NCBI GenBank assembly: GCA_029432815.1
Contig: JAROBA010000012.1
Span: 1 to 64,000 of the forward strand
Source: Pontiellaceae bacterium B1224
GTDB lineage: Bacteria > Verrucomicrobiota > Kiritimatiellia > Kiritimatiellales > Pontiellaceae
Direction of reading: 5' to 3'
Length of the DNA stretch: 64,000 bases
This document shows, piece after piece, positions 1 to 64,000 of the stretch (position 1 is the first letter of the stretch; every line of letters begins with the position of its first letter). The translations under genes and the position numbers were made by a program. The notes beneath the pieces are model-generated. The model was not told where the DNA came from, did no database searches, and was given only the letters and a program-made list of their open reading frames with translations.

Positions 1-191
1 TAAGTCGAGTAGCCATAGACATATTCCGTTAAGACTGGATCAGTCTAGCATGGTATTTGTTAACTGAAAAAGGATAAGTCCGACAGACTGCTAGGTAGTT
101 GCATTCTTAGACTTTGTGATATCTTTCGCAAATCATTAAAGATCTGTGTAAAATTCAGTGCGCGGTGATAATAGAAGAAAAGGAGAAAAAC

Positions 192-842
192 ATGAAAAGA
201 ATGGTGCTATTACTTGGAGCGGTGTTGATGAGCACCGGGTTGGCTCATGCGAACCTGGTCGTGAATGGCGGATTCGAGGATCCTGCCAATGCCGGAACAA
301 ACAATGATCAGAATCCGAATGGCTGGTCGGTCTTTGAAACAGATTTGGGGACCAACCCGGGGCGTCAGGTTAGAACGCGAAGTTCCAGTCCGGCTCCATA
401 TGAGGGAGCATTAGCTCTCCAGTTTAATGCCGGAAACTCGGATCCAGTTGGGCAAATCTGGCAGACGGTGACCACTACAGCGGGTCAGGAATACGGCTTC
501 GAAATGTGGGCGGCAACGTTTCGAGACAGCGAGAGCAATCCTGGAAATATTATGAATCTCAAGGTTGAACTTCGCGATGGCACCGGCACCAACGGTACGG
601 TTCTTGCCTCGTTTGATACAGCTGGTACAGTAACCACCACTTGGCAACAGTTTACAGATACTGTTACTGCCTCCTCTTCCGCATTGACGATTCACATCAG
701 TGATATTACGTCGGACACTGCGGGGAACGATGTCGATCTAGACAACGTAAGCCTTGTGGCCATTCCGGAACCGGCTACGCTGGGACTGATTGCAGTCTTT
801 GGTGGAGGAATCCTGTTTATCCGCCGTCGTTTTACAGTCTAA
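192..842 (+). CDS. Small PEP-CTERM sorted exported protein
   Basis: A 216-residue exported protein. It has an N-terminal signal peptide (about residues 1-20, ending STGLAHA), a beta-rich body that begins NLVVNGGFE, as in carbohydrate-binding or DUF642-like modules, and a C-terminal PEP-CTERM tripartite signal: the motif PEPATLG, a hydrophobic helix and a basic tail (RRR). PEP-CTERM proteins are known to be processed by an exosortase; none is encoded here. I chose ATG 192 because AGGAG lies 6 bases upstream; the GTG at 165 would add a charged extension before the signal peptide. It is monocistronic and ends at a strong terminator. The function is unknown; a surface or matrix glycan-associated role is inference. 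Confidence 0.9.
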   Translation: MKRMVLLLGAVLMSTGLAHANLVVNGGFEDPANAGTNNDQNPNGWSVFETDLGTNPGRQVRTRSSSPAPYEGALALQFNAGNSDPVGQIWQTVTTTAGQEYGFEMWAATFRDSESNPGNIMNLKVELRDGTGTNGTVLASFDTAGTVTTTWQQFTDTVTASSSALTIHISDITSDTAGNDVDLDNVSLVAIPEPATLGLIAVFGGGILFIRRRFTV

Positions 843-858
843 CAACATCTAGTACTTC

Positions 859-892
859 GCCCCGGTTCAGTTATTGAACCGGGGCTTTTTTT
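859..892 (+). terminator. Rho-independent terminator after the PEP-CTERM gene
   Basis: An 11-bp perfect GC-rich stem (GCCCCGGTTCA with TGAACCGGGGC) around a 5-base loop, followed directly by seven T. It separates the PEP-CTERM gene from the sulfatase operon. Confidence 0.93.
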
Positions 893-992
893 GTTCAAGC
901 CACGTATAAATTTTTAGAGACTAGCCAAATAGGCAGGTTGTATATTTTATAAAATCGTTCACTATGGGGCATTACTAATTAAAGGATATTGA

Positions 993-2414
993 ATGAAGAC
1001 GAACTGCCGAAGAAACACCCGATCCATCCGTATCGCATCTCTGTTATGTGGATTAATGACAGCCTCAGTCGGTTGGGCTGAAACGCAGCCGAATATTGTA
1101 TTCATCTTCGCCGACGATATGAGCTACGAAACCATCGGGGCCTACGGGATGCTGGATATCGATACGCCCAATCTGGATTCGCTGGTTGAACGCGGCGTCA
1201 CCTTCACCCACGCCTATAATATGGGGGCCTGGAACGGTGCGGTCTGTGTGGCAAGTCGGGCGATGCTGAACACCGGGCGATTTGTCTGGAATGCGAAGTC
1301 GGCCAAAATGAACGAAGAAGCTGCCGAAAACCGTATGTGGTCGCAGCGGATGAAGCAGGCGGGCTATCAAACCTATATGACCGGAAAATGGCATGTAAGC
1401 ACCCCGGCGGAAGGCGTGTTCGATATTGCACTCGATGTCCGAAAAGGTATGCCGAAACAAACGCCCGAGGGCTATAACCGTCCGAAAGATGCCGAAGATT
1501 ATTCCAAGGGTTGGAAACCGTGGGAAACGAAATATGGTGGGTTTTGGGAGGGCGGAACGCACTGGAGCGAAGTGGTGGCCAACCACAGCCTCGATTATCT
1601 GGCGCAGGCTGCGGATGACGACAAACCGTTTTTCATGTATCTCGCCTTCAGCGCGGCGCACGATCCCCGTCAGTCGCCCAAAGAATATGTCGACCGCTAT
1701 CCGCTCGATCGCATCGAAATGCCGGAAAACTTTTTGCCGGAGTATCCCTATGCCGAGGCCATCTGCGGCAAAAACCTGCGCGATGAAAAACTGATGCCGT
1801 ATCCGCGAACAGAATATGCCGTGAAAGTGAACCGGCAGGAATACTTCGCGCTCATCACGCACATGGATGATCAAATCGGCAAAATTCTCCAGGCATTGGA
1901 AAAAACCGGCAAAGCGGACAACACCTATATCATCTTCACTGCGGATCACGGACTGGCCGTCGGTCACCATGGTCTGGTCGGGAAACAGAATATGTACGAC
2001 GACAGCGTGCGCGTTCCCTTCATGATGGTCGGACCGGGCATCAAACCCGGTCAAACCATTGATGCGCCGATCTATCTGCAGGATGCCATGGCCACCGCGC
2101 TGGACCTGGCCGGGGCCGAGGAAACCGCAGATGTTGAATTCCAGACGCTGATGCCGATCATACGCGGCGAATCGGAAGGGCATTACGATGCCATGTATGG
2201 CGCGTATTTGAATAGACAGCGCATGATTACAAAAAAAGATTGGAAGCTGATTTACTATCCTTCCATCAACGTTGAACGACTCTTTAACCTCAAAGCCGAT
2301 CCGCAGGAAATGAATGATCTGGCGGCAAATCCTGAATATGCCAATAAGCTTAAAGAGCTTCGCAAAGAACTGGAAGAATTGAATGACGAATTGGGCGATC
2401 CCTATGACATTTAA
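993..2414 (+). CDS. Secreted S1-family sulfatase with variant CVASR active site
   Basis: A 473-residue formylglycine-type sulfatase that would remove sulfate esters from a glycan in the periplasm or outside the cell. A signal sequence covers about residues 1-29 (cleavage near GWAE). The metal-binding DD pair is at 41-42 and the active-site motif starts at C85, reading CVASR instead of the usual C-x-P-S-R. Later motifs fit the family (TGKWH, TADHG). The C-terminal half ends with the usual [14 protein letters not shown] block. AAAGGA lies 6 bases before ATG 993. It is the first gene of a long operon and overlaps the next gene by 11 bases. The substrate cannot be told from sequence. Confidence 0.93.
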
Positions 2415-4671
2415 AACAACTTTAACAGTCGGTCTGCTGAGTGTGGTCGTTTGTTCGTCACCCGTCCAGGCATTGGAAAATACCTTATGGTTTGAACAGC
2501 CGGCCCCGAAGTGGGACCACGGCCTGCCGATCGGTAATGGGCGACTGGGCGCCATGATTCTGGGGCGCGTTCAAACCGAGCGTGTGGTGCTGAACGAGGA
2601 AAGCGTCTGGAGTCGGAACGGCGAAAATAAGGACCGGCCCGGCGGATACAAATACATCGATGAAATTCGCAAACTGCTCTTTGCCGAGAAATACGAAGAG
2701 GCCGACCAGCTTATTTCTGAAAAGGTGCTCGGCGAGCGTTTGCCGTCGGGTTCCAATACCTATCAATCGCTGGCCGATCTCAACCTGATTTTCCAAGGAT
2801 TGGAAAACCCCACCGACTATCGCCGGGAGCTGGATCTGGAAAATGCGGTGGTTTGCGTAACCTTTACCGAAAGTGGCGTGCGGTATACCCGTGAGTATTT
2901 CACCTCGGCCGTCGATCAGGCCGTCTACATTAAATTGTCTGCCGACCAGCCGGGAAAAATCAGTGTTGAAACAAAACTGTTCCGGCCGAAAGCCAAGCCG
3001 ACGATCAGCGTTTCCGGCAATCAGCTTCGTTTGAAGGAGCATGTCGGCAATGGCGTCCATGCGGATTGCCGCGTCGCTGTATTGAATCAGGGCGGAAAAC
3101 TCCAAACCTTGGAAAAAACCATTGCGGTGAAAAATGCCGACTCCGTGGTGCTGGTGATAACCGGAGCAACGGACTACTTCGGCGAAGATCCGGCAAAGGT
3201 CACCGAAGCCCAACTGGCAAAGGCATCGGCTCGTTTTTATGACGAAGCGAAGGATGAGCACATTGCCGAATACCAAAAATTCTTTAATCGCTTCAGTTTG
3301 TATCTCGGAGAAAATGCGCAGACCGAACTTCCGACCGATCAACGTATTGCCGCTGCAAAAAAAGGGTTCGATGATCCGGCACTGGCCGCGCTCTACGTTC
3401 AGTTTTCGCGCTACCTGCTGATCAGCAGCTCGCGACCGGGCTGTATGCCTGCCAATCTGCAGGGCATCTGGGTCGACGGGATTAAACCGGCGTGGAATTC
3501 CGACTACCACGTAAACATCAACATGCAGATGAACTATTGGGGCGCGGAAATGCTGAACCTCGCCGATTGCCATGAGCCGTTTTTCAGCTTTACCGAACGG
3601 CTGCTTCCCAGTGGCCGGAAGACGGCAAAAGAAATGTATGGGTGCGACGGCTTTGCGCTGCATCACACCACCGATGCCTGGCTGTTTACCACGGGCTTCG
3701 GCAATCCGCGCTACGGGATGTGGCCGGTCGCCGGCGGCTGGGTGGGCTCCCATTTCTGGGAGCACTATCTTTACGGACAGAATCTGGAATTCCTGCGCAA
3801 TACGGCCTATCCCTTTATGAAGGAAGCCGCGCAGTTCTACCTCGGTTATCTGGTGGAACATCCAACCACGGGGAAACTGGTTTCCGGTCCGTCGATCTCT
3901 CCGGAAAATATGTTCCTGACGCCGGACGGAAAAAAGGCGGCCGTCTGCATGGGCCCCGCGATGGATCATCAGATTATTTTTGAAAACTTTACCGCCTGTA
4001 TCCAGGCTTCGGAACTTCTGGGCATCGATGCCGACTTCCGCGCGCAGCTCGAAGCGGCGCTGGCCAATCTGGCTCCGGTGGAAATCGGCGAGGACGGCCG
4101 CATTCTGGAATGGACGGCCGGCGTTACCGAAGCCGAGCCGGGGCATCGGCATATTTCCCATCTGTTCGGCCTTCATCCGGGGCGTCAATATTCGTGGCAG
4201 GAAACACCGGAAATGATGGAGGCCGCGCAGAAGGTGTTGGCTAAACGCCTCGCATCGGGCGGCGGTCATACCGGCTGGAGCCGCTCGTGGATCATTAATT
4301 TTTACGCCCGGCTGGGCGATGGCGAAGCGGCTTATGAAAACCTCGGCATGTTGTTTTCAAAATCCATTCTGCCGTCCATGCTCGACAATCATCCGCCGTT
4401 CCAGATCGACGGAAATTTCGGCGCGGCGGCGGGCATTGCCGAAATGCTGATGCAGTCGCACGCCGGCGAAATTGAACTGCTTCCGGCACTCCCGAAAGCC
4501 TGGCCGAGAGGCGCGGTGAAAGGGCTGCGCGCTCGCGGCGGTTTTGTCGTCGATTTCAAATGGGAGCAGGGGAAGGTGACCGAAGTGAATGTGAGGCGCG
4601 AGCCCGGTCTTGAACCCACTTCAGTTACCGTTCGTACGAATGGAAAAACAAGTATTCTGGACGTAGAATAA
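2404..4671 (+). CDS. GH95 alpha-L-fucosidase
   Basis: A 755-residue secreted glycoside hydrolase of family 95, which cleaves alpha-linked L-fucose (or L-galactose in some members). The signal peptide is about residues 1-23. The N-terminal beta-sandwich begins with [19 protein letters not shown], typical of the family, and is followed by the (alpha/alpha)6 catalytic barrel. The catalytic set known from Bifidobacterium AfcA can be placed: N371 and N373 (HVNINM), E501 (SPEN) and D669 (QIDGNFG). ATG 2404 overlaps the sulfatase stop, so translation is probably coupled; the upstream start at 2383 would precede the signal peptide. The stop overlaps the next ATG (TAATG). A perfect TTCCAA-N3-TTGGAA palindrome lies at 2791. 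Confidence 0.95.
2791..2805. repeat. Iterated palindrome, spacer GGA
   Basis: Perfect TTCCAAGGATTGGAA inside the GH95 gene, in the frame that encodes FQGLE. Confidence 0.9.
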
Positions 4672-6197
4672 TGAAATTCATGAAATCGGAAATTCTCCTT
4701 TCGTTGATCGGTCTATCGGCCGTTGCCAGTGCTGAAAAGCCGAACATTGTACTGATTAATGCCGACGATCTCGGCATTGGAATCCTGGGCTGTTACGGGC
4801 AGGAGATCATTGAAACACCGCATATTGATCTGCTGGCTGCTGAGGGCATGAAGTTCAATAATTATTACGGCGGCGTGCTTTGTGCGCCGTCGCGCTGGAC
4901 CTTGCTCACCGGGATGCACGATGGCCGGCAGGGCGGTTGGGACTTTACCGGCGGCGGATTGCTGATGAAGATGGATAAAGAAAAGGTGCCCGAACCCGAA
5001 TATACGAATCGCCTGAATGAATTTGTGGAAACCAAATCAACGCCCATTCCGGAGCAGGAAGTTTTTCTGGCGCAGGTGGCGCAGCAGGCCGGATATAAAA
5101 CGGCTCAGTATGGGAAACTGGATTCCGGATTTTTAACGAATCACGATCGCATCACGCGTTTCGGGTGGGACGAGTATGTCGGCTACTATAGCCATAATCG
5201 CGCCCACGGATTCTATCCGCCGTACCTCTGGAAAAACGGGAAGAAACTTCCGCTTGCAGGGAACACACGAATTGATTGCGGGAAAATGTCGGAGAAGGGC
5301 GATGAGCCCGTAGGTTCCGGCGGGGAAACCTATTCACAGCATATCTTTATTGAAGAACTGCTCTCGTTTATTCGGGAGAACAAAGACAACCCGTTTTTTA
5401 TCTATCACTCCACCCAGCTGCCGCACGGCCCCGTGGCCATTCCCGAGCTGCATCCCGATTATGCCGAGCGGGAAGGTTGGTCATTGGCGGAGAAAAAATA
5501 TGCATCGATGGTGCGGATGCTAGACGACCACGTCGGCTTGATTATGGCGGAGCTAAAGACACTGGGTCTGGCGGACAATACGTTGTTTGTTTTCACCTCC
5601 GATAATGGGCACGAACTCTATTACGGCCCGAAGTGGACCTTTCCGAAAAAACGGCCGGGCGGGGAAGATGCCAATTTGACGGATAAAAAATGGCGCACCT
5701 CCGAGTGCGGCGATATCTTCGATGGCGCCGGCGGTCGTGCCGGGTTGAAGCGCGCCGCGTATCAGGGCGGTATGCAATGCCCGCTGATTGTGCGCTGGCC
5801 GGGCCATATTCAACCGGGATCGGAGACCGATCTCCTCAGTGCGCATTATGATTTTATGGCGACGATGGCCGAAATTCTTGAAGTGGATTTGCCGGAAGGT
5901 AAAGACAGCATTTCCTATCTGCCGACGCTGCTGTCGCAACCGCAGGAAAAGCAGCACGACTATATTATCGTCAACAACGGCTTCCAACGAATGGGGCGCA
6001 CCGCGCTGATCGGAAACGATGGATGGAAGCTGGTGGAAGTGGATCGGGATACGGAGGATTTCCAACTCTATAATATTTCGGAGGATAACGAAGAACGCCA
6101 CGATCTCGCCGCGAAGCATCCGGAAAAGGTCTCCAACCTGAAGGCGATCCTGTTGCGCGAGCTCGATTCGCTCCGTCCGGATTTGGTTTTGCAGTAG
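4671..6197 (+). CDS. Secreted S1-family sulfatase (CAPSR)
   Basis: A 508-residue sulfatase with a signal peptide (about residues 1-21, ending VASAE), metal-binding DD at 32-33 and the canonical CAPSR motif at C71, whose Cys would become formylglycine. Other family signatures are the TSDNGHELYYG block and RWPGH. ATG 4671 shares its A with the preceding stop; ATG 4680 is a possible alternative start. It lies between a fucosidase and a GH30-type enzyme, which suggests desulfation during stepwise glycan breakdown. The exact position of the sulfate ester attacked is unknown. Confidence 0.93.
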   Translation: MKFMKSEILLSLIGLSAVASAEKPNIVLINADDLGIGILGCYGQEIIETPHIDLLAAEGMKFNNYYGGVLCAPSRWTLLTGMHDGRQGGWDFTGGGLLMKMDKEKVPEPEYTNRLNEFVETKSTPIPEQEVFLAQVAQQAGYKTAQYGKLDSGFLTNHDRITRFGWDEYVGYYSHNRAHGFYPPYLWKNGKKLPLAGNTRIDCGKMSEKGDEPVGSGGETYSQHIFIEELLSFIRENKDNPFFIYHSTQLPHGPVAIPELHPDYAEREGWSLAEKKYASMVRMLDDHVGLIMAELKTLGLADNTLFVFTSDNGHELYYGPKWTFPKKRPGGEDANLTDKKWRTSECGDIFDGAGGRAGLKRAAYQGGMQCPLIVRWPGHIQPGSETDLLSAHYDFMATMAEILEVDLPEGKDSISYLPTLLSQPQEKQHDYIIVNNGFQRMGRTALIGNDGWKLVEVDRDTEDFQLYNISEDNEERHDLAAKHPEKVSNLKAILLRELDSLRPDLVLQ

Positions 6198-6235
6198 GCA
6201 GGAAATACCTCCAGTGAGGCTCGGGCAAAAAAACA

Positions 6236-7780
6236 ATGAATTATAAACTGATCTCATCGATTTACTGTTGGTCTGTTGCTTCCCTTGTTTTCGGCCAGAC
6301 CGTTTTCACGGTTGATTTTTCTGAGCCGGCGCAGACGATCGATAACATCGGCTCTTCAACGGGCATGCATAGCGATTCTATTTCCAGGCATTGGAAAACG
6401 GAAACGGTCGATGAGATTGCTGTGCTCCTGTTTGATCGGGAACGGGGGATCGGGCTTTCTAGTTTTCGGATTCAGATCGGGGCGGGATCGGATACGCCGG
6501 AGGGCGGGATCCGTACGCCGTACCGTCGCACCGACTGTTTTCTCCGTCCGGATGGTTCCTACGATTGGGAGCGTGAAAAGGGCGTGCATTATTGGAGAAA
6601 GAAGGCGGCGGAATATGACGTTGAAACGGTCATAGGCTATCTGAATTCCCCGCCGGTCTGTTACACCGAAAACGGACACGGGTTCAAAACCGACAAGACA
6701 TTCTCCTCTAATCTGAAACCGGAGCATTATGGCGATTACGCGGCATTCATTAGCAAGGTCGCGAATCATTTCCAAACATTGGAACTTCCTTTCGACTCGA
6801 TCGCTCCGGTCAATGAACCGCAGTGGGGCTGGCATGGGATTCCGGGAAGGGCGAAGCAGGAGGGAACGCCGTGGACGAATGAGCAGATCGCCCGTTTGGT
6901 TCGCCTGATGGATGCCGAATTTCTAGCAAACGGGGTGAAGACCAAAATCCTGATTCCCGAGGCGGCGGAATATCAGGCGCTTTATGAGGAACTGCCGCAA
7001 CGGCCCTATGCGGCGGCGAGCGATCAGGTTCATGCGTTCTGGAATGTCTCCAGTTCGAACTATGTCGGCGATCTCCAAACGGTGGAACCTATTGTGGCGG
7101 GGCATGCCTATTTTAACGACGGCTCCATTGAACGAATGCTACACACCCGCCAGTCGGTGGCGGCAGCCGTAAATTCGTCTGATTCGAAGCTGCGCTTTTG
7201 GCAATCCGAATATTGTCTGCTGGGCAAGGGGTGGACGGGCGGACTGCCCGTCGCAGAGGTGGATGAAATGATGGCTGCATTGTTGGTCGCCCGGAATGTT
7301 CATATTGATTTTACGGTTGCCAATGCCACCGCCTGGCAATGGTGGTCCTCTACCGAACCGAGGGTGGGGCGTGTGCCCCCCCGATACTATTTGATTGAAA
7401 CGGATGCGAAGGGCGGGGAAACCTATCGGGCGACGAAGCTGCTTTGGGCGCTCGGACACTTTAGCCGATTTGTCCGCCCGGGCATGGTGAGGCTGCAGGT
7501 GGATTCCGATAGGCCGGAGGAGATCGGTCTGAATTCTGTCATGGCTTCAGCTTATATGAATCCCGCAGAGGGCGGCTGGGTTATGGTTCTGATCAATATT
7601 TCCAATGAAGAGCAGGCATTCGAGATTGCTCTGAAAGATCTTCCAACCCTTGGAAAAATGGATTCCGTTGAGGGCTGGATGACCGATTCGACCCGAAGTA
7701 TGGAAAAGATAAGTGTTGCCGGCAGAAGACTGGCGATGCCGCCAAAGAGTATGCTGACTCTGGTTGTGCCGCCGGAATAA
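6236..7780 (+). CDS. GH30-family glycoside hydrolase (endo-beta-galactanase or xylanase-like)
   Basis: A 514-residue secreted clan-A hydrolase. After a signal peptide (about residues 1-20, ending VFGQ) the protein begins TVDFSEPAQTIDNIGSS, the strand expected at the start of a GH30 barrel. The probable acid/base is E194 in PVNEPQWGW and the nucleophile is E325 in WQSEYCLLG. The C-terminal beta-sandwich typical of GH30 follows. The PVNEPQ(W/F)GW signature is best known from GH30 members such as endo-beta-1,6-galactanases, so a beta-galactan or glucuronoxylan substrate is possible; this is inference. The Shine-Dalgarno is weak. Two iterated palindromes (6382, one mismatch; 6770, perfect) and a third at 7641 lie inside it. 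Confidence 0.85.
   Translation: MNYKLISSIYCWSVASLVFGQTVFTVDFSEPAQTIDNIGSSTGMHSDSISRHWKTETVDEIAVLLFDRERGIGLSSFRIQIGAGSDTPEGGIRTPYRRTDCFLRPDGSYDWEREKGVHYWRKKAAEYDVETVIGYLNSPPVCYTENGHGFKTDKTFSSNLKPEHYGDYAAFISKVANHFQTLELPFDSIAPVNEPQWGWHGIPGRAKQEGTPWTNEQIARLVRLMDAEFLANGVKTKILIPEAAEYQALYEELPQRPYAAASDQVHAFWNVSSSNYVGDLQTVEPIVAGHAYFNDGSIERMLHTRQSVAAAVNSSDSKLRFWQSEYCLLGKGWTGGLPVAEVDEMMAALLVARNVHIDFTVANATAWQWWSSTEPRVGRVPPRYYLIETDAKGGETYRATKLLWALGHFSRFVRPGMVRLQVDSDRPEEIGLNSVMASAYMNPAEGGWVMVLINISNEEQAFEIALKDLPTLGKMDSVEGWMTDSTRSMEKISVAGRRLAMPPKSMLTLVVPPE
6770..6784. repeat. Iterated palindrome, spacer ACA
   Basis: Perfect TTCCAAACATTGGAA inside the GH30 gene, frame encoding FQTLE. Confidence 0.9.
7641..7655. 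repeat. Iterated palindrome, spacer CCC
   Basis: Perfect TTCCAACCCTTGGAA inside the same GH30 gene, here in a different frame (encodes LPTLGK). Confidence 0.9.
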
Positions 7781-7878
7781 AGACTCTTCCTTCGGGGCGG
7801 CATGCTTGTGAGGTCTTCATTTCATACTACCTGATCAGCTAGGTTGGATGTCATTTCACTTTTTAGTACAGTACTCCG

Positions 7879-9150
7879 ATGTTCAGATTATGTACCATTC
7901 TAATAACTCTTGCTCTGCTGGGTTCCGGTGCGCATGCCTATGATGAGGTTGTGATTTTTCCGGATGAAAAAGGAACGCAGATTAACCGCTTTTTCTATGA
8001 CTTTAAATCACCGTCCGCACCCCGGAAATTCACACAGAACGGCTGGGGTAAAACGCTGCTGGTCGATTATGGGTTCACCGGAATCCGCACCTCCATTTAC
8101 GGCACCGGCAGGAAGCCGGCCCATCCGGAACCCGGTGTGGTGCTCGAAGAGTATTACGAAAGCGAAACACGGGGATTGAAGCTGGCGAAGGAGATCAATC
8201 CCGACGTCGTTATTTTTGCGAGTAAAAAACTGGATAACACCGATTCATTTCCGACATGGACCAAAAATGGAAGCGGAGTTATTCCTGAACAATATGCCAT
8301 TCTGATCATCGACTATCTCGAATACATGAAGAGCGAAGGTCTGGAGGTCGATGTGCTGGGCATCGACAACGAACGCCGCTTCAACGAAGGCAATATTATG
8401 CCGGAAACGCATCGGGATATTGTGTTGGAGCTTCGCCGTCTGACGGCAGAACGCGGACTTAAAATGCCGAAAATCATCGGCCATGAAGATTATGCCATGG
8501 GCCGCAATAACTGGATGAAGAATTTTTCCGGGCTGAACAGCGACACTATGGATATCTTTGGAGGCCATTATTATACCCGTGCACGAATTCTCGATCGATT
8601 GAAGTCGGACCTTGAATATGCCGGTGACCGCGAAAAATGGCACACGGAGCTCCACTGGGATAATCACGGCGAGAAAGATGACAGTACACATTCCATGAAA
8701 ACGGCCGTCTGCTCCTTTCTGGCGATGTGGGATTGTGTCGATAACGGGATGAACGGGTTTTCGTGGTGGGACTTTAATCCCAAAAAGAAGCGGCGCGATC
8801 ATCTAATGCACGCGGCCACCACTCCGTTGGTTCAGGCATGGCCGGTCAAGGTGATTGATCCGGATGGTTCGGAAACCGTCGAGCTCGATGAACTGCACAC
8901 CCGCGCTTTCCTGCAAGGCGATAAACTGACGATTTATGCCATTAACTTCGACGCTAACCATGAGTGGGATAACCTGCGTTTCAAACTCGCATCGGGCCGC
9001 ATCATTGGAATGGTTGAAGGGCGGCAGTGGTCTGATGATGCTCCGGCCGAAGGAAATGTCGGAACCTTAAAGCCGTTTGCAGGCAAGACCTTCAAAGCGG
9101 ATCTTGCTCCGGGGACCATCAATGTTTTTACCTGCCGAATTAAGGAATAA
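7879..9150 (+). CDS. Putative clan-A-like glycoside hydrolase, secreted
   Basis: A 423-residue protein with a signal peptide (about 1-20, ending SGAHAY). The fold looks like a (beta/alpha)8 barrel of the GH30/GH39/clan-A type. Possible catalytic sites are VLGIDNERRF, where an acid/base Asn-Glu would be expected (here D-N-E-R rather than N-E-P), and KWHTELHWD, which fits a nucleophile strand. An NGFSWWDF segment resembles the barrel's last strands, and a beta-rich C-terminus follows. I cannot name the family with certainty. No clear ribosome-binding site precedes ATG 7879. It sits 98 bases after the GH30 gene and 4 bases before the next sulfatase, so it belongs to the operon. Confidence 0.7.
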   Translation: MFRLCTILITLALLGSGAHAYDEVVIFPDEKGTQINRFFYDFKSPSAPRKFTQNGWGKTLLVDYGFTGIRTSIYGTGRKPAHPEPGVVLEEYYESETRGLKLAKEINPDVVIFASKKLDNTDSFPTWTKNGSGVIPEQYAILIIDYLEYMKSEGLEVDVLGIDNERRFNEGNIMPETHRDIVLELRRLTAERGLKMPKIIGHEDYAMGRNNWMKNFSGLNSDTMDIFGGHYYTRARILDRLKSDLEYAGDREKWHTELHWDNHGEKDDSTHSMKTAVCSFLAMWDCVDNGMNGFSWWDFNPKKKRRDHLMHAATTPLVQAWPVKVIDPDGSETVELDELHTRAFLQGDKLTIYAINFDANHEWDNLRFKLASGRIIGMVEGRQWSDDAPAEGNVGTLKPFAGKTFKADLAPGTINVFTCRIKE

Positions 9151-9154
9151 AAGT

Positions 9155-10525
9155 GTGAAACAATTTTTGGTCAGCGCATTAGTCGGGTTCGGTTTTGTTT
9201 GTTTCGTCCAAGCCGATCACCCGAACATACTGGTTATTCTTGCGGATGATCTGGGTTATGCCGACCTAGGTTTCCAAGGATCGGAAGAAATCGAGACTCC
9301 CAATCTGGATCGGCTGCGGGTATCGGGTACGTTGTTTACGGATGCACATGTGACGGCATCAGTTTGCAGTCCGTCGCGGGCCGGTATGATGACCGGTCGC
9401 TATCAGCAGCAGTTCGGTCACGAGCCGAACTGTCCGCCTCAGGAGTTTGGAATGAATCTGCAGGAAAAAACCATCGCAGACGCATTGAAACCCCTGGGCT
9501 ATCACACCGGACTGATCGGAAAATGGCATCTCGGCGATCAGGATCAATTTTACCCAACCCGACGTGGCTTCGATTATTTTTGCGGATTGCGCGAAGGGTC
9601 CCGCAGTTATTTCTTTGATGTAAATAAGGACGACAAGCCGGGAAGTTTTAAGGCGATTGAAATCAACGGGGAACCCGTGAAGTTTGAGGGGTATCTTACC
9701 GATTACTTTTCCGAAAAGGCCGTTGAATTTGTCGATGGCCAATCTGCGGAACAGCCCTTCTTTCTTTTCCTTTCCTACACCGCTCCGCATGCTCCCATGC
9801 ATGCGACGGAGGAGGACAAACAACGATTCGCGCATATTGAAAATGAAAAGCGCCGGACCTATGCCGCGATGGTGTGGGCGATGGATCGCGGGGTCGGGCA
9901 GGTACTGGACGCGCTCGATGAAAAAGGATTCAGGGAAAATACGCTGGTCTTTTTTCTGAGCGATAACGGCGGTCCGATCAATCACAACGCATCCGTTAAC
10001 CTGCCGCTGAATGGCGAGAAGGGGATCAAGTTCGAGGGCGGCATCCGCGTCCCGTTTGTGATGAGCTGGCCGGGCCAACTTCCAAAGGGTGGAACCTATG
10101 ATGCGATGGTATCGTCTCTCGATATTCTCCCAACGGTTTTGACGGTTGCCGGTGGTGAACCCGATTATGAACACTTGGCCGGGCAGAATCTGCTTCCTTT
10201 TGTTTTGGGTCAGATGGACAGTCGACCGCATCAAAAACTCTATTGGCACAAGGAGTGGTTTTCCGCCATGCGTGATGGCGATTGGAAATTGATCTATATT
10301 CAGGATTTCGGGTATGCGCTCTATAATTTGAAAGACGATCTGGGCGAGAAAAACAACGTCGCGAAATTGCATCCCGAACGACTCGAACAGATGAGCAAAG
10401 AACTGAACGCATGGAAAGCCAAGGGTACGGGCTCGGAATGGACGGAAGGACCTAAGTGGTATAAATTCAACCGTCAATTGCACATTGATTTAATTGCGGA
10501 AGGTTCTGAGGTCCCGCTTCAATGA
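9155..10525 (+). CDS. Secreted S1-family sulfatase (CSPSR)
   Basis: A 456-residue sulfatase. I place the start at GTG 9155 because AAGGAA lies 7 bases upstream and the protein then starts with a proper signal peptide (about residues 1-21, ending VQAD); the longer frame upstream overlaps the previous gene and has no signal. Metal-binding DD is at 31-32, the active motif CSPSR at C71, then MTGRY, GKWHLG and SDNGG, all typical of arylsulfatase-like S1 enzymes. Its last four bases form an ATGA overlap with the M60 protease gene, which ties their translation together. A one-mismatch palindrome lies at 9272 and another at 10080. Confidence 0.93.
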   Translation: MKQFLVSALVGFGFVCFVQADHPNILVILADDLGYADLGFQGSEEIETPNLDRLRVSGTLFTDAHVTASVCSPSRAGMMTGRYQQQFGHEPNCPPQEFGMNLQEKTIADALKPLGYHTGLIGKWHLGDQDQFYPTRRGFDYFCGLREGSRSYFFDVNKDDKPGSFKAIEINGEPVKFEGYLTDYFSEKAVEFVDGQSAEQPFFLFLSYTAPHAPMHATEEDKQRFAHIENEKRRTYAAMVWAMDRGVGQVLDALDEKGFRENTLVFFLSDNGGPINHNASVNLPLNGEKGIKFEGGIRVPFVMSWPGQLPKGGTYDAMVSSLDILPTVLTVAGGEPDYEHLAGQNLLPFVLGQMDSRPHQKLYWHKEWFSAMRDGDWKLIYIQDFGYALYNLKDDLGEKNNVAKLHPERLEQMSKELNAWKAKGTGSEWTEGPKWYKFNRQLHIDLIAEGSEVPLQ

Positions 10526-12423
10526 AGATAAATGGATTCATTTTAGGAATCGGTCTACTGATCAGTTTTCCAATGGTTGGAACGGCGACGCAGTCAGAGG
10601 GGTTGCTCAAGCAAGCGGATGCAATGCAGCGCAACCTGGATCAATTGGGTAAGAACGAGTCTGCTGTTGCGGAAGCCTTCGAACTCATCGGGCAATACGA
10701 CGAAATAGACGGCCCGCTGTTCATGAATGATGCAACCCGCAAGGGGCTTCCACGCAACCCGAAGGTGGGGCTTGAGCTGGACTATGCGATGCTCGCGATT
10801 CAACAGGGGTTGATTGATTACACCTATACGGCGGAAAATCTGAAAAAATTCCACCGCACGCTCGATGGAGCCGCATTTGAAAGTTCCGCCTATTTCCCCG
10901 GAGCTGTTGAACCGCCGGATGATTCGTCGGAGGTACAACAGGTCCGTATTAATGCCTCGCAACCGACAGCGTGGGGCAGTCCGGTCAGCGGGCAGGAAAA
11001 TCCGGCCCGTCGTCCGACCGGTTGCTATTTAGCGCCCGGCAGCATTGCATTGCTTCGCGTACCGGAAGCTTTGATCAATAAAGGCTACTCGGTTCGGGTG
11101 GGTGCACACTCATGGGACTTGAAAAAGAAGCCATCCATAAAGCGCCTGGATCGGGTTTCGATTGTATATCCGATCACCGAGCGCGACACCCTGATTGCCA
11201 ATCCGCTGGGGGGCGGCATTTATATTGAAGTGCCCTATGAAGCCGATGCAGGCATCGTTACGATCGCCTTTAAGAATGTGGTTCGTGCTCCGTTTTATTC
11301 CGCACGCAGCTTTGATCGTACCTCTTCCAATGATTGGAAAAAAAAGCAACAGTTCGATGCGCCGTGGTCAGATTTCGAAAGCGATAAATTTATGATGCAG
11401 GTGCCGACCGCCTGGCTTGATCAAATCGAAGATCCTGAACAGCTTATGATAGATTGGGATAAAGCGATGGATGCGGTATCCGAGTTGTTTGGCTACCCAT
11501 TGGTCCGTCCGAAATCCGTGCTCTACCTTCAGGTGGATGCAATGATGCGGGGCAACGCCAATTTCCCCGGCTACCCGCAGTCGAACTATCCCTACAATCC
11601 GCATAATCCGGAACAGTGCCGGCACCAGTGGATGCTTAAGGGCCCGCAGTTTGCAAACTGGACGGTGTTGCACGAGGTGGGGCATTCCCAGTTTTTTTCC
11701 AAGTTCAGGGGCGAGATTGAAGCTCTGGTGAATCTGCCGCACGTGGCTGTGATGAACCGCAAGTTCGGCTGGAGCCTCGACGAGGCCTACGGCAGTTCGG
11801 TGAACAATATGAAGCATCTCACGCTCGATGATGTTGCGGCAATGTGGATGGTCACGGAAAATTTCCGCACAGGCAACGAGATGAATCATTCCAACCGACC
11901 CGGCGATGAATTTAAATATCAGCATCGCGGTTATGGAAAATATGTTGAGATCGCCAATCTGTTTGGTTGGGACGCACTCGGCCGTTTCTGGCATGCGGAT
12001 AACGAGCGCTGGCAACCCGGCGATAAGGTTCCGCAGAATAACGACCCGGTCGACGACCGCATTCTTCGCCTGTCAAAAGCGGCGGGTGCAGATCTGACAC
12101 CGCTGATTCATTTCTGGGGTATCCAACCGGAAAATCCAAAGGCGTTGGCCAAAGCCATAAAGAAAGAAGGTCTGGAACCTTCAAAAAAAATCTATGATCG
12201 GCTACAGCATTATAAAACCGTAATCCCCATGGATAATGCGGCGTTCAGAAAACATACCAAAGCGGTTTACCCAAAAGGATTGGGAAAGCCGAAAAACCCG
12301 CTCTATGGAACCGGCTGGTACGAGGTCTGGTTGCCGAAGTATGATGAGGCCGAGGGGCAAGCCGCGCAGACCGCATTGCAGCAGATCATCGATCAATATT
12401 TCAAAACAGGAACCGGTGAATGA
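10522..12423 (+). CDS. Peptidase M60-family (mucin-type glycoprotein) metalloprotease
   Basis: A 633-residue exported protein with a zinc metalloprotease motif HEVGH at 384-388 and a likely third ligand Glu at 398 (GxE), matching the HExxH...E signature of peptidase family M60 (PF13402), whose studied members cleave mucin-like O-glycoproteins. The signal peptide is about residues 1-22. The first 270 residues are helical, then a beta-sandwich with TGCYLAPGS, as in other M60-like proteins. Both ends overlap neighbours by ATGA (sulfatase before, GH2 after), so it is cotranslated with glycan-degrading enzymes. That suggests the operon attacks a glycoprotein rather than a pure polysaccharide. Perfect palindromes lie at 10568 and 11325. 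Confidence 0.85.
   Translation: MKINGFILGIGLLISFPMVGTATQSEGLLKQADAMQRNLDQLGKNESAVAEAFELIGQYDEIDGPLFMNDATRKGLPRNPKVGLELDYAMLAIQQGLIDYTYTAENLKKFHRTLDGAAFESSAYFPGAVEPPDDSSEVQQVRINASQPTAWGSPVSGQENPARRPTGCYLAPGSIALLRVPEALINKGYSVRVGAHSWDLKKKPSIKRLDRVSIVYPITERDTLIANPLGGGIYIEVPYEADAGIVTIAFKNVVRAPFYSARSFDRTSSNDWKKKQQFDAPWSDFESDKFMMQVPTAWLDQIEDPEQLMIDWDKAMDAVSELFGYPLVRPKSVLYLQVDAMMRGNANFPGYPQSNYPYNPHNPEQCRHQWMLKGPQFANWTVLHEVGHSQFFSKFRGEIEALVNLPHVAVMNRKFGWSLDEAYGSSVNNMKHLTLDDVAAMWMVTENFRTGNEMNHSNRPGDEFKYQHRGYGKYVEIANLFGWDALGRFWHADNERWQPGDKVPQNNDPVDDRILRLSKAAGADLTPLIHFWGIQPENPKALAKAIKKEGLEPSKKIYDRLQHYKTVIPMDNAAFRKHTKAVYPKGLGKPKNPLYGTGWYEVWLPKYDEAEGQAAQTALQQIIDQYFKTGTGE
10568..10582. repeat. Iterated palindrome, spacer TGG
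   Basis: Perfect TTCCAATGGTTGGAA at codons 16-20 of the M60 gene, inside the signal-peptide region (encodes FPMVGT). Confidence 0.9.
11325..11339. repeat. Iterated palindrome, spacer TGA
   Basis: Perfect TTCCAATGATTGGAA inside the M60 gene, third frame (encodes SNDWK). Confidence 0.9.
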
Positions 12424-14888
12424 TCAGCATAACGACCAGGCTGACCGCCACGCTGGCCATTGCGGGGCTCTCCATGGGGAATGAGAGTTCCGCCCGTGAG
12501 ATCTCGAACTTTAACGACGGATGGAGCTTTGCCCGTTTTGGCGCCATGCCTGACGGCTCGAAAAAAGCGGAGCCGCAGGACCTGCAGGCGACGGCGCTGG
12601 ATGATTCGGCATGGCGCGATCTGACCCTGCCGCATGACTGGGCGATTGAGGGGCCGTTTCGTGCGGATCTTCCAAATGCGACGGGCAAGCTGCCGTATGC
12701 GGGAATCGGATGGTACCGTAAGGCGTTTTTTGTTCCAACGTCTGACGAAGGGAAAAAGCTGTTCATCGATGTCGGCGGGGCAATGAGCCGTTCGCAGGTC
12801 TATATTAACGGGGAGCTGGCCGGCGAGTGGCCCTATGGCTACACGTCGTTTCGTATTGAGTTGACGGATCACATAAAGTTCGGTGCGGAGAATGTAGTTG
12901 CCTTACGGCTGGACAACAAAGCCGATTCCTCCCGCTGGTATCCGGGCGGCGGTATCTACCGAAATGTCCGGCTCGTCACAACGGCGCCCATTCATGTTGC
13001 GCATTGGGGCGTTAGCATCACGACGCCGGAGGTGTCGAAGGAAAGCGCAACGGTGCTCATTGAAACCGCGCTGGATGGAGCAACTGCGGCGACTACCGTG
13101 AAACACGAAATCCGGGCACGGGGCTCGAATGAAGTGATTGCCACGGGAGAGGGTGGAACCTGCTCGATGTTCATCCCATCGCCGAATTTGTGGGATCTAG
13201 ATTCCCCGAACCTCTACGTTTTAAAAACCATCATTTTCGAGCAAGGCCGGGAGGTCGATGCGGTGGAAAATAAATTCGGGATTCGAACGATTGAATTTAC
13301 GGCCGACAGCGGTTTTCTCCTCAATGGAAAGCGCGTTCAGCTGAACGGGGTTTGCATGCATCACGATCTCGGCCCACTGGGCACCGCCGTGAATCTACGA
13401 GCGTTGGAACGTCAGATCGAATTACTTCAGGAGATGGGCTGCAATGCCATCCGCACATCGCACAATCCGCCAACGCCCGAGCTGCTGGATTTGTGCGATC
13501 GCATGGGCATGCTGCTGCAGATCGAAGCATTCGACTGTTGGAAAAAAGGAAAAACAACAAACGACTATTCCGGCTTTTTTGAGGCGTGGCATGATAAGGA
13601 TCTTACCGCCATGGTGAAGCGCGACCGCAACCATCCATCGGTCATCATGTGGAGTACCGGCAACGAAATCGGCGAACAATGGGGCAAGGAAAAGGGGCAT
13701 GCGATTTCCCGGATGCTGACGGACATCGTGCACCGGCTCGATCCCACTCGGCCGGTGACGGTCGGCTGCAACAATGGTCATGCGGGATGGAACGGATTTC
13801 AGAAAACGGTCGACCTGTTTGGTTACAACTACAAACCGCACCTCTATCCGAAGTTTCATGAGCAGAATCCGAATCAGCCATTGTATGGAAGCGAGACCGC
13901 TTCGACCGTCAGTTCGCGCGGCGAATATTTTTTTCCGGTATCCGATAAAAAAAATATGGGACTGGGTGGTTTTTTTCAGGTCAGTTCGTACGATCTGACC
14001 GCACCGCCGTGGGCGAATAATCCTGATGTTGAGTTTGCCGCGCAGGACCAACATCCGTGGGTATTCGGAGAGTTTGTCTGGACGGGGTTTGATTATATCG
14101 GCGAGCCGACGCCCTATAATAACGATAAGACCAATCTGTTGAATATTTCCGATCCGGCTGAGCGAAAAAAGATGGAGCAGCAGTTAAAACAGTTGGGTGG
14201 GAATATACCGCCGCGCAGCTCCTACTTTGGTATTCTTGATCTGTGCGGATTCCCGAAGGATCGCTTCTTTCTCTATCAGTCGCGTTGGCGTCCTGAGCTG
14301 GCGATGGCGCACATCCTGCCGCATTGGAACTGGCCGGAGCGCATCGGCAAAGTGACGCCGGTGCACGTCTACACCTCCGGCGACGAGGCGGAACTCTTTC
14401 TCAATGGCAAATCACTCGGGCGAAAGAAAAAAGGGGCGTACGAATATCGCCTGCGCTGGGACGACACCATCTATGAACCCGGCGAACTGAAAGTCGTTGC
14501 TTATAAGGACGGTAAGTTTTGGGCGGAAGAGGCCATGAAAACCACGGGCGAGGCCGCGAAAGTCGATCTTTCGGCGGACCGCGCGGTCCTTCGGGCCGAT
14601 GGGTCTGACCTCTCGTTTATAACGGTTCAGGTTTCTGACGCAGCCGGCTTGATGGTCCCGCGTTCGCATAACGGGATTAACTTTTCTATTGAGGGGCCTG
14701 GCAAAATCCTGGCCGTTGGCAACGGCAATCCGGCCAGCCATGAACCGTTTCAGGCAAATAAACGTAAAGCCTTCAATGGCCTTTGCCTTGTGATTGTGCA
14801 ATCAATAGAAGGTGAGGCGGGGACGATTCGTTTGGCGGCAACGTCGGATGGACTTGCGGATGGAACAATTGAGCTTTTGAGTGAATAG
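12420..14888 (+). CDS. GH2 beta-galactosidase-like enzyme
   Basis: An 822-residue family 2 glycoside hydrolase: N-terminal sugar-binding jelly roll (WYRKAFF, SRWYPGGGIYRNV), immunoglobulin-like domain, TIM barrel, then C-terminal beta-domains (DUF4982-type and Big-like, ending in DGTIELLSE). Probable acid/base E416 (STGNEIGE) and nucleophile E551 (VFGEFVWTGFDY). A signal peptide of about 25 residues is followed by ISNFNDGWSF, the usual GH2 start. ATG 12420 overlaps the M60 stop (ATGA). Beta-galactosidase is the most common activity of this architecture, but beta-glucuronidase or other activities occur in GH2. Confidence 0.92.
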   Translation: MISITTRLTATLAIAGLSMGNESSAREISNFNDGWSFARFGAMPDGSKKAEPQDLQATALDDSAWRDLTLPHDWAIEGPFRADLPNATGKLPYAGIGWYRKAFFVPTSDEGKKLFIDVGGAMSRSQVYINGELAGEWPYGYTSFRIELTDHIKFGAENVVALRLDNKADSSRWYPGGGIYRNVRLVTTAPIHVAHWGVSITTPEVSKESATVLIETALDGATAATTVKHEIRARGSNEVIATGEGGTCSMFIPSPNLWDLDSPNLYVLKTIIFEQGREVDAVENKFGIRTIEFTADSGFLLNGKRVQLNGVCMHHDLGPLGTAVNLRALERQIELLQEMGCNAIRTSHNPPTPELLDLCDRMGMLLQIEAFDCWKKGKTTNDYSGFFEAWHDKDLTAMVKRDRNHPSVIMWSTGNEIGEQWGKEKGHAISRMLTDIVHRLDPTRPVTVGCNNGHAGWNGFQKTVDLFGYNYKPHLYPKFHEQNPNQPLYGSETASTVSSRGEYFFPVSDKKNMGLGGFFQVSSYDLTAPPWANNPDVEFAAQDQHPWVFGEFVWTGFDYIGEPTPYNNDKTNLLNISDPAERKKMEQQLKQLGGNIPPRSSYFGILDLCGFPKDRFFLYQSRWRPELAMAHILPHWNWPERIGKVTPVHVYTSGDEAELFLNGKSLGRKKKGAYEYRLRWDDTIYEPGELKVVAYKDGKFWAEEAMKTTGEAAKVDLSADRAVLRADGSDLSFITVQVSDAAGLMVPRSHNGINFSIEGPGKILAVGNGNPASHEPFQANKRKAFNGLCLVIVQSIEGEAGTIRLAATSDGLADGTIELLSE

Positions 14889-14913
14889 AATAATATATGA
14901 AAGGAACAGGACT

Positions 14914-19513
<4,600 letters not shown>

Positions 19514-19579
19514 ATAAACTGGGTGGACCAGACGGCCGACAGGAGGGACTCTTCCAGTCCTTCTGGTCGGGGTGTCTGA

Positions 19580-20470
19580 TCAGGGTTGTTGATGTCGGAA
19601 CCGGCTCGGTGGCATGCCGACAACTCGGCGGAATTGGCGTGTGAAATAGTTACTGTCGTTGAAGCCGACGGCAAAGGCGATCTCGGTGATGGTTTGATCG
19701 GTTTTCTGAAGCATTTCCATGGCGCGCTGGATGCGCAGACGCATGAGATAGTTAATCGGCGTCTGGCTGGTGGCTTTGCGGAAGACTTTCAGCAGGTTGT
19801 TTTTCGACATATGCGCGATTTCGGCTAAGGCGTCGAGTTTCCAGTCGTTGGAAAAATCATTCTCCATCGCACCGATCACTTCGCCCACCCGCAGCAGGGC
19901 CTGAGACTCCGTGGAATCGCCCTGCTTATAGGTGCGGGAGAGCGTTATGATGAGCTCCACCAGTTTGGTGCGCAATACGACTTCGTAGCCCGGGGGCTTG
20001 TCTCGGCATTCACGCTCCATCTCGTCGGAAATCGCCAGTATTTTGGCCAGTTGCACCCGCTTCAGGTGCAGGCGGCTGGCAAACCGGTGTTGTTTTCGGT
20101 AGGTCGGCTCGAGTAGAAACATGGCGCAGTAGCCCGGCATGCGGCGCAGGTCATTTTCCGGAAGTTCGATCTGAGCAGGATCATACATCACATTGATCAG
20201 TTCCAGATTTTTACGATCATGGAAAAAGTGGCGCTGGCGGCCCTGCAGCAGAAAGACATCGCCGGCTGAGATCAGCAGATCCATGCCTTCCAGACTCTGG
20301 AAACCCTGCCCACGAGCAACAATGACCAGCTCGCAGAAATCGTGGCTGTGTTCGATTTCGGTGAGGTCACGTGAAGATGCTGGTATGTCAATTAATCGGC
20401 TTCTCCCCACCATGATGGGAAAACCGGATTCCCCGAAATAGTCTGAGCCATCTGCGATAATTGGTTTCAT
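19580..20470 (-). CDS. AraC-family transcriptional regulator
   Basis: A 296-residue regulator: N-terminal cupin-like sensor domain (EIEHSHDFCELVIV, then a GDVFLLQG strand) and a C-terminal double helix-turn-helix of AraC type (about residues 205-290, with AFAVGFNDSNYFTRQFRR). The sensor domain usually binds a sugar. It converges on the LacZ-type gene and is divergent from the decayed sulfatase/symporter/lyase genes, so it probably controls that group and perhaps itself. No clear Shine-Dalgarno precedes the start. Two weak forms of the iterated palindrome (19839, 20288) lie inside it. Confidence 0.93.
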   Translation of the reverse strand: MKPIIADGSDYFGESGFPIMVGRSRLIDIPASSRDLTEIEHSHDFCELVIVARGQGFQSLEGMDLLISAGDVFLLQGRQRHFFHDRKNLELINVMYDPAQIELPENDLRRMPGYCAMFLLEPTYRKQHRFASRLHLKRVQLAKILAISDEMERECRDKPPGYEVVLRTKLVELIITLSRTYKQGDSTESQALLRVGEVIGAMENDFSNDWKLDALAEIAHMSKNNLLKVFRKATSQTPINYLMRLRIQRAMEMLQKTDQTITEIAFAVGFNDSNYFTRQFRRVVGMPPSRFRHQQP

Positions 20471-20758
20471 GAGGGTGATATGGTGCTTTCGAGTTCCTGT
20501 GTTTTCAATTTATTTCGTTAAATAATCTTATAAAATGTAATTTAAGCTTCATTTGTGATAGGTGAGATTATGCTATTATTGTGTGATATGGTTAAGGTGA
20601 TTGGGGTCGTTTTATGGTTAATTCCTAGACCCTGAATAATGGTTTCCGGTTTAATTCCGGAGCATGCTGAGCGCTATATGTGTATAGGACGAATGAATTT
20701 CGATAGTTCAGAGGGAACAACAGTGCTAACTAATAACCTTTCAAAAGGAATTTCAGGG
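20471..20758. promoter_or_regulatory. Divergent AT-rich intergenic region
   Basis: 288 bases between the divergent AraC regulator and the sulfatase pseudogene. It is clearly more AT-rich than its surroundings around 20510-20600 and must contain the promoters of both directions. I cannot fix -35/-10 boxes or an operator with confidence. No perfect copy of the iterated palindrome is present. Confidence 0.45.
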
Positions 20759-21524
20759 ATGATGAAAAAGTGTGCCGCAAGTTTAACCGTTCTGTTAGTC
20801 GCCGCTGTCGCTGCAGTGGCTGCTGAAAAACGTCCTAACGTGGTGCTGATTTATGCGGACGATCTGGGGTTTGGCGATGTGGGCTGCTACAACCCTGATT
20901 CGAGAATCCCGACGCCCAATATTGATGCGCTGGCGCAGCACGGAATTCGATTCATCGATGCACATGCGCCGGACGCGATTTGCAGCCCGAGTCGTTACGG
21001 TCTCTTGACGGGCAGCTATTCCTGGCGAACCTCGATAAAGGAAGGGAATCCGAAGCCGGGGGATCAGCCGTGGATTAATGAAGGCCGCCTGACCCTGCCG
21101 GGCATGTTGAAAAACCTCGGTTACGATACCGCCGTCTTCGGCAAATGGGGACTCGGTGCAGATTGGGCCCCCGCCGCGAAAGTAGACCGCGAAGGGAATG
21201 ATATTTCTGCGGCGGGAATCGATTACAGTAAGCCGGTTTTTGCGGGAAAGCCCTTTGGTTTTTCCTGGGAGGAAGTTCACCTGTGGTATGGCAAAGCGTA
21301 TTTCGAAAAGAAATATCCCTGCCACGATGTTCCCGGATCGCAGGAGAGCGTCGATGGGGGGCGAGGCATATGGAGTTGCGCCGCATTCCGAACCGTATGA
21401 GCTGTTTAATCTCGCAGAGGACCCGGGACAGACGGTAAATCTCTATTCCAAATATCCGGAAAAAGCAAACGAGATGCAGGCATTGCTCGAAGAGCTGAAA
21501 GAAAGCGGACGCACCCGTAACTAG
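20759..21524 (+). pseudogene. Decayed S1 sulfatase (internal deletion and frameshift)
   Basis: The first part is a normal sulfatase: signal peptide, metal-binding DD at 34-35, CSPSRYGLLTGSY with C75, and FGKWGLG. The frame then degenerates and stops at 21400 after a short nonsense tail. A typical sulfatase C-terminus (EPYELFNLAEDPGQ...) resumes in another frame and ends at 21524. The middle and second half of the catalytic domain, including the SDNG motif, is missing: roughly 200 residues compared with the 456-508 residue sulfatases nearby. ATG 20759 (or 20762) has AAGGAA upstream. A truncated N-terminal fragment could be made but should be inactive. Confidence 0.85.
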
Positions 21525-21554
21525 TGCGGAATCAATTTAAGGGGAATAATTTTC

Positions 21555-23315
21555 ATGACTACCTATGACTATATCGTAATCGGAGTATACCTCGTCTTCA
21601 TGCTGTCGCTGGGGCCGATTTATAAAAGCTTCAGCAAAACGGCCAGCGATTTTTTCCGGGGCGGGGGTGGCATGCTCTGGTGGGTGGTTGGTGCGAGCGC
21701 GTTCATGACGCAGTTTTCGGCGTGGTCGTTCACCGGCGGCGCGGCCAAGGCCTATGAAACCGGTACGTTCTTTCTGATCCTGTTCGTCTGCAACACGGTA
21801 TCCGCGCTGGTTACGCTCTTTTTCTGCGCGCACCGGTTCCGGCAGATGCGCGTGATTACGGCTGTCGAGGCGATCCGAAACCGCTTCGGCAATGCCAGCG
21901 AACAGATTTTTACGTGGCTGCCGCTCCTGTTCATGATGCTGTTCGGCGGCGTGGCGCTTTATACGATCTCCGTATTTATGTCCGGCGTGTTCGGGGCACC
22001 TATGATGCTGATCATTCTGATTCTCGGAACGGTCATGATTGTGATGACCCTGCTGGGTGGATCCTGGGCGGCCACGGCCGGGGACTTTGTGCAGATGATC
22101 CTCGTACTGACCATTACCGTGATTATGGCGGCGCTGACCTTGGGGCATGAGAAGATTGGCGGTCTGAGCGGGATGATCGAAAAAATGCCGCCTCAGCACC
22201 TGGACTGGACCGAATTTTCACGCCCCAGTATTATCATCATCTTTTTCAGTATGCTGATGATTAATCAGATTATTCAGGGCAACAGTATGCAGACCGGTGC
22301 TGCGCGTTATCTTTTTGTGAAAGATGGCAGAGATGCCCGCAAATCGGCCATTGTTTCGGTGATCGGATTTATTGTGCTGCCCGTCGTCTGGATTATCCCT
22401 GCGATCGGCGCGGCGATTGTTTTTCCGGATTTGAGCCAGAGCTATCCGCAACTGAGCAATCCCAACGAAGCGGCTTATGTGGCCATTGCGGAGGAACTGC
22501 TCCCGGCCGGCCTGCTCGGCCTGTTGGTCTGCGGCATCTTTGCCGCCAGTCTGACGTCGATGAACAGCACGTTGAATTCCTTCTCAGCCAGTTTTGTGCG
22601 TAACTTTTATATCCGGGTCATTGAAAAAGATGCCAGTGAGGAAAAACAGATTTTGCTGGGCCGTATCTTCATCTTTGTCTACGGGATTGCATGGATCATT
22701 GTGGCGCTGCTCTTCTCACAAATTAAAGAATTGCAGCTGTTCGATCTGATTCTGATTGTGGCGGCATCGATCGGCCTGCCGGCTTCGCTGCCGCTGATGT
22801 ACGGCATGTTTGTTAAAAAGACGCCGGCGTGGACGGGCTGGAGTACGATGATTATCGGTTTCATCGTTTCAGTGATCGACCGTTTTGCGCTGACGGATGA
22901 GTTCATGCAGCGTATCTGGGGGCAGGTGGAGCCGCTCACAAAACGTGAGCTGGGCGATCTGAATATAGCGCTTACCACTGGAACCATTTTCTTTGCCTGT
23001 ACCGCCTGGTTCTTCTTTACGATGCTGTTCCACAAATACAGTCATGCTGAATACAAGGAAGAGGTGGATCATTTCTTCAAGGAGATGAACACCCCGATTG
23101 ACCGATCAACCGAACACGAACCCGACTATGAAAATGATCAGCGCCAATATGGCGTGCTCGCCAATCTCTGCCTGGCGTACGGCGTATTGACGCTGCTGTT
23201 GCTGGCGGTGCCGAATGAGATGCAGGCCCGAATGCTGATTCTGATTTGCGGCGGCATTGTGGTTCTTGTGGGTGTTGTGCTCCGGCTGATCGGTAAGCGG
23301 ATTGCCGCTAAATAG
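21555..23315 (+). CDS. Sodium/solute symporter (SSS family)
   Basis: A 586-residue membrane transporter of the solute:sodium symporter family, which imports sugars or other small solutes with Na+. It begins with a short periplasmic N-terminus (MTTYDYIVIGVYLVFML) and the characteristic DFFRGGGGMLWW and SAFMTQFSAWSFTGGA segments of transmembrane helices 1-2; about 13-14 hydrophobic segments follow, then a hydrophilic stretch and two more helices at the C-terminus. AAGGGG precedes the start. It lies between the decayed sulfatase and a polysaccharide lyase, so import of a mono- or oligosaccharide product is likely; the substrate is unknown. Confidence 0.93.
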   Translation: MTTYDYIVIGVYLVFMLSLGPIYKSFSKTASDFFRGGGGMLWWVVGASAFMTQFSAWSFTGGAAKAYETGTFFLILFVCNTVSALVTLFFCAHRFRQMRVITAVEAIRNRFGNASEQIFTWLPLLFMMLFGGVALYTISVFMSGVFGAPMMLIILILGTVMIVMTLLGGSWAATAGDFVQMILVLTITVIMAALTLGHEKIGGLSGMIEKMPPQHLDWTEFSRPSIIIIFFSMLMINQIIQGNSMQTGAARYLFVKDGRDARKSAIVSVIGFIVLPVVWIIPAIGAAIVFPDLSQSYPQLSNPNEAAYVAIAEELLPAGLLGLLVCGIFAASLTSMNSTLNSFSASFVRNFYIRVIEKDASEEKQILLGRIFIFVYGIAWIIVALLFSQIKELQLFDLILIVAASIGLPASLPLMYGMFVKKTPAWTGWSTMIIGFIVSVIDRFALTDEFMQRIWGQVEPLTKRELGDLNIALTTGTIFFACTAWFFFTMLFHKYSHAEYKEEVDHFFKEMNTPIDRSTEHEPDYENDQRQYGVLANLCLAYGVLTLLLLAVPNEMQARMLILICGGIVVLVGVVLRLIGKRIAAK

Positions 23316-23359
23316 TTTTTCGCAATACGGTATAAATTTTTAAACAAGGAGTTCCTTTC

Positions 23360-26300
23360 ATGAAACCGTTATCCATTGTATTTGCCCTGATGATTCCCCT
23401 GATTGCGCTGAGTGATCTGCGCATGGAAATCGGGCGCGCCGACTTTTCAGATTGGTCCGGCATTTCCAAGGTTCGGAAAAATGAAGCCTCGTTCGCCAAG
23501 GGTGAGCCGATTGCATTCACCTATCCGGACGGTGAGCATTATTACCACGGCTTCAAGGAATATTTCGGCCACGCCTGCGACTGGAGCAAATATGCCGGGG
23601 TTGCGTTTGAAATTTATCTAAAGAAAGAAGGCGCGGCGGAAATCACGCTTTCGTTTGCAGTGGACGAACGCGATGCCGATCTGCTGCGCCCGCTCAGCAC
23701 CGCCACGGTGCAGGTAACCGGCGAGGGCTGGATTCCGGTGTATATTCCGTGGGAGCTGTTCGATATTTTTGAAGGTCAGAAATGGGGGGCACTGCAGGCT
23801 GTTAAAACGGTGGCGATTACGGTCGATTCTGACCGGAACAAAACGCTGAAAATCCGCAATCTCTATGTCTCCAAAGGTGAGTTGATTGCGTTGGAAGCTC
23901 CGGTGCGCGGTCGTTCCGTTGAAGGCGGCGGCTCGGTTGAGTATGCTGTTGAAATCGGCAATACCTCGGATCGGAAACAGAACGTGCAGCTGCTGTTTCC
24001 AAAGTCTGGATGGGAGTCCATGGAGGCATCGGTTGAACCCGCTTCGCTGCAGCTCGCTCCCGGCGAAATAAAAACCTGCACGGTCACGGTCGAAGTGCCG
24101 GCGCGTTTGCCGGCCGGCGTCCGCGAGAAGCAGGTGCTCAAAGCCGTGCCGAATGGCCAGGGTTCCGCCATCCAGACCCTGGAATTCACCACCGCCGTTG
24201 CGGTGCCGTTTCCAAACATTGTATTCACGCAGGACAAGTGGGACGAAGTCCGTGCCAAGGTTGAAAAATACGATTGGGCGAAAAAGGGCGCGGCGGACTA
24301 TGAAGCCATCGCGAAAAAGTGGAAGCCGTCGGATGTCGCCACGGAAATGATTGATCGCGAAGCGTACCGCGGGCAGCACCTCTATCACGAGCGCGAGGCC
24401 GACAATGCCTACAACACGGCCGTTGCCTATCAGCTGACCGGCAACAGTGAATATGCCGAAAAGGTCGTTCAGTTTTTCCGCTATTTTACCAACGAGGAAA
24501 AAGGGTATCCGGCTACCTGGCGGGCCAACGCCGCCAACTTCGTGAAAGAGGGCGGTTTCTTCCAGGACATCGCCCGCGCCTACGATATGGTGAAACCGTC
24601 CGGCCTCTTTACAGCAGCCGATGAAGCCGCGATTGAAAAATCGTTCCGCCTCTATATCAACATTGCCATCGAAGGCAACTCCAGCGGGGCCATCGGCAAC
24701 TGGGACCTGAGCGAATTTACCGGTGCGTTTTACTGTGCGCTGGCCATCCAGGATCTGGAACGGGCGGAAACCATCCTGACGCTGCCGACGGGGATTTATC
24801 AGCAGCTGGCACAGGGTGTGATGAGCGATGGTTGGTGGCACGAGTGCGCCGTCGGCTATAACCTCTGGTGCGCACGGATGTTCTCGCAGGTCGGGATTGC
24901 GCTGGAACCGTGGGGCATCGATTTCGTGAACCTGCGTCTGCCGCTGGGCACCACCAAGAACCATTCACTGACGCCGCGCCGGATGAGCCCGGGCCTGTGG
25001 GGCATGAAATTCGAAAAGTGGGGTGCGCTGGAGCAGAATGATATCTGCATTAAAGATATGTGGGATGCACCGCTCGACTTCCTCGACTACCGCGGCGTGC
25101 TGCCGGCGGTGAACGATGCCACCGAAGCGCGGGTGACCGGCCAGGATTATGAGCTGGCCTACTATCTGTATCGCGATCCGGAATATGTGGCGGTGATTCA
25201 ACGCGGTGATTCGCGCGATCTGCTCTACGGTGTGCCGGATTTGCCGGACGTTGAATCGGTGAAGATTACCGAGTCGGCCTATGCCGACAACATGGGCATT
25301 GTGCAGCTGCGCTCGCAGACGGAAAACCGTCCGCAGCGCGAGCAGATTCAGGCGATGCTGCGCTACGGCACACACGGCGGCGGCCACGGTCATCTGGACC
25401 GCGCCAGCCTGATCCATCTGAGCCGCTACGGCCGCAGTTTTTATAATCCGGAAATGTTCTGGTACGGCTACGGATGCTACCTCTACAAATTCCTGGTCCA
25501 GACCTCGATGACCAAAAATATGGTGGTCGTCGACCAGAAGATGCAGGAAGCGGAGGAGAGTTTCCGGCGCATGTACTACACCGGCGATATGATGTCGGCA
25601 ACGGTTGTTGAAACCGAGGCGCGTTGGAGCCATCCACCGTACGGCGGCATGGAATATGACGGCCTCAATATGACGGTGGCGGAAAAGGTGTGGGACGAAG
25701 GCCGCAGTATGCCGATTCCGGACGATGCACCGGCCTACGGTGAGCTGACCGGTTTTACCGACGATAAAATCCTGCAGCGCCGCATGATGATTATGATGGA
25801 TGATTATGTGGTACTGGCCGACTACCTGAAGGGCGATTCAGAACACACGTTCGACAATCTCTTTCAGATTAAAGGGTTTCAGGGATTGGAAGGGACCGGC
25901 GTTGAAAAAATCTGGCATGAGGATCAGATGAACGCCGATCCGCTGGGAGCGGGGCAGTTTATCACCGATTGCCAGTGGTATAAAACCGACGGCACTTCGC
26001 GCGCAAAATTTGCGATGGGCTTTGGCAAGGGCTACGACAACGACGGGGCGCGCATGCGCGAAAGCGAGGACGGCCCGCTGAATATGGATGTCTTTAATGC
26101 CTGGCCGCGCAGCGCCGAAGTGATGATCGGCACGGCGGCGGAAGCATTCCCGGTCGAGAAAAAGACCTGGTTCACAATTGAGGCCGACGGAGAGACGCTG
26201 CTGGAAGATCAGACCGGTGCGTGGATTCTCGGTGCAAAGGACATCGTGCTCGACGTTGCCGGCAAAAAACAGCTGGTGCTTTCGGTGAAGGCTGAGAATA

Positions 26301-26854
26301 ACAAGAAAGACACGCTGTTCTGGGGTGATGCGAAAATCGTGCTGAACGACGGCTCTGAAGTATGCGTTGCCGATCTGCCGGTTGTGTATGAAAACACGAA
26401 AAAGCCGGAAGCGGCGGGAACGGACTATTACGGCGGTCCCGTAAAAATTCAGGGCACTCCGATGCCGAAGTCGGTGCCGGCCATGCCGGAAGATCTGGAG
26501 AATCAAAGTGTCGTAACGGTTGATCTGTCCGGCGTTGAAGCGGTTTCCTTTAAAGCGCGTTTCGGCGGCGACTTCCCGCTGGGCGATGAAGCGCAGCGCC
26601 GAAAAACCATGGCGGTCCGCAGTGTCGGGACCGAAGCGCGGTTCCTGTCGGTGGTCGAGCCCTTCGAAACGGAATCGGTGATCAAGTCCGTGAAAGCCGC
26701 CAGTGCCAATGAACTGGTGGTGGAACTGACCGACGGCCGCATTCAGGAAATCACGATTTCCGATCTGGACAGCGAAACCGGCGCAGCAACTGTGTCGGTT
26801 CGGGAATTCAAAAACGGCGAGCTGATTCGGGAAGAAAACAGCAATAACGGGTAG
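23360..26854 (+). CDS. Heparinase II/III-type polysaccharide lyase, large
   Basis: A 1164-residue exported protein. The first 170 residues form a galactose-binding-like beta-sandwich, followed by an NPCBM/Big-like domain (to about residue 280), an alpha/alpha toroid (FTQDKWDEVRAKVEKY onward) and a heparinase II/III beta-sheet domain with GGGHGHLD (H676, H678, D680), the metal/catalytic histidine region of this fold. Such enzymes split uronic-acid polysaccharides by beta-elimination (heparinoids, alginate, ulvan-like glycans). A signal peptide is short (about 1-18). The start has AAGGAG upstream. The exact PL family cannot be assigned by eye. One-mismatch palindrome at 23464. Confidence 0.85.
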   Translation: MKPLSIVFALMIPLIALSDLRMEIGRADFSDWSGISKVRKNEASFAKGEPIAFTYPDGEHYYHGFKEYFGHACDWSKYAGVAFEIYLKKEGAAEITLSFAVDERDADLLRPLSTATVQVTGEGWIPVYIPWELFDIFEGQKWGALQAVKTVAITVDSDRNKTLKIRNLYVSKGELIALEAPVRGRSVEGGGSVEYAVEIGNTSDRKQNVQLLFPKSGWESMEASVEPASLQLAPGEIKTCTVTVEVPARLPAGVREKQVLKAVPNGQGSAIQTLEFTTAVAVPFPNIVFTQDKWDEVRAKVEKYDWAKKGAADYEAIAKKWKPSDVATEMIDREAYRGQHLYHEREADNAYNTAVAYQLTGNSEYAEKVVQFFRYFTNEEKGYPATWRANAANFVKEGGFFQDIARAYDMVKPSGLFTAADEAAIEKSFRLYINIAIEGNSSGAIGNWDLSEFTGAFYCALAIQDLERAETILTLPTGIYQQLAQGVMSDGWWHECAVGYNLWCARMFSQVGIALEPWGIDFVNLRLPLGTTKNHSLTPRRMSPGLWGMKFEKWGALEQNDICIKDMWDAPLDFLDYRGVLPAVNDATEARVTGQDYELAYYLYRDPEYVAVIQRGDSRDLLYGVPDLPDVESVKITESAYADNMGIVQLRSQTENRPQREQIQAMLRYGTHGGGHGHLDRASLIHLSRYGRSFYNPEMFWYGYGCYLYKFLVQTSMTKNMVVVDQKMQEAEESFRRMYYTGDMMSATVVETEARWSHPPYGGMEYDGLNMTVAEKVWDEGRSMPIPDDAPAYGELTGFTDDKILQRRMMIMMDDYVVLADYLKGDSEHTFDNLFQIKGFQGLEGTGVEKIWHEDQMNADPLGAGQFITDCQWYKTDGTSRAKFAMGFGKGYDNDGARMRESEDGPLNMDVFNAWPRSAEVMIGTAAEAFPVEKKTWFTIEADGETLLEDQTGAWILGAKDIVLDVAGKKQLVLSVKAENNKKDTLFWGDAKIVLNDGSEVCVADLPVVYENTKKPEAAGTDYYGGPVKIQGTPMPKSVPAMPEDLENQSVVTVDLSGVEAVSFKARFGGDFPLGDEAQRRKTMAVRSVGTEARFLSVVEPFETESVIKSVKAASANELVVELTDGRIQEITISDLDSETGAATVSVREFKNGELIREENSNNG

Positions 26855-27012
26855 TATGAAAAACAGCTCCTCGCTCCAGAAAGTCGTTTATACAAGGTAA
26901 ACAAAGTAACCCGTTGTGCTCTGGTGTTTTCCAGAAAGTATGTTAGCTTGGGTTCCATTTGCAATGGATCAGGTTTGGCCGTCTGTGTGCTGCCAATAAG
27001 AGGAGTAGATTT

Positions 27013-30000
27013 ATGAAATTCGTTCGTATCTGGAAAACAGTAACTGCATTGGCGTGTTCGGCCTGCTGCTGGACCGTTTATGCGGCTGATATCAGTTACA
27101 TCGGTGTAACCGGCGGGGAATGGGCGACGGGCAGCAACTGGAGCAGCGGGACTTATCCCGCCAGCGGGGATATTGCTTTTCTCGATACCACCGTCAATCT
27201 CAGTGTGGAGTCGCCGAATAATTTTCAGGGCATCCGGGTCGGTACGGCCGGCGATGGCCGGCTTCAAATCGGAAGCCGGGGCATGCTAACGGCGAACACG
27301 AGTTCAGGCGTAACGAGTATCATCGGTGATGGCAGCGGAAATACGGGATCCGTCCAGCAGGAAGGTGGCATCGTCGAATTCAACCGGCTCGCCATCGGAA
27401 GCAATTCCGGTTCGGGGAGCTATCACATTCATAGCGGTACCTTAACGATCACCCGCGAGAGCGGAGGGCACTCCCTGTTTCTGGCCCAAAATGGAAGCGG
27501 GGACGGTACGTTCCGCATCAGCAGCGGAAGCTTTATAACGCGTGGTGGAGTCCAACTGGGTTCAGTTGAGGGCGGCATTGGGCGTTTCGAGGTGATCGGT
27601 TCGCACCCGCGTTCCATCGGGATCGGTGCAACCGGATCGGTTGACGGGCGCTGGACGCAATACGCCGATTCTATGCTCAGTGTGCGTATTGACAAAACTT
27701 CGCAGGGGGTCACGCCCATCTTTATCGACGATTATAATGACGATGGCGGGGGGGACGTTGTTTTCGAAAACGGGGCACTTCTGGATGTCGACTTTACCGC
27801 CGCTTTCCTGAATGGCGGCACCTTCACGGTGATGGAATGGGAAGGGGATGTTACCAATAACGGCCTCCAGTTCGCGCCCTCGGTCGATACCAATGTCTGG
27901 AGCTTCAGCGTTGATGCGGTCAACAAGCGACTCACCGTCACTGCCGTCGGCAGTCCGGCCAGCCGGGCTTTTGTTCATCCAGGTCTTTCGCATAAGCTCT
28001 CCGACCTCGACCGGATGCGCGATATGGTTGCGGCCGGCATTGAGCCCTATGCGAGCTCATTCGCTGCCTTTGCCTCAAATGGAAAGTCGCAGCACACCTA
28101 TCAGCCGAGCAGTGCAGCGGCTGACCTGCCAACAAACAACTGGACACCAAACAACAATGCGTTGAGAAACGATGGCGTTGCGGCGTATTATAATGCCCTG
28201 ATGTGGTATATCACCGGGGACAGCCGGCATGCCGAAGCATCCATCCGCATCTTTACGGCCTGGTCCCCCGTGCAGAACATCGATGGAATTCCGTTGAATG
28301 CCGGACGTCACTGGCGGCTTATCGAAGCGGCGGAAATCATCAAGAGCACTTACGATGGATGGGACCCTGCCGATATGCAGGCGTTCAAGGATATGCTGGT
28401 GTATCCCGGTTATTCAAACACCACCGAACCCAGCGGAAACCGGAGTATTTATTGGAGAGCTTTCCAGGGCGATCCCGGCCGCCATGGCAATCAGGGGCTG
28501 TTTGCCATGCGCTGCGTGATGGCCATCGGGGTTTTCCTCGACAACGAAATTATCTATGACCGTGCTCTTCGCTACCTGCAGGGAGCGCCTGCGCGAAGCG
28601 ATGATATTCCCTATGTAACCGGGCCCTCCATTGCTGATACGCAGATCGGCACCTATGAGCACTTCCTTGAATACAGTCGCACCGGCCAGGAAAGTACGAT
28701 TGCGGACTATGGTTACAACGAAGTGATTCATAACTACATCTACCCGAATGGTCAGGGGCAGGAATTTTCCCGTGATATGGCGCATGGCCTAGCGGGCATC
28801 GGAATCATTGCCACCATGTCTGAAATGGCCTGGAGTCAGGGGGATGATCTCTATGGATATCTCGACAACCGACCTCTGCTCGGGCTTGAATATTTCTACC
28901 GCTATAACCTCAGTTGGACGGACTCCTTCCCGGATCAGACAACCCCCTGGGAACCGACGGTTGAAAACGGAGAGTTCATCCAACGCCTGGATCAGTCCGG
29001 ACGCTGGTTCTCGCTGAAGGCCAATCCGTACCTTGCCCAGAATACGGATCCGGAGGATTGGAAACGCGGCCTATACAACGACGACCCCATGTATGAAATG
29101 AACCTTGCGCACTACCGTGACCGGATCGGAGTTTCGTCGAATGATACCAAGTGGTTGGAACGCGGGCTGGATCTGTTGATTGCGGAGGATGGTTTTGAAG
29201 GCGAAGGGACTCCGTGGGACCATCCTTCGTGGGGCGGCCTGACCTTCCGCCGTGTGAGCCCCGGTGACCCGATTCGGGGCTTTGTCGGCGATACGCCGGA
29301 CTTTGCAATGAATGAGCTTCCAATGACGATCGAAGCGGAAAACTATGACTACTTTGCGCTCGATGGCGAAGGCCGGACCTACCACGATCTCTCGGCCGGA
29401 AATTCCGGCGGTGAATACCGCTTGGCGGACGCGGTCGATATTGCGACCTGTTCCGAGGGCGGCTATGCGCTGACGGATCTGGAAAATGGCGAATGGTTCA
29501 GCTATACCATCAGCGTGCCTGAAAAAGGAAAATACAGTTTTGATGTGCGCTATGCGGCCGACGCTGAAGGGGGCATCAGGCTGGCGGTTGCCGGCAGCGA
29601 TATCACCGGGAATGTCATTCTGCCCGCTACCGGTGGCAGTTCCGACTGGGCAACGGCGCGGGTCACACAGGGTATTCTATTGGATGAAGGGGTTCAGAGT
29701 CTTCGCGTGCATGTCTCCGGTGCTTCCGGTGCCTATCACTTAAACAGCCTCACGGTGAACCTGGATGAACTCATCTCCGATGTGACCGAACATATAGAGG
29801 CGGAAACGCGGAATGCCCAGAGCGGAACACAGCTCGAAACATGCACTGATACGGGCGGTGGCCAGAATGTGGCCTACATATCGGACGGAGACTGGTGCCG
29901 ATACGACAATCTGATGCCGGGAACGAACACGACTTTCCGCGCAAGGGTGGCCCGTCCCGACAACAAGTCTGACAGCACGATCGAGGTACGGCTCGGCAGC

Positions 30001-30714
30001 CCGACCGGAACGCTGGTCGGTTCCGTTGATGTGCCTTTAACCGGCGGATGGCAGAACTGGACAAGTGTAGAGGCATCGCTCGATCCTGTTGCCGGAAGCC
30101 ATAACATCTATCTGGTTTTTGTGGAATCCGGAACGAGCGGGGATTCCCTGTTCAACATAAACTGGTTTGAGCTAGTGAATCCGGATTCTCAGGACGTTCC
30201 GGATGTGCCGGCCGGACTGGATGCCGCTCCCGCAAATGCCTCGCAGATCGAATTGACGTGGGACGGTCTGGCCGATGCCTCCGGATATCACCTGAAGCGT
30301 GCGACTGTCAGCGGGGGACCTTATGAGGTTTTGGCATTTGGACCTTTTACGACCAGCTATTTGGATACGGGCCTGCTCGACGGTTCCAACTATTACTACG
30401 TGGTCAGCTCGCTCAATAACCTGACGGAAAGTTCTGATTCGGCCGAAGTATCGGCCGTGCCTTCCGCACCGATCAATCCCGCCGATGTCGTGATCGGGCC
30501 GGTTGCAATCAGCTCCGGTGATTTTAACCTCACGATCACCCATTCCGTACTTGGCCACAACTACCGAATTCTGGCCACAGAGGATCTGGTCGGTCCCGAC
30601 TGGCAGGTGGTGTCCGCCACCCATGCCGGCACCGGAGGGATGCTGGCGATTGACCTTCCAATCCTTGGAAGCGAGACCAATGTGTTTTATAAGTTGGAGA
30701 CTTGGCGTCAATAG
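27013..30714 (+). CDS. Modular alginate-lyase-like protein with two CBM6 domains
   Basis: A 1233-residue secreted protein. After a signal peptide (about 1-25) comes a glycine/serine-rich beta-helix of autotransporter-repeat type (about 26-310), then an alginate-lyase (PF05426-like) alpha/alpha toroid (about 320-740: NNNALRNDGVAAYYNALMWY, AGRHWRLIEAAEII, GNQGLFAMRC), two CBM6-type carbohydrate-binding modules (MTIEAENYDYF and EHIEAETRNAQ, each ending before a linker), an FnIII-like domain (PDVPAGLDAAP) and a short beta C-terminus. ATG 27013 has GAGGAG upstream. It probably binds and splits uronic-acid glycan at the cell surface. A perfect palindrome is at its 3' end (30656). Confidence 0.82.
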   Translation: MKFVRIWKTVTALACSACCWTVYAADISYIGVTGGEWATGSNWSSGTYPASGDIAFLDTTVNLSVESPNNFQGIRVGTAGDGRLQIGSRGMLTANTSSGVTSIIGDGSGNTGSVQQEGGIVEFNRLAIGSNSGSGSYHIHSGTLTITRESGGHSLFLAQNGSGDGTFRISSGSFITRGGVQLGSVEGGIGRFEVIGSHPRSIGIGATGSVDGRWTQYADSMLSVRIDKTSQGVTPIFIDDYNDDGGGDVVFENGALLDVDFTAAFLNGGTFTVMEWEGDVTNNGLQFAPSVDTNVWSFSVDAVNKRLTVTAVGSPASRAFVHPGLSHKLSDLDRMRDMVAAGIEPYASSFAAFASNGKSQHTYQPSSAAADLPTNNWTPNNNALRNDGVAAYYNALMWYITGDSRHAEASIRIFTAWSPVQNIDGIPLNAGRHWRLIEAAEIIKSTYDGWDPADMQAFKDMLVYPGYSNTTEPSGNRSIYWRAFQGDPGRHGNQGLFAMRCVMAIGVFLDNEIIYDRALRYLQGAPARSDDIPYVTGPSIADTQIGTYEHFLEYSRTGQESTIADYGYNEVIHNYIYPNGQGQEFSRDMAHGLAGIGIIATMSEMAWSQGDDLYGYLDNRPLLGLEYFYRYNLSWTDSFPDQTTPWEPTVENGEFIQRLDQSGRWFSLKANPYLAQNTDPEDWKRGLYNDDPMYEMNLAHYRDRIGVSSNDTKWLERGLDLLIAEDGFEGEGTPWDHPSWGGLTFRRVSPGDPIRGFVGDTPDFAMNELPMTIEAENYDYFALDGEGRTYHDLSAGNSGGEYRLADAVDIATCSEGGYALTDLENGEWFSYTISVPEKGKYSFDVRYAADAEGGIRLAVAGSDITGNVILPATGGSSDWATARVTQGILLDEGVQSLRVHVSGASGAYHLNSLTVNLDELISDVTEHIEAETRNAQSGTQLETCTDTGGGQNVAYISDGDWCRYDNLMPGTNTTFRARVARPDNKSDSTIEVRLGSPTGTLVGSVDVPLTGGWQNWTSVEASLDPVAGSHNIYLVFVESGTSGDSLFNINWFELVNPDSQDVPDVPAGLDAAPANASQIELTWDGLADASGYHLKRATVSGGPYEVLAFGPFTTSYLDTGLLDGSNYYYVVSSLNNLTESSDSAEVSAVPSAPINPADVVIGPVAISSGDFNLTITHSVLGHNYRILATEDLVGPDWQVVSATHAGTGGMLAIDLPILGSETNVFYKLETWRQ
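30656..30670. repeat. Iterated palindrome, spacer TCC
   Basis: Perfect TTCCAATCCTTGGAA near the 3' end of the modular lyase gene (encodes LPILGS). Confidence 0.9.
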
Positions 30715-30756
30715 ATTTTAAGATGAAGCGATAAAACCAATAACAGGAATTTGAAA

Positions 30757-31746
30757 ATGAACAGAGACATCCGATGGGGAATTATGGGATGCGGGGGAAT
30801 TGCCCGTAAATTTGTGAGCAGTCTGAAGGCACTGCCGAACGGAACGCTGGTGGCGGTGGCTTCATCGAGCGCGGAACGCGCCGAAACCTTTGCGAAAGAA
30901 ACCGGTCTCGATCCAGTGGCAACGGACTATACGGGCCTGTTGGAAAATCCCGATGTGGATGCGGTTTATATTGCCACCACGCATAATTTCCATGCGGAGA
31001 ATCTTTTCCAATGTCTGGAAAACGGAAAGCACGTGCTGTGTGAAAAACCGCTGACGGTTAATGCCGCTCAGGCGGAAAAAGCGATTGCGATGGCGCGCGC
31101 AAACAACCTCTTTTTGATGGAGGGAATGTGGACCCGGTTTCTGCCGGCCATTCAGAAGGCGCGCGAGCTGGTGAACGAAGGTGCGATCGGCGACGTGATT
31201 ACGGTTAAAGCCGACCTCGCATTCCGCGCACCGCAGGATGGCGACAACCGTTTGCGGAATCGCGATCTTGCTGGCGGTGCGTTGCTAGATGTCGGGGTCT
31301 ATCCCATTTCATTTGCTTCGATGATTTTTGGCGGAGCACCCGAGGTGATTAAGAGTCATGCGGTGCTGGGCGATACCGGCGTGGACGAGCGCTCGTTTTA
31401 TCTATTGGAATACGATCAGGGCCGTACGGCCCTTCTCAGCAGCAGTGTTTCCGGATGTCTGCCGGTAGAGGCCATCATTGCCGGAACCGAGGGCTATATC
31501 CGCGTTCCCTGGTTTTTGGGAGCAACTTCGGCCGAGCTGTGCAAAAACAACCAACCGGTGGAATCGTTCGATTTTCCGTTTGAGGAAGATGAAGGCTTCC
31601 AGTTTGAAATTGCCCATGTGATGGAGTGCATTGCTGCCGGTAAAACCGAGAGCCCGGTCATGCCGCTGGATGAAACACTGACCATTCAGCAAACCATGGA
31701 AACGATGCGGAAACAGTGGGGTCTGACCTATCCCGCAGATGCTTAG
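30757..31746 (+). CDS. Gfo/Idh/MocA-family oxidoreductase
   Basis: A 329-residue cytosolic NAD(P)-dependent sugar dehydrogenase. An N-terminal Rossmann fold (WGIMGCGGIARKFV) is followed by the family signature CEKPLTV near residue 95 and a C-terminal alpha/beta substrate domain. ATG 30757 has AGGAA 7 bases upstream; the TTG six bases earlier is less likely. Members oxidise or reduce diverse sugars, inositols and uronates. The position after two uronate-lyase genes suggests a role in processing released sugars, but the substrate is unknown. It converges on the response regulator with only 6 bases between stops. One-mismatch palindrome at 31006. Confidence 0.93.
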   Translation: MNRDIRWGIMGCGGIARKFVSSLKALPNGTLVAVASSSAERAETFAKETGLDPVATDYTGLLENPDVDAVYIATTHNFHAENLFQCLENGKHVLCEKPLTVNAAQAEKAIAMARANNLFLMEGMWTRFLPAIQKARELVNEGAIGDVITVKADLAFRAPQDGDNRLRNRDLAGGALLDVGVYPISFASMIFGGAPEVIKSHAVLGDTGVDERSFYLLEYDQGRTALLSSSVSGCLPVEAIIAGTEGYIRVPWFLGATSAELCKNNQPVESFDFPFEEDEGFQFEIAHVMECIAAGKTESPVMPLDETLTIQQTMETMRKQWGLTYPADA

Positions 31747-31752
31747 CGATTT

Positions 31753-32400
31753 TTAAGGAAGTACGCCGGTTTGATAGGCCTTGGCGACGGCGGCAGGAGC
31801 GTTGTGGACGTTGAGCTTTCTGTAAATGCCGGCGATGTATTCGTTGACGGTGTAGGAGCTGATGCCGAGTTGGTCCGCGATCTGTTTTTGCACCGCGCCG
31901 TCCGCAATATGCGTGAGCACTTCGAGTTCCCGTTTGGATAATTTCGTGGCCGGTTCTGTTTTGCTGCTTCTTTTTTTGAGCGTGTTCATGATGAGCCCGG
32001 CGAGTTCCGGATCCAGTGTGGCGCCGCCGTTGTGAACGGTTTGAATCCCTTCCATCAATTGGGGGATTGAACTGGATTTCAATACATATCCGGCAGCGCC
32101 TTGCTCAATGGCGCGCAATACGTCCTCCTGCATATCCGATTGCGTCAGTATAATGACCTTTGCTTGCGGAAGCAGGATTCTCAGTTGGGGCAATGCATCC
32201 AGTCCGGAAATACCCGGCAGGTTGAGGTCGAGCAGGATCACGTTCGGAGCCCCATCGTCGGTGAATGTGGAAACTTTGCGCAAGGCTACGGATGCCGTGC
32301 CAAATTGATGGGTGAGCTCCATGTCGTCCGCCTGCTCCAAGGCCCAGCCGATGCTTTTGCGGTAGGCTGCATTATCTTCAATCAGCATTATTTTAATCAT
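31753..32400 (-). CDS. NarL/FixJ-type response regulator
   Basis: A 215-residue two-component response regulator: receiver domain with acidic pocket E8-D9, phospho-acceptor D58 (LLDLNLPG) and a conserved Lys in YVLKSSS, then a LuxR-type helix-turn-helix (LSKRELEVLTHIADG ... SSYTVNEYIAGIYRKL). GGAGGAG precedes the start. It lies 24 bases downstream of the sensor kinase gene on the same strand, so the two form a pair. Target genes are unknown; the divergent GH95-like/beta-helix genes are the obvious candidates. Confidence 0.95.
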   Translation of the reverse strand: MIKIMLIEDNAAYRKSIGWALEQADDMELTHQFGTASVALRKVSTFTDDGAPNVILLDLNLPGISGLDALPQLRILLPQAKVIILTQSDMQEDVLRAIEQGAAGYVLKSSSIPQLMEGIQTVHNGGATLDPELAGLIMNTLKKRSSKTEPATKLSKRELEVLTHIADGAVQKQIADQLGISSYTVNEYIAGIYRKLNVHNAPAAVAKAYQTGVLP

Positions 32401-32424
32401 TGCAACATCTCCTCCGGCCGCATT

Positions 32425-34452
32425 TTATGAGGGCGTCTTCCTGATCCGTAGCATTAAGGTCACGATTGTTCCGCCGTTGTCCGGACGCTCTATTAATACT
32501 TTTCCTCGCATTAACTGAGCCCGGCGCTTCAGAGATGGGGGAGCGGTTCCATCCAGTCCAATGCCGTCGTCGGCAACCGTCAGTGTTAACCGGGTTCCGG
32601 TGACCTGAAGTGTGGAGTGTACTTCGGACGCGTCAGCATGCCGGATAATATTGGTCAGGCATTCTTTGTAAAAAAGATAGAGGTCGATTCGCGTTTTCGG
32701 ATGCAGGTGCTGCAGCGCCTGGTCCGGCGGAAATGAATGCTTGTGGTGAAGGTCCGATAGGAAACGTTCGGCGGTATGCTTCATTTCCTGAATCAGGTTT
32801 GCATGATAGTTCCCGGTGTCGAGCATGTGGGATACATAGCGCGTGGACGATCCGGATGCTTCGGTCAATATGCGTACTTCATCGAGATATTTGATCATCT
32901 GTTCCTGTCGGCACTGATCCGCTTTCTGGAATTCCATTTTGGCCAGGTCGCCAATGAGGCCGATGGCGTGAAGGTTGGCGCCGAGTTCATCGTGCAGGTC
33001 GGCGGCGATCCGCTGCTTGATAGCCTTCATGCGGCGGCGGTGGATAAGCCGCGTTGTAATCAGCCCGGCAACGGCGAAGAGAGTCCCAGTTCCTGAAAGC
33101 CAATACATCCGCTGAAGATTGGTCCGCTGCCGGGCATTGCGCCCGTTTAATGCGTCGATAATCAACGGGCGCTCGGCTTCCAGTGCGTGCCGGCGTGCCA
33201 GCTGATGCATCCATTCCCGCACGGGCAGAATTTCACCATACAAATTACTGCCGTCCGTCAGCGCTTCCGGCGAGCTTTGTATTTTTGCCGGGAGATTGGT
33301 GAGCGTAACCGGTTTGTTTTTTGCCCGGTTTACGCCCTTCGAAAACAGTTCGATTTCTGCATATCCCACTCTGAACAGCGCTGAATTTTCATCGATGGGT
33401 TTTAATTTGGGATCAATGCTTTTCGAGAGCGACCACAGATGCACATGCGGTAGGTGCAGGTTGGGGTCCGGTGTCGGCGCGGTGATACGGACATAACGAC
33501 ATTTGGTTTCCGGTAACCGCCACATCATGATCGGACCGGTTTCAATAATGCTTTCCCGCCGCGTTTCGAGCAGCAACTGAGCGTCCGAAAAGTCAGCATG
33601 CGTTGCGCCCTCAATTCGCAAGTCAAGGGGCATGCCGTAATCGCTGAAATAGGCAAGAGGAACCAGGTCGCTTTGATCCACGGCGTGCAGATGAATTCGC
33701 GAAAGAACAACGGTCTCCCGGAGATCAATGGTCAGCGAGGGCGGCTCGGCGGCGAGGCCAATAAATGCCAGCGTTTTTCTACCTTGGGCGGTGTCCATGA
33801 GATAGGGCATGTGCCCATCGACTAAAAACTCAGGGGCCCAGGCATACGAATGTCCGCGGGTGGAGGTGGAGACGGTTACAGGCCGGTGCAGGGCGACATT
33901 TTCTTCGCCGCTGAAAACGAGCACTTCCGCAAGATGAACAATGAACCTCTCATCAAAACCGCGCTGGGTCAGGAGGGGCGTTTCAATCCGAATCCAGGAT
34001 GCTTCCAGATGGGGGACGGATATAATCAGCGGAGCAATGCGCGACTGAATGTTCGTAATGGTTGTAATCAGCGTTCCGGTTGGATCCTCCGCCGTGCCGG
34101 CCCATATGTGCAGTTCTGCCGGGAAGGCGTCCGGTTTGAATTCAGTTTTGGAATCGCGGCGCAAAACGGGCACCAGCACAATTTCATCAATAGGTTGTTC
34201 CTTCTCGAAATCAATTTTAATCCATTCTGGTTTTTCCGAGGTGTAGTAGGCTTTAGAGCGATATCCGATGGAGCCGCTTCCGCTCCGAAAACTGTAGGAG
34301 GCCAGCGTCTCCAGTTCCGCATCAATCGCCTCCAGGCGTTCATCCAATTGATCGGTGGAAAGCGGGGCCGACAGGGCATTTGTTGCCGGCGTTGCCCGCG
34401 AAGAAAAAGCTCCGGCGAATAGGAGTAAACAGACTGTGAGTATGCGAAGCAT
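32425..34452 (-). CDS. Sensor histidine kinase with discoidin-like periplasmic domains
   Basis: A 675-residue membrane sensor. A signal peptide (about 1-20) is followed by a large periplasmic part with at least two F5/8 type C (discoidin, galactose-binding) like modules, one around 45-180 and one starting ENVALHRPVTVS near 184. A single transmembrane helix lies at about 450-468, then a HisKA_3 dimerisation helix with phospho-acceptor H487 (ADLHDELGANL) and a HATPase domain (ADDGIGLDG). The kinase part is NarX/DesK-like and fits the NarL-type partner downstream. The galactose-binding-like modules suggest direct sensing of extracellular glycan or oligosaccharide; this is inference. Confidence 0.92.
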   Translation of the reverse strand: MLRILTVCLLLFAGAFSSRATPATNALSAPLSTDQLDERLEAIDAELETLASYSFRSGSGSIGYRSKAYYTSEKPEWIKIDFEKEQPIDEIVLVPVLRRDSKTEFKPDAFPAELHIWAGTAEDPTGTLITTITNIQSRIAPLIISVPHLEASWIRIETPLLTQRGFDERFIVHLAEVLVFSGEENVALHRPVTVSTSTRGHSYAWAPEFLVDGHMPYLMDTAQGRKTLAFIGLAAEPPSLTIDLRETVVLSRIHLHAVDQSDLVPLAYFSDYGMPLDLRIEGATHADFSDAQLLLETRRESIIETGPIMMWRLPETKCRYVRITAPTPDPNLHLPHVHLWSLSKSIDPKLKPIDENSALFRVGYAEIELFSKGVNRAKNKPVTLTNLPAKIQSSPEALTDGSNLYGEILPVREWMHQLARRHALEAERPLIIDALNGRNARQRTNLQRMYWLSGTGTLFAVAGLITTRLIHRRRMKAIKQRIAADLHDELGANLHAIGLIGDLAKMEFQKADQCRQEQMIKYLDEVRILTEASGSSTRYVSHMLDTGNYHANLIQEMKHTAERFLSDLHHKHSFPPDQALQHLHPKTRIDLYLFYKECLTNIIRHADASEVHSTLQVTGTRLTLTVADDGIGLDGTAPPSLKRRAQLMRGKVLIERPDNGGTIVTLMLRIRKTPS

Positions 34453-34608
34453 GATTGGCGTTATACGCCCCCGAGCGAAATTGTTCAGGTTCTAATTTCC
34501 CCCGTAATTGAGGGGAATGACAATAGGTTTCTTTTCGGGCAACCTTTCAGCTGATTTAAATAGTGGCTCGGAAGATTGGACCAGAGCTGAAACTACGACT
34601 GAGGAAGC

Positions 34609-36888
34609 ATGATGAAACAGAGTATTTATCAGCGAGGAATTTTGGCTGCGGGACTATTGATGGGGATTGCTGCATGTACGACGGCAGAAGAGAGCGTGGC
34701 TATCGATTGGCCGGAATACATGGCAATGCAGGATCAGCATTTTGAGCGCGTGCCGCAGCTTTGGGACGAGGCGCCTTTTGTTGGTAACGGGGTGATGGGT
34801 TCCATGATTTTCCAAACCTCGGAAAATCAATTGACCATCCAGATCGGCCGCGGCGATGTCCAGGAGCATCGAACCGAGTCGGGTAAGCACCAGGCGAATA
34901 ATGTGCTTCCGGATTCCTCGCGTCTTCCGGTTGGCTATTTTACGCTCGATACCGTCGGAAAAATTGAAGACTGTGATTTGCGTCTGAACCTGTGGGATGC
35001 AGAAATTACCGGAACCATTACGACAGATCGTGGTGAACTGGAGATTCTGGCCTTTATTCATTCTGAGCGAAATCTGTTGGTCGTAAAAACCACGGCGGAT
35101 TTAAAGGAAGCCGGGTTTTCCTATGCCTGGCATCCGGAAGAAGCGTTCTGCCCGCGGGTGAAAGGGAAGCGGAAGGGCGGCGGAGCATATCGTCCGTTAT
35201 ATGATGGAAATCCCGAGCCGGTTATTACAGAGGGCAAAGAAATCAGTACCTGTGTGCAGCCGCTGAGCGGCGGCGGTTTAACCGCGACGGTCTGGTCGAT
35301 TGTTGAAAAGGGGAAGACCAAAACGCTGCTGGCCAGCGTGGGGCATACGTATCCGGAACTCAATGCGCTGGAGCTGGCTACGGCCGATGTGCAGTTTGGG
35401 AAGAAAGCATCGCTGGACAATTTATTGAAAACGCATCGTGTTTGGTGGAATACATTTTATCCAAAGAGTTTTGTCTCCTTGCCGGATGCCAAAATGGAGA
35501 GTTTTTATTGGGCGCAGAATTATAAGATGGCGGCGGCTACCAAGGGCGGGCAGGTGATTGCCGACAATCAGGGCGTGTGGATGCAGCCGGAAACGGGGTG
35601 GCCGGGCGTCTGGTGGAACCTCAATGTGCAACTGGCCTATTCGCATATGCTGCCGGCCAATCATCCGGAGCTGTCGGAAGGGCTGGTGAACAGACTGCAC
35701 AAGTATCGCGATAACCTCGCAAAGAATGTGCCGGAGCATATGCAGCATGATGCTGCGGCCATCAACACGGTTTCGGGGCAGGAACTGATTTCGCCGGTGC
35801 GCGATCCGAGCATTCAATCGAGCCGCGGCGTCACGACCGGTAATCTGACGTGGGCGATGCACAATGCCTACATGCAGTATCGCTACACGATGGATGATGA
35901 AATGCTGCGCGAAAAGATCTTCCCGCTGCTGAAACGCTCCGTCAATTTTTACCGCCACTTCATGTTTGAAGGCGAAGACGGAATGCTGCACCTGCCGGAA
36001 ACCAGCTCCCCGGAATATGGTGATGTCGAGGACTGTAGTTATGATCTCGCGCTACTGCGCTGGGGGTGTGAAACGCTGATCGAAATTTGCGGGGTTCTCG
36101 GTATCGATGATCCGCTGATTCCGGAATGGCAGAACATTCTGGATCATCTCACGCCGTATCCGGTGGATGAAACCGGTTTTATGATCGGGAAAAATATGCC
36201 GTATGCACGGTCGCACCGCCATTATTCCCATTTGATGATGCTTTACCCACTGGGCATGATGGACCTGGATGATCCCGCGCAACGCGAGCTGGCTTTGAAA
36301 TCCGTAAAACATTGGCAGAGCTATCCGGATGCACTGGCCGGCTATTCCTATACCGGTTCATCTTCCATGTATTCCCTGTTTGGTGACGGCGAAACGGCAG
36401 AACAGCGCCTGCAGGATTTCTTTAATGACAAGCTGCTGCCGAACACGTTCTACAAAGAGGGGTCTCCGGTCATCGAAACGCCGCCGGCCGGAGCGCGATC
36501 CATTCTTGATATGCTGATCCAGAGCTGGAATGGAAAGATTCAGGTCTTCCCGGCCGTTCCGGAAAAATGGAAAGATGTTTCCTTTGCCAACCTGCGTGCG
36601 GAAGGCGCCTTTCTGGTGAGCGCGGTTCGTGAAAATGGACGTACCGTTTTTGTGTCGGTGAAGAGTCTTGCAGGAGAACCGCTACGCGTGCAGTCTGGTA
36701 TGACTGGTGCGCTAAAGGTGACGGGTGTCGATCCATCTGTTGTAACCGATCTCGGAGGCGGTGTGGTGGAAGTTGATCTGCCGAAGGGAGCGACGGTTAC
36801 GCTGTCGGCTATGGACTACACTGGCGATTTTGCCATCAAGCCGGTTGAAAAAACACTCCACGCCGATTGGCACTGGGGGGTGAAATAG
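34609..36888 (+). CDS. GH95-like lipoprotein, divergent member
   Basis: A 759-residue protein with a lipoprotein signal (lipobox GIAAC, Cys near residue 24), so it is probably membrane-anchored. The body follows GH95 architecture (APFVGNGVMGSMIF at the start, then an alpha/alpha barrel and C-terminal beta-domain). Compared with the GH95 enzyme at 2404, the NxN pair (NLNVQL) and SPE (TSSPEYG) are kept, but the catalytic Asp of QIDGNFG aligns with Glu in VIETPPAG. Activity may therefore differ from a true fucosidase. GAGGA lies before ATGATG; ATG 34612 has the better spacing. It is divergent from the two-component genes. Confidence 0.82.
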   Translation: MMKQSIYQRGILAAGLLMGIAACTTAEESVAIDWPEYMAMQDQHFERVPQLWDEAPFVGNGVMGSMIFQTSENQLTIQIGRGDVQEHRTESGKHQANNVLPDSSRLPVGYFTLDTVGKIEDCDLRLNLWDAEITGTITTDRGELEILAFIHSERNLLVVKTTADLKEAGFSYAWHPEEAFCPRVKGKRKGGGAYRPLYDGNPEPVITEGKEISTCVQPLSGGGLTATVWSIVEKGKTKTLLASVGHTYPELNALELATADVQFGKKASLDNLLKTHRVWWNTFYPKSFVSLPDAKMESFYWAQNYKMAAATKGGQVIADNQGVWMQPETGWPGVWWNLNVQLAYSHMLPANHPELSEGLVNRLHKYRDNLAKNVPEHMQHDAAAINTVSGQELISPVRDPSIQSSRGVTTGNLTWAMHNAYMQYRYTMDDEMLREKIFPLLKRSVNFYRHFMFEGEDGMLHLPETSSPEYGDVEDCSYDLALLRWGCETLIEICGVLGIDDPLIPEWQNILDHLTPYPVDETGFMIGKNMPYARSHRHYSHLMMLYPLGMMDLDDPAQRELALKSVKHWQSYPDALAGYSYTGSSSMYSLFGDGETAEQRLQDFFNDKLLPNTFYKEGSPVIETPPAGARSILDMLIQSWNGKIQVFPAVPEKWKDVSFANLRAEGAFLVSAVRENGRTVFVSVKSLAGEPLRVQSGMTGALKVTGVDPSVVTDLGGGVVEVDLPKGATVTLSAMDYTGDFAIKPVEKTLHADWHWGVK

Positions 36889-36913
36889 AACAAATATTTA
36901 CGAGGAAAGATGA

Positions 36914-39898
36914 ATGCCAAACCTGATTAAGTCACTGTTGGTCGGACTGCTTATCGTACAGCGTGTTGTAGGAAACCCGGTCACAGTGGATTCGCTCGAT
37001 GAGTTGATGCCGTATCTGAGTCAGGACAATGTGAATCTCGTCATGAAGCCTGGCGTCTACACCATTACGGCCGAAGATGCGAAGGCTGGGAAATTCGGCA
37101 GCGATACGTTTCAGGATTGGTGTAAAACGCTGCTGCCGTTTTCGGGGTCCGACAGCACGTATGACTTTACCGACGTGACCCTGAAGGTGGAGACCGGCGT
37201 TTTCCAATCCCTGGGAAAATTTGACATCTTTGAGCTGCAGACGACGGGCAATAACATCGTTATCAAAAATCTGAAGATTGAGGATGTCGGATCGGTGTAT
37301 GATGCACCGACCAAAGGGGCGCTGGGGATTGTGATGGATGGATCGCACAACCGGCTGGATGGGGTGCATCTTTCGACGAAAGGCTCCTATCCCTACGGCT
37401 ATGGCGAAGCGTTCGGCAAAGGCGGACAGAATGTCGTCCGGCATATGAAGCATTGCGGCATTCTGGTGCGCGGGTTATCGAACCACGTGAAGGACTGCAC
37501 GATCATTCACCGCTGTTTCGGCCACGCCCTTTTCATGCAGGGGGCGGATCAGCCCGTGATTGAAGGGTGTTATATCGAGGGCGAAATGCGCGCCACGGAT
37601 GACATGCTGGCGGAGAAGGGAACCGGTTCCATCGCCGACAAGGTGAACTTCATGACCTATTTCGGCTACCCGATTCCGCCGGGCTATGCCATGTGCACCG
37701 GCGAGGAGGGTATTCGGGCCTACGACGGCGGGCAGACCTGGATTGACGGAGAAATCATTAACCGCCGGGCCATGAACCCGACGATCCTGAACTGCACGGT
37801 GAAGAATATGCGCGGCGGGGTTACGCTGACGCATGCCGGTGGAAAAAAATATGTTAAAGGCACCACCGCCATCGGTTGCACCCGCGGGTTCGCGATCGGC
37901 TCCGGCGACATTGTGGATTGTTATGCCGACACGCAATACGGCCCGGCGCTCGGCGTGGACTATGATCGGGACAGCGGCATGAATGCCGAAATCACGCTGC
38001 TGCCGAATGAGGGGCCGGCGATCAACGGCCCAGGCTACGCCGCCTTTATTACCGGCAAAAATCATAACATCACCCTGAAAACGAAAGTCCCGAATCCGGA
38101 CCAGAACCTGATGATCCGGATCGGCGGCAATAAACAGAATATTGGCAGTATCGGAAAGGTGAGTAACTATTCGGCCAGCGATATTGTGATTAACAACTAT
38201 ACGGCGCATCCGATTTTGCTGGGCGACCGCGTTGAAAATGTTTCAGGAATCACCGGCGGGCTGGTTACAGACCTTGGGAAAAACAACTCCATCAAGCACG
38301 AACCGGTTAAGCAACTGGAGATTGTGAATGAAAACCCGATTGCGTTGACCGCGGGTGAAGCGGTGGAATTTGAAATCGAGGTTCCAATCCCTGGAACCTA
38401 TTTTCTGGACTATCAGATAACCGCGTCTTCCAATGGTTCCTTTTCCGTCACGGCTGATGGTGAAAAACTGGAAGAGGTATCTTTTACCGTACAAAGCTTG
38501 GATGCACCGGTTCGTTCTGAAAAACCCGTCGCTTTGAAAGTCGGGAAACAGATGCTTGGTATCAGCGCCAACCTGTCGGGAATGAAAATTCAAGGCATTG
38601 ACTTTATTCTGGAACTGCCGGCCACGCCCGTGGTTCCTTTTTCGGAAGTGGTTACCTCGATGGGCGAATCGTTGGGCAAAACGCAGGATACCCATCTGAC
38701 AGTCTTCCCGGGGCAGACGGTTTTGCTGGAACCGGAGCCGGACTTCGGCGGTACTTGGGTGTGGACCGGCCCGAACGGGTTTGTTTCCAATGATCGGAAA
38801 CTCACCCTTTCGAATGTGCAGGAGAACCGATCCGGAACGTATACCGCATCGTTCACCAATGTGGGCGGCTATGAAACGGTGCAGCCCTTCGAAATTGCTG
38901 TGGTCGATCTGCTGACGATCGAGGTGGAAGAGGGCGCAACTGAGTTTGATATCGAGCTACCGTATCCGGGCATGTATGTCTTCGGGGCTCAGGTTTCGGC
39001 GGAATCGGCCGGTGTATTTGCGGTGGCGGTTAATGGCGTTGAGGTGGATCGGGTTGATTTTGAAGCGAGTTCCAGGGATTGGAAAACCGTCAGTTCCGGA
39101 ACGCCGATCTATTTGAAAAGAGGTGCGAAAAAACTACAGCTGACTTCGGCTTCCTATGATTGGAAACTCGACTGGATTAAATTGAAGGCGGTCGATTTTG
39201 TCAGCCCCGCGGTCCTGCCGCTGGTCTATAACACCGGCGGGGATTCCCGTACGTTTTCGGGCGGCGTGCTGGACATCAGCGGCGAAGAGTCTGTGGATGT
39301 TTTTGTGGTGTATCAGAATCGCGGTTCGATGAAGGTCTTCGCCCAGCTCGACGGCGGTACGCCGCGGGCCTTGAACACGGCGCGGCTCAGCAGCTGTCAG
39401 ATGCTTGCTACGGGAACCGGCATTTCCGGAACCACACTGAAGCTGTTGATCGACGGCGGGCGCAATGGCCTTGATCGGGTGGACGGCATTTATATTCTGA
39501 AGTCGCGCGATCCTTTTGCCCGCATCGAAGCGGAGAATTATGACGAAGCCAACGGAACCCGCCAGGAAGAAACGCGGGATGAAGGCGGCGGAAGCAACGT
39601 GGGCTCGATCCGCGACGGAGATTGGCTCAAGTTTGAAAATTTAAACCTCACCGAGGCACGGTATTTCAGCGCGCGGGTTGCCAATATTGCTTCCGGCGGA
39701 TCGTTTGGTGTTCGGCTGGGTTCGCCGGATGGACCAAAAATAGCTACGGTCCGCGTGCCGAAAACCGGCGGGTGGCAGAACTGGGAAACGGTACAGGCAT
39801 CGCTCGACGAGACCGGCGGGATTCACGATGTCTATCTGGTTTTCCGTGCTGAATCCATGGCCGGAAACCTCAACTGGATTGAGTTTTCTCCAGAATAG
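36914..39898 (+). CDS. Parallel beta-helix surface protein with CBM6-like modules
   Basis: A 994-residue exported protein with a weak signal peptide (about 1-21). Residues 25-450 form a right-handed parallel beta-helix (NNIVIKNLKIEDVG, NRLDGVHLSTKG, NHVKDCTIIHRC ... pattern), the fold of many polysaccharide lyases and hydrolases. They are followed by a CBM6/galactose-binding-like domain, an Ig-like domain (TWVWTGPNGFVSNDRKLTL), another beta-sandwich, and a C-terminal CBM6 (ARIEAENYDEANG ... GGWQNWETVQASL) similar to the second CBM6 of the 27013-30714 protein. AGGAA precedes ATG 36914. It is probably a glycan lyase or binding protein; no catalytic residues could be assigned. Confidence 0.82.
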   Translation: MPNLIKSLLVGLLIVQRVVGNPVTVDSLDELMPYLSQDNVNLVMKPGVYTITAEDAKAGKFGSDTFQDWCKTLLPFSGSDSTYDFTDVTLKVETGVFQSLGKFDIFELQTTGNNIVIKNLKIEDVGSVYDAPTKGALGIVMDGSHNRLDGVHLSTKGSYPYGYGEAFGKGGQNVVRHMKHCGILVRGLSNHVKDCTIIHRCFGHALFMQGADQPVIEGCYIEGEMRATDDMLAEKGTGSIADKVNFMTYFGYPIPPGYAMCTGEEGIRAYDGGQTWIDGEIINRRAMNPTILNCTVKNMRGGVTLTHAGGKKYVKGTTAIGCTRGFAIGSGDIVDCYADTQYGPALGVDYDRDSGMNAEITLLPNEGPAINGPGYAAFITGKNHNITLKTKVPNPDQNLMIRIGGNKQNIGSIGKVSNYSASDIVINNYTAHPILLGDRVENVSGITGGLVTDLGKNNSIKHEPVKQLEIVNENPIALTAGEAVEFEIEVPIPGTYFLDYQITASSNGSFSVTADGEKLEEVSFTVQSLDAPVRSEKPVALKVGKQMLGISANLSGMKIQGIDFILELPATPVVPFSEVVTSMGESLGKTQDTHLTVFPGQTVLLEPEPDFGGTWVWTGPNGFVSNDRKLTLSNVQENRSGTYTASFTNVGGYETVQPFEIAVVDLLTIEVEEGATEFDIELPYPGMYVFGAQVSAESAGVFAVAVNGVEVDRVDFEASSRDWKTVSSGTPIYLKRGAKKLQLTSASYDWKLDWIKLKAVDFVSPAVLPLVYNTGGDSRTFSGGVLDISGEESVDVFVVYQNRGSMKVFAQLDGGTPRALNTARLSSCQMLATGTGISGTTLKLLIDGGRNGLDRVDGIYILKSRDPFARIEAENYDEANGTRQEETRDEGGGSNVGSIRDGDWLKFENLNLTEARYFSARVANIASGGSFGVRLGSPDGPKIATVRVPKTGGWQNWETVQASLDETGGIHDVYLVFRAESMAGNLNWIEFSPE

Positions 39899-40055
39899 TT
39901 TAAAGGGAAATCGAGATGGAATAAAAAGGTCTCCGGTGTAGAACAAATGACGAACGGTTGGAGTTTAGACTTTTCACGGGGTCGTATGGGGTATCATAGT
40001 TTGCGCAGATGGATAGAGAGCCTAACTGGAGTTTTTCTTAAGAAAATGAAATCCC

Positions 40056-40715
40056 ATGAAATTTTTACAGGAAGATCTGCTACATCACTTACAGCGGGAA
40101 GAATTCGCTGAGCTATACGCCTCGCTCATCCGCCGCAGCTATTCCAAGGGCGCTTTTATTTGCCACCCGACGAATGATGCAAACCGGATATTCATCATTG
40201 CGCGGGGTCGGGCCCGGGCTTATCTGGGCTACGAGGACAAAGAGTTTAATCTCGGGATTCTGAGCAAAGGCGACATCTATACTACCCACACGCGGGCCTA
40301 CGTGCAGGCTTTGGATGAAATGGAGATCCTGATTACAGATGCCATGACCTTCAGGCGCAAGATGCTGGGTGATCCGGAGGTTGCAAAGTCCATGGTCGGG
40401 GTGCTGGGCAGTATGCTCAGTGCGGCATTCCAGATTATTGAGGGCCTCGCCTTTAAAGATGTCAACAGTCGATTAGCGACGTTGTTGGCTGGCGAAGCGG
40501 CTAATCATGGCATCACCAATGCGAACGGGGAGATCATTATTCAGATCGACCTTTCAGTAGAACAGATTGCCGGTCTGCTCGGCTCCACTCGTCAGACGGT
40601 GTCGACACTGCTCAATGACCTTTCGCGGCAGGGGCTGATCAAAAGACTGGATCGTGGCCGCTTTCTCATTTGCAACCTTCAGGGACTGGAAGCCATTGCC
40701 GCACCAACGCTTTAA
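40056..40715 (+). CDS. Crp/Fnr-family regulator resembling the CO sensor CooA
   Basis: A 219-residue transcription factor: N-terminal cyclic-nucleotide-binding-like beta-roll (IFIIARGRARAYLG), long dimerisation helix and a Crp-type helix-turn-helix (LSVEQIAGLLGSTRQTVSTLL). Over its whole length it reads like CooA, the haem-based carbon monoxide sensor. In particular GDIYTTHTRAYVQA (about 72-85) lines up with the CooA haem segment, so H78 matches CooA His77, while CooA's Cys75 is Thr here. There is no N-terminal Pro ligand. Haem and CO binding are inference from memory of the family, not shown. The Shine-Dalgarno is weak. It converges on a CooS-like fragment 24 bases away, which supports the assignment. 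Confidence 0.8.
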   Translation: MKFLQEDLLHHLQREEFAELYASLIRRSYSKGAFICHPTNDANRIFIIARGRARAYLGYEDKEFNLGILSKGDIYTTHTRAYVQALDEMEILITDAMTFRRKMLGDPEVAKSMVGVLGSMLSAAFQIIEGLAFKDVNSRLATLLAGEAANHGITNANGEIIIQIDLSVEQIAGLLGSTRQTVSTLLNDLSRQGLIKRLDRGRFLICNLQGLEAIAAPTL

Positions 40716-40739
40716 ATGCGCCGCTTTTGATACGTGGGG

Positions 40740-41336
40740 TTATGAATAAGCCACTTCGTCGCAGTAGTAACGGTCGCACCAGTCCTGAGCCAAACGTTTT
40801 TCGTGGATATAGTCTTCCAGCAGGTCGGCATTGTCCATGGGATCGCTGTTCATGCGGATGATCCTGCCGTAAACCAGCTCCTGATCGCCGCCGGGATTCG
40901 GTGCTGACGTCCAGGCCATTTCGGTTAGTGGCAGCTCCCCGATACCGACGGTTGCCAGCTCGGCCTGCTGCATGTAGAAATTGCGCATGTTTGAAGCATC
41001 GGTTTCGAGGTTCATGTAAACAACCGGATGAATGCCAATGAATTCGCAGAGATCGAGCAGGCCGGAGTCGACCTGTTCAAAGAGGGCTGGGTTTTTCTTT
41101 TCTGCCCTTTCCACATCGTCGGCGGCACGGCCCGCAAGGACTACGAGGATATCGCGTTTTATCAGTTCCTGGGCGAGTGGAATCAGTTCTGCGACGGGCG
41201 CAACGCCGGAGAGCAGAGCCGCGATACCGCGGATTCGACCGAACTCGAGCGATTTTAAGAATATATCGCCGTTATCCATGCATAATTTCCAAGGGTCTGT
41301 TTCGCGGAGCTCTCCATTCTGTACGACTGTGTTCAT
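40740..41336 (-). CDS. Short CooS-like (carbon monoxide dehydrogenase C-terminal) domain protein without cluster cysteines
   Basis: A 198-residue stand-alone protein that resembles the last third of CooS, the Ni-Fe carbon monoxide dehydrogenase. RGIAALLSGVAPVAEL, QELIKRDILVVLAGRAA, SGLLDLCEFIGIHPVVYM and DPMDNADLLEDYIHEKRLA follow CooS order. The residues that in CooS hold the C-cluster (Cys in GCNN, in TGC and in MGSC) are absent; at the TGC site there is R70. It therefore cannot carry the cluster. AGGAG precedes the start. It is intact, with no frameshift, so it may have a structural or regulatory role. It converges on the CooA-like gene. Length is about 30% of CooS. Confidence 0.72.
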   Translation of the reverse strand: MNTVVQNGELRETDPWKLCMDNGDIFLKSLEFGRIRGIAALLSGVAPVAELIPLAQELIKRDILVVLAGRAADDVERAEKKNPALFEQVDSGLLDLCEFIGIHPVVYMNLETDASNMRNFYMQQAELATVGIGELPLTEMAWTSAPNPGGDQELVYGRIIRMNSDPMDNADLLEDYIHEKRLAQDWCDRYYCDEVAYS

Positions 41337-41403
41337 ATTTTTCTCCTGTTCATTTTGGTGTTGATCTGGGCGGATTACCGTTATGTGGCGCCCATTCTGC
41401 CCC

Positions 41404-41435
41404 GTCAGGCCAGCGCCGTCTGTCGGCTGGCTGAC
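41404..41435. other. GC-rich hairpin upstream of the CooS-like gene
   Basis: GTCAGGCCAGCGCCG pairs with CGGCTGGCTGAC around a short loop, with one bulged base. It lies about 70-100 bases upstream of the minus-strand CooS-like gene, between it and the LacI remnant. It is followed on the plus strand by A-rich, not T-rich, sequence, so it does not look like a terminator for either side. It could be a regulatory RNA structure or a protein-binding site. Confidence 0.4.
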
Positions 41436-41499
41436 AAAAACGAATAAAAAGAAAGGTGTATGAAATCGGCTTCAAAGGATAGGAGCTGCTGATTCCGGC

Positions 41500-42399
41500 T
41501 CAGCAGCGTTTCGGCAGCATGGAACCGTCGATCCATTTCCCATCGATCAGCGTTTCTTTTTGGATCGCGGGAATTCCGAAGTGTTGTTCAGTCAACTGAG
41601 AGACCAGGGTGCGAACCGCAGCGCGGCCGATTTCCTCCGGATTTTGGTCGATGCCGGCGTTAAGCGGGGTGTCATGAATGCTGAGCGTGGCCAGTCCGAT
41701 ATCGCTGGGAATATTATAGCCCAGATCATTAAGCACATGAAGGAGAGGCGGTCGTTCAGTAAGGATGGCATCGGGCTTATACCTGTTGATCCAGTTTTTG
41801 ACATCGCGGATCTCAGTGTCGGACGTGTTGCCAGGGTCATCATTGTCCACTTTTGAAAAGAGAGGTGGCAGTTGCCGGCTTTTTGGAAGCGAATACTGAG
41901 CAAAGGTGAATCCGGCAGCAAACATACGGGTTGGAGAGCGATGCCCGCAGAATCCAATGCGCTGATAGCCTTTTTCGTGCATCTTATTGAAGGCCAGATA
42001 GGCATTGCGAACTTGCGCACTCGTGATTCGGTGTGCTTCCGGATAGGAGGTGCTGAGGCCGAATCGGACCGTCATATAGTCCTTCCAGGGAAATGTATCC
42101 CACCCGCCGGTCATATTGCCGCCGCCCAGTGAAGCAAGGATGATGCCCTGAATATTCCGGGTTTTAAAAATTGTATCCATCCGTTTCAGAGAAAGCGCAC
42201 TGGTGGTGAATTCCTCTACATGAAATCCGAAATGCGCTGCAGCTTGAAGTGCGCCTTCCCAATAGAGTTTAAACTCTCGCTGAGCACGAAGTTGAGCAGG
42301 ATTTTTAAAGGGGTTGATCCAGGCTAAGGTCGCATTTTTAATTTTTTCATGATTCTCCAGACGATAGTTGGACAGCGCGGAAAGCATGGGGTCGGGGTG
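41500..42399 (-). pseudogene. LacI-type regulator lacking its DNA-binding domain
   Basis: About 300 residues of the ligand-binding half of a LacI-family repressor, starting at PDPMLSALSNYR, the linker that normally follows the helix-turn-helix, and running through the periplasmic-binding-protein fold to LIDGKWIDGSMLPKRC. The expected 50-60 residue helix-turn-helix is missing. An open frame continues upstream to 42654, but that part is only the antisense of the surface-protein gene on the other strand. The gene was thus beheaded by a rearrangement at about 42397-42405. Without a DNA-binding domain it cannot act as a classic repressor. A start codon for the remnant is not evident. Confidence 0.85.
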
Positions 42400-43500
42400 C
42401 TCACGGTGACTTCGAATTTGACGTTTGAAAGCGGCTCGACCTGCAACATTGGCGTGGGCGCAGGCAGCTCCAGCGGCAACCTCGATGTTGGTGGCACATT
42501 GTCGCTGAACGGATCGAGTCTTGAAATCGACGGTACGCTCAATGGGGATGGCGTGACGTTTGCCACCGCCGCCAGCGTTTACGGCGAGTTCATCAACTAC
42601 CCTGATGAAGCCTACGTGCAAACCGGCAGCGGCGACGTTCATTACTTCATTCATTATGCTGCGGATTCTGTTACGATCAACACCAATGGAACCTACGTGG
42701 CACCGCCTGCGATTGGATCTCCCATTCTATGGGATATCGGCAAAGCTTCAAATGCAAATAATATGCCTTCCGTTGCCTCCAATTTTACGGAAGCCGGGGT
42801 CTCGGAATATATTACTGGAGCAACGGTCTCAAATGTCGAGGGGGCGCAATCGATGACGGATGGTTTCATAACCGTAAATCTAAGCGCTTATACCGGGGTT
42901 AGTGTAAAGAATGGGGTCACATATACAGGTGCCGGTGCGTCAATCATTAGGGAATATGTTTATCTTAAGGACCAGAGCGCGGTTATTACGATTGGCGGAC
43001 TGTCGCGCAGATTAGCTCCTAACACAGAATACTACTTATATATCTGGGGCAAGGGCGATGCCGCAACACAGAATGGAACCTTCTCATACGGCGGAGTGGA
43101 TATAACAACTTCAACTGCTGATCCTCTTACCACCGATGCGTCGGAGTTTATGGCTAAGTTCAGTTTCACTACGGACGCAACCGTTGCCGACACGCTCGAT
43201 GTCGATTGGACCATAATCAGCACATACACCGGCTTCAACGGTTTTGCGATCGTTGCGGCGGCTGATCCGCAGCCAACGGTCGGGGAGATATCAATTGATA
43301 TTCTTTCGAGTGGAACGAACGCCGTATTAAGCTTCGCCACCGACCCTTTTGGACTCTATGGGGTTGAGATGAAAACAAGTTTGTCGGACAATTCGTGGAG
43401 TGATCTTGGCTTAGAGATTGATGGAACCGGTGGCATTGTGACCGTTACGAATGCGGTATCAGCGGATGTGGAGTTCTATCGCGCTTTTATTCAGGACTAG
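42400..43500 (+). pseudogene. 3' part of an autotransporter-repeat surface protein
   Basis: About 365 residues of a surface protein without a beginning. It starts in the middle of a passenger-type beta-helix repeat (LTVTSNLTFESGSTCNIGVG, LDVGGTLSLNGSSLEIDG) and continues into two beta-rich domains ending VEFYRAFIQD. No signal peptide, ribosome-binding site or sensible start is present; the frame is open upstream only through the antisense of the LacI remnant (ATG 42349). It shares its breakpoint with that remnant, so one event truncated both. No PEP-CTERM or outer-membrane barrel is seen at the end. Confidence 0.8.
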
Positions 43501-43970
43501 AATTATGGGGCTCTCCCGGCAGGTCCGAGAGAGTATTATCACCCATACATCTGTCCTTCCCAAACATTGGAATGCGTGGTTTGGTAACGGTTCCAATGGT
43601 TGGAACTCGCTTATCCCGGTTGAAAGGTCAGACCTTGGGCATTGCTAGCGAGTTCTCATCTCCGATGAACTGACAAAATCCGATCTGCCAGGGTGCAACC
43701 GACTCACTTCCGGGGACTGGAAGTGTGTTGTCGATCAAAACTTTAATTGAACCTTTTCTCTCCAACTCGTTCTGTCAGCTGGAAATGCGATGGAAATAGA
43801 TGGGCCTTTTAGGCCGTTTCATTGCCGAAGGTGAACATACACAGCGTCCTCTGTTCGAGAACCGAAGTCGGCTCATTGTGTGGGGATTTAGTGCTGTTTT
43901 ATGAGTATTTTGTTAAGGCACTGGGCGCTGGATTGTTTATTATGCCTAAATAGGAAAAGGTTCAATTTAT
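43501..43970. other. 470-base intergenic region rich in inverted repeats
   Basis: No convincing gene. Contents: an imperfect hairpin CTCTCCCGG/CCGAGAGAG at 43511-43533; two copies of the iterated palindrome (43558-43572, one mismatch; 43591-43605, perfect); a larger inverted repeat GAACTCGC (43603-43610) with GCGAGTTC (43648-43655) that encloses the near-perfect palindrome AAGGTC-A-GACCTT (43624-43636); and a hairpin CACTTCC/GGAAGTG (43705-43725). The promoter of the following CotH gene must lie in the AT-rich part after about 43725, but no box is certain. Confidence 0.6.
43591..43605. repeat. Iterated palindrome, spacer TGG, intergenic
   Basis: Perfect TTCCAATGGTTGGAA in non-coding sequence, 18 bases after a one-mismatch copy (TCCCAAACATTGGAA at 43558-43572). 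Confidence 0.9.
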
Positions 43971-46900
43971 ATGAAAAACAGATCACATATTCCAAAGATT
44001 GGAACAATTACTCTTGTCGCACTGGTGTTTATCATGCTGGGAATATTCGGCGGTCCGCGGGCCGAGGCCCAGTCAATCTACATTAGCGAAATCGTTGCGG
44101 ATAACGGCAACTCTCTTCTGGACGAGGATGGCGACAACTCGGATTGGATTGAATTATACAACGCGTCGGATGCCGCCGTGGATCTCACAGGGTGGTATCT
44201 GACCGACGATGAAACAGACCGCACTCAATGGCAATTCCCGGCGGTGCAGATTGATGCTAAAGGTTTTCTTATCGTTTTTGCATCGGATAAAGACCGTGCA
44301 GTGGCAGGGTCTGAACTGCACACCAATTTCAAGCTGAGTGCTTCCGGAGAACAGGTTGTCCTGGTGCAGGCAAATGGCACTGCCATCGAAGCTCATCTTA
44401 TTTTCCCGGCATTGGAAGAAGATGTGTCATATGGGTATGGATTTGATAACAGCAGTTTAGAGCCGCTTATTATGCTTGATGCCGCGGTCTCCTGTAGGGC
44501 GCATATCCCCACGAGTGCATCCGATGCTGCCGGTTGGCGGGAGCTGGCATTTGATGATTCCGGGTGGTTGAGCGGCGTTACGGGAGTGGGGTATGAAACG
44601 GGGTCGGGCTATGCTCATTTAATCGGCCTGGATGTGGTCGCCATGCAAAACGTGAATGCAACGGCCTATGTTCGCGTTCCCTTCTCGGTGACGAATGTTG
44701 CATCGATGGCCTCTCTGACGTTGAGAATGAAATATGATGATGCTTTTGTTGCGTATATCAATGGTGTGCAGGTGGCCGCTTCGGAACATGCGCCTGAAAC
44801 GTTGTCGTGGGATAGTGGAGCAAATGATAACCACGATGATGGAGAAGCCGTACTGTTTGAAGACTATGATATCAGCGCCATGAAAGGTGCGCTTCAGCTG
44901 GGCGCAAACGTATTGGCTGTTCATGGGTTGAATAAAGGAAATAACTTCTCTGATTTCCTGATATTACCACAAATCGAATACACGGTTGCTGATGGGGATT
45001 TGGATGCTTCTGCAACCGGATTGCTCGGTAACACTTCGCCCAATGCCGCCAACCTGGCAATTTCATATTTGGATTCGGTTGAGACGCCCGTCACCACCCC
45101 GGAGCGCGGGTTTTATGATTCCTCGTTTGATGTGACGGTCTCAAATGTGACGGCCGGTGCAACGATCCGGTATACCACGGATGGATCGACCCCGACTGAA
45201 AACAGCACGGAATATACCGGTCCGGTCACCATTTCGGAAACCACCTGTTTCCGTGTTGGCGCTTTTGTCGATGGCTGGCGCCCGTCCTATCCACGGACGG
45301 ATACGTATATCTTTGTCGATGATGTGGCATCTCAATCTAAAACAACGGACTCGATCAATGGGCAGTCGTTGGAATTCGGAATGGATCAGGATGTCGTAAA
45401 TACAACCTATACCGACGCGTCTAATCAGGTCGTCACCGTACAGGATGCCTTGAAAGCAATCCCGACCATTTCAATCACGAGCGATTATGACAATCTGTAT
45501 TCCCCGGCTTCCGGGATTTATGTAAATCCCCTGCAACGGTGGGAAGTGCCGGCATCGGCTGAATTGATCAATCCCGATGGAAGTCAAGGGTTTCACATTA
45601 ATGCGGGTTTGCGGATTCGCGGCGGTGCCAGTCGCCGACCGGCTCGCCCCAAACATTCCTTCCGGCTCTTTTTTCGCGATGAATACGGTGAAGGGAAACT
45701 CGAGTTTCCAATGTTTGGAACAGAAGGGGTAGGTGAATTCAAGAAGATGGATCTGCGCACGGCGCAGAACTATAACTGGGCATACAGCAAAGATTCGAGG
45801 AATACCTTTTTACGCGATGTCTTTTCCCGCGATACAGCCTCCGAGATGGGGCAGCCCTATACCCGCAGCCGCTATTACCACCTCTATCTGAACGGGGAAT
45901 ACTGGGGGCTCTTTATGACGGAAGAACGCCCCGTCGCGGACTTCGGTGCATCCTATTTGGGTGGAGACTCGGATGATTATGACACGGTAAAAGTCATTTC
46001 GTGGACCGACCCCGGCGCATATTCCATCGAGGTCACCGATGGAACACTGGACGCGTACCACCGGCTCTATTCAGCGGCCATGGCCGGTTTCGCGGATAAC
46101 GCGGACTATTTTTCAGTCCAGGGGTTGGATGCCAATGGGGATTACGACGCAACGCAGGAAAAACTCCTCGATGTTGACAACATGATCGACTATCTGCTGA
46201 TCATCTATCACATGGGTGCCTCCGATAACGGCATCACGAAGTTTATCGATAATAACGGCAAAGTGAACAACATTTACGCGCTCTACAACCGGGTCAACCC
46301 TGACGGATTCAAGTGGATACAGCACGACACGGAGCACGGACTGGACACCACGACGGACGCCGACCGTACCGGACCGTTCGACAATTCAAATTTTACGCAG
46401 CCGGAGTATTTCAACGCGCAGACCCTGCATGAAAAGCTTTCAGTGAATGAGGAATACAAAATCGCATTTGCGGATCGCGTGTATAAGCATTATTACAACG
46501 GCGGCGCATTGGCGCAGACCAACTGCGAGGCGCGAATGGATGTTCGGGCGGCGCAGATCGACCGCGCCATTATCGCCAATGCCGCCCGCTGGGGAAGCTC
46601 CTCCTGCGATCGCGACACCTGGGTCAATGCCGTTGCGACAGCGCGAGCATGGCTTGCCGGGCGTGCGGAAAACGTGATCGGCTATCTGGATACGGATGGC
46701 CTCATTCCATCGGTTGCGCCACCCCAGTTCAGTTTGAACGGTGGAAAGGTGACACAGGGGACAACGGTTAGTCTATCGTTGGCACCGCTGGTCGAAGAAG
46801 TGCCTTCAACTCCATTTTACGGTGCTCCGTTGGCCATTCCCGGCACCATTGAAGTGGAAGATTATGACCTTGGAGGACCGGGTGTGGCCTATTACGATTC

Positions 46901-49262
46901 AGACGCCAGCAACAATGGCGGCGAATATAGACCTTCTGATGGCGTTGACATCGAGGAGTGCTCCGAGGGTGGATATAATATCGGTTGGAGCGAATCCGGC
47001 GAATGGAGGAAGTACACGGTGGATGTCGCTGCGGCAGGGGACTACGAAATTACGACGCGCGTGGCCAAAAACAGTGGAACTTCAGCCTTCCATATAGAGG
47101 TTAACGGAGTCGATGTAACGGGTTCGTTAGAGGTGGAGGCGACCGGTAATTGGCAAAATTGGGCAGATATAACCACGACGGTTGGGCTTGCCAGTGGAGA
47201 ACAGGTTATAAAGTTCGTGGTCGAGAGTTCGGGCTTAAATATAAATTACATGGCGTTCGCAGATCTTGGCACGGCCAATCTTCCCGTCGAGACTCCAGCA
47301 CCCTCGGAGCCCACGGAGAGCTCCATTTATTTCACAACCGATGGCACCGACCCGCGCGCCATCGGCGGTAGCATTGCTGGATCTCCGTATGGTGGTGCAA
47401 TAGTCATTTCTCGTCCCACTCATATCAAGGCACGGTGTCTAACATCGAATGGCGATTGGAGTGCTTTGGCTGAAGAGACGTTCTGGACAGCGGAAATTCC
47501 GCTGGCTGTCACCGAGCTGATGTACCATGCGCCGGGCGGCAATCCGCACGACTTTATCGAAGTTCGCAACATCTCGGCCGAGGCGGTCACGCTCAAGGGT
47601 TATAAACTCGACAATGCAATCGATTTCAAATTCAAGAATGCAGCCCAAACCAGCCTCGCTCCGGGTGAGTACCTCGTGGCGGTGGACGACATCGACGCGT
47701 TTAACTCCGCCTATGCTTCTGAAGATATCAATGTAGCAGGCGAGTATAGCGGCGACTTTTCTAATGGCGGAGAAAAGGTCGATCTCGAATTTCGGGATAA
47801 CGATCTGGTTTCATTCACCTACGACGATGCGCGCAACTGGCCGCAGGCCGCCGACGGGGCGGGGCACTCGCTGGTTCCGCTCGATTCAGCCATCGACGAC
47901 GAAGAAACCGGCTCGCTCGATTATGGGGGCAACTGGCGGGCCAGCACCTATGCGGGTGGTTCCCCCGGAACTGCCGATCCGGAGTTCAGTATTGCGGTGG
48001 TGCTGAATGAAATTTCAGCGCATACCGATACGGGCCTGGCCCCGCCGTACGATTCAAACGATAAAATCGAATTGTACAACAACTCGGCTTCGTCGGTGAA
48101 CATCAGTGGCTGGTATCTGAGCGACTCGCTCGATAACACCACCAAGTGGCAGATTCCCGACAATACCACCATTTCGGCAAATGGGTTTGTCGTGTTCGAT
48201 GAAACCGACTTTCATTTTTCCGATACGAATGGATTCGGGCTGAATAAGGCTGGCGAACAGGTCGTGCTGTCGGCGTCTGATCGCGTGGTGGATGCCGTGC
48301 GCTTCAAAGGGCAGGAAAACGAGGCCTCCGGCATCTCGTGGGGCCGCTATCCCGATGGCGATGGCGACTGGCTCACCACGGTTCCAACCCTTGGAAATCC
48401 GAACGAGCCGGTTGCTTCCAGCGTTCGGATCAGCGAGCTGATGTATCATCCCGAACAACCCGGCAATGACTACGAATATATTCAGATCGAAAATGTCGGC
48501 AGTGCACCGCACACATTTGAAAACGAGGTCGGGACCTATCGGATCGACGGTGGCGTTGAGTTCACCTTCCCGGCCGGAACCACGTTGCCGGCTGGCGAAA
48601 AACTCTGGATTCTCTCCTTCAACCCGACTAACATCGTGAAGTTGAATTTGTTCTGCGCGGCGTATGGGCTGAATGCTGCCAACGAAACCATTCTGGGTGG
48701 CTACAGCGGTTCGCTCTCAGATCGCGGCGAACGCGTTGCCATCGAACGCCCGCAGGATTCGGACGATCCTGCGTTCCCGTTGGATGTTTCATGGGTGGTT
48801 GTTGATGAACTCTTCTATTTCGACCAATGCCCGTGGCCCGTGAGCGCGGATGGCACCGGCTATCCGATTATTCGCACCGGACTTAATACGTGGAATGTGC
48901 CCGTAGACGCCGATGTCGATAATGACCAATTATCCGATTATTGGGAATATATGTATTTTAAGGAGCTGGTTGATCCATTGGATGACCCGGATTTCGACCT
49001 GCAGAATAACATGGAGGAATATATCGCCGGAACCATTCCAATAGATTCAGCGTCCTATTTCGCCATCGAAGCCATGCAGATGTCTACGATCTATTGGACT
49101 CCGGTGGAAGGTCGAAGATACACGATATCCCGATCATATGGCCTCAACGAAACGTTTGAAGATATCGCCACAGTTACCCAAAGTCCTTTTTTCGATACCA
49201 CGGTGAACCCAGAAAATGCGGCGGTCTTTTATCGCATAACAGCAGAGTTAGAGGCCGAATAG
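43971..49262 (+). CDS. Giant CotH-kinase / lamin-tail-domain surface protein
   Basis: A 1763-residue exported protein. Order: signal peptide (about 1-34), lamin-tail domain (IYISEIVADNGNSLLDEDGD), galactose-binding-like domain, chitobiase-C-terminal-like domain (TIRYTTDGSTPTENS), CotH protein-kinase-like domain (about 490-910: LRIRGGASRRP, LNGEYWGLFMTEE, FKWIQHDTEHGLD), a CBM6 (GTIEVEDYDLGGPG), a second TTDGTDPRA repeat, and three further lamin-tail domains up to the C-terminus. CotH-type proteins phosphorylate spore-coat proteins in Bacillus; the role in this group is unknown. Three perfect palindromes lie inside, the first at codons 7-11. Confidence 0.88.
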   Translation: MKNRSHIPKIGTITLVALVFIMLGIFGGPRAEAQSIYISEIVADNGNSLLDEDGDNSDWIELYNASDAAVDLTGWYLTDDETDRTQWQFPAVQIDAKGFLIVFASDKDRAVAGSELHTNFKLSASGEQVVLVQANGTAIEAHLIFPALEEDVSYGYGFDNSSLEPLIMLDAAVSCRAHIPTSASDAAGWRELAFDDSGWLSGVTGVGYETGSGYAHLIGLDVVAMQNVNATAYVRVPFSVTNVASMASLTLRMKYDDAFVAYINGVQVAASEHAPETLSWDSGANDNHDDGEAVLFEDYDISAMKGALQLGANVLAVHGLNKGNNFSDFLILPQIEYTVADGDLDASATGLLGNTSPNAANLAISYLDSVETPVTTPERGFYDSSFDVTVSNVTAGATIRYTTDGSTPTENSTEYTGPVTISETTCFRVGAFVDGWRPSYPRTDTYIFVDDVASQSKTTDSINGQSLEFGMDQDVVNTTYTDASNQVVTVQDALKAIPTISITSDYDNLYSPASGIYVNPLQRWEVPASAELINPDGSQGFHINAGLRIRGGASRRPARPKHSFRLFFRDEYGEGKLEFPMFGTEGVGEFKKMDLRTAQNYNWAYSKDSRNTFLRDVFSRDTASEMGQPYTRSRYYHLYLNGEYWGLFMTEERPVADFGASYLGGDSDDYDTVKVISWTDPGAYSIEVTDGTLDAYHRLYSAAMAGFADNADYFSVQGLDANGDYDATQEKLLDVDNMIDYLLIIYHMGASDNGITKFIDNNGKVNNIYALYNRVNPDGFKWIQHDTEHGLDTTTDADRTGPFDNSNFTQPEYFNAQTLHEKLSVNEEYKIAFADRVYKHYYNGGALAQTNCEARMDVRAAQIDRAIIANAARWGSSSCDRDTWVNAVATARAWLAGRAENVIGYLDTDGLIPSVAPPQFSLNGGKVTQGTTVSLSLAPLVEEVPSTPFYGAPLAIPGTIEVEDYDLGGPGVAYYDSDASNNGGEYRPSDGVDIEECSEGGYNIGWSESGEWRKYTVDVAAAGDYEITTRVAKNSGTSAFHIEVNGVDVTGSLEVEATGNWQNWADITTTVGLASGEQVIKFVVESSGLNINYMAFADLGTANLPVETPAPSEPTESSIYFTTDGTDPRAIGGSIAGSPYGGAIVISRPTHIKARCLTSNGDWSALAEETFWTAEIPLAVTELMYHAPGGNPHDFIEVRNISAEAVTLKGYKLDNAIDFKFKNAAQTSLAPGEYLVAVDDIDAFNSAYASEDINVAGEYSGDFSNGGEKVDLEFRDNDLVSFTYDDARNWPQAADGAGHSLVPLDSAIDDEETGSLDYGGNWRASTYAGGSPGTADPEFSIAVVLNEISAHTDTGLAPPYDSNDKIELYNNSASSVNISGWYLSDSLDNTTKWQIPDNTTISANGFVVFDETDFHFSDTNGFGLNKAGEQVVLSASDRVVDAVRFKGQENEASGISWGRYPDGDGDWLTTVPTLGNPNEPVASSVRISELMYHPEQPGNDYEYIQIENVGSAPHTFENEVGTYRIDGGVEFTFPAGTTLPAGEKLWILSFNPTNIVKLNLFCAAYGLNAANETILGGYSGSLSDRGERVAIERPQDSDDPAFPLDVSWVVVDELFYFDQCPWPVSADGTGYPIIRTGLNTWNVPVDADVDNDQLSDYWEYMYFKELVDPLDDPDFDLQNNMEEYIAGTIPIDSASYFAIEAMQMSTIYWTPVEGRRYTISRSYGLNETFEDIATVTQSPFFDTTVNPENAAVFYRITAELEAE
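43990..44004. repeat. Iterated palindrome, spacer AGA
   Basis: Perfect TTCCAAAGATTGGAA at codons 7-12 of the CotH gene (encodes IPKIGT), within the signal peptide. Confidence 0.9.
45706..45720. repeat. Iterated palindrome, spacer TGT
   Basis: Perfect TTCCAATGTTTGGAA in the kinase-like part of the CotH gene (encodes FPMFGT). Confidence 0.9.
48382..48396. repeat. Iterated palindrome, spacer CCC
   Basis: Perfect TTCCAACCCTTGGAA near the third lamin-tail domain of the CotH gene (encodes VPTLGN); same 15 bases as 7641. Confidence 0.9.
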
Positions 49263-49297
49263 CGCGAGAGGTGAGGGGGACTTGGACCCTCGTAAGC

Positions 49298-50236
49298 TCA
49301 GTGTTCCGTCTCTGAACGCGAGAAAGCCTGGACGCGCTGACGTTCTTCTTCTTCGCTGCGGAACTGTATTTTTTTCCAATCTCTGGATTCAGATGCCGAG
49401 AGGCCGCTGATGTGTTTCCGATATTCGGAAGGCGTTGCGCCGGTGGCCTGTTTGAAGGTGTTGGCAAAATACTGGCTGGTGCCGTAGCCGCATTCAAAAG
49501 CGATGTCGATGATCTTGATGTCGGTTTCGCGCAACAGCGTTTTTGCATGTTCCATGCGGATGCGGAATAAATATTCCATGGGCGTACTTCCGGTCAGTTT
49601 CTGGAACACCTTGCCGAGCTGCGTGCGCTGGATACCGCAGTGGTCGGCCATTTCGGCCAGCGTCCAGTGCTGGTCGCAGCTCGCGGGCAGGCTGGCAATG
49701 AGGGCCTGCACGCGCTGTTCGGAATAGGTATGGGCGCCGGCCGCAACCACCTCTCCGGAAACAATACGTTTAAGTTCAACAAGAATGGCCCGCAGCAGGG
49801 TGCGGGAATGGGCATCGCGCATTTCGTGGGTGCTTTGCAACTCGCCGATCAGGGTGGGCATCAGGCTGCGCAGAGCGGGCGTGGCGGGAAAACTATGATG
49901 TTTGCTCTTGGAAAAAACCTTGCTTAAAATATCCATTTCCTCCCGGCTGAATCCGAAGGTTTCGGGGAAATGGAAGCTGGTTTGCGGGGTGGGATAGTCT
50001 TTTTTCAGGTGGAAGAGTACGTGCCAGATCGTGTTGTCGGGTTCTTTTGGATTGACGCTGCCGTGTACCTGCCACGGCAGGGTGAAATAAATGGAGCCCG
50101 ACTCAACTTTTTCAGGGACCCCTTCGGCCATCCATTCCATCAGGCCCTTTTCGATGTACGTGATTTCCATGCCCCGGTTTTTATGGGGAGCCAGTTCCGA
50201 GCATTGGAAACGTCCATAGCTGATAATTTCATTCAT
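49298..50236 (-). CDS. AraC-family regulator of the fucose genes
   Basis: A 312-residue AraC-type regulator: N-terminal cupin-like sensor (RGMEITYIEKGLMEWM, WQVHGSV) and C-terminal double helix-turn-helix (about 205-290; LAEMADHCGIQRTQLGKVF, AFECGYGTSQYFANTFKQ). I take ATG 50236 (MNEIISYGRF) as the start because the sensor domain begins there; the longer frame to 50404 runs back into fucI. It is divergent from fucI with 109 bases between, so it most likely controls the fucose genes in response to fucose or a derivative. Weak palindrome copies at 49374 and 50195. Confidence 0.92.
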   Translation of the reverse strand: MNEIISYGRFQCSELAPHKNRGMEITYIEKGLMEWMAEGVPEKVESGSIYFTLPWQVHGSVNPKEPDNTIWHVLFHLKKDYPTPQTSFHFPETFGFSREEMDILSKVFSKSKHHSFPATPALRSLMPTLIGELQSTHEMRDAHSRTLLRAILVELKRIVSGEVVAAGAHTYSEQRVQALIASLPASCDQHWTLAEMADHCGIQRTQLGKVFQKLTGSTPMEYLFRIRMEHAKTLLRETDIKIIDIAFECGYGTSQYFANTFKQATGATPSEYRKHISGLSASESRDWKKIQFRSEEEERQRVQAFSRSETEH

Positions 50237-50345
50237 ACTTATCTTTCTGATTAATGTATAAAATATACCACCGTAGATCTTGACCGACAAGCTTTGTGGA
50301 ATCGTGTTTTGTGGTGCTATCAATCGAAAACCAAGGAGAGATACT

Positions 50346-52133
50346 ATGAGTGCAGATAAAACATGGATCACAAAACTTCCAAAGGTTGGAATTCGCCCAA
50401 CCATCGACGGTCGCTACGGCGGCGTACGTGAATCCCTTGAAGGTCAGGTTATGGCTATGGCTGAAAATGCAGCCAAACTGATTAGCGAAAACCTGAAATA
50501 CCCGAATGGCGAGCCGGTCGAATGTGTGATTGCCGACACCTGTATCGGGGGGGTGGCTGAATCCGCTGCCTGTGCAGAAAAATTTGATGCTGAAAACGTG
50601 GGCGTCTCTCTGACGGTTACTCCGTGCTGGTGCTACGGCTCCGAAACCATGGATATGGATCCGCTGCGTCCCAAAGCAGTCTGGGGCTTCAACGGTACCG
50701 AGCGCCCCGGTGCGGTTTATCTGGCGGCCGTACTGGCTGGCCACACCCAAAAAGGACTTCCCGCCTTTGGAATCTATGGACGCGATGTCCAGGACGGTGG
50801 CGACACCACGATTCCTGACGATGTGAAAGAAAAAATGCTTCGTTTCACCAAGGCCGGTCTGGCTGTTTCCATAATGAAAGGTAAATCCTATCTCTCCATG
50901 GGCGGTGTTTCGATGGGGATTGCCGGTTCCATTGTGGACCAGAACTTCTTCGAAGATTATCTCGGTATGCGTGTTGAAGCCATCGATCTGATGGAAATGC
51001 ATCGTCGCATTCGTGACGGCATTTTCGATCAGGAAGAATATGTGCAGGCACTCGCCTGGGTGAAAGAAAACTGTTCTGAAGGTCACGACCCGAATGGCGA
51101 ATCCACCACGCGCTCCCGCGAACAGCTGGACAAAGAGTGGGAAACATCCGTCAAAATGGCGATGATTGCCCGCGACCTGATGTATGGAAATGAAAAGCTC
51201 GATGAGATGGGCTACAAGGAAGAAGCGCGCGGGCACAATGCTATTCTTTCCGGTTTCCAGGGACAGCGCCACTGGACGGATGCCGAAGCTAATGGCGACT
51301 TTATGGAAGCCATTTCCAACAGCTCGTTCGACTGGAACGGCATTCGTATGCCGCGCCTGATGGCCACAGAAAATGACTGTCTGAACGGCGTTCCGATGCT
51401 CTTCAGCTATCTGCTCACCAACAACGCTCAGGTCTTTGCTGATGTTCGTACGTACTGGAGCCCCGATTCCATCGAGCGTGTCACCGGTCATAAAGTTGAC
51501 GGCGTTGCCGCCGGCGGACTGATCCACCTCATAAACTCCGGTTCAGCATCGCTGGACGGCAGCGGGGAGCAGTCCGACAACGGTACGCCTGCAATGAAGC
51601 CTTTTTGGGACATTACCGAAGAGGAAAAGCAGGCCTGTCTCGATGCCACCACCTGGCATCCGTCGGTCACGGAATATTTCCCGGGCGGCGGCTGGTCTTC
51701 CAAGTTTACCACCAAAGCGGGTATGCCCATCACCATGAGCCGCGTTAACATTGTTAAAGGCCTTGGTCCGGTGCTGCAGATTGCAGAAGGCTGGACGGTT
51801 GAGCTCCCCGATGATGTGCATGCGAAGCTCGACGACCGCACCAACAACACCTGGCCGACCACCTGGTTTGCTCCGCGCATCACCGGCAAAGGCGCCTTCA
51901 CCGATGTTTATGAAGTGATGGCTAAATGGGGCGCCAATCATGGTGCATTCAGCTACGGGCACATTGGTGCTGATCTGATCACGCTGGCTTCCATGCTGCG
52001 CATCCCGGTCTTCATGCACAATGTGGAAAACGGCGATGTCTACCGCCCAAGCGCCTGGAGTTCGTTCGGAACTGAAGGACTCGAAGGCGCGGACTTCCGT
52101 GCCTGCGAAACCTATGGTCCGATTTACGGATAG
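50346..52133 (+). CDS. fucI: L-fucose isomerase
   Basis: A 595-residue L-fucose isomerase (E. coli FucI 591 residues), converting L-fucose to L-fuculose in the cytosol with Mn2+. The metal and catalytic residues known from E. coli can be placed: E342 (ATENDCLNG), D366 ([10 protein letters not shown]) and H539 (SYGHIGADL). The N-terminus [20 protein letters not shown] is the usual FucI opening. AAGGAGAG precedes ATG 50346. Downstream come fucP and fucU; kinase and aldolase are not in the window. A perfect iterated palindrome covers codons 11-15 (50377). Confidence 0.98.
50377..50391. repeat. Iterated palindrome, spacer AGG
   Basis: Perfect TTCCAAAGGTTGGAA at the 5' end of fucI (encodes LPKVGI). 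Together with the one-mismatch copy at 50195 it brackets the fucI/AraC intergenic promoter region. Confidence 0.9.
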
Positions 52134-52176
52134 GGCTTGTAAAGCCAACGTGTATATAAAAAACTGAATACCATTT

Positions 52177-52205
52177 GTTGCCTCGGCTGTGTTGGCCGAG
52201 GCAAC
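52177..52205 (+). other. Strong stem-loop between fucI and fucP
   Basis: An 11-bp perfect stem, GTTGCCTCGGC with GCCGAGGCAAC, around a 7-base loop, 43 bases after the fucI stop and 24 before fucP. The downstream sequence is AT-rich without a continuous T run, so it may act as a partial terminator or an mRNA-stabilising structure that sets fucI above fucP expression. Confidence 0.7.
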
Positions 52206-52229
52206 GGATTATTTATATAGGGGGAATCT

Positions 52230-54158
52230 ATGAAAAAATCAGAAAATGACATACCTGTTGTTCCTAAGGGCTTATTGGTGACATTCGTTCTCGTGACGAT
52301 CTTGTTTCCGTTATGGGGCTTTGCCAACGATATCACCAATCCGATGGTGGCAGCCTTTAAGAATATTCTTCTGATCAGTAACTTTGAGAGTTCATTGGTT
52401 CAGGCGGCGTTTTATGGAGGCTACGCTCTGATGGCCATCCCCGCTGCGATTTTTATTAAAAAGTATTCATATAAAAAAGGAGTACTGATTGGGCTGGCGC
52501 TCTATTCGATCGCCTGTCTGATGTTCATTCCCAGCGGAATGGCTATGTCCTATCCTCTCTTTCTGCTCTCTTATCTAATTATGACGAGCGGGCTTTCATT
52601 TCTGGAAACGACTGCAAATCCTTACATCCTTTCCATGGGAGACGAGCGTACGGCAACGCGTCGTCTGAACTTGTCACAGGCCTTCAATCCGATGGGTTCA
52701 ATCACCGGGATGTTTGTTGCGAGTATGTTTATTCTGGCCGCGCTGAACAGCACATCTGAAACCGGTCGTCGGCAGATGAAAGAGCTTGCTGATAATGGAA
52801 CGCCAATTTATCTGCAGGAAGTAAATTCCCAATTGGATACCGTTGCGGATTTGACTACTGTAACGAGCGAGCCTGAATGGCAGGAAAGCAAAAAACTGGT
52901 GAAGAAGGCGGGCGCACTCGCTGGTGCACTTCAGAAGGGAACATTCCTGCTGGATAATAAGAATGCGGCTGATGCTGAAGCGGTTCAAACCGCGATCGCC
53001 GCTCAGCCTCAGGGTAATAAATTTAAGTCTGCAATTGAAGCCGTTGCGGTTGTAATGCAAGTTCGTGAGCAACCTGCCCCCACCAAAGCTGAAGCTGAGC
53101 GGAATGAGTTATTTGTTGATGGTCGCGGGCTCGAACTCACATTAGCGCTGAACGAAGAAGCTCCGTTGCTCGCTAAGGCTGATGAGCAAAGTTGGAAAGC
53201 TGCTGAAAAATCATTAGACCAAGCGGTTGCTCCGGCAGCAAAGATAAAAGCTGCGATGGATTCTGGCGACACTTCTGAAATGGCCGCAATCCCAAGCTTG
53301 CTTTCGAACGTAAAAACAGAGCTGGAAGCCGCACAGAAAAATCTTCAAAGTATTCCTTCTGCGAGCTTGCAGGCACACCAAAAAGAGGCTGCCGAAAGCC
53401 TCAATACGATTCAAAAATCAGATTTAGGGATTGTTTCAACCCCTTATGCTTTAATGGGTGGATTTTTGATTATCGTACTTGGGATCTTTGCCTGGAAGTT
53501 GCCGAAAACTACAGAGGGAGAGCATGGAGGCGATGTCGAGGGGCTGGACCTTAAAGGAACTTTGGGGCGTCTATTTCATAACAAAGCATATCTTGAAGGT
53601 GTTGTTGCACAAACCTTTTATGTCGGTGCTCAGATCATGTGCTGGACTTTCATTGTGCAGTACGGTGAGCTTGAATTGGGATTATCTAAATCCACTGCTC
53701 AGAATTGTAATATTCTGGCGATGATTATTTTCGTTTCCAGCCGTTTCATCTGTACCTTCCTGATGCATTACATCAGTTCTGGTGCACTGCTAACGATTCT
53801 GGCATCGGGAGCCATCCTGCTGACTACCGGAACCATCTTCGTTGAAGGCTACGCAGGACTCTACTGTCTGATTGGTGTTTCCGCATGTATGTCGCTGATG
53901 TTCCCGACCATTTACGGAATTGCTCTGGATGGATTGGGCGACGATGCCAAGCTGGGGTCAGCCGGATTAATTCTGGCTATTGGCGGTGGATGTATTATGA
54001 CTCCGTTGCAGGGGCGTATTATCGATCTTCCAGCCCTAGACCTCGGCTTCGCCGAGCTGGCCAGTGTGCGCGCCTCGTTTGCGCTTCCGCTGATTTGTTT
54101 CATTGTTATTGCACTATACGGATGGCGTACCTTTAAAATCCACCGTGTAGCTAAATAA
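52230..54158 (+). CDS. fucP: L-fucose/H+ symporter (FucP-type MFS) with a large extra periplasmic loop
   Basis: A 642-residue major facilitator of the FucP family (E. coli FucP 438 residues). The N-terminal half (WGFANDITNPMV, FYGGYALMAIPAAI, SFLETTANPYIL with conserved E126) and C-terminal half (YALMGGFLIIVLGIF onward; SLMFPTIYGIALDGLGDDAKLGSAGL) are normal. Between helices 5 and 6, about residues 173-400, there is a hydrophilic, Ala/Glu/Lys-rich, helical stretch where E. coli has about 35-40 residues. Topology places it in the periplasm. By my alignment the Asp known as D46 in E. coli is Asn here. GGGGGAA lies upstream of the start. Gene order with fucI and fucU supports fucose as substrate. 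Confidence 0.93.
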   Translation: MKKSENDIPVVPKGLLVTFVLVTILFPLWGFANDITNPMVAAFKNILLISNFESSLVQAAFYGGYALMAIPAAIFIKKYSYKKGVLIGLALYSIACLMFIPSGMAMSYPLFLLSYLIMTSGLSFLETTANPYILSMGDERTATRRLNLSQAFNPMGSITGMFVASMFILAALNSTSETGRRQMKELADNGTPIYLQEVNSQLDTVADLTTVTSEPEWQESKKLVKKAGALAGALQKGTFLLDNKNAADAEAVQTAIAAQPQGNKFKSAIEAVAVVMQVREQPAPTKAEAERNELFVDGRGLELTLALNEEAPLLAKADEQSWKAAEKSLDQAVAPAAKIKAAMDSGDTSEMAAIPSLLSNVKTELEAAQKNLQSIPSASLQAHQKEAAESLNTIQKSDLGIVSTPYALMGGFLIIVLGIFAWKLPKTTEGEHGGDVEGLDLKGTLGRLFHNKAYLEGVVAQTFYVGAQIMCWTFIVQYGELELGLSKSTAQNCNILAMIIFVSSRFICTFLMHYISSGALLTILASGAILLTTGTIFVEGYAGLYCLIGVSACMSLMFPTIYGIALDGLGDDAKLGSAGLILAIGGGCIMTPLQGRIIDLPALDLGFAELASVRASFALPLICFIVIALYGWRTFKIHRVAK

Positions 54159-54169
54159 ATTCATGTGTG

Positions 54170-54203
54170 CGCAACCGGGAATTCCGGTTGCGTTTTATTT
54201 AAT
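54170..54203 (+). terminator. Hairpin with T-rich tail between fucP and fucU
   Basis: CGCAACCGG pairs with CCGGTTGCG (9 bp, 5-base loop), followed by TTTTATTTAATTT. It looks like a rho-independent terminator, probably leaky since fucU starts at 54217. Confidence 0.75.
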
Positions 54204-54216
54204 TTGAGGAACGAAG

Positions 54217-54651
54217 ATGCTTAAAGGAATAAACCCGATTGTCAGCCCTGAGCTGTTGAAAATATTAGCTGAGATGGGTCATGGAGACGAGATTGTGCTG
54301 TCCGATGCCCACTTTCCGGGCCATACGTTTTGTCCAAAGAATGTGCTGCGCGGTGATGGCCTGCAGATTCCAGATCTGCTGGAAGGAATCATTCCGCTCT
54401 TTGAGCTCGATTCCTATTCCGATCCGCTGATCATGATGGCCGCCGTGGAGGGCGATGAACTCGACCCGCAGGTAGAGGTCGAATATATGACTTCGATTCG
54501 GAAGGCCGCTCCGTCGGCGCCGGATCCGGTTCGTATAGACCGCTTTGCTTTTTATGACCGTGCCGAGAAGGCGTATGCCTGTGTGGTTACGGGCACTACG
54601 GCAAAGTATGGGAATATCATCCTCAAAAAGGGGGTTACCCCAGTCGGGTAG
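54217..54651 (+). CDS. fucU: L-fucose mutarotase (FucU/RbsD family)
   Basis: A 144-residue FucU-type mutarotase that interconverts alpha and beta anomers of L-fucose, feeding the isomerase. It has the family opening [24 protein letters not shown] with the catalytic-region His in [15 protein letters not shown] and the C-terminal [10 protein letters not shown]. coli FucU is 140 residues. GAGGAACG precedes the start. It completes the fucI-fucP-fucU set. Confidence 0.97.
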
Positions 54652-54709
54652 CGCATCAGCTTTGCGGTTTTCTGACAAAGGCGTATGCTGCGGTCAGTTG
54701 GAGGAATGA

Positions 54710-55930
54710 ATGAAAACTGATCCGCAGGAGTCGGCCTATCTGCTGAAATGCATGATGGATAATATGTCGGACATGATCTATTTCAAGGATCTGAATTCGA
54801 AATTCATTATGGTGAACAAGGCAACCGCTGAGTGGCAAAATGGCTGTCAGCCGGAAGATATGGTTGGAAAATCCGATTTCGATTCATATTCGGATGAGGA
54901 TGCCGCCCGAATGCGGGCCGACGAGCTGCGCATTATGAAAACCGGTGAGCCCCTTTATGGACTCGAGGAGGGGGAAACCTGGAAAGACGGGACCCATGCC
55001 TGGGTTTCAACCACCAAAATGCCGCTACACGACCAGAACGGCGCAGTAGTCGGCATCTTCGGCATCTCCCGCGATATCACCGATCATAAAGAAGCTGAAA
55101 TCCGGGCCGCAAAATTTGCCGAAGAAAATCGCCGTTTCCGGGAAGAATTAGAGAACGATCTGCATATGGCCTCTCAGCTGCAGAAAACATTTTTCCCAAC
55201 GTCTTATCCTGTTTTTACTTCTCCTGATACTGACGCGGACTCTGCCGTGGACTTTTATCATCTTCAGCATGCTGGGGGCGTGATTGGCGGCGATTTGTGC
55301 TCGATTCGTAAATTATCGGATTCCGAGGCGGGTATCTTTCTCTGCGATGTCATGGGGCACGGAATCCGCGCCGCGTTAGGAACGAGTATTGTTCGCGCCG
55401 TTGTTGAAGAGATCTCGCAAAAGAATAAAGATCCGGGGCGCTTTCTGACGCATATGAATCAGGTGCTGATGCAGCTCTTCAGGCAGGATGATATGTTCCT
55501 GTTTGCAACGGCCTGCTATATGGTGCTGGACTTAAAATCCGGTATGGTTCGGGTTGCAAATGCCGGACATCCGCTGCCGATCATGCTCGAGGCCGGCCGC
55601 AGCGGTGCCGAGGCGATCACGGAAGATGCATCGTTCGTCGGACCGGGCCTGGCCATTGCAGAGGACTCATCCTATAAGACTTTTGAGCGGTGCATACAGC
55701 CCGGTGATGCAGTGTTAATGTATACCGATGGCATTAACGAAGCGGTGGATGTCAGTCAGGAAGAGTATGGCGAAAAACGTCTCATGCAATCCGCTATGAA
55801 ACACATGCAGCTTCCGTTGCCCGAGCTGTTTGCTTCAATCTACACCGACGCAAAGGAGTTTTCTGCAGACAACACGTTGGATGATGACGTCTGTTTGGTC
55901 GGCTTCCGGCTGGCAGGAACCCTGGGCTGA
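54710..55930 (+). CDS. PAS domain / SpoIIE-type PP2C phosphatase
   Basis: A 406-residue cytosolic signalling protein. Residues about 10-125 are a PAS domain (DNMSDMIYFKDLNSKFIMVN, GISRDITDHKEAE), a coiled linker follows (EENRRFREELENDLHMASQLQKTFFP), and 180-400 is an RsbU/SpoIIE-type PP2C phosphatase with metal-binding GGDLCSI, DVMGHGIRAAL, NAGHPLP and DDDVCLV. Such proteins dephosphorylate anti-sigma-factor antagonists. GGAGGA precedes ATG 54710. No anti-sigma or antagonist gene is adjacent. Whether it belongs to the fucose operon is uncertain. Confidence 0.93.
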   Translation: MKTDPQESAYLLKCMMDNMSDMIYFKDLNSKFIMVNKATAEWQNGCQPEDMVGKSDFDSYSDEDAARMRADELRIMKTGEPLYGLEEGETWKDGTHAWVSTTKMPLHDQNGAVVGIFGISRDITDHKEAEIRAAKFAEENRRFREELENDLHMASQLQKTFFPTSYPVFTSPDTDADSAVDFYHLQHAGGVIGGDLCSIRKLSDSEAGIFLCDVMGHGIRAALGTSIVRAVVEEISQKNKDPGRFLTHMNQVLMQLFRQDDMFLFATACYMVLDLKSGMVRVANAGHPLPIMLEAGRSGAEAITEDASFVGPGLAIAEDSSYKTFERCIQPGDAVLMYTDGINEAVDVSQEEYGEKRLMQSAMKHMQLPLPELFASIYTDAKEFSADNTLDDDVCLVGFRLAGTLG

Positions 55931-55983
55931 TTGGGTTATGTTTCCCAATAAAGGGTTATAAAATCTGCGCCGTTTTTACCTTT

Positions 55984-55998
55984 TCCAAGGTTTGGAAA
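55984..55998. repeat. Iterated palindrome, spacer GGT, intergenic
   Basis: Perfect TTCCAAGGTTTGGAA 53 bases after the phosphatase gene, flanked by T-rich and A-rich bases, so the RNA could also fold as a weak terminator. Confidence 0.9.
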
Positions 55999-56086
55999 AA
56001 TCCCTTTGCACCAGTTCATACGCATTTTTTGTTGAGTTTAAACCGGTGGGGTGATTAGTTATTCCGCTCTTGTTTACAACAGGAAT

Positions 56087-56174
56087 GCCCGGATGGTGAA
56101 ATCGGTAGACACAAGGGACTTAAACTCCCTCGGCCATTGCGGCCATGGCGGTTCAAGTCCGCCTCCGGGCACCA
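56087..56174 (+). tRNA. tRNA-Leu (anticodon UAA)
   Basis: 88 bases including encoded CCA. The acceptor arm GCCCGGA pairs with TCCGGGC, the D-arm has GGTGAAATCGGTAGACAC, the anticodon stem GGGA/TCCC surrounds loop CTTAAAC (anticodon TAA), there is a long class II variable arm, and the T-arm reads GGTTCAAGTCC. It is a likely attachment-site neighbour for the element that follows. Confidence 0.96.
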
Positions 56175-56178
56175 CTTA

Positions 56179-56221
56179 AAACCCTACTATTATTGACTAA
56201 TAGTGGGGTTTCTTTGTTTTT
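56179..56221 (+). terminator. Terminator of tRNA-Leu
   Basis: A 14-bp stem AAACCCTACTATTA/TAATAGTGGGGTTT (one G-T pair) with a 5-base loop, followed by TCTTTGTTTTT. Confidence 0.85.
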
Positions 56222-56247
56222 GGATAGTTTGGGTGTGTCGCCTTGTT

Positions 56248-56298
56248 TCGTGGCTTATCGCGGCCTTTCAGGTCGAGTTAAGCCACGATTAGCCACGA
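56248..56298. repeat. Three copies of TCGTGGCTWA in direct and inverted order
   Basis: TCGTGGCTTA at 56248-56257 on the plus strand, and on the minus strand TCGTGGCTTA (56279-56288) and TCGTGGCTAA (56289-56298) in tandem. The first and second form an inverted repeat with a 21-base interval. They lie 74-124 bases past tRNA-Leu, just where integrase arm sites or an attachment site would be expected. Confidence 0.6.
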
Positions 56299-56662
56299 AA
56301 AAAAATAAAGGGACCCGTTGTCCCTTCGATCAAGAAACCCCTTTTGTGAAATAAAATTTTCAGGGCTATACCCATATTGATATACAGCCCCCCGTCGAAC
56401 TCGCCGACCCCCGCCCCCCGGTCAGCTCCCAACCTTGCCGCCGATCCTTCCGCACCCGTGGAAGCTGGGGAACGAGTCGGCTAAGATGTTGCCAGGAATG
56501 CGAATCAAACAGACTTCCCATGATTCATGATAAAGACAAATTAAAAGGAACGTTAAAAATAGTCAAATACCGCTTGTCTTTTACCCCTGCAAAATCTACG
56601 TTTCCGGGCATGGGAAACACCGACCCTTTAAATTTGTCGTTTAACCAAAAGGAGCAAGTGCA

Positions 56663-57268
56663 ATGAAAGCCATCATCTATACACGCGTTTCAACCTCCGA
56701 CCAGAAACCGGAAAACCAAATCCGGGAGCTGAAAGCCTATGCGGAAAAGCAGGGATGGGAAGTGCTGGAAGTCATCAAAGACAAGATGAGCGGAACCAAG
56801 GCCGCCAAGGATCGCCCCGGACTAAACAAGGTTATGAAGCTGGCCGCACAGCAACAATTCGACGTGCTCCTGTTTTGGAGCCTCGACCGCCTAAGCCGTG
56901 AAGGAACCCGGCAAACGCTGGGCTATCTGCAAACTCTATCCGAGCGGGGCGTAAAGTGGCACAGCTACAGCGAAGAATATTTAAGTAGCTTGGGAGCCTT
57001 CGCCGATGTGGTGGTATCCATCCTTTCCACGCTGGCGAAGCAAGAGCGTATCCGCATATCCGAACGCACCAAGGCCGGATTGCAACGCGCCAAAGCCGAA
57101 GGCAAAACCCTTGGCCGCCCCGAAGGCAAACAAACACAGAAGACCATCGACCGTATCCGGCTCGTTAAGCAGCTACGCGCCGAAGGATACAGCTTCACGA
57201 AGATCGGCCAGCAACTAGGCATTACGAAGCAACGCGCTGCACAGCTTCACAAGATGGAGGCCGCCTAG
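56663..57268 (+). CDS. Serine recombinase of the resolvase/invertase family
   Basis: A 201-residue small serine recombinase. The catalytic domain has S10 in YTRVSTSDQ, followed by SGTKAAKDRPGLNKVM and the LSREGTRQTL region; a long E-helix ends near residue 135 and a C-terminal helix-turn-helix (GYSFTKIGQQLGITKQRAAQLH) binds DNA. AAAAGGAG precedes the start. It is the only plus-strand gene of the element; all others are on the minus strand. Small resolvases usually act on plasmid or transposon dimers rather than integrate, so another integrase may lie outside the window. Confidence 0.95.
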   Translation: MKAIIYTRVSTSDQKPENQIRELKAYAEKQGWEVLEVIKDKMSGTKAAKDRPGLNKVMKLAAQQQFDVLLFWSLDRLSREGTRQTLGYLQTLSERGVKWHSYSEEYLSSLGAFADVVVSILSTLAKQERIRISERTKAGLQRAKAEGKTLGRPEGKQTQKTIDRIRLVKQLRAEGYSFTKIGQQLGITKQRAAQLHKMEAA

Positions 57269-57300
57269 CTTTACCGGAGGAAATTCGGAGAGGAGAATAG

Positions 57301-57315
57301 TTCCAAGGTCTGGAA
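57301..57315. repeat. Iterated palindrome with one mismatch, intergenic in the element
   Basis: TTCCAAGGTCTGGAA between the recombinase gene and the convergent one-TM protein gene; a T-to-C change at position 10. Confidence 0.75.
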
Positions 57316-57329
57316 AATGTTAGGGGGAA

Positions 57330-57806
57330 TTATTTATCGACCGGTTCAAAGCCTTCGGGAAGAGGGCGGGCAAGAGGAACCAACGCCCTCCGCCTCCGGC
57401 ACGTCTCAAGAGTTGTGTTGACGGTGTAGTGCCATCCAAACGTCTTTCCGTCTAGGTTGTATAGGTAGGACACTGCATAGTTTTGGGAATCGGTTGCGCT
57501 CACCTGCCAACCAATGATTTCGATGTGTCCGGTTTTAGACTCAAGATATGTCTTTGCATATTCTTCCGTCGTTTGTCGACCGTATTCACTGAACCCCCAT
57601 TTTCTGTTTCTGGCTATATTCACAGCTTTTTCGGCAAGGGGTATTTCTTCCGTTTTTGTACCTGTCATTGGCATAACCTTGCCAGTCCAGTTATCGCGCT
57701 GAACCATTCCTTGTACGGTGTCGTAGCGATTAATCAGGCAATACGATCCTGCAAAGATCAGCACGCCGATGGTGACGGTTAAACAATATTTGGTTGAATC
57801 TTTCAT
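57330..57806 (-). CDS. Hypothetical protein with one transmembrane segment
   Basis: A 158-residue protein. Residues about 8-25 (CLTVTIGVLIFAGSYCLI) are a membrane anchor or uncleaved signal; the rest is hydrophilic and includes a probable small alpha/beta domain (TTEEYAKTYLESKTGHIEIIGWQVSATD ... DGKTFGWHYTVNTTLE). I do not recognise a family. The Shine-Dalgarno is weak. Downstream of the primase-helicase gene on the same strand, with a palindrome copy (57823-57837) between them. Confidence 0.65.
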   Translation of the reverse strand: MKDSTKYCLTVTIGVLIFAGSYCLINRYDTVQGMVQRDNWTGKVMPMTGTKTEEIPLAEKAVNIARNRKWGFSEYGRQTTEEYAKTYLESKTGHIEIIGWQVSATDSQNYAVSYLYNLDGKTFGWHYTVNTTLETCRRRRALVPLARPLPEGFEPVDK

Positions 57807-57822
57807 ATCCGTAGCTTACCCC

Positions 57823-57837
57823 GTCCAAAGATTGGAA
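57823..57837. repeat. Iterated palindrome with one mismatch, intergenic in the element
   Basis: GTCCAAAGATTGGAA between the primase-helicase gene and the one-TM protein gene; mismatch only at position 1. Confidence 0.75.
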
Positions 57838-57883
57838 CGAAAGCGTACACGGCAACGGGCGAAACTTGAAGCGGAAACCCTGC

Positions 57884-59860
57884 CTAGACTTCCGGCAATA
57901 AACAAACACCTCTTTGCTCGTTGTGATATTCCCGGTATTGCCAAGAGCCGTCCGGGCCGTAATCGAAGAAAAGATATTTGCTGCCCTCTTGGCTGCCATC
58001 CTCTCGGCATTTCTGGACAAGAAATCTTGCGTCGTGCTCCGTTTCCCATCGGGCAAGCTCTTCGCCGTCGCCTTTGTTCCGGGCTTCGTCCATCGCCTCG
58101 CTTTTCTCCCGGTTGCGCCAGACACAAAGCACGTTGTCGGCATTGTCCGTGATGGCCTTCGATCCAGAAACCGAATGTTTCATAGGCGGGTTCTTGCTGG
58201 CCGGGTGCCGGGAATCCGGTTTCCGGCTATGGGCCACCAAATGCACATGCACGTCAAACCGCTTGGCAAAGGCTTGCAGCCAGTTCATCAGCTCTTTGGA
58301 TGTTTCCGCCTGCTCTTCGTTTATGTCGTCAATCCGCATCAAGGAATCAATAAAGAAGTGTTGCACCCCGTACTTTTTTGCCACGTACTCGAACAGGGCC
58401 AGTGTTTCGGCAATGGTTGCACCTCCGACCCGGTTGAAAACGAAAAAATATTTATCCATCCACTGAATCGACTTATCGAAATATTTCCGCGTCGGCTTTG
58501 TTGTTCCGATAAGCTGCCGCATCATATTCTTAAACGTCTTTTTCGGCTTCATTTCAAAGGAGGCAATGCAGGTTTTCTTTCCCTGCAATGCGAAGTTTAA
58601 AGCGCAATGGCCCATGCAAACCGTTTTGCCGTCGCCACTGTATCCCTGCCACACCGTCACCTCTCCAGGGCGAAACCGGAACGGCAGCCGCCACGGGGTT
58701 TCATCGCCGGGAATCACTCCGTCTACCGGGAAAAACTCTTCCCAAATTTCCTGTTTAAAATCCGAAGGCCGCCGAAGGTCTGCCGGATCTGCATTGCGGG
58801 CATTCTTGAACAGCGGATAAATATCAACCCCGGCCAAAGCGCAACCGTTCGCGTCTTTGTGCGCTTGCGGGAAATCAACCTGCATACACTTTTCCGCGCC
58901 CAACCGGGGAAGGATTGCCGCCGTTGCCAGCCGCCCGGATTCATCGGCATCCAAGGCCAGATAGATTTTGCCGACCGTTTCCAGCCAGTCCGTGTCATGC
59001 TCCAACCATCCATTGTTTGGATTGTCGGCGTGCAGCGGGTCGCCCGCGTTCTTGGCAAACTTCGCACCGTATGGAACCGATACGGCATTGAAGCCAAGAT
59101 CGGCCAGCGTGAGCGCGTCAAGCTCGCCCTCGGTAATGGCAAGCTCATTCGGTATCGTGTCTTCCGCAAAGATTGCTTGCTGCCCCCATAGCAGCATCGG
59201 CTTTGCATCCTTCACCGCCGCCTTGGTGAACATGTTCGATTTATTTTCCACGTCCCGGCACTTCACAAGCTCCAGTTCGTTCGCCTGATTGTAAAAGGGG
59301 AAGATAACAAAATGCTGTTCCACGCCCGTGTCCTTGTCCTTTCGTATGTACTGGCCGACCCGATAGAGCGAAAGCGTTTCCGGCGATATGCCGCGCTCTT
59401 CGACCAACCACTTCCAAACCTTGGAACCTTTCGCCAGCGGTTGCAGCAGCCAAGAAAGGTCTTGGCGTTCGCCCGAAGGTTTGGCCGTTGCAGCGCCACC
59501 CGTCACGCGCTCCCACTTGCTTTCCGGCGAAGCCTTGCGCTCTTTACGCTCCGGCTCTCCAAGGTTGTAGTGTTCCCGGATCTGCCCCAAGGCCGTCTTG
59601 AAATCCACCGAACGGCAAGCCATCCATAAATCAATCAGGCTGCCGCCACCGTCGCCGCTCTGGAAATCCTTCCACCGTCCAACCGTTGCCCCGGTCAGGT
59701 CGATAATCAACGAGCCGCCCTTTCGTTTATCCTTCGGCGAGGCGTTGTGTATATCGCCGACCGTCCAACGATTCTTTACCTTCATCCCGGCGGGAAGCAG
59801 AAAAGAGCAAACCTCTTCCGCCCGTGCGTTCAAATGCTCCTTGATTTGCCAAAGCTCCAT
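57884..59860 (-). CDS. Primase-helicase (Toprim plus DnaB/RecA-like ATPase)
   Basis: A 658-residue replication protein of the phage/plasmid primase-helicase type. Residues about 30-100 are a primase-like N-domain (GRWKDFQSGDGGGSLIDLW) without zinc-binding Cys pairs. A Toprim core has E245 (TEGELDAL) and D304/D306 (ALDADESG). The C-terminal RecA/DnaB-like ATPase has Walker A GYSGDGKT at 406-413 and a Walker B-like HFFIDSL. It would unwind DNA and perhaps make primers for the element's replication. It lies 4 bases after the upstream gene. A perfect iterated palindrome is inside (59412). Confidence 0.88.
   Translation of the reverse strand: MELWQIKEHLNARAEEVCSFLLPAGMKVKNRWTVGDIHNASPKDKRKGGSLIIDLTGATVGRWKDFQSGDGGGSLIDLWMACRSVDFKTALGQIREHYNLGEPERKERKASPESKWERVTGGAATAKPSGERQDLSWLLQPLAKGSKVWKWLVEERGISPETLSLYRVGQYIRKDKDTGVEQHFVIFPFYNQANELELVKCRDVENKSNMFTKAAVKDAKPMLLWGQQAIFAEDTIPNELAITEGELDALTLADLGFNAVSVPYGAKFAKNAGDPLHADNPNNGWLEHDTDWLETVGKIYLALDADESGRLATAAILPRLGAEKCMQVDFPQAHKDANGCALAGVDIYPLFKNARNADPADLRRPSDFKQEIWEEFFPVDGVIPGDETPWRLPFRFRPGEVTVWQGYSGDGKTVCMGHCALNFALQGKKTCIASFEMKPKKTFKNMMRQLIGTTKPTRKYFDKSIQWMDKYFFVFNRVGGATIAETLALFEYVAKKYGVQHFFIDSLMRIDDINEEQAETSKELMNWLQAFAKRFDVHVHLVAHSRKPDSRHPASKNPPMKHSVSGSKAITDNADNVLCVWRNREKSEAMDEARNKGDGEELARWETEHDARFLVQKCREDGSQEGSKYLFFDYGPDGSWQYREYHNEQRGVCLLPEV
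59412..59426. repeat. Iterated palindrome, spacer ACC, inside the element
   Basis: Perfect TTCCAAACCTTGGAA in the primase-helicase gene; on the coding (minus) strand it encodes SKVWK. Confidence 0.9.
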
Positions 59861-59864
59861 GCTC

Positions 59865-60734
59865 TCAATCCTCGTTTTCCGTTTTGTGTTGCTTCCGTGC
59901 CCGCTCTTCCGCCAGCCGCTTCAATCGTTCCGCCTGTGATTCTTCGCCCTCCGGACGATCCATCAAACGGGCACTGATCGCCGCCCGCGTGGCCTCTTCA
60001 TCGGCTAAAGTTTGCGCGGCGTTTTTTTGTGGAAATCCCCGGCTTCCATCTTTCTTTCCGCAAGACCGCCGTAAATACTTCTCAAACTCCCGCACCGGGA
60101 ACCGGATCGAACCCGCCCCGGCAAGCTGCCGCTCAAAGGCCTCCACGGCCTCGGCCACATCGCACCCAGGGCAAGCCGCAAGTGCCCGCTGGAACTCGAA
60201 ATCCTTCACCCGCAGGCAATCTGTATGCGCTGATTTGAACCGCTCGAAAAGATCATGGGGGAACCCATCCGGGGCGGGGGTAGAACCTATTCCTTCTTCC
60301 TTCTTATTCTCTTCTTCATCTTTAGATTCGGCATTCGGGCGGCAATCGTCTCGGCGTTCCGCTCGGTAATCGGTTCGGCATTCGTAGCTGTCCGGGTCTT
60401 GGAAACGCCAATAATTGCAGATGGAAACAACAACCCCGCGTTCGGCATTCCTTGTGGTAATCATCCCGGCATTCCGCAGGGCTTTCATAGAATTTTCGCA
60501 TTGGGTCAGGGAGTAGGTCGCTTTTCGCCAGCCGATTTTCCAATGCAACGCATTTTGAATTTCCGGGCAACTGGTAAGCAGCTCGCCCCGTTTCAAACGC
60601 TTGCCATCCTGCCAGAACGCTTTCCGCAGCAGGTAATCCCATATCTCCCGCGTGTGGGGCGGCATGTGTGCAACCTCGCTATCATCGATGCAACGCGCCT
60701 TGAGATAGTACCCGCCCCGGATCGGTTCACTCAT
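59865..60734 (-). CDS. Replication-associated winged-helix protein (putative)
   Basis: A 289-residue protein. Its N-terminal half resembles phage replisome-organiser or DnaT-like winged-helix proteins (PPHTREIWDYLLRKAFW, KRGELLTSCPEI, TQCENSMKALRNAGMITTRN). An acidic linker (SKDEEENKKEE) and a helical C-terminus ending in a charged coil follow. ATG 60734 (MSEPIRGGYYLK) is preferred over the upstream start at 60767. Position directly before the primase-helicase, with 4 bases between them, supports a role in helicase loading. Function is inference from architecture and context. Confidence 0.72.
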   Translation of the reverse strand: MSEPIRGGYYLKARCIDDSEVAHMPPHTREIWDYLLRKAFWQDGKRLKRGELLTSCPEIQNALHWKIGWRKATYSLTQCENSMKALRNAGMITTRNAERGVVVSICNYWRFQDPDSYECRTDYRAERRDDCRPNAESKDEEENKKEEGIGSTPAPDGFPHDLFERFKSAHTDCLRVKDFEFQRALAACPGCDVAEAVEAFERQLAGAGSIRFPVREFEKYLRRSCGKKDGSRGFPQKNAAQTLADEEATRAAISARLMDRPEGEESQAERLKRLAEERARKQHKTENED

Positions 60735-61050
60735 GGCCGACCGCCTTTCCGCCGGGACAGCCTGCACAAGAAGAGAACAGGGGTGAGGCCGACACGCTGG
60801 CCGCCTCGTTCCTTGCCGCGCTCCTATCGCTCTTGCTGGCTATACTAAAACGCATTCCTGAAACTCCATTTTGAAAATTAATTTCCTGCCGCCGAACCCA
60901 TAGCTTTCTTTTTCCCTGCTCCCATGCCGTGCCCGGACTGGGTTCCTTGTTTTTATACGGCTCTATATTTCACGGTCTTTATAAGTAGAAAATATATTTC
61001 CTGCCCCGTATCCCACAAAAAAAACGCGCCGCGCCAAACCCCGCCCGGCT
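60735..61050. other. Intergenic stretch inside the element
   Basis: 316 bases without a supported gene. The right part is AT-rich (60930-61010) and holds an eight-A run at 61017-61024, seen as T8 on the minus strand just past the 61051-61443 gene, but no stable stem precedes it. A promoter for the replication genes is likely here; I cannot place its boxes. Confidence 0.4.
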
Positions 61051-61443
61051 CTATGTCCGCCGTATCCGGTCGCAAATCTCCGCTGCCGTCAGACCATCGG
61101 CCTTAAGCTGGGAAATGATCATTACCCATGCCGGGCTGCCGCCGACACAATCACGCTGTAACCCTTCGATTGCTGCCGATGCTGCACTGATTCCCAACCC
61201 GGCCACATTGAAAGCAACGGCCTTCTGTGTGTCATACCTCGCCTTGGCGGGAATGCAGCTTGCGGCATAAGCTCCCTCTTCAATCAAAGCCAGAATCGAA
61301 TCATCATCCGCACCCGCAGCCCTGTAACATTCCACGATTCGCCCCGCGCCGTTTTGTGTTCGCAGTTCATCCAAACCAACAACCACACCCGAAAACTCTT
61401 CAAACCCGATTTCCTGTCGCACACGATCCAGCTTTACTTTCAT
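61051..61443 (-). CDS. Hypothetical protein of the element
   Basis: A 130-residue soluble protein, mainly helical (MKVKLDRVRQEIGFEEFSGVV ... AAEICDRIRRT). I choose ATG 61443 because AAGGAGAA precedes it; the open frame continues upstream to 61746 but that part overlaps the helix-turn-helix gene and has low-complexity composition. No family recognised. It lies 31 bases after the Xis-like gene on the same strand, so the two are probably cotranscribed. Confidence 0.65.
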   Translation of the reverse strand: MKVKLDRVRQEIGFEEFSGVVVGLDELRTQNGAGRIVECYRAAGADDDSILALIEEGAYAASCIPAKARYDTQKAVAFNVAGLGISAASAAIEGLQRDCVGGSPAWVMIISQLKADGLTAAEICDRIRRT

Positions 61444-61474
61444 CCGTTCTCCTTCCGCCCTGTTGGGGTGTTGA

Positions 61475-61750
61475 TTAAAATTCATCTTCCGGCACCGGAA
61501 TTCGTACGATTCGCCCGCGCTTGATCGCCTTAACCTCGCCCATCTCAATCCAACGCTGCACTGTCCGAACCGTACATTTCCAGCGGGCGGCATATTCTTT
61601 TTGGGAGAGTAGTCGAACGGGCTGCCCGGTCGGGCTGGGTGCATGGGTTTTCCCATCAAGCACACCCAGGGCAACCGGGATACAGTCAGGAGAAACCGAC
61701 GGATCGGCGGCGAGTAGTGTAGAAACAGCGGATTTAGTCGCGGCATTCAT
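61475..61750 (-). CDS. Excisionase-like helix-turn-helix protein
   Basis: A 91-residue protein whose second half is a MerR/excisionase-type winged helix: LLSQKEYAARWKCTVRTVQRWIEMG then KAIKRGRIVRIPVPEDEF. Such proteins serve as Xis factors or small regulators in mobile elements. ATG 61750 has GGAGGTGGG upstream and overlaps the previous gene's stop as ATGA, so the pair is cotranslated. Confidence 0.85.
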   Translation of the reverse strand: MNAATKSAVSTLLAADPSVSPDCIPVALGVLDGKTHAPSPTGQPVRLLSQKEYAARWKCTVRTVQRWIEMGEVKAIKRGRIVRIPVPEDEF

Positions 61751-61935
61751 AGTCCCACCTCCCACGTTTTAATTTCCAGCTCTTGGGCAATGCGTTCTTT
61801 CAAATCCTGTTCAGGGGTTGCCCGTCCGGTTTCGATTCGGGATATGGCCGCTTCCGAACAGCCGACCCGTTCCGCCAGTCCATGCTGGGAAAGCCCTTTG
61901 AGCATCCTTGCCGATTTCATGATTCTTGATTTCAT
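61747..61935 (-). CDS. XRE (Cro/CI-type) small regulator
   Basis: A 62-residue helix-turn-helix protein (LKGLSQHGLAERVGCSEAAISRIETG) of the Xre/Cro family, consisting of the DNA-binding domain only. It probably controls the element's minus-strand genes. Its stop overlaps the Xis-like start (ATGA). An alternative start is ATG 61920. Confidence 0.88.
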   Translation of the reverse strand: MKSRIMKSARMLKGLSQHGLAERVGCSEAAISRIETGRATPEQDLKERIAQELEIKTWEVGL

Positions 61936-61973
61936 CGCTGCACCTGCCGTTTTTTCTCTTCGTCAATCGCGGG

Positions 61974-62017
61974 CAAAAAATAAACCCATCAAAACGCATT
62001 CCGCGCTCTGATGGGTT
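61974..62017 (-). terminator. Terminator of the 475-residue element gene
   Basis: On the minus strand AACCCATCA pairs with TGATGGGTT (9 bp, plus an inner GCG/CGC) and is followed by TATTTTTT. It separates the unknown-protein genes at 62090-63928 from the regulator genes. Confidence 0.8.
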
Positions 62018-62089
62018 ATTCATTTATAGGATTCTTGTCGCTCTACAAGAGGCTCAATCCTGATTCAGCCGCATCCGTTGTGATCCCTC

Positions 62090-63517
62090 TCAATTCTGGA
62101 TAAAATCGTTCTTGTTGTAGTAATAATCCGATCCCTCCGGTTCACCATCTTTGAGGTAACCAAGTGATTTCCCTTCCCTCCGAAGATATGAATCAAAGTT
62201 AAGTCCACCGTCAGCAAAAACATATTTACCGTCTTGCTCGATCAATTCGCCCACGCTCAACAGATAACTCACAATGTCTTTCTTTCGCCCCATGTGTAGT
62301 CCATGTGGTTGCCTTGATATTGAGCCGTCCGCATTAGTTCGGCGATAAATCATATCGTCGGATTCTAGTCCTAGCTCTCGCGCTGTATTTTCTCGCACAA
62401 CCTCTGCCCGCTTTTCGATAATCAAGCGCTCCTGCTCATCGGGTTTAACCAGCTCGAACAATTCAGCATCGCGCCCGCAATGGCTACCGCTTTCAACTGT
62501 TTCGACCAGCCACTTCTTACCATCCGCAAATTCGGCAATGAAGCGCACCCGCTCAAGAATGTTTTGCCGGGCGGCATCGTTGAACATTTCGCCCTTCACA
62601 AACGGAACGGATTCAATCATCCGCTCGGCAATGTCCGCCCCGGTCAATCTCTCTACTTCCGCCACTACGCGCCAAAGGGCGGTTTCTCCTATGCCCGGAT
62701 TTAAACGGTTGCCGCTGCAAACATCATCCCGGATAAAGTCGTAAAGTTCCTTTAGCCATTTATCGCCCCGCTTCTTTACGCCATACCCGGCCAGCATGTT
62801 CCGCAATTCTTTCAGCTGCTCCGCTTCGATTACTGCCGTCCGATCTATCTTGGCCTTCTCGATCTGGGGGCGATGCTTTGCTTCGATTTTCTCCCGCTCG
62901 TTTTCAATGAGCGTGCGCTCCCGCTCGTAGTCTTTCGTTTGCGTCGGCTTCTCAAATGTTTTTTCAAACTTCAGCCGAATAGCTTTTCGCCTTTCTCCGA
63001 AATCGGCTTCGCTCGTTTCACGAGCATCCCAAGCAAGCCCGGCCTCTTTCCATTGCTTGCGCAATTCCCCCTGCCATTCTCCCAGAGCGTTCCTAAACTC
63101 GGCAATTGCGGAAAAGTCCTGCTTGTCATACCAAGCCGCAAATTCCTGCAAGGCGGGCTTCCATTCTTCATGCTCGCGTTCGAGCAGGTCGGAAAATTCT
63201 TCGAGGCTGTTCCATTCCCATGCATCGGCGGGCGCAATCTTGAACCCGCGTTCCGTATACACATTTGCAGACGCAACGCGTCGAACTGTCCACCCAAAAT
63301 TATTCCCTTCAAGGACGGGATATATTCGCCGGGGAACCAAGTGCATTTCCGGGGCGGGATGTTCCGGCGATTGATGCGGCATAACCACCAGCGTTTGCCC
63401 CCGATCCATCACCAACCGCCAGACTGTGCCAGCCACCGTGCCCGGCTGCGTCCAATGCGTCAGCACTGCACCGAAGTGAAAACCATCCCATTCAACAATT
63501 GGAAATATTCGATCCAT
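62090..63517 (-). CDS. Large protein of unknown function in the element
   Basis: A 475-residue soluble protein. The first 100 residues look beta-rich (VEWDGFHFGAVLTHW, VWRLVMDRG), the middle (about 110-260) is a long charged, probably coiled-coil region (EREHEEWKPALQEFAAWYD ... IEAKHRPQIEKAKIDR), and the C-terminus is mixed. No known motif was recognised. GGGGGAA precedes ATG 63517. It is followed by a terminator and preceded by two small genes on the same strand, so it ends that small operon. Confidence 0.75.
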   Translation of the reverse strand: MDRIFPIVEWDGFHFGAVLTHWTQPGTVAGTVWRLVMDRGQTLVVMPHQSPEHPAPEMHLVPRRIYPVLEGNNFGWTVRRVASANVYTERGFKIAPADAWEWNSLEEFSDLLEREHEEWKPALQEFAAWYDKQDFSAIAEFRNALGEWQGELRKQWKEAGLAWDARETSEADFGERRKAIRLKFEKTFEKPTQTKDYERERTLIENEREKIEAKHRPQIEKAKIDRTAVIEAEQLKELRNMLAGYGVKKRGDKWLKELYDFIRDDVCSGNRLNPGIGETALWRVVAEVERLTGADIAERMIESVPFVKGEMFNDAARQNILERVRFIAEFADGKKWLVETVESGSHCGRDAELFELVKPDEQERLIIEKRAEVVRENTARELGLESDDMIYRRTNADGSISRQPHGLHMGRKKDIVSYLLSVGELIEQDGKYVFADGGLNFDSYLRREGKSLGYLKDGEPEGSDYYYNKNDFIQN

Positions 63518-63518
63518 A

Positions 63519-63716
63519 TCAATTCCCCCGCATTTTAACTTCCAGAAATCCGAAATCCTCGCCCATCTGTTGCCGCTCCAAACTCATAAGCCGCACCGCA
63601 ACCCGCTTTTGTTGCGGTGGGCTGCCGTTGCCCGGTCTCGATGGTTCACCATCTTGAGCATGTGAACCAAAGCCCTCTTTTCGATAGAAAACTTCATTGC
63701 TTAGCCCGCCGGGCAT
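63519..63716 (-). CDS. Small hypothetical protein of the element
   Basis: A 65-residue basic protein (ending SLERQQMGEDFGFLEVKMRGN), overlapping the stop of the upstream 75-residue gene by 16 bases and ending just before the 475-residue gene. The AAGGA motif touches ATG 63716 directly, which is too close, so the true start may be a few codons later. No family recognised. Confidence 0.5.
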   Translation of the reverse strand: MPGGLSNEVFYRKEGFGSHAQDGEPSRPGNGSPPQQKRVAVRLMSLERQQMGEDFGFLEVKMRGN

Positions 63717-63928
63717 TCCTTAATCCACGGGCGTACTCTTTCGCGAAGTACGTCGCCGACCTGTCTGCCGCACTCCTTGGCTTCTTGCAAGATCGAATCA
63801 TTTGCCTTCGCAAGTAACCAATCCGCAAAGACATTCAATTCCATGCCTTCTGCTCGTGCCCTGCGTAGCAACTTGTCCAGCAGATCCGCCCCTACTTCGA
63901 TTTCAACTTTCACCATTTCATTACTCAT
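63701..63928 (-). CDS. Small hypothetical, possibly DNA-binding or antitoxin-like protein
   Basis: A 75-residue protein starting MSNEMVKVEIEVGADLLDKLLRRARAEG, where one strand followed by helices is reminiscent of ribbon-helix-helix or small antitoxin folds; this is only a resemblance. A good ribosome-binding site (AAAGGACAGGA) precedes ATG 63928. First gene of the small minus-strand operon visible in the window. Confidence 0.6.
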   Translation of the reverse strand: MSNEMVKVEIEVGADLLDKLLRRARAEGMELNVFADWLLAKANDSILQEAKECGRQVGDVLRERVRPWIKECPAG

Positions 63929-63982
63929 TATTCCTGTCCTTTCTGTTTTGGTTTTCTTTCAAGCAGTGCCTTTTTGACCTGC

Positions 63983-63997
63983 TTCCAATTCTTGGAA
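63983..63997. repeat. Iterated palindrome, spacer TTC, at the window edge
   Basis: Perfect TTCCAATTCTTGGAA three bases before the window ends, upstream of the minus-strand 63701-63928 gene. Confidence 0.88.
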
Positions 63998-64000
63998 TTC

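Follow-up and report, generated by a model that had tools for sequence, protein, structure and literature searches.

The regulator CooA switches on CO-oxidising enzymes as well as CowN. Its binding consensus has been described as TGTCGGCNNGCCGACA (Rodionov et al. 2004, PMC545781), and the cooSC genes of D. desulfuricans carry a CooA site, TGTCaGCcAGCCGACA, at −111 (PMC545781 Table 10). CowN is a small protein that relieves the CO inhibition of nitrogenase; it is regulated by CooA and binds to nitrogenase (PMC8047169). In G. diazotrophicus, cowN adjoins cooA and lies downstream of a CooA site, and the predicted fold of CowN is a four-helix bundle (PMC8047169).

Here, we describe a cooA-like gene and a stand-alone fragment of cooS in a window of 64,000 nucleotides, the whole stretch of DNA that was analysed. 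On balance, we favour the view that the fragment gene encodes a CO-regulated, functional, non-catalytic protein of CooS fold, and that it stems from a cooS/cooA locus that was gained by horizontal transfer and became reduced. New in this analysis are the predicted CooA operator upstream of the fragment gene and the convergent arrangement of the two genes. The features are as follows.

40056–40715, plus strand: CooA-family CO-sensor activator of 219 aa (homology and alignment to CooA-1, 2fmy)
40740–41336, minus strand: stand-alone CooS C-terminal-domain protein of 198 aa, predicted to be catalytically dead (homology, alignment and AF2 model)
41337–41353, minus strand: region of the ribosome-binding site, AACAGGAGAAAAAT, preceding the ATG (sequence)
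41394–41399, minus strand: possible −10 hexamer CAGAAT, weak with 4/6 matches (picked by eye, putative)
41421–41436, minus strand: predicted CooA operator TGTCAGCCAGCCGACA with its 5′ end 100 bp ahead of the ATG (perfect pattern match)

The CooS-like fragment and its CooA neighbour

The open reading frame of the fragment gene runs on the minus strand, and the plus strand at 40740–41336 is interrupted by stops. The sequence-only reading had noted a good ribosome-binding site and an undisturbed frame. Indeed, a well-matching Shine-Dalgarno sequence, AACAGGAGAAAAATATG, precedes the start codon, and neither a frameshift nor a stop was found. The same reading had assigned the protein to the C-terminal third of CooS and had suggested a profile search as a check. 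This search revealed a significant match to the CooS model TIGR01702 (E 1.3e-10, 40 bits, model positions 424–542 of 621); the score is below the full-length cut-off of 478 bits, as expected of a fragment. The Prismane Pfam model remained sub-threshold (0.0014). Among CODHs in the PDB the best match was D. vulgaris (6e-5), and CooS proteins of other genomes reached up to 68 bits in blastp, with 7.5e-15 to the CooS of a proteobacterial metagenome-assembled genome (MAG), L017. The alignment reaches the CooS C-terminus (SDP...EKRLA.W). A fragment of Hcp/prismane was ruled out, since CooS is closer in both sequence and structure. A chance reading frame or antisense artefact was ruled out by the homology and the codon pattern.

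The alignment confirmed the loss of the C-cluster cysteines. The cysteine of GCNN is replaced by Gly44, that of TGC by Arg70 and that of GSC by Glu111. In addition, approximately 37 residues with the EWYSEKA...H segment (catalytic-Lys helix) are deleted. In CODHs, the EWYSEKA stretch contains the catalytic lysine. Since the three cysteines are replaced and this stretch is gone, the 198-aa protein cannot be a CO dehydrogenase. The N-terminal B/D-cluster region of CooS is absent as well; residues 8–17 have a weak, marginal likeness to the CooS N-terminus (ELRETDPWK / EISDLSPWE, p ~0.05). At the other end, a C-terminal tail, WCDRYYCDEVAYS (40740–40785, minus strand), extends past the end of CooS and contains two new cysteines (CDRYYC, Cys187 and Cys192).

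Structure prediction, also suggested earlier as a check, led to the same family. With a 29-sequence CooS alignment, AF2 modelled the protein at pLDDT 78.8 and pTM 0.79, compared with an uninformative pLDDT of 36 from the single sequence; the C-terminal tail was modelled at pLDDT 56. Foldseek and VIA-align searches with the model returned CODHs first, matching their C-terminal domain (E 2e-8; Z 19.8, 171 residues, 2.7 Å), a match that is partly circular because the AF2 input was itself a CooS alignment. Hcp ranked after the CODHs (Z ~12.8). The model suggests that the product keeps the alpha/beta fold of the CooS C-terminal domain.

The neighbouring gene was correctly recognised as CooA-like. 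Its product matched C. hydrogenoformans CooA-1 at 5e-46 and R. rubrum CooA at 6e-37, and PDB chains without the CooA name gave 2e-16 or weaker. The heme histidine is retained (GDIYTTHTRA, compared with GDIFCTHTRA in CooA-1), and the redox-switch cysteine is replaced by threonine. This loss is no argument against CO sensing, because the CooA of L017, encoded beside an intact cooS, also lacks the cysteine (Ala). Judged by its sequence, the product is a true CooA homologue with predicted CO sensing. The two genes are convergent, tail to tail, with 24 bp separating the stop codons.

Predicted operator, distribution and surroundings

The predicted operator TGTCAGCCAGCCGACA sits on the fragment gene's own strand, reading from 41436 to 41421. 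It fits the pattern TGTC-N8-GACA, has one mismatch to the consensus TGTCGGCNNGCCGACA and is identical in all 16 letters to the D. desulfuricans cooSC site (PMC545781). The 5.38-Mb genome contains five exact matches to TGTCA-N6-CGACA and one to a control pattern. Only the site at the fragment gene is intergenic, the other four lying within open reading frames (e.g. clpC, large secreted enzymes). By rough arithmetic from their genome-wide frequency, a site of this kind would fall into the 163-bp gap by chance with a probability of ~1.5e-4. A standard automatic scan detected no sigma-70-like promoter upstream of the fragment gene. If the weak hexamer CAGAAT served as −10, the operator would be set near −41.5, a class II position. 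By eye, an imperfect inverted repeat, GTCAGCCAGC...GCTGGCCTGAC (41403–41437, minus strand), was also seen, which the predicted operator overlaps. Based on the sequence, the fragment gene appears to have kept the body of a CooA-regulated cooS along with its control element. The idea of a dead CooS domain within a CO-linked module beside CooA thus gains support from an operator in the promoter region of the fragment gene, while the roles that the sequence-only reading put forward for the domain (regulatory partner, metal trafficking or scaffold) stay conjectural.

For the distribution of the pair, we compared 29 genomes of the family (28 relatives), 43 of the order, 346 of the class and 388 of the phylum. 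A stand-alone orthologue of the fragment was found neither in the 28 family relatives nor in the order, class and phylum samples (up to 388 genomes). All other CooS matches in these genomes were full-length (open frames of ~630–730 aa), and no other of the up to 388 genomes contained a comparable CooA. The synteny in relatives that the sequence-only reading had wished to see conserved was therefore not there: the pair is a singleton among up to 388 related genomes. The host genome itself yielded no full CooS. One other Prismane-family protein scored above the cut-off, a full-length protein on contig 142 that matches the whole model, and we read it as Hcp. A further scan of genome contigs, likewise aimed at orthologues of the fragment, returned full-length CooS only. 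Viral contigs and plasmids had no match to the fragment, plasmid CooA matches reached 38% identity at most, and the defence-system database gave no match. The closest CooS and the closest CooA found, with sampling by exact peptide seeds, both occur in L017. Its cluster has the order cooS-cooC-cooA, with an operator-like TGTCAGCTAGGCGACA at −131 of cooS. Because the related genomes have full-length CooS only and no comparable CooA, the pair is probably something that this lineage has rarely acquired, as horizontal transfer would explain.

Next to the fragment gene lies a LacI-type sensor domain (Peripla_BP_3) without the DNA-binding part (41500–42654, minus strand). It abuts a secreted-repeat ORF (42349–43500, plus strand), with whose start it overlaps and which is seemingly cut at its N-terminus as well; a rearrangement junction near 42350 is likely. 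Further away, a GH95-type hydrolase (Pfam; 34609–36888) and, by eye, L-fucose isomerase-like and fucose permease-like genes (50277–52133 and 52221–54158) were observed. From its gene content, the pair seems to lie inside a region of fucose/fucoidan utilisation with many sulfatase-like genes. A serine resolvase (56645–57265, plus strand) and a Toprim/DnaB-type helicase-primase (57884–59920, minus strand) belong to a mobile element; the CooA pair is ~15 kb away.

Maintenance and possible role of the fragment gene

The codon-position GC of the fragment gene is 0.63/0.36/0.63, similar to the values for sound genes of the window. Its identity to CooS is 34.8% at most (core columns), compared with a minimum of 29.9% and a median of 52.5% for CooS–CooS pairs. 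We simulated neutral decay from three CooS domains down to 60% retained identity in 400 runs, with indels left out. The frame was still open in 3–19 of the 400 runs (about 1–5%), and the observed GC1–GC2 contrast was reached in none. The coding signature and the simulation disfavour neutral decay. A recent pseudogene of a normal CooS was rejected, the divergence being too large for a frame that is still intact. The earlier claim that the gene is maintained stands as far as the codon-position signature and the simulation carry it; for dN/dS no orthologue was found.

These data bear on the main rival explanation, an evolutionary remnant. An acquired cooS-cooA locus would have lost the rest of cooS together with cooC by deletion, so that operator, ribosome-binding site and a short frame survive and the product is functionless and not yet decayed. 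The occurrence in a single genome fits this, as does the loss of all three cysteines and the catalytic segment. The adjoining truncated LacI-type gene points to decay or rearrangement in the vicinity, operator and cooA could be leftovers of the donor locus, and the likeness of residues 8–17 to the CooS N-terminus would fit an internal deletion. However, although the fragment has diverged almost as far as the least similar CooS pairs, its frame is free of stops and frameshifts and shows a strong coding periodicity; and neutral simulations seldom leave the frame open and never reproduce the GC1–GC2 contrast. We regard a remnant as rather unlikely.

Less probable is a regulatory partner, a CooS-like protein that would modulate the CO response, perhaps by feedback inhibition, through contact with CooA or else with a partner of CODH-like or Hcp type. 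The tight pairing with cooA and the CooA operator would permit a feedback loop. Such a loop would however control itself without an evident output, and CooS is not known to contact CooA. We consider this reading improbable. Least of all do we expect a metal or cofactor carrier or sensor: the two cysteines of the tail beyond the CooS end could hold a metal together with Cys19 or Cys97, but the tail is modelled at low confidence (pLDDT 56) and no relatives were found to show cysteine conservation.

In the favoured reading, that of a CO-regulated, non-catalytic CooS-fold protein, an ancestral cooS/cooA locus would have been acquired horizontally and then reduced to a CO-responsive unit. CO on the CooA heme would lead CooA to bind the operator at 41421–41436, and operator-bound CooA would then drive transcription of the 198-aa gene, which would thus be induced by CO. 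The product would fold as the CooS C-terminal domain, neither binding a C-cluster nor oxidising CO, and selection would retain its gene.

How the product might act is suggested by an operon elsewhere in the same genome.

L083 4943–9862 (G000 contig C135): Mo-nitrogenase operon nifH-PII-PII-nifD-nifK, in which nifH, nifD and nifK all pass the NCBIfam cut-offs

The host is a marine bacterium that probably fixes nitrogen. Gene content and sulfatase-rich loci suggest Pontiella as its genus, in which P. agarivorans is a described nitrogen fixer (PMC10880615). By analogy to CowN, the metal-stripped CODH domain, once induced by CO, could act through protein contact as a CO-tolerance factor that shields nitrogenase or some other enzyme sensitive to CO. 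It would then be a CowN counterpart of independent origin, made out of an enzyme whose usual task is CO removal. We consider this role doubtful, and below the remnant in probability. A related nifH was found in 10 other family members (28 relatives), all ten of which lack the cooA/fragment module. Since they do, nitrogenase does not require the module. No CooA operator was found near the nif genes in the 20 kb examined. For these two reasons, the ten nif-positive relatives and the nif region without operator, a CowN-like role stays speculative. It is a concrete and testable idea because the genome has a Mo-nitrogenase operon.

A CooA operator has apparently been kept before a non-catalytic piece of the enzyme it formerly controlled, in a genome in which no CODH was found. 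If true, this would show a regulon that outlives its enzyme and an enzyme domain turned into a non-enzymatic CO-response protein. It would also offer a candidate CO-tolerance factor, directly testable, in marine anaerobic nitrogen fixers.

Comparison with known systems

The 198-aa protein resembles CooS (Ni-CODH, TIGR01702; nearest solved structures D. vulgaris 6b6v/7tsj) in its C-terminal-third homology, its predicted fold, the type of CooA operator and the closeness of cooA. In contrast to CooS, it is without ~430 N-terminal residues, the C-cluster ligands of the C-terminal part and the catalytic-Lys segment. Hcp/prismane belongs to the same superfamily and is a weaker structural match, whereas the 198-aa sequence is clearly nearer to CooS. 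Shortened or divergent CooS-like proteins are also known as mini-CooS (clade G, Thermosinus; PMC8776680), but these retain complete metal motifs. Likewise, the partial cooS of C. maritimus (PMC7306483) consists of shortened or divergent pieces, which are however two fragments of one gene rather than a dead domain preceded by a CooA operator.

The CooA-like neighbour shares with CooA-1 (C. hydrogenoformans 2fmy, R. rubrum 1ft9) full-length homology, the heme histidine, a near-identical recognition helix (TRQTVS.LLND) and a matching operator nearby. It differs in the exchange of the heme-ligand cysteine for threonine and in the absence of coo enzyme genes from the genome region examined. The comparison with CowN is one of functional analogy alone, as the 198-aa protein is predicted to be a CooS-type alpha/beta domain and not a four-helix bundle. 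Like CowN, it is small, predicted to be non-catalytic and encoded behind a putative CooA operator with cooA adjacent, and here, too, the host has a Mo-nitrogenase.
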